34,120 nucleotides of DNA from Bacteroidota bacterium (lineage in GTDB: Bacteria; Bacteroidota; Bacteroidia; Chitinophagales; Saprospiraceae), in contig JAJRUR010000060.1 of the NCBI GenBank assembly GCA_024277695.1, forward strand, positions 1 to 34,120. Direction: 5' to 3'. The stretch's first letter is position 1. Every line of letters starts with the position of its first letter. The position numbers and the translations under genes are program-made. This document shows positions 1-34,120 of this stretch, in pieces. A model generated the notes under the pieces. That model ran no database searches. It saw only the letters and a program-made list of their open reading frames with translations, and was not told the DNA's origin.

Positions 1-542
1 CCGATATCTTTTGGACCGAAAGGTATGGGAATATCATGAGTAAACCAAGCGTAGGCTTGAGATGCTGATTTTTTCTTTTCTGATGGTCTGCGTAATATTG
101 CTTTTGTACAGCGAAATCCCCCAATAGATTTAGTTTGGGTGGTAATCTCCCAATCTGAGGTATTGCTTGGTAGTAAGATATTAATCAATTGACCATCTCG
201 GTTTTTTTGTAGTATAGCAGTTTTTTCTATATTGTCGTGATAATAAACTTTGTTTTTTCCAGCGATGATCTGTGCAATACTCGAGTTAGGATTCTCCATA
301 CTTAGTGTATTTTTTGATCGAAAAAGACTCTTGAAGTTGTTGCACAAGAGCTGGTATTCTATTTCTTGAGTTTTTTCTAGGATGGAGGATAGTTGTGGAT
401 TTCTTATTGGCGTACTATTGGCTTGCTGGTTATAGCTTAGTCGGTATATGACTTCTATGGTAGGTTTGTCTATCGGATTCTGCGCTATACCGATGTCCGG
501 AATTATTAGAAAAAGAGCGCAAATAAAAAGAAATTTAGTCAT
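1..542 (-). CDS. GLPGLI family protein, N-terminal part (runs off the left edge)
   Basis: About 180 codons are present from an ATG at 542; the C-terminus lies beyond base 1. The protein begins MTKFLFICALFLIIPDIGIA followed by QNP, a clear Sec signal peptide with cleavage near residue 21. Residues near the window edge read AYAWFTHDIPIPFGPKDI, which matches the 'W-[FY]-T-x-x-I-P-x-x-x-G-P' stretch that directly precedes the GLPGLI signature in this Bacteroidota-specific family; the signature itself would fall just outside the window. The family is exported and of unknown biochemical function, often found near envelope or TonB-related genes. A degenerate copy of codons from its early region lies about 1.2 kb away at 1645-1732. 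The gene starts 34 bases after a strong hairpin on the same strand. Family assignment is fairly sure; function is not. Confidence 0.82.
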   Translation of the reverse strand, partial: MTKFLFICALFLIIPDIGIAQNPIDKPTIEVIYRLSYNQQANSTPIRNPQLSSILEKTQEIEYQLLCNNFKSLFRSKNTLSMENPNSSIAQIIAGKNKVYYHDNIEKTAILQKNRDGQLINILLPSNTSDWEITTQTKSIGGFRCTKAILRRPSEKKKSASQAYAWFTHDIPIPFGPKDI

Positions 543-575
543 ACTATGTTGGGCTAATAGTTATCAAAATAATAG

Positions 576-611
576 CTCGGGATGTGTGGTACATACAGAA
601 CACATCCCGAG
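576..611 (-). terminator. Strong hairpin, probable terminator on the minus strand
   Basis: A perfect 12-bp stem (CTCGGGATGTGT at 576-587 with ACACATCCCGAG at 600-611) encloses a 12-base loop. On the minus strand it is followed by a T-rich but interrupted tract (CTATTATTTTG), so it can end transcription coming from the lipoprotein gene at 735-1388 before the GLPGLI gene starts at 542. No clean T-run follows on the plus strand. It could also be an mRNA-stabilising or regulatory hairpin. Confidence 0.6.
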
Positions 612-622
612 TGTGATTCGTT

Positions 623-691
623 CTATGGTTTTTGATTATCGCAGTCATCTTTTGCTTCGAGATACACATCCCACCATTGCGGAGTCTCGGC
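623..691 (-). pseudogene. Possible remnant of a small coding sequence (C-terminal tail)
   Basis: Between the lipoprotein stop and the hairpin, one minus-strand frame reads AETPQWWDVYLEAKDDCDNQ-KP and then stops at 623-625, 11 bases before the terminator-like stem. The composition (two adjacent tryptophans, acidic stretch) looks more like protein than random translation. The same frame is closed just upstream by a stop at 692-694, and a neighbouring frame continues with an acidic, lysine/asparagine-rich stretch. This is what a frameshifted short gene tail would leave. No homolog is recognised and the call is weak. Confidence 0.22.
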
Positions 692-734
692 TTATCCAAT
701 ATTCCACCATCATCGTTTTTGTTAGCATCGGTTT

Positions 735-1388
735 CTATTCTTTAACAGTTACAGAAAGGATACAGTCATCGCAAGAACATTCCGCTCTGTTGGTATTAAA
801 ATCAAAAATTTCTCTACAACCACAAGACCCACTGCAATCAATCTCATATGTTTTATCGATTATGCCTTTATTCGTGTAAGTATTTGAGTACATTACAGTT
901 TCTACAGTTCCATCTTTCAACTCATAAGTATACATTATGGTGGTTACTTCTGGCTGAAAATTAAAATCAACTCTATTGAAACTTTTAATTCCTATTCCGT
1001 GCTTTCGTCGAGTAAATGCTTCAAAGTCATCAAAATGAAGATTTTCTCTATAAATCTGTTCCCAGACATCAATTTCTGATTTATAAGTATCAAAAGTAAC
1101 TGTCATTTTACAACCTGAACATGTGCATTCAAATCTTCCGTTCAAATCTGTAACAACTTGACAGTGGTCTGTATGTCCGGTATTATTACCATCACAAGCA
1201 TTTGTTGTACAATGAATAGAAATACCACCTTTGATGTATTGAATACCTGCTCTCTCAAACACCTCAGAAGATATTGATCGAAGTTCAATGTCTTCATTAG
1301 AATTGTGTTTTTTAAAGTTAAGATCATTATTTTGCGAACAAGAAATTAAAAAAACAATTGAACCAAAAAAAATAATTACATTTTTCAT
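735..1388 (-). CDS. Putative lipoprotein with two copies of a six-cysteine module
   Basis: 217 residues from an ATG at 1388. The N-terminus is a lipoprotein signal with a lipobox LISC, lipidated cysteine at residue 17. I do not recognise the family. The striking feature is an internal duplication: residues about 58-97 carry cysteines 60, 65, 76, 88, 90 and 93, and residues about 183-214 carry cysteines 185, 189, 191, 204, 206 and 209. Both end in a C-x-C-x-x-C cluster followed by a beta-like segment (CTCSGCKMTV versus CSCDDCILSV) and share a preceding D-x-N-x-R-x-E/F-C pattern. The spacing suggests a metal- or disulfide-stabilised fold exposed in the envelope. The gene is AT-rich compared with genes further right, stands alone, and is followed by a strong hairpin. 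Secretion is well supported; function is unknown. Confidence 0.72.
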   Translation of the reverse strand: MKNVIIFFGSIVFLISCSQNNDLNFKKHNSNEDIELRSISSEVFERAGIQYIKGGISIHCTTNACDGNNTGHTDHCQVVTDLNGRFECTCSGCKMTVTFDTYKSEIDVWEQIYRENLHFDDFEAFTRRKHGIGIKSFNRVDFNFQPEVTTIMYTYELKDGTVETVMYSNTYTNKGIIDKTYEIDCSGSCGCREIFDFNTNRAECSCDDCILSVTVKE

Positions 1389-1782
1389 TTTAATAAATAT
1401 TTGATAAGTTATTCCTACTTCTTGATAAGCTAGTTTCGGAGATATAGACTACAGGTGTTGATAGCACGTTTGCCGGTTATTCCTAGTATGTCTGCCTAGC
1501 ATCGACTGCTCCCAAGTCTCCGACGGATCCTTTTCCGAGCCTATTATAGCAATCTATGGGGCATATATATATGCTAAAATACAAATTTTATAGCGTATTT
1601 TTTTCATTATTTTATAAAATTTAACATTTTCCCCCGTTTATGGGTGTGGAGGATAGTTGTGCATTTCTTAGTGGATTACTCCTGGCTTGCCGGACTTAGG
1701 CTTTGTCGGTATATGCCTTCTGGGCTAATTGTTCAGCTTCAAAAATCAAAAAATGTATATATTTAGCCCTTCAATTACAGTT
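1389..1782. other. 394-bp gap: divergent leaders, paired ends, palindrome and gene remnant
   Basis: This gap separates the minus-strand lipoprotein from the plus-strand gene at 1783. Three things are visible. A 7-bp arm TCGGAGA (1436-1442) can pair with TCTCCGA (1517-1523), bounding about 88 bases that lie in the leader of the lipoprotein gene. A perfect 14-bp palindrome, GCATATATATATGC, lies at 1561-1574. A decayed copy of GLPGLI coding sequence lies at 1645-1732. A -7-like box TATATTTA about 20 bases before the ATG at 1783 could serve that gene. Confidence 0.45.
1645..1732 (-). pseudogene. Degenerate fragment of a GLPGLI-family gene
   Basis: Bases about 1645-1722 align with 382-460 inside the GLPGLI gene at roughly 80% identity by eye; for example both carry GGAGGATAGTTGTG and TCGGTATATG. 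The alignment needs small indels, so the reading frame is broken and a TAA appears in frame. Next to it, GGGCTAATTGTT (1722-1733) matches GGGCTAATAGTT (551-562), which lies just upstream of the intact gene's start. This suggests the copy lost roughly 90 bases that held its signal peptide and start codon. It has no coding capacity now. It is best explained as the decayed remnant of a tandem duplicate. Confidence 0.6.
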
Positions 1783-3120
1783 ATGGGACTATTTGACAGG
1801 CTATTCGGTGTATTGAGTACCAATCAAGATGAACCGAAGATACGCTTTGGACGGTTTACAGATGCGCATAAGTCACAAGAGCAATATGATGATTGGGATG
1901 CCGGAATCAAAGCTTATTCAGACGGTGATTATCTCCGATCTTTTGAAAAGTTGCTCGATTTTTTGGACCAAGATGACCAAGATAATATTGAGCGTGAGCT
2001 TCTCAGTGACCAAATAAAGTTCCATATACATCAAGGGTCAAAGTGTGTACATGGGACTTATGGACCTACGAGTATATATGCCGAATCAAAAATCGTAAAA
2101 ATCAAAGAATATAGCATTGGTTATCTACGAAGGATGGTGGAGCACAACTATAATCTGAATTATGCTCGATATGCCATAGATTCTGACAATAATATTGCGA
2201 TAGTATTTGATGGAGATGTCAGAGATTCGCCTTTAGAAAAGCTCTATTTTGCCTTTAAGGAAATGGCCATTAATGCGGACAAACAAGATGATTTGCTTTT
2301 GGATGAGTTTAAGTCTCTTGAGCCAATCGACGAGTCTATAAAGAAATCACTTTCTGAGGAGATAAAAGACATCAAGTATCAGTTTATTATCGATAAAGCC
2401 AAAGAAACATTTGAGCAAATAGACCAAATTCGTGTCTCTCCTGACAAGCAGCAGGGAGCTATTTCTTATATGCTATTGGCATTGATCTACAAACTTGATT
2501 TTTTGACAGTTCCTGAAGGCAATGCAATGGAAGCCTTCGAAAGGATGCATAGAATCTTCTTTAAAGATACCCAACGGGGTATAGGACAAAAGAATGCGGC
2601 GATTATCAAAGAGCTCCATAAGTTGACGGATCGACCCAAGGAGAGTTTCTTGAGTGAATTTTATGATGTTTGTTCTACATTTGGAATCACATATTCGATA
2701 GAAGGATCAAAGATGGTTGAATTTATCGATCCGGAAATCAAATATATACAGTGGTATATCCAGAACAATCACCCGATAGTAGCTGAGGCTGTGTGCAGCT
2801 ATATTGTGGGTTATCTACTTTTTAACCATACACCACCCAAACCTGCATTCCAATTATTTATACTCTATTATCGGGTGATCGAGGCATCGTATTTTAAAGC
2901 TTTGGGTTTTTCGGAACTGTATATACCGGAATCGGACACTTTTGATCAAGATAAGATCCAGCAAATTGTGAAGGATATCTATAACACCAACAAGGACGAA
3001 TATCCCAAACTCAAGTTGAATGGGACGCTGAGCTATAACACCAAGGTAGAATTTGCCCGATCGTTTATCCTGTTATTGCGCCAAGCGGACTTTAGCAAAA
3101 AACCAAATCGTGATGTCTAA
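1783..3120 (+). CDS. Uncharacterised cytosolic protein with a YbjN-like segment
   Basis: 445 residues from the ATG at 1783 (MGLFDRLFG); the frame is open to a TTG at 1729, but that overlaps a gene remnant and adds an unconvincing leader. There is no signal peptide or membrane segment. The first 50-70 residues include YDDWDAGIKAYSDGDYLRSF, resembling a TPR-type helix pair. Residues about 75-180 match in pattern the C-terminal part of the next gene's protein: an NYNL segment, a beta pair around SDNNIAI, then EMAINADKQDDLLLDEF. In the neighbour this ending is EVISKADEYDDILIGQFG. The pattern resembles YbjN / type III chaperone-like folds. The remaining 260 residues are mostly helical and unrecognised. 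It sits 30 bases upstream of the protease gene, so the two are probably co-transcribed. Function unknown. Confidence 0.75.
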   Translation: MGLFDRLFGVLSTNQDEPKIRFGRFTDAHKSQEQYDDWDAGIKAYSDGDYLRSFEKLLDFLDQDDQDNIERELLSDQIKFHIHQGSKCVHGTYGPTSIYAESKIVKIKEYSIGYLRRMVEHNYNLNYARYAIDSDNNIAIVFDGDVRDSPLEKLYFAFKEMAINADKQDDLLLDEFKSLEPIDESIKKSLSEEIKDIKYQFIIDKAKETFEQIDQIRVSPDKQQGAISYMLLALIYKLDFLTVPEGNAMEAFERMHRIFFKDTQRGIGQKNAAIIKELHKLTDRPKESFLSEFYDVCSTFGITYSIEGSKMVEFIDPEIKYIQWYIQNNHPIVAEAVCSYIVGYLLFNHTPPKPAFQLFILYYRVIEASYFKALGFSELYIPESDTFDQDKIQQIVKDIYNTNKDEYPKLKLNGTLSYNTKVEFARSFILLLRQADFSKKPNRDV

Positions 3121-3150
3121 GATACTTCCTAAATATATCAACTATAGGAT

Positions 3151-4251
3151 ATGATGCGAAAGATTATCGACTTATATAGAAAAGTAGTTATACAGATAGC
3201 TACTCCATACAGTACCGGAACGGGATTTTATCTGGCGGACTATCATTTGATCATCACCAACGAACATGTAGTACGGGGTAACCGTGAGGTAGTGCTCAAG
3301 ATATACGGGCATGAAAAAATGAAAGCACGGGTACTCTACATAGACCCGAAGTACGACTTGGCATTTATAGATATTCCTAAGGGGGTAGAGCTGCCCGCAG
3401 TCAGTATCAATATAGAGCACATCGTCCAGCAAGGCGATCCGGTCATCGCTGTAGGACATCCGTTTGGACTCAAATACACGGCAACTCAGGGTATCGTGTC
3501 CAATACACTCCATCAGCAAGCCGGAATCACTTATATCCAACATGATGCTGCACTAAACCCGGGCAATAGCGGTGGTCCTTTGGTCAATTCTTCTTCAGAA
3601 GTCATCGGGGTCAATACTTTTATCATCCGTGACGGCAATAATATCGGATTTTCTCTTCCGGTCATGTATCTCAAAGAAAGTCTGGATGAGTACAGAGTGT
3701 TTTATGACCAAGCCGGGGCTCGTTGTATTTCATGTTCCAATCTCGTATTGGAAGCAACCGAAGAAGAGGGATATTGTCCTTACTGTGGCTCCAAAATCAC
3801 GCTTCCCTCGGATATAGAACCCTATATGCCTGTAGGAATCGTCAAAACTATCGAGGATGTCTTGGCAGGACAAGGGGTCAATATCGAGCTATCACGGATC
3901 GGACCCAATAACTGGCTGATCGACGAAGGATCCGCCCAAATCAATGTTTCTTATAATCCGAAGTCCGGAATGATTCTGGGAGAGGCAAAGCTATGTTCTC
4001 TACCCAAAGAAGGTATCAAACAACTGTACATATTCCTGTTAAAGGAAAATTATAAACTCAAAAAACTAACTTTGAGCGTCAGGTCAAACAATGTTTTTAT
4101 CTCTTGTGTTAACTTTGACCGATATTTTGACAAAGACATCCTCGATAGAGACTTGGCAGAAGTGATATCCAAGGCGGATGAATATGATGATATACTGATC
4201 GGTCAATTCGGTGCTATACCCCGTAAAAAGGAAGGTGAAGCAGCTATTTAG
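3151..4251 (+). CDS. Trypsin-like serine protease (S1C type) with zinc ribbon and YbjN-like C-terminus
   Basis: 366 residues, no signal peptide. Residues 1-185 form an HtrA/Deg-type chymotrypsin fold with a complete triad: His39 (TNEHVV), Asp69 (DPKYDLAFI) and Ser140 (NPGNSGGPL). Instead of the PDZ domain usual in HtrA proteins, residues 192-212 form a zinc ribbon (C192-x2-C195 ... C209-x2-C212). Residues about 225-355 resemble a YbjN / type III secretion chaperone-like domain (LPKEGIKQLYIFLLKENY ... KADEYDDILIGQFG). The same pattern appears in the product of the gene immediately upstream. Lack of an export signal implies a cytosolic protease, unlike periplasmic DegP/DegQ. Substrate unknown. 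Protease assignment is very sure; the C-terminal assignment is by pattern only. Confidence 0.88.
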   Translation: MMRKIIDLYRKVVIQIATPYSTGTGFYLADYHLIITNEHVVRGNREVVLKIYGHEKMKARVLYIDPKYDLAFIDIPKGVELPAVSINIEHIVQQGDPVIAVGHPFGLKYTATQGIVSNTLHQQAGITYIQHDAALNPGNSGGPLVNSSSEVIGVNTFIIRDGNNIGFSLPVMYLKESLDEYRVFYDQAGARCISCSNLVLEATEEEGYCPYCGSKITLPSDIEPYMPVGIVKTIEDVLAGQGVNIELSRIGPNNWLIDEGSAQINVSYNPKSGMILGEAKLCSLPKEGIKQLYIFLLKENYKLKKLTLSVRSNNVFISCVNFDRYFDKDILDRDLAEVISKADEYDDILIGQFGAIPRKKEGEAAI

Positions 4252-4558
4252 CCTAGTCAATCGGATGGGTAAAAAACCACAGGATACGTAGCAGAAACCA
4301 AAGAATTATTGCAGATGACTGTCCGATAGAATGAATGAAAAAAGGATAAATCTGTGCTCGTAACAAGATGATTTGCTATGGTTTTTTGTGTTTTGGGCAT
4401 CAAAAAGGAGTAAAATTTTGTCATATAAAGAAAAAAGCTGTAATATAGTGTTTTGAAAGCGGCCAAAGCTCACAGGTGAGCCTGTGTCTGCTGCCATAAA
4501 ATAAGAACAAAAAACATCATTTTTGAAAACAACTTATATAAAATTTAAAATCTTACGA
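4252..4558. other. 307-bp gap before the PorP-like gene, with a hairpin at 4459-4494
   Basis: No gene is supported here. CACAGG-tgag-CCTGTG (4471-4486) is a compact hairpin, and GCTCAC-ag-GTGAGC (4468-4481) is an alternative overlapping pairing. The outer bases GCGGC and GCTGC (about 4459 and 4490) can extend the first stem with one G-U pair after internal mismatches. It lies about 70 bases before the porP-like start and could be in its leader. Two short minus-strand frames in the gap have no protein-like character. Confidence 0.35.
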
Positions 4559-5611
4559 ATGAAGATCAGAATAGCACTTTTTAGTTTAATATTGACTGTG
4601 GGGTCTCTAGTTCAAGCTCAAGATATCCACTTTTCGCAGTTTTATATGTCACCCCTGAATCTCAATCCGGCGATGACGGGCATCATGAACTGTAACCAGC
4701 GTCTGGTAGCCAACTTTAGGAACCAATGGGCATCCGTATTGCGGTCAAATGCATATAATACTTTTTCAGCTTCTTATGATCAGAAGATAGAGTTTGCCAG
4801 AAGTGATTATTTTGGTGTCGGAGGTACACTTTGGGGAGATGTAGCCGGTAGTTCTAAGTTTTCTACCTTGGCAGCTACACTGTCCGGTTCTTATAGTAAG
4901 TATCTCGGAGGTGGACGTGATAACTCTAACTATTTGGTATTGGGTGCTCAAGTCGGGATACGACAGCGGAGTATCAAACCCTTGTTTGAATTGTTCTTTG
5001 GGGATCAGTTTGATCCAAGTATAGGTGGTCCATCCGGCACTTCTATAGAAAACAATAATGGGACTTTTGGCAATAATTACTCTTTTATGGATGTCAATGC
5101 AGGTCTGTTATATTTCAGAGTATTTAATGAAACGAATAGCTTATGGATCGGAGGTGCCATCAATCATCTCAACAAACCCAACCAGTCTTTTTATGACGAT
5201 CAGTTCTTTGAGTTAAGTACTAGATATACAGTGCATGGTGGTGCTGAAATCACACTCAATACCCGCTACGATGTACTCCCCGGTTTTGTGGTGCTCTCAC
5301 AAGGCGAAGCCTTTCAAGTCAATTCCGGAGCGAGTGTCCGTATGATACTCAGCAAGTCGCGATGGGACTATCAAGCCGCTCAGATCGGTGTATGGATGCG
5401 TATAGCAAATAGTGTGGATAATTCTTTGCTTTCTGATGCACTGATTATATCGACCAAGTTTGACTATGATCAGTTTGGTATTGGTTTTAGCTATGATGTG
5501 AACTTGAGTTCGCTCCGACCGGCAAGTAATGGAAATGGAGCATTTGAGTTTTCGCTGATATACAATATTTGTCGTCAAGAGCGTAGAAACGTTTATTGTC
5601 CCAAATTCTAA
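4559..5611 (+). CDS. PorP/SprF family type IX secretion system membrane protein
   Basis: The ATG at 4559 gives MKIRIALFSLILTVGSLVQA and mature protein from QDIHFSQF; a TTG 36 bases upstream is less likely because it would bury the signal peptide. The mature start, with FSQFYMSPLNLNPAMTG followed by an N-Q-R...NFRNQW stretch, is the hallmark of PorP/SprF proteins. The length of about 350 residues is usual. The C-terminus is made of alternating beta strands as expected for an outer membrane barrel (GIGFSYDVNLSSL, FEFSLIYNIC). Family members work with the type IX secretion machinery of Bacteroidota, some paired with particular large secreted substrates. Here no large adhesin gene lies beside it, so its partner cannot be inferred. 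Family assignment is sure, specific role is not. Confidence 0.9.
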   Translation: MKIRIALFSLILTVGSLVQAQDIHFSQFYMSPLNLNPAMTGIMNCNQRLVANFRNQWASVLRSNAYNTFSASYDQKIEFARSDYFGVGGTLWGDVAGSSKFSTLAATLSGSYSKYLGGGRDNSNYLVLGAQVGIRQRSIKPLFELFFGDQFDPSIGGPSGTSIENNNGTFGNNYSFMDVNAGLLYFRVFNETNSLWIGGAINHLNKPNQSFYDDQFFELSTRYTVHGGAEITLNTRYDVLPGFVVLSQGEAFQVNSGASVRMILSKSRWDYQAAQIGVWMRIANSVDNSLLSDALIISTKFDYDQFGIGFSYDVNLSSLRPASNGNGAFEFSLIYNICRQERRNVYCPKF

Positions 5612-5746
5612 ACAAGTTTTTGTAAAAAATTTGTCATATTGACTTCTTTTCTTGTAAGGTCGAACTCATCTGCGTATCTTGTTGGGCGTTGATAGAGATC
5701 TAGGGATAATACGAATGATATATCCATCCAAAAAAAATGAGAAGTT

Positions 5747-6202
5747 ATGTTTAATACAAAAAAATCAAGCAATTCTACCAAAACGCGTACTGTACAAAAT
5801 TCCGGTGCCATCAACAATATTACTCAAGGAACAGCCATTGAGGGAACCGTCCAGTCGGATAGTGATATCAGAATCGATGGCACACTAAAAGGAAACTTAA
5901 ACTGCAGGGGTAAGGTTATCATCGGTGAGCACGGGATGATCAATGGGATTGTTTATTGCGAAAACGCAGTCATAGAAGGTAAGCTCATCGGTGAGCTCCA
6001 CGTCAATGATGCTCTACAGGTTTCGGCTACAGGAGTGGTGGATGGCCAAGTCAATACTGCCCACCTGTCTATCAGTCCCGGAGCCCAGTTTAACGGTACT
6101 TGTCATATGGGCAAGGATCCGGAAGCATTGCAAAGTGGCAAACAAGGGCAAATGGACGAAGAGCTTATCGAAATTGAGCCCATACCGGTTTATAGCTCCT
6201 AA
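5747..6202 (+). CDS. Bactofilin (polymer-forming cytoskeletal protein)
   Basis: 151 residues from the ATG at 5747. Residues about 24-120 are a run of short beta-helix turns with the periodic pattern I-x-G-x-L/V-x-G (TAIEGTVQSDSDIRIDG, VIIGEHGMINGIVYCENAVI, AVIEGKLIGELHVNDALQVS), diagnostic of the bactofilin domain (DUF583). The N- and C-terminal tails are short, polar and probably disordered, as in other bactofilins. The protein self-assembles into filaments that in other bacteria help shape the cell or position wall enzymes. It is followed 20 bases later by the AtpZ-like gene; bactofilin, AtpZ and the next membrane gene read as one transcription unit. Assignment is sure. Confidence 0.93.
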   Translation: MFNTKKSSNSTKTRTVQNSGAINNITQGTAIEGTVQSDSDIRIDGTLKGNLNCRGKVIIGEHGMINGIVYCENAVIEGKLIGELHVNDALQVSATGVVDGQVNTAHLSISPGAQFNGTCHMGKDPEALQSGKQGQMDEELIEIEPIPVYSS

Positions 6203-6222
6203 TAGACCAATTTCGTCAGTCC

Positions 6223-6420
6223 GTGTCCAAAAAACAATATCTCAAATATACTTCGATAGCTTACGAAATGGCTGCGATACTCCTCGTTGGAGTCTTGGCA
6301 GGCAAATACATCGATCGATGGTTAGATAATGAAAAAAAATGGGTTACCGCGCTCCTGATCATCGCTTTATTGGGAGGCTATTTTTATAAATTGGTGCGGG
6401 ATCTATCAGCTGATAAGTAG
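6223..6420 (+). CDS. AtpZ/AtpI family membrane protein
   Basis: 65 residues beginning at a GTG (6223), the only sensible start. It has two transmembrane helices (about residues 13-30 and 40-57) with the conserved glycine-rich turn VGVLAGKYIDRWL between them, which matches the short AtpZ-like proteins encoded at the head of many F-type ATP synthase operons. Such proteins are linked to ion (Mg/Ca) entry or ATP synthase assembly. In many Bacteroidota the order is bactofilin, AtpZ, a small membrane protein, then atpB; here atpB does not follow. Assignment is good given size and motif. Confidence 0.85.
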   Translation: MSKKQYLKYTSIAYEMAAILLVGVLAGKYIDRWLDNEKKWVTALLIIALLGGYFYKLVRDLSADK

Positions 6421-6458
6421 AAAAATAACTATATTGTACTATCAAAACTCTTTAGAAA

Positions 6459-6854
6459 ATGCAGCTGAAAAAGTTCATCTTGGGCTTAGGTTTATGTGTC
6501 ATGATCAATCTGGTGGCCTTCGTAATTTATGCCCAATTTGTCCGATATGATGGAATGGTCTATTTTGAGTTCTATGTCTTAAGTTTTTTTGTTCTTGTTT
6601 CGATTTTATTTTATGGACTGGGTAAGCATACTAGTCAGTCCTCCGACTTATACCGGTTTAACCGGTTGATTGTTTTCAGTACAGCATTTAAGCTCATAGC
6701 TTCTATCTTGCTCATACTCAGTCTTAAATATCACTTAGCACTAGATAGACCGGTACAGATTATACCTTTTTTGATCAGCTATCTGGTTTTTACCTCCTAT
6801 GAGGTTTACTATCTATCTACTTTAGGACAAAAATCATTTAAGAAGACTAAATGA
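6459..6854 (+). CDS. Small four-helix integral membrane protein
   Basis: 131 residues. Four hydrophobic segments are visible: about 5-27 (ILGLGLCVMINLVAFVIYAQ), 34-53, 64-84 and 92-112, separated by short polar turns with lysines and arginines. The position, 38 bases after AtpZ, is where Bacteroidota genomes usually place a small membrane protein between AtpZ and atpB, loosely comparable to the ATP synthase AtpI slot. No catalytic motif is seen. It probably belongs to the ATP synthase assembly context even though no ATP synthase gene is present in the window. Coding is well supported; function is inferred from position only. Confidence 0.7.
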   Translation: MQLKKFILGLGLCVMINLVAFVIYAQFVRYDGMVYFEFYVLSFFVLVSILFYGLGKHTSQSSDLYRFNRLIVFSTAFKLIASILLILSLKYHLALDRPVQIIPFLISYLVFTSYEVYYLSTLGQKSFKKTK

Positions 6855-6959
6855 ATTATAGTTTGGGACTCTAGGCTGCTCTCTCTATCCCTTAGTTATT
6901 TTGGGATTAATTTGTGTCCTTATTGGCTTGAAGCCTGAGTATAGATTAATAGAAAATGT

Positions 6960-6967
6960 TATCTTTG
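6960..6967 (+). promoter_or_regulatory. -7 box TATCTTTG before the biotin carrier gene
   Basis: A perfect match to the Bacteroidota -7 consensus TAnnTTTG, 28 bases before the GTG start and in an AT-rich 140-bp gap after the membrane protein gene. No convincing TTTG -33 box is visible at the usual spacing. Confidence 0.45.
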
Positions 6968-6995
6968 AGCACTCAACAAAATTATTGTACTAACT

Positions 6996-7478
6996 GTGTA
7001 TAGAGCTGTTATAGATCAAGTAATGACCAAAATTTCGGCTGAGATGCTTGAGGAGTTGGACATCATCAAGCTGAGTGATGGTGTTTTTCATGTATTGTAT
7101 GCTCATCAGAGCTATCAGGTAGAGCTACTCAACTATGATCTGGGCAAGCGGACTATAGAGATATTGGTCAATGGTCATTTCAGTAAGGTGCATATCAAGA
7201 ATGAAACCGATTTGGTTATTGAGCAGTTGGGCTTGGACCAATATACTACCCGGAAGGACACGGCGCTTAAATCACCGATGCCAGGAAAAGTACTTAAAAT
7301 TATGGTACGTCCGGGAGATCTTGTTAGAGAAGGGGATCCCTTACTAGTACTAGAGGCGATGAAGATGGAGAATGTACTCAAGGCGAGTTCGGAGCAGCAG
7401 ATTGAAAAGGTACCGGTCAAAGTAGCTGAGCCGGTGGACAAAGGCCAAATCCTGATCCGGTATGTACAGGATAAATGA
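6996..7478 (+). CDS. Biotin carboxyl carrier protein of a CoA carboxylase
   Basis: 160 residues from a GTG at 6996; an in-frame ATG at 7023 would shorten it by nine residues and is an equally possible start. Residues about 90-158 are a biotinyl/lipoyl domain with the biotin attachment motif EAMKME, target Lys123, preceded by the typical SPMPGKVLKIMVRPGDLV. The protein carries carboxybiotin between the biotin carboxylase and carboxyltransferase components of an acyl-CoA or pyruvate-type carboxylase. The N-terminal 85 residues fit the linker region seen in propionyl/methylcrotonyl-CoA carboxylase carriers. No carboxylase or carboxyltransferase gene is adjacent, so the partner enzyme is encoded elsewhere. 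Domain assignment is sure, enzyme identity open. Confidence 0.88.
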   Translation: MYRAVIDQVMTKISAEMLEELDIIKLSDGVFHVLYAHQSYQVELLNYDLGKRTIEILVNGHFSKVHIKNETDLVIEQLGLDQYTTRKDTALKSPMPGKVLKIMVRPGDLVREGDPLLVLEAMKMENVLKASSEQQIEKVPVKVAEPVDKGQILIRYVQDK

Positions 7479-7575
7479 GTTGATACTTTGCATAATTCGA
7501 AGTCACGATGAAAAAATTAGCTGTTTTGCGATGATCAAACAGGGTGCATTGGCTTTCAAGTGAGTTTGTTTTTGA

Positions 7576-8811
7576 CTATATCAGGTCCCTTAAAATTATA
7601 TATTTCTTGAGTTTCTTGCCATTGCGAAGTATTGTGATTTTTACTTTTTTGCCCGAATGCCCTTTGAGTCTTTTCTGAATACCATCGAGAGACAACATCC
7701 ATCCCGGTAACCAAGAGAGTTTTTTGATCACATCACCTTGTTGGATTCCGGCTTCATCAGCGGGACTGTTAGGTATGACATCCTGTACGAGGTATTTGGA
7801 TAGATTTTTACCAAACACGATGATGCTCAATCCACTGCGATCCAGATCAAATGATCTATCCCAAGACTTATGCGCTAGTAGCGAGAGCGTACCGTGGACA
7901 TAATTTATTTGGACGGTAAACCGGTCCCAAATCATATTACCGATCAGACCATCACGAAAAGGGCGAACAAATAGACTGTCTGTCTCAGGGAGTTTTTGAA
8001 AGTTGGTCACGAGGTGATCAAATGTATACTTATCTAAGGCGAGTTGTTTCGTTCTTCCTAGAAATCCATACACATTACCTCCAAGTCCTACTCCTAAATG
8101 TCCGGGTATCGTCTCTTCAGGTAGAGAAACTCCGGTTTTTGTGCCAGTATAGAGCAGTAGAGATAAGGCTGCACCGGTATCCATCAATAGGTTGAGTTGA
8201 TTTGTTCTGTTCGGAGCAGTCATTACATTGATTTTGAGATAAGGTCTGTTTTTAAAGATATTGATCGGAAAACTCGTGTAGTTATCCATCGGATCAAAAA
8301 ATTTGTTGGGATTGAATATTTTTAGGAACTGTTTTTCATAATTTATTCTCAATATGGTGTTTTTAAAAAATGCTCCGCCCAGTATGCCGTCTATGCGTTG
8401 GCCGATGAGTAGCGATAGATAAGTGAAGTCATTTTGAAGCACAATGATGTCCTCTTGGCGAACAGGAGTGTCTCCCAGTTTGATTTTTACTTTACGCGCT
8501 ACATAGGCTAGTACTTCTTGTGTATAGTCAGAGCCTTTTATATGCAGTGGTTTTTGTTCTACTTGGATACCTAAAATATCAGCTATGATACGATCAAATA
8601 ATAATGTATGTTCTGAGCCGGTATCTAGGATAAACTTGAGTGGGAGGATACCTCCGAAGAGTACATCTACGATAATAAAATTTTGTTTGTATTGAAAATC
8701 AACCAAGTGGTATTCTCTTCCACCAAAATACGACTCCAGAATCTGCTGAGCTTGGAGGGGTATGCATGTAAGCAAGGTGATCCATAGCGTCATTTGCAAG
8801 TTTTTCCACAT
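7576..8811 (-). CDS. Secreted retropepsin-like aspartyl protease with PDZ domain
   Basis: 411 residues from the ATG at 8811. Residues 1-21 are a signal peptide ending LQAQ. Two aspartyl protease half-domains follow: the first has ILDTGSEHTLL with catalytic Asp63, the second LLMDTGAALSLL with Asp211, so both halves keep D-T-G. Residues about 335-400 form a PDZ domain (VIPNSPADEAGIQQGDVIKKL). This arrangement, two pepsin/retropepsin-like repeats plus a C-terminal PDZ, is common in Bacteroidota exported proteins; substrates are unknown. The gene is expressed on its own: a strong terminator separates it from the upstream minus-strand gene. Architecture is sure, physiological role unknown. Confidence 0.88.
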   Translation of the reverse strand: MWKNLQMTLWITLLTCIPLQAQQILESYFGGREYHLVDFQYKQNFIIVDVLFGGILPLKFILDTGSEHTLLFDRIIADILGIQVEQKPLHIKGSDYTQEVLAYVARKVKIKLGDTPVRQEDIIVLQNDFTYLSLLIGQRIDGILGGAFFKNTILRINYEKQFLKIFNPNKFFDPMDNYTSFPINIFKNRPYLKINVMTAPNRTNQLNLLMDTGAALSLLLYTGTKTGVSLPEETIPGHLGVGLGGNVYGFLGRTKQLALDKYTFDHLVTNFQKLPETDSLFVRPFRDGLIGNMIWDRFTVQINYVHGTLSLLAHKSWDRSFDLDRSGLSIIVFGKNLSKYLVQDVIPNSPADEAGIQQGDVIKKLSWLPGWMLSLDGIQKRLKGHSGKKVKITILRNGKKLKKYIILRDLI

Positions 8812-8815
8812 GACA

Positions 8816-8823
8816 TAAATATA
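8816..8823 (-). promoter_or_regulatory. -7-like box TATATTTA before the aspartyl protease
   Basis: On the minus strand TATATTTA, one mismatch from TAnnTTTG, ends five bases before the ATG at 8811. If used, the transcript would begin at or next to the start codon (leaderless or nearly so). Weak on its own. Confidence 0.25.
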
Positions 8824-8920
8824 AGAAATTCACTCTTTCTAAGTTAGTAAGCCAGCAAAAAATGGATTTGATTGCTTAGTTAATATTTTATGTATCGCAT
8901 TAAATCCCCAAACGGATATC

Positions 8921-8958
8921 AAAGAAAAAAGAGCATACATCGTACAATGTATGCTCTT
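8921..8958 (-). terminator. Intrinsic terminator after the DUF937/OmpA gene
   Basis: A 12-bp stem (AAGAGCATACAT at 8929-8940 in plus-strand reading, paired with ATGTATGCTCTT at 8947-8958) with a 6-base loop is followed on the minus strand by TTTTTTCTTTG. It lies 33 bases past the stop of the gene at 8991-10322 and separates it from the protease gene. Confidence 0.85.
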
Positions 8959-8990
8959 GTGAAAAAGCTAGTTACTAGATGGAGTAAAGA

Positions 8991-10322
8991 TTAGTACTTG
9001 GTGACTCTAACATCTACTCTACGATTTTCTTGACGTCCTTGGTCTGTTCCATTATCAGCTATTGGTTTTGTCTGCCCATAGCCCTTTGAAGATAAGCGAT
9101 TAGCCGCTACGCCTAAAGCCTGTAATTTTTGTCGTACAGCGAGTGCACGTTGTGTTGAGAGCATTAGATTCTTATTGGCATCACCGGTATTATCCGTATG
9201 ACCGGATATCTCGATATGTACACCGGGATAGGCTTTGAGTACAGCCGCCAGATTTTCTAGTTGTGCGTTGGATTCTGCTGTCAAATTGGCACTGCCGGTA
9301 GCAAAGTGCACTCCATCAAATGCTACTGCATCCTTTCCTTTTTTGCCGAGCATTTTGACAAATTTATCGGTAAAAGAACCTGCTGCAGTTTTGATTTCAG
9401 CACCTCCCGGGAGTTTGACGGACATGATAGCTCCTTTGACTGCGTCAGCAGCATCGGCCATCGCGTCACCTGCATCTTTGGCCATATTGCCTACCGTATT
9501 TCCGGCATCTTTGGCCGCATCTCCCACAACTTTACCTGCGTCTTTGGCTGCATCACCGACAGCCTTGCCTGCATCTTCGATTTTGTCTTTGACAGACCCG
9601 AGGTCTGCTTGCTTACAAGTAGGCCCCTTCCACATCCACAGTGCTGCCAAAAGTCCAAGACCGATCAGCCATGGCCAAAAGTTAAATCCTTTTGATCCTG
9701 CAGCTTCTTCTACAGTTTCTCGTGCTGAAGAAGCAGCTGCTGAAGCAGCTTTTTCCGCCCCTTGGGCTGCATCTGATCCCCAATCTGCAAATCCCAGAAT
9801 ATCACCCAATCCGGCTGGAGCAGATTTTCGGACATAATCCCGCTGTCCTAGCAATAATTTCATAAGACCACCTGCATTGAGACCGTTTTTGCTCACTTGT
9901 TTGCCGATCAGTCCCAGTAGCATGGGGGCAGCCATTTTTAGTAGAGAAGAAGCTACGCCTGACTTGATACCTACTGATCTAGTGATGAGATCAACAATGG
10001 CACCCGTTTTATCTCCCATAAGAAATTTTAACACCATAGATCCCGTCGATGCCAACGAATCCGTTTGCGAACCTCCACCAAACAGTCCTCCGAGATTGTC
10101 CAAAAGACCCCCTCCGATTTTGTTTTGATTCATAAAGTCTAGAATACCGGCAGCACCAGATTCTGTAGAACCTTTATTGATGAGGCCTCCCATCAAGGCA
10201 GGTAGGATACCACCCATAGCGTCTTGGACGTTGTTTTCGGATACACCGAGGTATTTGCTCGCCTGAGATGCCATAGCGTTGCCGATTTGATCTTTGAAAA
10301 GATCCATTAAATTTAAAGCCAT
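8991..10322 (-). CDS. Envelope protein: DUF937-like N-terminus, LEA-like repeats, OmpA C-terminus
   Basis: 443 residues from the ATG at 10322. Residues 1-165 are glycine- and leucine-rich helices (VQDAMGGILPALMGGLINKG) typical of DUF937/YidB-like proteins. A single membrane-spanning segment lies at 215-231 (FWPWLIGLGLLAALWMW). Residues about 249-292 hold four imperfect 11-residue repeats of the form KDAGxxVGDAA, amphipathic and alanine-rich like LEA or apolipoprotein helices. Residues 335-443 are an OmpA peptidoglycan-binding domain with GHTDNTG (Asp377) and NRRVDVRV (Arg434/435). The layout implies an inner-membrane anchor with its C-terminus bound to the wall, and the N-terminal domain on the cytoplasmic side. 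The alanine/glycine codons make this stretch GC-richer than its surroundings. A terminator follows. OmpA part is sure, N-terminal function unknown. Confidence 0.9.
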   Translation of the reverse strand: MALNLMDLFKDQIGNAMASQASKYLGVSENNVQDAMGGILPALMGGLINKGSTESGAAGILDFMNQNKIGGGLLDNLGGLFGGGSQTDSLASTGSMVLKFLMGDKTGAIVDLITRSVGIKSGVASSLLKMAAPMLLGLIGKQVSKNGLNAGGLMKLLLGQRDYVRKSAPAGLGDILGFADWGSDAAQGAEKAASAAASSARETVEEAAGSKGFNFWPWLIGLGLLAALWMWKGPTCKQADLGSVKDKIEDAGKAVGDAAKDAGKVVGDAAKDAGNTVGNMAKDAGDAMADAADAVKGAIMSVKLPGGAEIKTAAGSFTDKFVKMLGKKGKDAVAFDGVHFATGSANLTAESNAQLENLAAVLKAYPGVHIEISGHTDNTGDANKNLMLSTQRALAVRQKLQALGVAANRLSSKGYGQTKPIADNGTDQGRQENRRVDVRVTKY

Positions 10323-10532
10323 AAGATTTCGTTTTTGATTTGAAGAAATTAATTTGATAAGTAGAAACTGCTCAAAAAATAGTCAGATTTGAATAATGTG
10401 ATTGATTAAAATATCCATTGTTCAACCCTGCATTATAGTATTGCATGATCTAATTTTGCAGCAAGTTCATCATTGATAAAGAAGTCTGGATGTAAAGTTA
10501 TATAAATTAGATCTGAAATGCAACAATATTAA

Positions 10533-10555
10533 ATATATATTATTAAAATATATAT
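10533..10555 (-). repeat. AT-only hairpin downstream of the symporter gene
   Basis: ATATATATT and AATATATAT form a 9-bp stem around a 5-base loop, 16 bases past the symporter stop at 10571. An all-AT stem is weak; it may help end transcription or simply be low-complexity DNA. Confidence 0.25.
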
Positions 10556-10570
10556 GTAATATACTGGTTA

Positions 10571-11488
10571 TTAAGTTAATTGAACGCTAGTGCGAGGAGA
10601 TTTATATTTCCACCAAAGACCTAGAAAAAGTGCTGAGATCATATCCCATATTCCCCACCAAGCAGCTACAAGCATCATGCCCCCTAGTTGGGTGAAGAAA
10701 TTGAAGATAATTACTAGTCCGAGGCCTGAGTTTTGAATACCTGTTTCGATGGTGATGGATTTGCGGTCTTCCGGATGGAGTCCAAAAATACCGGAATAAA
10801 GATAACCGATCATCATGGCACCTATATTGTGTAGGACTACGATGGAGAGTACATGGTGGAGTTGGTGTTTGATGACATCAATATTGGAAAAGATTGCGGC
10901 GGCTATGAAGGATACAAATACCAATAGAGCAGCTTTGCTTATATAACTACGCACATGCTTTATATAGGATGGTAGGTAGTGGTTGAGCAGCATGCCTAGG
11001 CTGAGTGGTATGATCATAAGTAGTAAGATAGTCTTACCCAGATCAAAATAACTCAAGCTGATCGATGACATCAAGGCGTTTGCTTCCGGACTAAGTTTTA
11101 TGATGATGGCAAAGATCATCGGAGTAGTCACTACGGCAGATAAAGTGACGATGGTAGTCAGGCAGACGGACAGAGCAGTATTGCCCTTGGCCAGATGTAC
11201 GGTATAGTTGGATATGTTGCCCCCCGGACAAGCGGCTATTAAGCCCAGTCCCAAGGCAACACTAGCCGGAGGATTCCATAGTTTTATCAGTAATATAGTG
11301 AAGATGGGAAGTAAGAGGAGCTGAGCACTCAATCCGACAAGCATCGTTTTAGGCTGTTGAAAAACTCTACGAAAATCTTTAATGCTCAGATCTAAAGCTA
11401 CGCTAAACATCAAAAAACCGAGACAAATATTGATCAGTAACAGTTGGTTAGGGTCAAAGTTGATTCGTATCTGATCGATGGAGTTCAT
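10571..11488 (-). CDS. Bile acid:sodium symporter (BASS) family transporter
   Basis: The ATG at 11488 (MNSIDQIRINFDPNQ) is preferred over a TTG 12 bases upstream, giving 305 residues, the usual family length. About nine to ten hydrophobic helices are seen. Two family signatures are intact: ALGLGLIAACPGGNISNY in the middle and TIETGIQNSGLGLVII near the C-terminus; the latter resembles the crossover sodium-binding region of ASBT-type carriers. Bacterial members carry organic anions such as pantoate, pyruvate or steroid-like compounds, so 'bile acid' should be read as a family name only. It stands alone between an OmpA-type gene and a divergent restriction-modification operon, so context gives no substrate. 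Family is sure. Confidence 0.9.
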   Translation of the reverse strand: MNSIDQIRINFDPNQLLLINICLGFLMFSVALDLSIKDFRRVFQQPKTMLVGLSAQLLLLPIFTILLIKLWNPPASVALGLGLIAACPGGNISNYTVHLAKGNTALSVCLTTIVTLSAVVTTPMIFAIIIKLSPEANALMSSISLSYFDLGKTILLLMIIPLSLGMLLNHYLPSYIKHVRSYISKAALLVFVSFIAAAIFSNIDVIKHQLHHVLSIVVLHNIGAMMIGYLYSGIFGLHPEDRKSITIETGIQNSGLGLVIIFNFFTQLGGMMLVAAWWGIWDMISALFLGLWWKYKSPRTSVQLT

Positions 11489-11593
11489 AGCGACGACCAA
11501 AGTAAGTGTTTTTGCTCAAACTGTGTAATATCAAAGCAGGGTATAGCAAAATTTAGTAATATACTATCTGATAAGAATGTTATGCACATCAGA

Positions 11594-11601
11594 CGAAGAT
11601 A
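11594..11601 (-). promoter_or_regulatory. -7-like box TATCTTCG for the BASS transporter
   Basis: On the minus strand TATCTTCG matches TAnnTTTG at seven of eight positions, about 105 bases before the ATG at 11488. No clear -33 partner. Confidence 0.25.
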
Positions 11602-11860
11602 CGATTTCGGCGTTATTTTACTATTTGTTGCCTGAATTGTGCATCCTTATGAAAATGCATAATTTTTAACACATATCATATATAGCAGAACTTTTTTAGC
11701 TGTAATCAATAAAACCTTACTATCTTGCGTAAGTTTGTCTTTCTGAACAAGTGACAAGGTGGGCATGATATACTGAACAAAAGTGTGTTTATGCTCTGAC
11801 TCCCTTTGTAGAGCCATTTAAGAGAAACGATTTCTATGTAAGAAATGGAGATATAAACAT

Positions 11861-11868
11861 TATCTTTG
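11861..11868 (+). promoter_or_regulatory. -7 box TATCTTTG of the restriction-modification operon
   Basis: Perfect TAnnTTTG match 25 bases before the endonuclease ATG. An inverted repeat (11830-11846) lies just upstream and could be an operator, but no controller gene is seen beside the operon. Confidence 0.5.
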
Positions 11869-11893
11869 TGTATTAGATTAAAGGTACAAAACT

Positions 11894-12748
11894 ATGAATT
11901 TTTGGAGCATTGAGGTAGAAAAGAAATTTTTTACAGCAGCGTTAAAAAACTTTGCTTCTCCGGAGAAATTATTTTACAAATTAACGGATGGGTACTTTGC
12001 ATATGTTCCAAAAGGAAAAGATACAGAAGGGCAAGCTTTACAAAGTAGAAATTCTCTAATCGGGCAATATACCGAAAAATGGTGTAAAGACTTTTTTCAA
12101 CCTATTGCAAATAAATTAGGGTTATTTGCGGTAAATAGTGTTGTTTGTCCCGAACTTGGATTATCCATTCAGAGTGATGCTGATTTAGCTTTCTGCACAT
12201 CTGACGAAAGCGTGCAAAAGGCAGAAAACATCAAGCTACTTTTTGAAATTAAAATGAGCATTGTAAATAACTATACTTTGGAGAATGATCAAGTACATTT
12301 TGTAGGAGACTACAAAACACATAAAGGAAATCCTTCAATTCTTCGTTCTGATTCGATGCTTAAGGCTATAGGGAAATCTATTAATATTAGAGTTTCCGGA
12401 ACGGAATCAACAAAAATTCCAATAATCATTCTTGCAAATAGTCCTATTACAAATAACTACTCAAAAAAAGTAGACTTTTTGAAGAAGTCGGGAATTATTC
12501 AAAGGTTCATTTCTTTATATCCAAATCCGACAATTGATTGTATTGAAAATACGGTTGGCAAGGGTTTTCAAACATTTAACAATTATCAAGAAATAAATAA
12601 TTACATTACAGATGTTGTTCATTCTGATATGAATTTCTTTTCTTCAATGATATCAAAAAGAAAATTAGGTCAATTGATAACAATATCTTCAAAGGAAAAA
12701 AGTAATATTTTAAGAGCAGAAAAATTTTTAAGTCTAATACATAATTAG
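11894..12748 (+). CDS. Putative type II restriction endonuclease, PD-(D/E)XK type
   Basis: 284 residues from the ATG at 11894. No exact restriction enzyme family is recognised. The middle of the protein has a PD-(D/E)XK-like core: SDADLAF supplies an acidic residue (Asp97) and LLFEIKMS supplies Glu118-x-Lys120, with the hydrophobic strand preceding it as expected; ahead of it is a helix with GQYTEKW. The gene ends one base before the ATG of a DNA methyltransferase, the classic R-then-M arrangement, and this context carries much of the call. Codon use is strongly AT-rich compared with surrounding genes, which fits recent transfer. Length suits a type II enzyme. The nuclease fold is a by-eye assignment; the specificity cannot be read from sequence. 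Confidence 0.72.
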   Translation: MNFWSIEVEKKFFTAALKNFASPEKLFYKLTDGYFAYVPKGKDTEGQALQSRNSLIGQYTEKWCKDFFQPIANKLGLFAVNSVVCPELGLSIQSDADLAFCTSDESVQKAENIKLLFEIKMSIVNNYTLENDQVHFVGDYKTHKGNPSILRSDSMLKAIGKSINIRVSGTESTKIPIIILANSPITNNYSKKVDFLKKSGIIQRFISLYPNPTIDCIENTVGKGFQTFNNYQEINNYITDVVHSDMNFFSSMISKRKLGQLITISSKEKSNILRAEKFLSLIHN

Positions 12749-12749
12749 T

Positions 12750-13679
12750 ATGAAAGAGATTAAGACATCAGAAAAAAGAAAAAAAGGGACTCAGTCAAGT
12801 TCATTTGGAACAAATGGCAGAATAAATCATGATGCATCCATGTTTTATAATTCAAAGTTGTACAGTGAATTGTCAAAAACTAAGCAAGTAAGTAAAGATA
12901 CAAATGTATTTCCGGAAGAATTATTAAATACAACTATACTTGGTTCAGCGGAAACGATGTCAATGATTCCTGACAGTTCATTGCATTTAATGATTACATC
13001 CCCACCATATAATGTTTCTAAGGAATATGATAAAGATCTGTCCTTGTCAGAATATTTAGAAATGTTAGAAGCCGTTTTTAAAGAAACATATCGTGTTTTA
13101 GTTAATGGTGGGCGAGCATGTATTAATGTAGCAAATCTTGGCAGAAAACCCTACATTCCACTTTCGGACTACATTTCAAAAATGATGATTGAAATTGGTT
13201 TTAATATGCGTGGAGAAATAATTTGGAACAAAGCAGCTAGCGCTAGTCCGTCAACTGCTTGGGGTAGTTGGATGTCTGCTTCTAATCCAATTTTAAGAGA
13301 TATACACGAATATATTTTAGTATTCTCAAAAGGGGACTATAAAAGAGATCGCACTAAAGCTGAGAAAGAAACAAAGCAAAATTCAATTTCTAGAGAGGAG
13401 TTTATGGAATGGACGAAGTCTATTTGGACATTCAATGCTGAGTCTGCTAAGAGAATTGGACATCCAGCGCCTTTTCCTATTGACTTGCCTTACAGATTAA
13501 TTCAATTGTATTCGTTCAAAACCGACATAATCTTAGACCCATTTATGGGTAGTGGTACGACTGCTATTGCTGCATTAAAATCTTACAGAAAATATATAGG
13601 TTTTGAAATAAATCAACAATATGTTGACTTAACTAAAAAGAGAACTGCACCATTTCAAAATATATTAGAACTAGATTAG
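12750..13679 (+). CDS. Site-specific DNA methyltransferase (amino-methylating, beta class)
   Basis: 309 residues from the ATG one base after the endonuclease stop. The catalytic motif is TSPPYN at residues 83-88, and the S-adenosylmethionine motif is DPFMGSGTT at 263-271 near the C-terminus. Catalytic motif before the AdoMet motif is the beta-class order; the serine form (SPPY) is seen mostly in N4-cytosine enzymes, so N4-methylcytosine is more likely than N6-methyladenine. The N-terminus contains SSSFGTNGRINHDASMFYNS, a segment I associate with such type II methyltransferases. It protects host DNA against the adjacent nuclease. Very AT-rich like its partner. Methyltransferase identity is sure, target base moderately so. 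Confidence 0.92.
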   Translation: MKEIKTSEKRKKGTQSSSFGTNGRINHDASMFYNSKLYSELSKTKQVSKDTNVFPEELLNTTILGSAETMSMIPDSSLHLMITSPPYNVSKEYDKDLSLSEYLEMLEAVFKETYRVLVNGGRACINVANLGRKPYIPLSDYISKMMIEIGFNMRGEIIWNKAASASPSTAWGSWMSASNPILRDIHEYILVFSKGDYKRDRTKAEKETKQNSISREEFMEWTKSIWTFNAESAKRIGHPAPFPIDLPYRLIQLYSFKTDIILDPFMGSGTTAIAALKSYRKYIGFEINQQYVDLTKKRTAPFQNILELD

Positions 13680-13802
13680 GAAGTGAAGCTACACAGTAAG
13701 TACATCTCCAAATATTGAAAATAATTTAGATAAATACAACAGAACATTCAGTGCTACTGCCTGAGAAGACAAACTGATTTTGCAAAAGACTATGAAGTGG
13801 TT

Positions 13803-14594
13803 TTATTTTCTATTGCCTAAATGCAGCGAGATATAGAAGTTGAGTGCATAGGGTTGGTTTTGGTCTATGGCGATCAAGGGGATTTCGGATAGATACATAT
13901 CCAGACTGATGCCCAGTTCCAGTGCGAAGACTTTTTTGTCGTAGGCTCCCCAAGCGAAAAGTGCTGCCAATTTTGCAGACAGACCGGGTATGATCGAAAA
14001 CTGATCAAAACCTTTAAAAATTCCTGCGTTACCGGCTATTCTTAAGGGGTCGAGGAACAGCTCGGCATTTTCTTCAGAATATTCTTCTATAGATATGTAA
14101 GCTTCTTCGGTTCCGGGATTGATCCTGATGAGCTTGAGCATATAGGGTTTGATGATACCGATATTGACTCCGCCCTCATATAAGTAGCCGATGGCCACTC
14201 CCTTGCGTTTTGATTTTTCGGACAGATAGTGTTTGGTTCCTATCATAGCCCTTATGGGAAAAAAATAATTTATTTTGCCAAAGGTATAGCTCTTCAGCCC
14301 ACCGCTTAATTGTGTGGGGATGGTGGATTGGGAGTGTTCTCGGGGATGTCGGAGGTATCCGAGTTCTATTTTTTTGTAATGGGTTAGATTGTATTTCTCG
14401 AGTCTGCCAAAAGCATATGCTATGGAGTAACCATTGGTCCAAATAGCTGGTTGAATGCTCCATTCTGTATTGTAGATGATGCCTTTTTGTTGAAAATCAA
14501 ATCCTTTGGGTTCGATGGTGCGCTGGGCGATGAGTCCGAAGCTGATGCTGCAGAAACTGACTAGAAGATAAAATAATCTAGAGCGGGCGTGCAT
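13803..14594 (-). CDS. Exported protein of unknown function, probable outer-membrane beta protein
   Basis: 263 residues from the ATG at 14594. Residues 1-23 are a signal peptide ending in FGLIAQ followed by RTIEPKGF. The rest shows alternating short strands with aromatic and glycine residues (YSIAYAFGRLEKYNL, GVAIGYLYEGGVNIGI, YALNFYISLHLGNRK). The C-terminal strand ends close to the stop, as in outer membrane beta-barrel proteins. I do not recognise a specific family. It diverges from the polysaccharide deacetylase-like gene with a 90-bp shared gap and faces the restriction-modification genes. Export is well supported, barrel fold is inference. Confidence 0.7.
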   Translation of the reverse strand: MHARSRLFYLLVSFCSISFGLIAQRTIEPKGFDFQQKGIIYNTEWSIQPAIWTNGYSIAYAFGRLEKYNLTHYKKIELGYLRHPREHSQSTIPTQLSGGLKSYTFGKINYFFPIRAMIGTKHYLSEKSKRKGVAIGYLYEGGVNIGIIKPYMLKLIRINPGTEEAYISIEEYSEENAELFLDPLRIAGNAGIFKGFDQFSIIPGLSAKLAALFAWGAYDKKVFALELGISLDMYLSEIPLIAIDQNQPYALNFYISLHLGNRK

Positions 14595-14684
14595 GATTAA
14601 TAGATTAAACTTTAAATTTAGCTTTTTTATATTTAAATCAGGCTATTTGTAGTAGATTATTTAAGAATAGATCAATAATTGTCC

Positions 14685-15962
14685 ATGGTACTTATATACA
14701 GTGTTGTTGATCATCCTCGACTGAGATATACTTTGGATTTGGTATTTGGTCAGATCTTGGATGTTGGATATGGTCTGACGCGCGACCCACAGGAATTTGG
14801 GCGATTTGAAGGATTAAAGCTGTGGTATGGTGCAGGTGGGCCTCCGGATGTTGTATCGGTAATACCTTCCGGGCTTTTAGGGGCATCGGGTATGGAGAAG
14901 GTGCGTGTGCATATTTCCCGTAAGGGGGAGATACCGGTTTTGTTATTTGGGGGAGTTGAGGAGTTTGACTTATTGAGTGCTATTTTTTATATGGTGACGC
15001 GTTATGAGGAATATTTGGTAAAGGAGCGGGATGAGCATGATCGCTTTAGGCTTCGAGATTCGGTGGTATATACGGACAAGGTATATCGGTTGCCCTTAGT
15101 ACATTTGTGGGTAGATGCACTCAGAAAGCGTTGGGGAGAAACAGCGCCAAAGCCTCTGTATAGTGCGTTGCGTATCGAGCCGAGTTATGATTTGGATTTT
15201 CCTTGGAAGTACAAGTATTATGGAAAGTGGAAGCATATTAAGGGGAGTGTTCGGGATATATTGCGTGCAAAACCGCAGTTGCTAAGTAAACGGAGGGCAG
15301 TCTTGAGATCGGAGTGTCCTGATCCTTTTGAGCGTATGGACTATATGCTTGGTCAGAGTGAGGGGGCGGTAGGTCGTCCTTTGATCTTTGTGCCTGTGGG
15401 TAGTTCTCCATCTTATTATGATCGCAATCGTACTTTGGAGCTTGAAGTCTATCGCGAGCTCGTATTGAGCTTGTCTGAGCGGGCTGAGTTGGGTCTGCAC
15501 CCGACCTATGGGAGTTATCGTCGTGCTGATGTGATAGGGCAGGAGCGGCATGCACTTTCGGAGTTGGTTGGTGAGGTACATCGTTCTCGATTTCATTATT
15601 TGAGATGTCGTCTTCCGGAGAGTTATCGCGCATTGATTGCTGCCGGTATTCGACATGATTATTCTATGGGATATGCTGAGGATATTGGATTTAGGGCAGG
15701 TATCAGTACGCCTTATTATTGGTATGATTTGGAGCGAGAGCAAAAGACGGATTTGATGGTGCATCCGTTTTGTGTGATGGATCAGAGTTTAAAACATTAT
15801 CAAAAGATGGATCCGGATACCGCTGTATCTGCGGTACGTCGAATAAAATCAAATATTGGAGACCTAGGGGGGATACTGTCTTTTGTTTGGCACAATAGTT
15901 CATTTGATGCAGACGAAGGTTGGGGTGGATGGGATCGTGTCTATGAAGAATTGCTGGCTTAA
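14685..15962 (+). CDS. Polysaccharide deacetylase family protein (DUF7033-type N-terminus)
   Basis: The ATG at 14685 gives 425 residues; a TTG six bases earlier is also in frame. The N-terminal 120 residues (including FDLLSAIFYMVTRYEEYL) resemble the DUF7033 domain found before a carbohydrate esterase 4-like fold in Bacteroidota. The second part keeps the acidic pair SYDLDFPW where family enzymes have their metal-binding aspartates, a GLHPTYGS stretch supplying histidine, and a C-terminal FVWHNSSF strand like the esterase 'H-x-S/H-N' end. There is no signal peptide, so action is likely cytoplasmic, possibly on a glycan precursor. It precedes upp by 63 bases on the same strand. Family moderately sure; the substrate is unknown. 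Confidence 0.75.
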   Translation: MVLIYSVVDHPRLRYTLDLVFGQILDVGYGLTRDPQEFGRFEGLKLWYGAGGPPDVVSVIPSGLLGASGMEKVRVHISRKGEIPVLLFGGVEEFDLLSAIFYMVTRYEEYLVKERDEHDRFRLRDSVVYTDKVYRLPLVHLWVDALRKRWGETAPKPLYSALRIEPSYDLDFPWKYKYYGKWKHIKGSVRDILRAKPQLLSKRRAVLRSECPDPFERMDYMLGQSEGAVGRPLIFVPVGSSPSYYDRNRTLELEVYRELVLSLSERAELGLHPTYGSYRRADVIGQERHALSELVGEVHRSRFHYLRCRLPESYRALIAAGIRHDYSMGYAEDIGFRAGISTPYYWYDLEREQKTDLMVHPFCVMDQSLKHYQKMDPDTAVSAVRRIKSNIGDLGGILSFVWHNSSFDADEGWGGWDRVYEELLA

Positions 15963-16025
15963 GTCTATTCGGAATGCGGAATATTTGTACTTTTATAGCC
16001 GACTAGTAGAAAAACTTAGCAAACT

Positions 16026-16676
16026 ATGGTACACAATCTTTCGGAGCAGCAGTCTATAGTTAATCATTTTATGGCACAGTTGCGCGATGCAGAATATCAG
16101 AAGAGTCGCAATTTATTTCGGAATAATCTGCGACGATTGGGTCAGATATTTGCATATGAGATCGGTAAGAGAGTGGACTATGCAGCTCAGTCGATTCAAT
16201 CACCTTTGGGGTCGCTGGACGTTCCTGTGATCAGCGATCGGATAGTACTAGCGACGGTATTGAGAGCGGGGCTTCCGATGTATGAGGGATTGTTGAGTTT
16301 TTTTGATGATGCGGATAGTGCGTTTATAGCATCATACCGCAAGCATCACGGTGATGGTAGCTTGGAGATCAACATGGAGTACATGACTTGTCCTGCGATG
16401 GGTGGCACGGTATTGATTTTGGCAGATCCGATGATAGCAACAGGTAAGTCCATCAGTAGTGCGCTGGATGCTGTCATAAGATTGGGTGTACCGAAGAAAA
16501 TACATATAGTCTGTGCTGTAGCTTCTAAAGCAGGTATTGATCATATTAGTCGATTGTATCCGGAAGCGGATATATGGGCAGCGGCTATAGATGAGGAACT
16601 TACTGCCAAGGCGTATATCGTACCGGGTTTGGGCGATGCCGGCGATTTGGCGTTTGGATCTAAATCTCAATCATAG
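16026..16676 (+). CDS. upp: Uracil phosphoribosyltransferase
   Basis: 216 residues from the ATG at 16026. It converts uracil and phosphoribosyl pyrophosphate to UMP in pyrimidine salvage. Family marks are in order: RIVLATVLRAGLPMYEGLL, the PRPP-binding loop LILADPMIATGKSISSALD, and the C-terminal uracil-binding end YIVPGLGDAGDLAFG. Length equals the usual size. The gene lies 11 bases before a sodium:solute symporter, so the two may be co-transcribed; that hints at a nucleobase or related substrate for the transporter but does not prove it. Assignment is sure. Confidence 0.96.
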   Translation: MVHNLSEQQSIVNHFMAQLRDAEYQKSRNLFRNNLRRLGQIFAYEIGKRVDYAAQSIQSPLGSLDVPVISDRIVLATVLRAGLPMYEGLLSFFDDADSAFIASYRKHHGDGSLEINMEYMTCPAMGGTVLILADPMIATGKSISSALDAVIRLGVPKKIHIVCAVASKAGIDHISRLYPEADIWAAAIDEELTAKAYIVPGLGDAGDLAFGSKSQS

Positions 16677-16687
16677 ATATCTGGAAG

Positions 16688-18184
16688 ATGGAGCATATAT
16701 TGAGTCCAACTTGGATATTGGTTGTCGTCCTGAGTTATTTTGTTTTATTGTTCGTGATATCGGAGATTACGGGACGTAAGTCAGGAAATGAGGATTTTTA
16801 TTTGGCTGGTCGTAAGTCTCCCTGGTATGTTGTTGCTTTTGGGATGATCGGAGCAAGTTTGTCGGGAGTTACTTTTATATCTGTACCCGGCTGGGTGGAG
16901 TCTCAGCAGTTTGGTTATATGCAGATGGTTCTGGGATATTTGCTTGGTTATTTTTTGATAGCTACGGTGTTGCTTCCTTTGTATTATCGATTGCAGTTGA
17001 CATCGATATATAGTTATTTACATCAACGTATAGGTATAGCGTCGTACAAGACAGGGGCATCTTATTTTTTGCTTTCACGTGTGGTAGGTGCAGCATTTAG
17101 ACTTTATTTGGTGGCGATAGTTCTACAACAATTTGTGACAGATCACTACGGTATTCCATTTTGGGCTACGGTGCTGATTACTATTGTATTGATTTGGGTA
17201 TATACTTTCCGAGGGGGGATCAAAACCATCATTTGGACAGATACACTGCAGACTGCGTCGATGCTTTTGGCTTTGGGGCTAAGTATATGGATGATCGGAC
17301 AGGCGATGGATCTCAGTCCCTCAGCTTATTGGGATCGAGTGATGGGTAGTGATTATAGCAGGATGTTTTTTTTTGATGGTGGTTGGACAAGTGACAAGAA
17401 TTTTATCAAGCGGTTTTTGGCAGGAGCATCGATTGCAATAGTGATGACAGGATTGGATCAGGATATGATGCAAAAGAATCTCAGTATGCGTACGCTCAAG
17501 GATGCTCAAAAGAACATGTTTTGGTTTAGTATCGTCTTGGTGTTCGTTAATTTTTTCTTTTTGTTTTTGGGTGCATCGCTTTATCTTTTTGCTGCGGATA
17601 AGGGGATCTCTATACCAACAGATGTAGTACAAGGCAAAGAAGTATTGCGGACAGATTTGCTCTATCCTACGATTGCGATCAAGCATTTGTCTCCCGTTGT
17701 GGGTTTGACATTTGTGATTGGACTTATAGCAGCAGCTTATTCGAGTGCGGACTCGGCGCTGACTTCACTTACGACTTCATTTTGTGTGGATATACTGGGT
17801 ATAGAGCGCAAAGGCTGGTCAGAAGACCACAAGAAGAAGACACGCTGGATCGTGCATTTTTTGATTTCGTTGCTTCTTTTTGCAGTGATCTTGGTATTTA
17901 GGGCCATCAATGATGGGGCAGTTATAGCCAAAATATTTCAGATTGCCGGATATACTTATGGCCCGATATTAGGCTTATATCTATTTGGTATGTTTACGAG
18001 CAGGACTATTCGTGATCAACTGGTGCCCTTGATCTGCTTGATGGCACCGATAGTGACCTATTTGATCAATGTGTATTCTGAAGATTGGTTATTTGGTTAT
18101 AAATTTGGATTTGAGTTATTACTGCTCAATGGTTTTTTGACCTGGTCAGGCTTGATGATTTTTTCTAAGAAGGCTCAAAACTGA
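16688..18184 (+). CDS. Sodium:solute symporter (SSS family)
   Basis: 498 residues with about 13 transmembrane helices. Early family marks are present: GRKSGNEDFYLAGRKSPWYV followed by GASLSGVTFISVPGWV, which contains the unwound first helix of LeuT-fold symporters. Later IGLIAAAYSSADSALTSLTT matches the conserved SSAD...SLTT sodium-binding region. This identifies a sodium-coupled importer of the solute:sodium symporter family (sugars, amino acids, nucleosides, vitamins). Substrate cannot be told from sequence; it follows upp by 11 bases. The gene ends in a 258-bp convergent gap before the EnvC-like gene. Family is sure. Confidence 0.93.
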   Translation: MEHILSPTWILVVVLSYFVLLFVISEITGRKSGNEDFYLAGRKSPWYVVAFGMIGASLSGVTFISVPGWVESQQFGYMQMVLGYLLGYFLIATVLLPLYYRLQLTSIYSYLHQRIGIASYKTGASYFLLSRVVGAAFRLYLVAIVLQQFVTDHYGIPFWATVLITIVLIWVYTFRGGIKTIIWTDTLQTASMLLALGLSIWMIGQAMDLSPSAYWDRVMGSDYSRMFFFDGGWTSDKNFIKRFLAGASIAIVMTGLDQDMMQKNLSMRTLKDAQKNMFWFSIVLVFVNFFFLFLGASLYLFAADKGISIPTDVVQGKEVLRTDLLYPTIAIKHLSPVVGLTFVIGLIAAAYSSADSALTSLTTSFCVDILGIERKGWSEDHKKKTRWIVHFLISLLLFAVILVFRAINDGAVIAKIFQIAGYTYGPILGLYLFGMFTSRTIRDQLVPLICLMAPIVTYLINVYSEDWLFGYKFGFELLLLNGFLTWSGLMIFSKKAQN

Positions 18185-18293
18185 CTAGTTTTCTATTAGA
18201 CAAATACTCGTTTTGTCACTTAAGATTTTCTTATAATTTTTTAAAAATACTGATAATGAGTTATATATAAATAACTAAAATATCTAATAGGTC

Positions 18294-18310
18294 TAATTTC
18301 GTCGAAATTA
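18294..18310. repeat. Small hairpin between convergent genes
   Basis: TAATTTC-gtc-GAAATTA is a perfect 7-bp inverted repeat followed on the plus strand by TATATTTTATAAC. It lies 110 bases after the symporter stop in the convergent gap and may act as a weak terminator. Confidence 0.3.
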
Positions 18311-18442
18311 TATTTTATAACATCGAGCCCCTTTTATCCCAGAAGGCTCTATAAAATTATGCAGCTAAAGAATCCGTCCAAGCAGTCATTGCAGACCAAT
18401 CTCAACTAAAAATTTTTTATTATGAAAAGAGGGGGGGATTTC

Positions 18443-19597
18443 TTAGAGTTTTAGCCACATCTCGGGGTTGAGTTTTTGTTGATTTTTCCAGAGTTCGAAG
18501 TGCAAAACATTTTCGTCAGATTTAGGTAGTTGGCCTATGACTTGGGTAGTGAGTACTTGGTCACCGAGATGGACACTTACGGAGGAGAGTTTGCTATAGA
18601 CACTATAATAGTATCCGTGTTGGATGATGACGGCTATTCCGGCAGCCGGTATTTGTTGGATACTGAGTACTGTTCCGTCGAAGATAGCTTTGACCTGAGT
18701 ATCTGCTTCTGAAGCGAGATCAACGCCGTTATTAAATATTTTTATGCCGGGCAGTAGAGGGTGGGACTGTTCACCGAATGGAGATACGATAACGGATGCA
18801 TCTAGGGGTGGTCTGAAAAGGCCTTGGTTTTCTTCAAAATTGTCGGATAATTTGATATCTATTTTTTTGTCTGAATTATTTTTTATAGCCTCGATGATTT
18901 TATGTTGCAGGAGGGCTCTAGCTTTTTTTTGACTTGTGATTTGTTTAGATATTTTCTTTTTATTTTTCTGTGCTTTTTTTAATTGTGTATTGAATTCTTT
19001 TTTTTGTTCAGTGAGTTTCTTTTTTTGTTTTTTTAAGGTTTGGAGTTCGGATTGATTTGTAAGTAGTAAGCTATTATGATGGTTTTGGAGGCTGTCTAAT
19101 TGATTGGACAATTCTTTGAGTTGTTCTAACATATTTTTTGTGCGTGTGTGGTATTGGTTGACATAGAGGTTTTGTAAGATTTTGGAGTTTGGGTTGATTA
19201 GAGTTGTATTGATTTTATTTTTGTTTTTGAGCCGATGCATATAAAGGCTATTGATGCGTTGGTCAAAGTTTTGGCGGATGTCTGTGGATTTTTTTTGCGT
19301 GTATTGTAGTTCGCTGATATATTGTCGGAGGAGTTCTTTGTTGATTTTTATTTTATCTTGTCTGAGTTGGAGGAGATGTTCTTGGGTTTTTAGTTTTTGT
19401 TGGATATTGAGCAGTTTGCCGGATGTTTTTTTGATAATTTTTGTGTATTTTTTGATTTTATTTTGGGACTGACGGATTTGTTGGTCGAGTTGATTTTGTT
19501 GGGCTTTTAGTTTGTCGATTTGGGACTGTGCGTTTCCGGAGAAGTGGAGGAAGAGCAAGAAGAGTACTATCCAATAAGAAGAGTTATATCTTTTCAT
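18443..19597 (-). CDS. EnvC-like murein hydrolase activator (coiled coil plus degenerate LytM)
   Basis: 384 residues from the ATG at 19597. A signal peptide (to about residue 23, GNAQ) is followed by two long lysine/glutamine-rich coiled coils, residues about 25-115 and 150-240. Residues about 255-384 are a LytM/peptidase M23 domain. Zinc ligands are missing: the H-x-G-x-D motif reads NNGVDLA, and H-x-H reads VLHFELW with only one histidine. This is what EnvC/NlpD-type activators look like; they stimulate amidases at division instead of cutting peptidoglycan themselves. The start overlaps the stop of the preceding DUF4292 gene by 14 bases, so it is the last gene of a three-gene operon. Assignment is strong. 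Confidence 0.9.
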   Translation of the reverse strand: MKRYNSSYWIVLFLLFLHFSGNAQSQIDKLKAQQNQLDQQIRQSQNKIKKYTKIIKKTSGKLLNIQQKLKTQEHLLQLRQDKIKINKELLRQYISELQYTQKKSTDIRQNFDQRINSLYMHRLKNKNKINTTLINPNSKILQNLYVNQYHTRTKNMLEQLKELSNQLDSLQNHHNSLLLTNQSELQTLKKQKKKLTEQKKEFNTQLKKAQKNKKKISKQITSQKKARALLQHKIIEAIKNNSDKKIDIKLSDNFEENQGLFRPPLDASVIVSPFGEQSHPLLPGIKIFNNGVDLASEADTQVKAIFDGTVLSIQQIPAAGIAVIIQHGYYYSVYSKLSSVSVHLGDQVLTTQVIGQLPKSDENVLHFELWKNQQKLNPEMWLKL

Positions 19598-20351
19598 AGT
19601 GATCGGGGATGCTAAAAGGAGTATTGGCAGGTTGATTGATCTTAGATTGAACGATTTTAAGTTCTAGGGTAGTCTGTGCTCCATTTTCTTCTATTGTTTG
19701 ATAGATTCTTTCGGTGGGGTAATAGAATGCATCGGACAGGAGCATATACTCTTTTTGACTTACTTGGAGTTGTCCTTTTTTAGGGTGTTTGAGTGTAAGT
19801 CGATCGATCAAATAATCTAGAGCTCTGAGGTGATGGTTGAGATGGATATTATCATGCGTGGTAGATAAATCGTATCCGGTGCTATCCATGCGGCTTTCAA
19901 ACTTGTGATCGGCGAATATAATCGGGTTGCCGATAAGTAGATTTTGTAATATTTTGAAGTCGAGGCGAATGCCATATTTGGTATAGAGTGATTTGAAGTG
20001 TTCTAGTTGGTAGGTTTTGTCGATGCGGTTGAGTACTTCGATGGACTCCGGGGTGATACGTGCTCTAAGGGCTTCGATGCCCAATTTTGTGACATTAAGC
20101 CATATGATGCTGTCTTTTTTTGAGCGGATACGAGCGGTTCCTCTGAGCGTTTGATAAGGGTCATCGTAGTGCAGTCGGACTTTCATACTGATCCAGTCAA
20201 AATCTTTGACTTGTTTCAAGAGTTGTTTGCTGAGAAACTCGGTAGATTGATCAGTGGGAGCGTGTGTTGCAGTCCATCTTTTGCTCGTCCTGCATTGGGT
20301 GAGTAGTATCAATATACTGAACAATAAACCGGTTCTGAACAATGCGTTCAT
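19584..20351 (-). CDS. DUF4292 family lipoprotein
   Basis: The ATG at 20351 (MNALFRTGLLFSILILLTQC) gives a 255-residue lipoprotein with lipobox LLTQC. A TTG 30 bases upstream would put ten charged residues ahead of the signal and overlap the TPR gene, so I reject it. The mature part has the beta-rich pattern of DUF4292 (SMKVRLHYDDPYQTLRGTAR, KDSIIWLNVTKLGIEALRAR), related in shape to LolA/LolB-type lipoprotein carriers. In Bacteroidota this gene commonly lies between a TPR protein and an EnvC-like peptidase, as here. The gene order points to an envelope biogenesis role. Family is sure by context and pattern, function unknown. Confidence 0.85.
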   Translation of the reverse strand: MNALFRTGLLFSILILLTQCRTSKRWTATHAPTDQSTEFLSKQLLKQVKDFDWISMKVRLHYDDPYQTLRGTARIRSKKDSIIWLNVTKLGIEALRARITPESIEVLNRIDKTYQLEHFKSLYTKYGIRLDFKILQNLLIGNPIIFADHKFESRMDSTGYDLSTTHDNIHLNHHLRALDYLIDRLTLKHPKKGQLQVSQKEYMLLSDAFYYPTERIYQTIEENGAQTTLELKIVQSKINQPANTPFSIPDHYEKI

Positions 20352-20367
20352 TATTTTATTAATTTGA

Positions 20368-22038
20368 TTATTTTTTTTCAAAAATCGATTGATATTTCAT
20401 TTGCTTGAGCTGAGTACTAAAATCGGCTACTACATTTTGAAATGCGCTGGGGTGTTGCTTGTTGATGGCTATGGCGAGATCCATAAATTGAGGTTCTATG
20501 AAGGATATTTTATTAAAGTAGGCGTTAAGAAAATCAGCTGCATCTTGGTAAGCATTCTTGCTATAGGCGAGTAGCGCTCGGGAATATTCATTGAGTTTTG
20601 GTATTGAGATAGCCGTCATGTTTTTTGGATTCGTCGATCGATAAATAAATCGGACTAATAAATTGGTCTGGTACTTGTCCAATTTGCTAACAATTTTATC
20701 CATTTCCTCATCATAAGATGTGTTGAGCCGCTTGGCTACTTGGAGTACCTCGATGTCTCGGAGCAGCTGCCGGTTTTTTCTGCCTATGATTCGAGCTTGT
20801 TGGAGAGCGGGATCTACCTGAGCATTTTGTTGGAGTTTATAAGCGCTTAGTGCTTCGAAGTAGTATAGTCTGGCTTTATTGGGGAAGTAATCCAGAGCGT
20901 TTTGGACTTGATTTTGTAGGGTATTCCAGTGATGGAGTTTGGCTAGAGTGTATAGATATTGTTCCCAGACGGTATAGACTTGTTTATTGAGCTCCAGAGT
21001 TTTTTTGTATGCTTCGAGTGCTCGACCGTATTGTCCGCTATAATAGTACACATCAGCAGCGATGGCATGGGCTTTGGCAGATTGGGGATGTGATTTTATG
21101 AGCAGTGTACTCAGTTGTGTCAGTTCTTTGCTGAGTTGTTCATCATAATGCTCGAGGAGACTTTGTAGTGGAGGTATCAGCGCTTTTACTTTGGTATCGA
21201 TATCTCCATTTGGGTCTAAGATGAGTGCTTTGAGTTTTTGGATTTTGGTAGAGTTATTTTGTTTGGGATTTTTTGTTTGGATATGCGCAAGATTTGCTCG
21301 AGCATCGTGTGGATCGAGAGAAAGGATTTTGTCGATTATTTTATTGTGTTTTGCTGTTTTGCCTATTTTTTGATAATTTGCTGCGAGCAGGTGTAGGATT
21401 TCTATATCTTTGGGGTAAACTTCAAGATATTTTTCCAGCTCGTTTATGGCATTTGTATGATCATCCGAACGGGTGTACAGATTGTATTTTTTTTGTGTGG
21501 TTTTTTTTTGTACTCCTGAAATGTTTTCGATTTGGTTATAGATATCAATAGCTTTTTGGTGTTGATGACCTTCGACGTATAGATAGGCGAGTCGCCACAT
21601 GAGTTCATGGGCGCCTTGGTACTTACGGAGATAATTTTGTAGACTGGCAGCGGCATCCAAGAAGTTGTTTTGGCGCTCAAAGAGGTCTATTTTGAACAGG
21701 TGGTACCATTCGTTATTGGGGTCTATACTGATGGCTTTATCGATGGCATCAAGGGCGTCTTGGTCCTGTTGTTTGGCGTGTAGGAGTCGGGCTATTTCGT
21801 ACCAAACATTGGGCAGGTTTCGTTTTTTGTCTACGAGCGATTGATATAGTTGGAGAGATTTGTCCACATTGCCAATAAGTTTTTCGCGACTGGCCTCGAT
21901 CATAGTATATTGGATGCTGAGTTCTTCTTCTGTGCGATAATGCTCTTGTGCGGCAGAAGTAATAGCTTGTGCATAGCCTCCGATCACTGCACCGAAGATA
22001 CAGAGCAAAGAGCAGAAAGATCTGGCGATTGTGTACAT
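20368..22038 (-). CDS. Periplasmic TPR repeat protein
   Basis: The ATG at 22038 (MYTIARSFCSLLCIFGAV...) is preferred to a TTG two codons upstream; the protein is 556 residues. A signal peptide ends near GGYAQ. At least eight tetratricopeptide repeats follow, for example NVWYEIARLLHAKQQDQDAL, AYLYVEGHQHQKAIDIYNQI and ADVYYYSGQYGRALEAYKKT, with the usual W/Y-x-x-G-x-x-x-A-x-x-x-Y spacing. It is the first gene of the unit TPR / DUF4292 / EnvC-like. This unit is conserved in order in many Bacteroidota and probably serves wall or envelope assembly; the repeats would bind a partner protein. The TPR call is sure, the partner unknown. Confidence 0.88.
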   Translation of the reverse strand: MYTIARSFCSLLCIFGAVIGGYAQAITSAAQEHYRTEEELSIQYTMIEASREKLIGNVDKSLQLYQSLVDKKRNLPNVWYEIARLLHAKQQDQDALDAIDKAISIDPNNEWYHLFKIDLFERQNNFLDAAASLQNYLRKYQGAHELMWRLAYLYVEGHQHQKAIDIYNQIENISGVQKKTTQKKYNLYTRSDDHTNAINELEKYLEVYPKDIEILHLLAANYQKIGKTAKHNKIIDKILSLDPHDARANLAHIQTKNPKQNNSTKIQKLKALILDPNGDIDTKVKALIPPLQSLLEHYDEQLSKELTQLSTLLIKSHPQSAKAHAIAADVYYYSGQYGRALEAYKKTLELNKQVYTVWEQYLYTLAKLHHWNTLQNQVQNALDYFPNKARLYYFEALSAYKLQQNAQVDPALQQARIIGRKNRQLLRDIEVLQVAKRLNTSYDEEMDKIVSKLDKYQTNLLVRFIYRSTNPKNMTAISIPKLNEYSRALLAYSKNAYQDAADFLNAYFNKISFIEPQFMDLAIAINKQHPSAFQNVVADFSTQLKQMKYQSIFEKK

Positions 22039-22181
22039 AGTCAAATAGATTGATATAATTAATTACATAACTTGATTAGCCTTGCTTTAGTTTTTTGAGG
22101 AGGACAATTATTTTTGGTAGGCTTGCCGATATGCATGCTATGCTTGTGATATTAAAACGAAAATAGACACAATTGTTTTTA

Positions 22182-23615
22182 TTATTCGACGACGGTAATT
22201 TTCATCATATTGGCACGATATCTCTTGTAGAGGGGCATACTTCCGATATTGACAGCCAAATCCCCCGGCTTGAGTATTTGTTTTTGTTTGAGGATTCTGA
22301 CCACATCTTCGATAGTTTCGTCCGTACTGACAAATTTGTCGTAATAGTGGCATCGTACGCCCCAGACGATACTCAGCATGGAGAGTGTATCGGTCAGATC
22401 CGAAAAAATATGAATAGGTGTTTTGAATCGAAAACTAGATACTTTGAATGCTGTATATCCGGAGCTGGTCATACCGATGATGGCTTTGCACTTGAGTTCT
22501 GAGGCTGTTTTGGCAGTATTGAGGCAAAGGACATCAGACAAGAAGGTTTTGGAATTTGGCTCCGGGACAGCTCTAGTAGGACTGAGGTCAAAGACCAATT
22601 CTGCTTCATCTATGATGCTGGTCATGGCTTGTACTACTTTTGCAGGGTGTTTTCCGACGGATGTTTCTGCACTGAGCATCAGGCAGTCTGTGCCATCCAG
22701 CACGGCATTGGCCACGTCGGTGATTTCGGCACGGGTGGGGCTGGGGTTATCTATCATACTTTCCATCATTTGTGTTGCGACCACTACCGGTTTAGAGGCT
22801 TGTAGGCATCTTCTAATAATATCTTTTTGGATGATAGGCAGGCGCTCCATCGGGACTTCGACGGCGAGATCTCCTCGTGCGATCATGATAGCATCAGCTA
22901 AGTGGATGATTTGGTCGATATGCGCCAGGGCTTCGGGTTTTTCGATTTTTGCCATAACACGAGCCGGATGTCCGTTTTGTCGTAAAATCTTTATAAGATC
23001 AGCAACATCATCGGGTGATCGGACAAAAGAAAGAGCAATCCACTGTATGGGCTGTTGGAATAAAAATTCCAAGTCCTTCAGGTCTTTATCCGTCAGAGAA
23101 GGAAGAGAAATATTGGTATCCGGGAGATTTACACCTTTATTGGAGCTCAAGATACCTCCATAGATAGTCTTGAGCTTGACGGTATCGATTTTGTTAGTTT
23201 CTACGACTTCGAAGATGAGTTTGCCGTCATCGATCAATATACGGTCTCCTGTTTGTACATCTTGGGCAAATTGTGCATAATTCATATAAATCTGCTTAAT
23301 CGTCCCTATGCACTCTTTATTGACAAAAGTCAGAACATCGCCGGGGTTGAGCTCCAATTTATTATTTTTTATCGATCCGATACGGAGCTTGGGTCCTTGC
23401 AGGTCAGCGATGATGCCTATATGTAGATTTTGTTCTGAGTTGATCTGTCGTATACTTTCTATAACTTGCTGATGATCAGCATGGTTTCCGTGCGAAAAAT
23501 TGAGTCGAAAGGCATCTACTCCGGCTCGGACTAGCTCCTCGAGTTTTTCTTTTTTACTACAAGCAGGTCCTACAGTAGCAATGATTTTAGAACGTTGGTG
23601 CGATAATATTTCCAT
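22182..23615 (-). CDS. pyk: Pyruvate kinase
   Basis: 477 residues from the ATG at 23615, normal bacterial length. It catalyses phosphoenolpyruvate + ADP to pyruvate + ATP, the last step of glycolysis. The N-terminus has the substrate loop RSKIIATVGPACSKKEKLEE and RLNFSHGNHADH. The active site region includes VMAKIEKPEAL and IMIARGDLAVEVPMERLP, followed by ATQMMESMI and the metal/substrate segment AVLDGTDCLMLSAETSVGKHP. The C-terminal effector domain runs from about residue 340. A -7 promoter box lies 66 bases upstream in the shared divergent gap with acpP. Nothing is missing or unusual. Assignment is certain. Confidence 0.98.
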   Translation of the reverse strand: MEILSHQRSKIIATVGPACSKKEKLEELVRAGVDAFRLNFSHGNHADHQQVIESIRQINSEQNLHIGIIADLQGPKLRIGSIKNNKLELNPGDVLTFVNKECIGTIKQIYMNYAQFAQDVQTGDRILIDDGKLIFEVVETNKIDTVKLKTIYGGILSSNKGVNLPDTNISLPSLTDKDLKDLEFLFQQPIQWIALSFVRSPDDVADLIKILRQNGHPARVMAKIEKPEALAHIDQIIHLADAIMIARGDLAVEVPMERLPIIQKDIIRRCLQASKPVVVATQMMESMIDNPSPTRAEITDVANAVLDGTDCLMLSAETSVGKHPAKVVQAMTSIIDEAELVFDLSPTRAVPEPNSKTFLSDVLCLNTAKTASELKCKAIIGMTSSGYTAFKVSSFRFKTPIHIFSDLTDTLSMLSIVWGVRCHYYDKFVSTDETIEDVVRILKQKQILKPGDLAVNIGSMPLYKRYRANMMKITVVE

Positions 23616-23680
23616 GGGATTGGAACTTTTTAATGAGTGCTAAGATTGTACTAGCTGTTATGTGATATGCAGCTCGGAGG

Positions 23681-23688
23681 CAAAGATA
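23681..23688 (-). promoter_or_regulatory. -7 box TATCTTTG of pyk
   Basis: Perfect TAnnTTTG on the minus strand, 66 bases before the pyruvate kinase ATG in the 185-bp divergent gap with acpP. No convincing -33 box. Confidence 0.5.
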
Positions 23689-23761
23689 CTATTTCTGCAT
23701 TTGAACTTTATGCAGAATAAGAATTTATGCCACTAAAGGGCACGAATATCGGATAACGGGT

Positions 23762-23769
23762 TATATTTG
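23762..23769 (+). promoter_or_regulatory. -7 box TATATTTG of acpP
   Basis: Perfect TAnnTTTG, 31 bases before the acpP ATG at 23801, followed by an A-rich leader typical of highly expressed Bacteroidota genes. Confidence 0.6.
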
Positions 23770-23800
23770 CATTTTTAAAAACAAAAAAATTTATTTGACT

Positions 23801-24037
23801 ATGTCTGACATTACAGAAAAAGTTACCGCCATTATTGTGGACAAATTAGGAGTAGAAGAAGCAGAAGTTAAAGCGGAAGCGAGCTTTACGAACGATTTAG
23901 GAGCGGATTCGCTCGATACCGTAGAGCTCATCATGGAATTTGAAAAAGAATTCGATATCTCAATTCCCGACGAAAAAGCAGAGCAGATCCAAACTGTTGG
24001 AGATGCTATTCGATTTTTAGAAGAGGCTTTGGGTTAG
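23801..24037 (+). CDS. acpP: Acyl carrier protein
   Basis: 78 residues from the ATG at 23801; an in-frame TTG two codons earlier is not needed. The phosphopantetheine attachment motif is [10 protein letters not shown] with Ser37. The protein is acidic (helix [21 protein letters not shown]), as all ACPs are, and carries the growing chain in type II fatty acid synthesis. A -7 box lies upstream and a strong terminator follows, so much of its mRNA probably ends before fabF, keeping acpP expressed far more than its neighbours. The acpP-fabF-rnc order is standard in Bacteroidota. Certain. Confidence 0.98.
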
Positions 24038-24059
24038 AAAAGAACTTGATTTTTCTGAG

Positions 24060-24091
24060 AGCCACATATCATTTGATGTGTGGCTTTTTTT
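24060..24091 (+). terminator. Intrinsic terminator after acpP
   Basis: AGCCACATATCA and TGATGTGTGGCT form a 12-bp stem with one G-U pair and a two-base loop (in practice four after fraying), then T-rich run CTTTTTTT. It starts 23 bases after the acpP stop. Confidence 0.88.
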
Positions 24092-24234
24092 ATAAGAGAC
24101 ATCCCCCGATTAGGGCTTTAAGGATAGATTGAAGGAACTGAGCAATGAGACAAAAAACAATAAATCACACGAAATAGGGCTCAACATAAGCCGAAAATTA
24201 TATAAATTGCGGACATAAATCTTGAAAAACATAT

Positions 24235-25479
24235 ATGAATAGAGTAGCAATAACCGGATTGGGGGCACTAACACCCCTAGGAAATACATTAGAGACTTAT
24301 GCTGAGGGCTTACGCCAAGGTGTCAGCGGAGCAGTACCTATCACACATTTTGATGCATCGAAGTTCAAAACACGATTTGCTTGTGAGCTAAAAGACTTCA
24401 ACCTGAGTGATCATGTCGATCGTAAAGCGGCGCGTAGGGTAGACTTGTATTGTCACTATGCACTGATCAGTGTCCGTGAAGCATTGGAGGATAGTGGTCT
24501 GGACTTGGACAAGGTGGATAAGTCACGTGTAGGGGTCATCTACGGCTCCGGAATTGGTGGATTAGGCTCTATGGAGAAACAGATTGAGGAGTATCTGGAA
24601 GGGGGGAAAGTGCCGCGCCACAGTCCGTTTTTGATTACGCGTATGATTACTGATATGGCAGCGGGAATGATTTCGATAGAGTTTGGTTTTACAGGCATCA
24701 ACTATGCCGTAGTATCGGCTTGTGCTACCTCTAATCATGCCCTAATCAATGCTGCTGACTACATACGTATGGGTAAGGCGGATGTAATTGTGAGCGGTGG
24801 AGCCGAAGCAGCTATCAACGAAACAGGTATCGGTGGATTCAATGCACTCAAAGCACTCTCGACGAGTAATGAGGCTTACGAGACCGCATCGCGCCCTTTT
24901 GACAAAGACAGAAATGGATTCGTACTCGGTGAAGGTGCAGGAGCAATCATTTTGGAAAATTATGCTTATGCCAAAGCACGCGGTGCAAAGATATACGGTG
25001 AAGTGTTGGGCAGTGGTATGACAGCAGATGCATATCACATTACAGCCCCACACCCTGAGGGCGTAGGAGCCAGTGCTGCTATGCGTCTAGCACTCCAAGA
25101 GGCCGGATTGGCTCCCAAGGATATAGATTATATCAATGTACATGGTACCTCCACCCCTTTGGGTGATATAGCAGAAATCAAAGCCATCCAAAATGTTTTT
25201 GGTGAGGCAGTATATGATATCAACATCAGTTCTACCAAATCCATGACAGGGCACTTGCTCGGAGCAGCAGGAGCCATTGAAACCATTGCAGGTTTGATCG
25301 CCATACGAGACGGATTTCTACCACCTACTATCAATCACTTTACTCCAGACCCGGCCATAGACCCCAAACTCAACCTTACACTCAATACTGCCCAGGAGCG
25401 TGATGTCAAGATATTTTTGAGTAATACTTTTGGTTTTGGTGGGCACAATACATCTATTGTTATCGGTAAAGTTTCATAA
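24235..25479 (+). CDS. fabF: 3-oxoacyl-ACP synthase II (beta-ketoacyl synthase)
   Basis: 414 residues from the ATG at 24235, the normal length. It condenses malonyl-ACP with acyl-ACP in fatty acid elongation. The Cys-His-His triad is complete: Cys163 in VVSACATSNHA, His303 in NVHGTSTPLGD and His340 in STKSMTGHLLGAAG, with the conserved Lys335. The N-terminal RVAITGLGALTPLGN and C-terminal LSNTFGFGGHN stretches match FabF. Its position between acpP and rnc is the conserved Bacteroidota arrangement, and rnc begins five bases after its stop. Certain. Confidence 0.97.
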   Translation: MNRVAITGLGALTPLGNTLETYAEGLRQGVSGAVPITHFDASKFKTRFACELKDFNLSDHVDRKAARRVDLYCHYALISVREALEDSGLDLDKVDKSRVGVIYGSGIGGLGSMEKQIEEYLEGGKVPRHSPFLITRMITDMAAGMISIEFGFTGINYAVVSACATSNHALINAADYIRMGKADVIVSGGAEAAINETGIGGFNALKALSTSNEAYETASRPFDKDRNGFVLGEGAGAIILENYAYAKARGAKIYGEVLGSGMTADAYHITAPHPEGVGASAAMRLALQEAGLAPKDIDYINVHGTSTPLGDIAEIKAIQNVFGEAVYDINISSTKSMTGHLLGAAGAIETIAGLIAIRDGFLPPTINHFTPDPAIDPKLNLTLNTAQERDVKIFLSNTFGFGGHNTSIVIGKVS

Positions 25480-25484
25480 TAATT

Positions 25485-26222
25485 TTGGGTACTTTTAGGA
25501 GTATATATAATCTGTACTTTTCAAACAATAAGGCTCTGGCCAAAGAGTTGTATGGATTACTTGGTTTTGTCCCGAACAAAATGTCCATATACAAAATCGC
25601 TTTTCAACACAAGTCTAGCAATGGTCAGCAAAATGGATCTCGTATTATCAATAACGAAAGACTAGAATATTTGGGTGATGCCATCCTCTCCACCGTAGTG
25701 GCAGACTATCTCTACCAAAAATATCCCAAGGGCAATGAAGGTTTCCTAACCAAAATGCGCTCCAAAATCGTCAAGCGAAAAACCCTCAACGAAGTCGGAG
25801 AACTTATGGGACTCGATATGCTGATGAAACAATTTAATCACACCAAACTCAGCGGCTCGATGCTCGGAAATGCCCTGGAAGCTCTCATCGGAGCAGTGTA
25901 TCTAGATCAGGGTTTTGACCATGCACATCGTTTTATCACAGGCCAGATACTGCGCAAGTATCTAGATATAAACCAAATCGAGCATACAGATGATAACTTC
26001 AAGAGTATGCTGCTCGAGTGGGGACAAAAAAATGATCACAGTATCGAGTACCAATTGATCGAAAAATACAAATTTCAAAAAAGGGATCGTTATAAAATGG
26101 CGGTATTGGTAGATGGCCGGCGACGCGGAGTCGCTGATAATTATAACAAAAAAAGTGCAGAACAACAAGCTTCTAAAAAAGCCTGTAAGACCTTGGGTCT
26201 CATTGAGTCATCAAGTACATAA
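25485..26222 (+). CDS. rnc: Ribonuclease III
   Basis: 245 residues. The reading frame is open only from 25470 and holds no ATG before residue 33, which already lies inside the conserved domain, so the TTG at 25485 is the likely start. Residues about 20-165 are the RNase III domain with the signature ERLEYLGDAIL (Glu58, Asp65) and the second acidic motif NALEALIGAVYLDQG (Glu132). Residues about 175-245 are a double-stranded-RNA-binding domain ending KKSAEQQASKKACKTLG. It processes rRNA precursors and cuts structured RNA. It begins five bases after fabF, so translation is probably coupled. Certain apart from the start codon. Confidence 0.95.
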   Translation: MGTFRSIYNLYFSNNKALAKELYGLLGFVPNKMSIYKIAFQHKSSNGQQNGSRIINNERLEYLGDAILSTVVADYLYQKYPKGNEGFLTKMRSKIVKRKTLNEVGELMGLDMLMKQFNHTKLSGSMLGNALEALIGAVYLDQGFDHAHRFITGQILRKYLDINQIEHTDDNFKSMLLEWGQKNDHSIEYQLIEKYKFQKRDRYKMAVLVDGRRRGVADNYNKKSAEQQASKKACKTLGLIESSST

Positions 26223-26335
26223 TGGAGCTCTGAGATTGATCTGCACCGTATAAGAATATTTAGTTTCAAAGCATTTTCAGGAGCTTGGTCAGATATCCAA
26301 TAACAATAAATTACTAGCTAAGGTCATATATTTTA

Positions 26336-26343
26336 TATATTTG
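26336..26343 (+). promoter_or_regulatory. -7 box TATATTTG at the head of the molybdenum cofactor operon
   Basis: Perfect TAnnTTTG ending only four bases before the ATG of the ArsR-type regulator at 26348. Transcription would begin at or next to the start codon, so the first gene may be leaderless. The box may also overlap the regulator's own operator. Confidence 0.45.
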
Positions 26344-26347
26344 TCCT

Positions 26348-26659
26348 ATGACGAACATTACAATTAGCAAAGATGAGGTAGAAAAATTGGTACGGATAGC
26401 ATATATCCTCAAAACGGTAGCTCACCCGATCCGACTGGGTATCGTGCATCTGCTGGAGCAGCATTTGAGACTTTCGGTATCAGAGATATGCGAAAAATTG
26501 GACACAGAACAGTCGCTCACTTCGCATCACCTACAGACTATGCGTCTGAAGGGATTACTTAGCGTCAAACGCGATGGACGCCGCATGCTCTATTCGCTCA
26601 AAGAGCGAGAGATCTCTCTCATCATAGAGTGTTTGGAAAATTGTAAGTGCAACATGTAA
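26348..26659 (+). CDS. ArsR family winged-helix transcriptional regulator
   Basis: 103 residues. Residues about 18-85 form the winged helix: KTVAHPIRLGIVHLLEQ, then SVSEICEKLDTEQSLTSHHL as recognition helix-turn-helix, then the wing SVKRDGRRMLYSL. Cysteines are few but placed suggestively: Cys48 in the helix where ArsR proteins hold metal-binding cysteines, and Cys95, Cys99 and Cys101 at the extreme C-terminus (CLENCKCNM). This could make it a metal or thiol sensor; the fold alone does not prove that. It heads a co-directional run into the molybdenum cofactor genes, 22 bases before the next gene, so it probably regulates them or itself. Family sure, signal unknown. Confidence 0.88.
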   Translation: MTNITISKDEVEKLVRIAYILKTVAHPIRLGIVHLLEQHLRLSVSEICEKLDTEQSLTSHHLQTMRLKGLLSVKRDGRRMLYSLKEREISLIIECLENCKCNM

Positions 26660-26681
26660 TCGGATAAAAATTTCATAACGC

Positions 26682-27056
26682 ATGAAAATCAGATTACTCA
26701 ACCAATCGATTCGGCTAAGAATATCAAAAAAAGATTTAGCAGAACTGGATAAAAACGGCAAACTAAGCTCTTTTACGGAGTTCGGGGGAAATAAACTATA
26801 CTACACATTGCATAGTGGGGAAGTACCACAGCCTCAAGCATCCTTTGCGCACAATACCATACGTGTAGACGTACCAAGGAGTGCTGTGGAGAACTTAGTC
26901 CGCAGTAATTTGGTCGGTATTTTCCATAAACAAGTACTCAAGAGTGGAGCGATCATATCTATTAAGTTAGAAAAAGACTATAAATGCTTGACCATGCGCA
27001 ACGAAGACGAATCTGATTTGTTTATAAATCCAAATGAAGGAAAAATCACTTGCTGA
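26682..27056 (+). CDS. Small conserved protein (DUF7009-like)
   Basis: 124 residues, no signal or membrane segment. It begins MKIRLLNQSIRLRISKKDLA and contains LVGIFHKQVLKSG and an LEKDYKCLTMRNED-x-SD stretch; this pattern matches what I recall as DUF7009, a small Bacteroidota family. It overlaps the start of moaA by 23 bases, so the two are translationally coupled, which argues for a function tied to molybdenum cofactor production. No catalytic residues can be proposed. The coding call is strong, the family name moderate. Confidence 0.75.
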   Translation: MKIRLLNQSIRLRISKKDLAELDKNGKLSSFTEFGGNKLYYTLHSGEVPQPQASFAHNTIRVDVPRSAVENLVRSNLVGIFHKQVLKSGAIISIKLEKDYKCLTMRNEDESDLFINPNEGKITC

Positions 27057-28041
27057 GCCTAAGCTCATAGACCAGCACGGCAGACAGATGAACTATCTGA
27101 GGATAGCCGTTACAGATCGGTGCAATCTGCGCTGTCAGTATTGTATGCCGAGTGAAGGAATCGATTTTCTCCAACGAAAAGATTTGCTCAGTTACGAAGA
27201 GATCATACGCTTGAGTCGCATTTTTGCACAGCTCGGAGTCAATAAAATTCGCTTGACGGGCGGAGAGCCTTTTGTACGTAAAGATATTATGTCCCTCATC
27301 CTTCAGCTCAATAAAATTTTCAAATCTATCCATATTACCACCAACGCCACACTGATTCATACATACTTTGATGCCTTGAAGTCCGTCGGGAGGCAACGCC
27401 TCAATATCAGTATCGATTCGTTGGACCCGGTACGCTTTGCCATGATGACCCGACGCAATGATTTTGAGAGGGTTTGGTCCAATATTATACAAGCTATCGA
27501 CCTGGGATTTGCAGTAAAACTCAATATCGTCGTGATGAAGGGTGTTAATGATAGCGAGATTCTTGATTTTGTGGACTTAATCTTCAGATATCCCATTTCC
27601 GTACGATTCATAGAATCTATGCCATTTAATGCGCATAGCTCTACCGAAAAATATTTTATGTCAGCAGATGAGATACACCGCAAAATCAAGCTAAAGTATC
27701 CTGAGTTGAAGCACTTTGTTTCTGATAAAAATTCGGCCTCCTTACATTATGATCTGCCGGGTGCTCAAGGCAATATTGGGATCATTCCGGCATATAGCAG
27801 ATCACTTTGTGCTCAGTGTAATCGGATACGGCTTACGCCAAAGGGGGAGTTGCTTACATGTCTATATGCAGAGCGTGGAGTTGATCTCAAAGAAAAAATG
27901 CGCAAGGGATATCAGGATGAAGAACTAAAACATCTCATCATAGATGCTGTCTCAAAAAAGAAAAAAAATGGATTTGAAGAAGAAAAGATGCGAAAAGACA
28001 ATAAAGGATATTTTCAGAGTATGACCAGTATTGGAGGATGA
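27034..28041 (+). CDS. moaA: GTP 3',8-cyclase (molybdenum cofactor synthesis)
   Basis: 335 residues from the ATG at 27034 inside the end of the preceding gene. It is the radical SAM enzyme that opens molybdopterin synthesis by rearranging GTP to 3',8-cyclo-GTP. The radical SAM cluster is Cys30-x3-Cys34-x2-Cys37 (TDRCNLRCQYCMP) and the C-terminal substrate cluster is Cys259, Cys262 and Cys276 (CAQCNRIRL ... LLTCLY). LTGGEPFVR is the AdoMet-contacting glycine loop. The protein ends in Gly-Gly (SIGG), the tail MoaA needs for catalysis. All key residues are present. Certain. Confidence 0.97.
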   Translation: MKEKSLAEPKLIDQHGRQMNYLRIAVTDRCNLRCQYCMPSEGIDFLQRKDLLSYEEIIRLSRIFAQLGVNKIRLTGGEPFVRKDIMSLILQLNKIFKSIHITTNATLIHTYFDALKSVGRQRLNISIDSLDPVRFAMMTRRNDFERVWSNIIQAIDLGFAVKLNIVVMKGVNDSEILDFVDLIFRYPISVRFIESMPFNAHSSTEKYFMSADEIHRKIKLKYPELKHFVSDKNSASLHYDLPGAQGNIGIIPAYSRSLCAQCNRIRLTPKGELLTCLYAERGVDLKEKMRKGYQDEELKHLIIDAVSKKKKNGFEEEKMRKDNKGYFQSMTSIGG

Positions 28042-28082
28042 GATCTCATGTATTTTATAATAAAAAATATTAATATTTGATA

Positions 28083-29270
28083 ATGATTAGTAGCGCAGAG
28101 GCATTTAAGGTCGTAATGGATAGTACTGAAAACTTTGGTACGGAAAATGTATTCCTGGAGGATGCCGTCGGGCGTGTATTGAAGGAGGACATCCTTGCAG
28201 ATCGTGATTTTCCACCATTTGATCGGATATGTATGGATGGGATAGCGATCAACTCGGTCTCTTATGAAAAAGGACAGAGGATATATCCGATTCAGGGTAT
28301 GCAAGCAGCAGGAGCAAAGCAGATAGAGTTAGCATCTACCGAAGGATGTGTAGAAGTAGCCACAGGAGGGATCTTGCCCAAGGGTGCAGATAGTATTATA
28401 CGATTTGAAGATCTGGATATAAAAAACAATCAGGCAAAAATAACCAACGAAATAAAGCTCAGGGCAAATATTCATTATAGAGGGAGTGATCAAAAAAAAG
28501 GAGAAATCATTATAAAACGAAATAAAAAAATTTCTGTAGCAGAGATCGGAGTATTGGCAACCGTAGGACAATCCATGATCCAAGTCAGCAAGCTCCCAAA
28601 AATAGCGATCATCACCACAGGCAATGAATTGGTGGACATCGATAAGAGACCGGAGGCACACCAGATCAGAAAGTCCAATGTACATGTATTGTCTGCACTG
28701 CTAAAACAAGATCAGGTGGTTCCGTCCATATTTCATATTCGGGATGACCAAGCCAATATGCATGAGCAGTTAAGCGATATATTAGCAACACATGATGTGT
28801 TGATACTGAGTGGTGCAGTATCCAAAGGGCGTTATGATTTTTTGACCAAAGTTCTAGAGGATTTAAAAGTAAAAAAACTACTGCACTTTGTCGCTCAACG
28901 TCCCGGCAAACCCTTTTGGTTTGGAAAACAAGAGCGTAAGACGATTTTTGCTTTTCCCGGCAATCCTGTTTCAACTACAGTATGCTTTTTGAAGTATTGT
29001 CGTCCTTGGATAGACAAAACTGTAGGACTAAAAAGAGAAAAACCCATGGTGGTATTGGGCAATAAAGTAACTTTTAAACCGGATTTGACCTATTTTGCGC
29101 AAGCTAGTACGCATTTAGATGCACAAGGAAGAATGATCGCCACGGTAAATCATGGCAACGGTTCAGGAGATCTGGCACACTTGACACAAGTCGATGGTTT
29201 TGTAGAATTGACCAAGGGGCCCGACGAATACCATCCGGGTGAGATGTATCCCTTTATAAAGATGCGCTAA
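28083..29270 (+). CDS. moeA: Molybdopterin molybdenumtransferase
   Basis: The ATG at 28083 (MISSAEAFKVVMDS) gives 395 residues; a TTG two codons earlier is in frame. MoeA inserts molybdate into adenylylated molybdopterin. Marks in order: the N-terminal EDAVGRVLKEDILADRDFPP, FDRICMDGIAI, the ATGGILPKGADSIIRFED loop, ITTGNELVDI, and the MoCF core LSGAVSKGRYDFL followed by RPGKPFWFG and FAFPGNPVST. The usual glycine pair of LSGGVS is Gly-Ala here, a mild change. A C-terminal domain of about 75 residues completes the usual four-domain length. It lies 41 bases after moaA. Sure. Confidence 0.95.
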   Translation: MISSAEAFKVVMDSTENFGTENVFLEDAVGRVLKEDILADRDFPPFDRICMDGIAINSVSYEKGQRIYPIQGMQAAGAKQIELASTEGCVEVATGGILPKGADSIIRFEDLDIKNNQAKITNEIKLRANIHYRGSDQKKGEIIIKRNKKISVAEIGVLATVGQSMIQVSKLPKIAIITTGNELVDIDKRPEAHQIRKSNVHVLSALLKQDQVVPSIFHIRDDQANMHEQLSDILATHDVLILSGAVSKGRYDFLTKVLEDLKVKKLLHFVAQRPGKPFWFGKQERKTIFAFPGNPVSTTVCFLKYCRPWIDKTVGLKREKPMVVLGNKVTFKPDLTYFAQASTHLDAQGRMIATVNHGNGSGDLAHLTQVDGFVELTKGPDEYHPGEMYPFIKMR

Positions 29271-29309
29271 ATTTGCTACTATAATTCGATGACATTTTTA
29301 AAATAAGTT

Positions 29310-29951
29310 ATGGCAAAAAGATTGGTAAAAATAGCTACCGAATTTAATATAGCTACCGCAACAATAGTTGAGTTCTTTCGAGATCGGGGATTCTCTATCG
29401 AAGACAAGCCTACTTCAAAAGTATCCGATCAGATGTACATTCTTCTCAAAGAAAAGCTCGGACAAGATAAATCAACTTCCAAAAAACTGACACATGTCAC
29501 CGAAAAAGGAGTAGCTCGTATGGTAGATATCACCCAAAAAAAAATCACCAAGCGCGTGGCAGAAGCTCAAGCAATCGTAACATTAGGTGATAAGATATTG
29601 CACACATTAGAAGCCGGAGATTTTGCTACTGCAAAAGGCTCCGTTTTTGATACGGCGCGTTTGGCAGGAATTATGGCAGTCAAGAAGACTGCAGAGCTCA
29701 TACCACTCTGTCACCTTCTGCCTATTACTTCTTGTGATGTGGATATCCAAAAAAAGGATGCCGAATCGCTCATAATTCGTTGTAAGGTAAAAACAACGTC
29801 CAATACCGGAGTAGAAATGGAAGCTCTACACGGGGCCACCGTGGCAGCACTCACTATTTATGACATGTGCAAAGCAATGTCACACGATATCGAAATTACA
29901 GATATTTATTTGTTAAACAAAACCGGAGGTAAAAGCGATTATGTCCGTTAA
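29310..29951 (+). CDS. moaC: Cyclic pyranopterin monophosphate synthase with an IF-2 N-terminal-like domain
   Basis: 213 residues from the ATG at 29310, versus about 160 for ordinary MoaC. Residues 60-213 are MoaC: HVTEKGVARMVDIT, GSVFDTARLAGIMAVKKT, IPLCHLLP with His135, TGVEMEAL with Glu169/Glu171 and IYDMCKAM with Asp185 and Lys188, ending KTGGKSD. All catalytic positions are kept; the usual proline after the histidine (LCHPL) is leucine. Residues 1-50 are foreign to MoaC: KRLVKIATEFNIATATIVEF then FFRDRGFSIEDKP and KVSDQMYILL. This pattern closely resembles the small N-terminal domain of Bacteroidota translation initiation factor IF-2. A ten-residue polar linker joins them. It converts the MoaA product to cPMP. 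It overlaps mobA by 11 bases. MoaC sure; the extra domain is a by-eye match. Confidence 0.93.
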   Translation: MAKRLVKIATEFNIATATIVEFFRDRGFSIEDKPTSKVSDQMYILLKEKLGQDKSTSKKLTHVTEKGVARMVDITQKKITKRVAEAQAIVTLGDKILHTLEAGDFATAKGSVFDTARLAGIMAVKKTAELIPLCHLLPITSCDVDIQKKDAESLIIRCKVKTTSNTGVEMEALHGATVAALTIYDMCKAMSHDIEITDIYLLNKTGGKSDYVR

Positions 29952-31053
29952 AAAACATCAAAAACATACCAAACTCGTAAGGAGAAAATCAAGCGAATTT
30001 GGCCGCTTGGCTTGGTCTTTTATGGGTGCGAGTTGTACACACATCCAGCAAATGTTTGATCAAATCCGCCATCGCTTACCACATCTCCATCTAGCTTTTG
30101 TAGATGCTGATCATCAGCTGAGTATCGATTTTGGACGTGTAGAAAGTCAAGAAAAAAGAATCCGAACAGAACATTTTTACTGGAACCAATACGACAGCCA
30201 ATTCTTTTTTGATCGAGTAGATGCCACCTTAGTCAATGGAAATCACTATCCCGCAGAACGACAAATCGTCTTTATCCATCCGGAAAAAGAAGCATCACTC
30301 CAAAGACGGATACCGCAATTAACCCATGTAGATGCAGTGGTCAGCAAAAGCCCTCAAGATATCTATCCCTGGCTGATGGATATACTCCAACAGCAAGAGC
30401 AGGATGTGGCGATCTTGTCACCGGAGGATGATAAGGCATTATTGGGTTTTATCGAACATCAGATTTGTGTACATCGGGCACCCCTCAAAGCGCTGGTGCT
30501 GGCAGGGGGTAAAAGTACGAGGATGGGTACAGACAAAAGTCAATTGCACATCCACGGCCAAACTCAAGAAAACTATTTGGCAGATCTTTGTGTCGGTCTC
30601 GGCTTGGAGGTATATATCTCAAAGCGCCAAAGTACTGCATCGAGCTATCCGGTTATTGAAGATCGTTTTGATGATTTAGGTCCTTTTGGTGCGATATGTT
30701 CGGCATTTAGATATGACCCTAATACAGCTTGGCTGGTTATAGCCTGTGATTTGCCCAACTTGTCCGCCAAGCTTATCGGTGAGCTCATCCATCAACGCAA
30801 CCCCTCTAAATATGCAACGGCTTTCAGACTCCAATCAAAACCCTTCCCCGAACCATTGATCACTATCTATGAACCGAGAGCATATAGTAGATTATTGCAT
30901 TTTCTTTCTATTGGGCATTCTTGCCCCCGCAAAGTACTGATAAATTCGGATGTAGAGATTTTGATATCCCATGATGATTCTGCTTTTATCAATCTCAATA
31001 CACCTCAGGATTTAGCAGCTTATAAAAAAGCTAATTTTCCAACGGATGCGTAA
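29941..31053 (+). CDS. mobA: Molybdenum cofactor nucleotidyltransferase with N-terminal extension
   Basis: 370 residues from the ATG at 29941, inside the end of moaC. Residues about 182-365 are MobA: KALVLAGGKSTRMGTDKSQL, ERFDD-like DRFDDLGPFGAI, and the metal-binding ACDLPNL, with the C-terminal NLNTPQDL. It attaches GMP or CMP to the molybdenum cofactor. Residues 1-180 are an extra domain (FGRLAWSFMGASCTHIQQMF, LHLAFVDADH, ATLVNGNHYPA) which resembles a MobB-like fold but has no GxxxxGK(S/T) P-loop. As I recall, Bacteroidota MobA proteins often carry such an extension. Transferase function is sure, the extension's role unknown. The gene ends in a convergent gap facing moaE. Confidence 0.93.
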   Translation: MSVKKHQKHTKLVRRKSSEFGRLAWSFMGASCTHIQQMFDQIRHRLPHLHLAFVDADHQLSIDFGRVESQEKRIRTEHFYWNQYDSQFFFDRVDATLVNGNHYPAERQIVFIHPEKEASLQRRIPQLTHVDAVVSKSPQDIYPWLMDILQQQEQDVAILSPEDDKALLGFIEHQICVHRAPLKALVLAGGKSTRMGTDKSQLHIHGQTQENYLADLCVGLGLEVYISKRQSTASSYPVIEDRFDDLGPFGAICSAFRYDPNTAWLVIACDLPNLSAKLIGELIHQRNPSKYATAFRLQSKPFPEPLITIYEPRAYSRLLHFLSIGHSCPRKVLINSDVEILISHDDSAFINLNTPQDLAAYKKANFPTDA

Positions 31054-31270
31054 TGAGAATCTAGATTCAAGTCACAAATCCGGTTTTTGTAAGAAAAAAC
31101 ATCAGACGCAAATAAAATATATCTTCCAAAAGCAGTACGAGTAAAAGGTAAAATCGGCTAATTCTCCTATTTAATTTATAGATGATAATTTATCTATCGA
31201 CAAACATAACTGTTTAAGTCGAAAGCAAATGGGACAAAACACATAAAAGCGTCTCTATAAAAAAGCAACG

Positions 31271-31693
31271 CTAAGGTGTAGAATTGATCCAATAATGCCC
31301 ATCTTGGTAAAACTCTTTTTTCCAGATAGGTACGCGTTTTTTTAATGCATCGATCGCAGTTCTGCATGCTGCAAAAGCTGCATCTCGGTGTATGGCCGAG
31401 ACGGCTATGATGACTGCTATGTCTTTAATTTTGACGAGTCCTTTTCTATGATGCATCAAGATACGGGTGATCTCATAAGCACTAAATAGCTCATCAGCTA
31501 TTTTATGCATTTCTTTTAACGCCATCGCATCATAACAATCAAAATCAATCGATCGAACCGTTTTTTTCATATTAAGATCGCGAATACTACCGACAAAAAT
31601 ACAGTTGCCTCCTGAACGCTCATCTAATATGTACTGATATGCAGCATCCACTGAAAGCGATTCGTTTTTAATGTATATAGACTTATTGGTCAT
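31271..31693 (-). CDS. moaE: Molybdopterin synthase catalytic subunit
   Basis: 140 residues from the ATG at 31693. The large subunit of molybdopterin synthase uses MoaD thiocarboxylate to add two sulfurs to cPMP. Family features are present: GGNCIFVGSIRDLN at the start of the fold, FDCYDAMALKEM, the ILMHHRKGLVKIKD strand with the lysine-rich turn, AVSAIHRDAAFAACRTAIDAL and the C-terminal VPIWKKEFYQDG, whose lysines are catalytic. Length is typical. It lies 67 bases after moaD and faces mobA across a 217-bp convergent gap. Certain. Confidence 0.95.
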   Translation of the reverse strand: MTNKSIYIKNESLSVDAAYQYILDERSGGNCIFVGSIRDLNMKKTVRSIDFDCYDAMALKEMHKIADELFSAYEITRILMHHRKGLVKIKDIAVIIAVSAIHRDAAFAACRTAIDALKKRVPIWKKEFYQDGHYWINSTP

Positions 31694-31760
31694 ATTCTCT
31701 TTTTGTTCGATGCTTTAAATTATCGCAAGTTGCGTTTTAGAACTTCTGTATTCATTATTA

Positions 31761-32003
31761 TTATCCCCCGCTCACAGGTGGGATGATCGCAATCTCATCT
31801 CCTGCAGATAAGATAGTCTGATCGTCAGCTATGTTTTGATTTACTGCGATGCGATAGGTTTTTAACTGCCCAAATCCCTCATACATCCTATTGATCTTCT
31901 CCTTGAGATCTGCTACGCTTGATGATGTGTCGAGTTGGATCAGAAGACGAGGGGCACCGACGATATCACGAGCTATTCCAAAACACCATATTGAATATTC
32001 CAT
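31761..32003 (-). CDS. moaD: Molybdopterin synthase sulfur carrier subunit
   Basis: 80 residues from the ATG at 32003, a ubiquitin-like sulfur carrier. It ends GDEIAIIPPVSGG; the terminal Gly79-Gly80 is the tail that is adenylated and thiocarboxylated. The rest shows the beta-grasp layout with LLIQLDTSSSVADLKEKI as the second strand and helix. No MoeB/ThiF-type activating enzyme is in the window. It follows the exporter gene by four bases, so the two are co-transcribed, then moaE comes 67 bases on. Certain. Confidence 0.94.
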   Translation of the reverse strand: MEYSIWCFGIARDIVGAPRLLIQLDTSSSVADLKEKINRMYEGFGQLKTYRIAVNQNIADDQTILSAGDEIAIIPPVSGG

Positions 32004-32007
32004 AATT

Positions 32008-32760
32008 TTATAGTATTAATATCAACCATTCGTATATTATTTTTAAACCGACGGATGCTATCAGAGCAGCAGCCATCAGACGGACTTGCCTAGCCGACCA
32101 TTTTTTGATAGACATCCTGCTTCCGATTTGCCCACCTATTAGCACGGCTACACCTAATATCAACAAAAGACGGTAGTCGAGGTTTAGATTTCTGCTGAGC
32201 AAACCCAAAAAACCTGCGATCGAATTGGCCAAAATAAAAAAACTTGTGGTTGCTGCTATTTTTTTTGCATCAGCCCAATGACTTAAATACAAAAAAGGAG
32301 ATAAGAACACCCCACCACCCAAGCCCATTAAGCCCGATACGAATCCTATAACACCTCCGATGGATAAAGAGTATAAAGTTCCTGATGTAGGCCGCCCTTG
32401 TTTATCCTCATATCTTTTGACGGTTACCATGCCTACGGAAGCCATGATGAGTAAAATGGCAAGTAGTATCATATAACTCTCTCTGTCCAGAGATATTCTA
32501 CCACCAAAAAAAGAAAGCGGAATACTCAAGATGACAAAGGGCCATATACGGGACCAATCAAAAAGATTATTTTTTATATAATTTATAGTGGAGCCGGATA
32601 CTACGATGATATTGCATAATAATGCGATCGCCCGCATAGAATTTGTGGGTAGATGGAGCAGTGCCAATATCGCCAAATAGCTCGATCCACCTCCAAATCC
32701 TGCACTGGAGTAGATTAAGGAGACGAGTCCAAACAGTAGTATTAGCCAGTAAATCTCCAT
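32008..32760 (-). CDS. TSUP (TauE/SafE) family anion exporter
   Basis: 250 residues from the ATG at 32760. About eight membrane helices arranged as two similar halves; the glycine-rich signatures SSAGFGGGSSYLAIL in the first half and GFVSGLMGLGGGVFLSPFL in the second are the family mark. Members move sulfite, sulfoacetate or other organosulfur anions, some with taurine pathways. The gene lies four bases before moaD in one operon, so sulfur metabolism or molybdoenzyme substrates such as sulfite are plausible cargo, but this is inference from position. Family is sure. Confidence 0.9.
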   Translation of the reverse strand: MEIYWLILLFGLVSLIYSSAGFGGGSSYLAILALLHLPTNSMRAIALLCNIIVVSGSTINYIKNNLFDWSRIWPFVILSIPLSFFGGRISLDRESYMILLAILLIMASVGMVTVKRYEDKQGRPTSGTLYSLSIGGVIGFVSGLMGLGGGVFLSPFLYLSHWADAKKIAATTSFFILANSIAGFLGLLSRNLNLDYRLLLILGVAVLIGGQIGSRMSIKKWSARQVRLMAAALIASVGLKIIYEWLILIL

Positions 32761-32862
32761 ACATTGATATCAACTACAAATATATCAAAAGCTTGTAGAG
32801 TTCTTTGGATTGTACCATGGTTTGGTCTATAGCCCTTATCTTCGTCAACTAAAAACTTATTC

Positions 32863-34104
32863 ATGTCAGCAAATTCTATAGTACTCACCCACATCGATAA
32901 GCTGTATGGAGTGGAGTTGGAAAATAGTCAGATCAGAAAGGGATCTGCTATGAGCGAAATGAATGTAATCGACGATGCTTGGTTGTATATCCAATCCGGC
33001 AAAATACATAGTTGGGGCTCGATGAGTGAACTGCCTGAGCGATCTTGTACGCACTATGATGTCAAAGGAGGATCCGTTTTGCCTGCTTGGTGTGACTCGC
33101 ATACGCACATAGTTTATCACCAAAGCCGGGAGGCGGAGTTTGTTATGCGGGTCAAGGGTATCAGCTATGAAGAAATAGCTAGGAACGGCGGAGGTATACT
33201 CAACTCGGCACTCAAGTTGCGCGAGGCAGACTATGAAGAATTGTTTGATCAAGCGCACAATCGACTCCAAGAGGTCATCGGATATGGTACCGGTGCCATA
33301 GAGATCAAGAGCGGTTATGGTCTTAGCTATGAGAGTGAGCTCAAAATGTTACGTGTGATACAAGGTCTGAAATTAGTCTCTCCAATACCGATCAAAGCGA
33401 GCTTTTTGGGAGCCCATGCAGTACCAACGGAGTATAAGCAACATCGAGACGACTATATCAAATTGATTACGGATCGTATGCTTCCGCAAATAGCTGACGA
33501 AGGCCTGGCAGATTATATGGATGTGTTTTGCGATGAAGGATTTTTTACGCCTGACGAAACTTCTGTATTATTAGAGGCCGGAGCACGCTTTGGCTTAAAG
33601 CCAAAAATACATGCCAATGAACTAGCTATAAGCGGCGGAGTCCAAATAGGGGTACGTCATCAAGCTCTCTCGGTGGATCATTTGGAGCGTATCGGTGATG
33701 AAGAGATCAGCGTGTTACAGAACTCTACTACTATGCCAACACTCTTGCCGGGGACGGCGTTTTTTCTAAATATACCGTATGCACCGGCACGAAAGATGAT
33801 CGACTCAGGTCTGCCCGTAGCGCTAGCTACGGACTACAATCCCGGTTCCACACCTTCAGGCCGTATGCCGTTGATCCTGAGTCTGGCTTGTCTCAAAATG
33901 AAGATGCTCCCCGAAGAGGCTGTCCATGCCGCTACCATCAATGGCGCATATGCCATGGAGCTAGAGGATACATTAGGCTCTATCTGTCCGGGCAAACTTG
34001 CCCAGCTCATCATCACCAAACCTATGCCATCCTTAGCATTTCTCCCGTATGCTTATGGTAGTGACTTGATAGATCGGGTTTTGCTCCAAGGCAAATTCTT
34101 TTAA
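32863..34104 (+). CDS. hutI: Imidazolonepropionase
   Basis: 413 residues from the ATG at 32863. It hydrolyses imidazolone propionate to N-formimino-glutamate in histidine breakdown. This amidohydrolase keeps its metal ligands: DSHTHIVYH (His80, His82), AIEIKSGYGLS, HANELAISGG (His250), VDHLE (His273) and ATDYNPGSTPSGRMP (Asp324). The length is normal. The other hut genes (hutH, hutU, hutG) are not in the window; it stands 102 bases from the divergent exporter gene. Certain for the enzyme; no regulatory site recognised. Confidence 0.96.
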   Translation: MSANSIVLTHIDKLYGVELENSQIRKGSAMSEMNVIDDAWLYIQSGKIHSWGSMSELPERSCTHYDVKGGSVLPAWCDSHTHIVYHQSREAEFVMRVKGISYEEIARNGGGILNSALKLREADYEELFDQAHNRLQEVIGYGTGAIEIKSGYGLSYESELKMLRVIQGLKLVSPIPIKASFLGAHAVPTEYKQHRDDYIKLITDRMLPQIADEGLADYMDVFCDEGFFTPDETSVLLEAGARFGLKPKIHANELAISGGVQIGVRHQALSVDHLERIGDEEISVLQNSTTMPTLLPGTAFFLNIPYAPARKMIDSGLPVALATDYNPGSTPSGRMPLILSLACLKMKMLPEEAVHAATINGAYAMELEDTLGSICPGKLAQLIITKPMPSLAFLPYAYGSDLIDRVLLQGKFF

Positions 34105-34120
34105 TAATTTGGTCTTAGTA

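Follow-up and report, generated by a model that had tools for sequence, protein, structure and literature searches.

The gene at positions 735 to 1,388 of the analyzed DNA encodes a predicted exported protein (P0001) that carries two copies of a real, uncatalogued six-cysteine module, and its relatives form a sparse family of proteins likewise predicted to be exported. The family is new but of a familiar kind, that of small, cysteine-held domains of envelope proteins. The window, i.e. the whole stretch of 34,120 nucleotides that was analyzed, is part of contig C339 of a bacterial draft genome (2.67 Mb, 339 contigs, 94% complete). The gene and the parts of its product are located in the window as follows.

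735..1388, minus strand: gene of the predicted exported cysteine-rich lipoprotein P0001, an open reading frame of 217 amino acids for which homologs were found
1338..1388, minus strand: predicted signal peptide and lipobox, residues 1-17 (L14-I15-S16-C17), from the sequence
1095..1229, minus strand: N-terminal six-cysteine module, residues 54-98 (C60, C65, C76, C88, C90, C93), from alignments, profiles and model
855..1082, minus strand: cysteine-free middle domain (residues 103-178) of no sequence family, with helices that precede antiparallel strands, from the models
741..854, minus strand: C-terminal six-cysteine module, residues 179-216 (C185, C189, C191, C204, C206, C209), from alignments, profiles and model

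Besides the lipobox residue C17, P0001 contains exactly 12 cysteines, which fall into two sets of six in matching order. Both sets terminate in C-x-C-x-x-C and 91 cysteine-free residues lie between C93 and C185, which bears out the preliminary description of such symmetry around a joint of about 90 residues. The arrangement conforms to a pair of modules of the pattern C-x(3-4)-C-x(1-10)-C-x(11-12)-C-x-C-x(2-3)-C with a cysteine-free middle between them. It is extremely improbable that this symmetry arose by chance or convergence without duplication, and chance was already refuted at the sequence level. The self-alignment of P0001, taken alone, is only moderately strong because its halves share few residues besides the cysteines; the direct alignment of the two halves scored 54, a value that 2 of 2,000 shuffles (mean 26, sd 5) reached, as did 5 of 2,000 when the cysteines were held fixed. 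When the mature protein was shuffled 200,000 times, no shuffle gave two matches to the spaced six-cysteine pattern, which was composed after inspection of the sequence, and 184 shuffles gave a single match. The modules of the relative L005 align with a score of 93 (shuffle mean 28, sd 5), which none of 1,000 shuffles reached even with fixed cysteines. Comparison of the N- and C-module profiles across the family gave an hhalign E-value of 6.9e-13. Hidden Markov models of each module were built without P0001 and its relative L003; the N-module model scored the two modules of P0001 at 28.7 and 11.5 bits (best of 200 shuffles, 7.5) and the C-module model scored them at 11.8 and 18.0 (best of 200 shuffles, 5.3). 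In a module tree, the C-terminal copies of the two-module proteins form a cluster of their own, which excludes N-terminal, tandem and single modules, so that one old duplication is favored as the origin of both modules, though not proved, with low support at the deep nodes (28-60). The profile comparison and this tree back the ancient internal duplication that had been suggested from the cysteine order.

Genome searches identified seven full-length relatives, including a protein of Phaeodactylibacter luteus, and all seven belong to the same family. A single-sequence search of 398 genomes of the same family yielded L003 (52% identity, E 8.7e-70), L004 (2e-12), L005 (3e-11), L006 (8e-7) and L007 (7e-4). 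Most of the family-wide matches with E-values near or above 0.01 were regarded as chance, but L012, which was among them, became certain (1.6e-25) when 399 genomes of the order were searched with a profile, a search that also added L032. L004 corresponds to L086 of P. luteus KCTC 42180 (in Saprospiria according to NCBI); a scan of genome contigs with P0001 alone detected nothing, an alignment of six rows offered no sufficiently conserved stretch for such a scan, and a two-row alignment recovered P. luteus. As a search of the class added no clear full-length member and the module profile gave no convincing new member in 326 genomes of the phylum, the family is sparse and confined to one order among the genomes searched. 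In GTDB terms this order is presumably the Chitinophagales, judged from the GTDB placement of Phaeodactylibacter. No match was detected in phage and plasmid collections or in viral contigs.

The two-module relatives L003, L004/L086, L005, L007 and L032 resemble P0001 in size, signal sequence, the presence of two modules and a cysteine-free middle, but they share about 28-52% identity with it and L003 lacks the lipobox cysteine. The cysteines proved to be conserved among these homologs, all twelve being kept in five of the seven relatives (L003, L004, L005, L007 and L032). L006 lacks two N-module cysteines, of which one is C6 and the other, as the alignment is ambiguous, C2 or C3; L012 lacks C4 of the C-terminal module, which leaves it with 11 cysteines, an odd number. 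All cysteines of every member lie within the modules or the signal region, and in 11 of 12 proteins an even number of cysteines follows residue 30. Adjoining the L032 gene, a minus-strand open reading frame of 110 amino acids (start at 988 of the reverse strand) contains an unrelated-looking stretch with ten cysteines (CSIICPPGCGCSCSSYLFGCSCTCIGC). Gene neighborhoods differ among the two-module relatives and none is conserved; the gene therefore probably works by itself or together with distant partners.

The search for other proteins with the six-cysteine unit also revealed lipoproteins with a single module and a protein with a tandem pair. L035 and L081 (147 amino acids, from a pair of congeneric species) and L057 (134 amino acids) keep all six cysteines; like P0001 they have a lipobox and a module at the C-terminus, which in these proteins follows the pattern C-x(4)-C-x-C-x(15)-C-x-C-x-x-C-x-M, but they lack the N-terminal module. 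L040 (226 amino acids) carries two modules in tandem at its C-terminus. These single-module lipoproteins and the tandem protein show that the six-cysteine module is a separate unit. No homology was detected between the middle domain of P0001 and the domain that precedes the module in the single-module proteins (hhalign probability 0.1%). Weak module matches in deaminases (L055, L096) and in a Rieske protein (L061) were rejected as chance similarity around cysteine motifs.

The preliminary description had also placed the gene in an AT-rich accessory patch. The G+C content of the gene is 31.5% (21% at its third codon positions) compared with 40.3% for the window, and ranks fourth lowest among 168 segments of equal size; this low G+C content, the sparse distribution and the absence of conserved neighbors support the placement in such a patch, but no mobile element was seen. 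Through a direct repeat (383-456 and 1647-1721; 47 nucleotides at 85% and 22 nucleotides at 91% identity with nearly equal spacing), the intergenic region upstream of the gene contains what is left of a copy of the 5' portion of the GLPGLI/Porph_ging gene (1-542, minus strand, PF09697), which suggests a decayed duplicate. Elsewhere in the window, a gene at 3151-4251, directly downstream of one for a 455-amino-acid protein without a Pfam family, encodes a trypsin-like serine protease (PF13365, E 7e-28) followed by a zinc-ribbon-like stretch (C-x-x-C ... C-x-x-C). The window's most AT-rich kilobase (30% G+C) is occupied by adjacent restriction-enzyme-like and DNA methyltransferase-like genes (11894-13679), which were recognized by eye only, with a TSPPYNV motif in the methyltransferase. 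A search of the window against Rfam gave no match.

Export is well supported by the signal sequences. In P0001, the signal peptide ends in L14-I15-S16-C17, which matches the lipobox pattern [LVI][ASTVI][GAS]C. An equivalent cysteine is found in L004-L007, L032, L035, L040, L057 and L081, while L003 and L012 have a signal-like N-terminus without it. The earlier assignment as a lipoprotein probably holds for P0001 and most relatives, but lipid anchoring is not universal in the family. The optimal surface signal of Bacteroidetes lipoproteins is C-X-K-(D/E)2-X (PMC5080379). The residues that follow the lipobox cysteine in L035 (K-K-E-E), L081 (K-K-E-D) and L040 (S-K-D-E) fit this signal, which suggests that these three proteins are located at the surface; P0001 (C-S-Q-N-N-D) does not fit it. 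In the host genome (G000), the type IX secretion tail PF18962 was matched 69 times.

The statement that the sequence matches no known family held for Pfam, NCBIfam and the PDB, as searches with P0001 and its relatives gave nothing over the cut-offs. No papers on such a protein were found. Structures were modeled with AlphaFold2 from alignments of two sequences only, and confidence was low for P0001 (pLDDT 51, pTM 0.54) and moderate for the P. luteus protein (pLDDT 64, pTM 0.64; pLDDT 57-84 in the block of residues 51-215, low only in residues 1-50). In both models, each module consists of four strands in the same order, with the cysteines at strand ends and in loops; the strands of P0001 are residues 52-62, 78-80, 85-88 and 93-101 in the N-module and 179-186, 193-196, 201-204 and 210-216 in the C-module. 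This agreement between the two halves, seen in models of low to moderate confidence, also argues against chance symmetry. The middle domain is predicted in both models to be a helix followed by antiparallel strands, and in that of the P. luteus protein the final strand of this sheet continues into the first strand of the C-module. Such a topology fits NTF2-like and cystatin-like domains, in which a helix is likewise followed by a four-stranded antiparallel arrangement; the best relevant Foldseek match (3lyg, E 0.63, probability 0.63) was not significant, and the scattered NTF2-like matches are compatible with the modeled helix-plus-sheet topology but prove nothing. A Foldseek search of the PDB and viral proteins with the P. 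luteus model found no significant match, and matches of the weaker model to fluorescent proteins, which were not significant, were disregarded.

With somewhat less than even confidence, we propose an exported protein that is held by disulfides, in which two six-cysteine modules flank a helix-plus-beta-sheet core and which binds a ligand or partner. Each module would form a four-stranded beta mini-domain whose cysteines occupy the ends of the strands and the loops that connect them, three disulfides per module would hold it and brace the core outside the cytoplasm, and the core or the surface of a module, presumably exposed at the cell surface, may bind an external ligand or partner, a binding role appearing more plausible than an enzymatic one. 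Structural disulfides are favored because the protein is predicted to be exported and the number of cysteines is even in 11 of 12 members, which is compatible with a disulfide-stabilized exported domain. Against this stand the odd cysteine count of L012, the absence of a surface signal from P0001 and the limited confidence of the fold models. Furthermore, neither DsbA (PF01323) nor VKOR (PF07884) was found in the 94% complete draft of the host genome, and VKOR was not found in two other carriers (99% completeness), which weakens the disulfide reading and makes metal binding a strong rival; the single-module carrier G557 is the only one with a VKOR domain.

Each module might instead be a metal site, in which cysteines from the loops C-x(3-4)-C and C-x-C-x-x-C jointly bind zinc or copper(I); the protein would then buffer metal in the envelope, deliver it or be stabilized by it. 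This explanation is possible though on balance doubtful. In addition to the failure to find disulfide catalysts in the host, it draws on the spacings C-x-C-x-x-C and C-x(3)-C-x-C, which fit thiolate ligands on adjacent turns, and on a match of L005 to Zn_ribbon_9 at 17.1 bits, which is well below the cut-off of 29.1. However, no Pfam zinc family, zinc ribbons included, reached its curated cut-off, no conserved metal transport or resistance gene lies nearby, and free-thiol metal sites are rare in the envelope. It is rather unlikely that the six-cysteine unit is, more specifically, a metal-binding mini-domain of a new kind in the envelope of Bacteroidota, which functions independently of the customary disulfide machinery, whether it stands singly, in tandem or as a flanking pair.

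It is improbable that the cysteines are redox-active, as they would be, for instance, in a thiol sensor or reductant of the envelope. At L080 (9170-11542) and L081 (8907-11283), the single-module lipoprotein gene is followed by three others, which encode an AraC-type regulator, a membrane protein resembling DoxX/MauE and a small exported protein; this cluster is conserved in both species, and its genes were named by eye. The regulator and the membrane protein would suit a redox role, but such neighbors were not seen at the two-module genes and no thioredoxin-type fold or active site was recognized. A degenerate Rieske-like or other iron-sulfur domain is very improbable, since the weak alignment of the module profile with the Rieske protein 5cxm around C-x(12)-C-x-C, where the spacing from the cysteine loop to C-x-C is similar, is not significant (E 0.16), the Rieske ligand pairs C-x-H and C-x-x-H are missing, the C-module of P0001 has no histidine and ligand histidines are unconserved in the N-modules.

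Proteins of the Chitinophagales that are predicted to be exported thus contain this small uncatalogued module singly, in tandem or as a flanking pair, which represents a clear case of modular duplication. As DsbA and VKOR were not found in the host, nor VKOR in the two other carriers, the redox state of the module would test how these bacteria handle the cysteines of their exported proteins.
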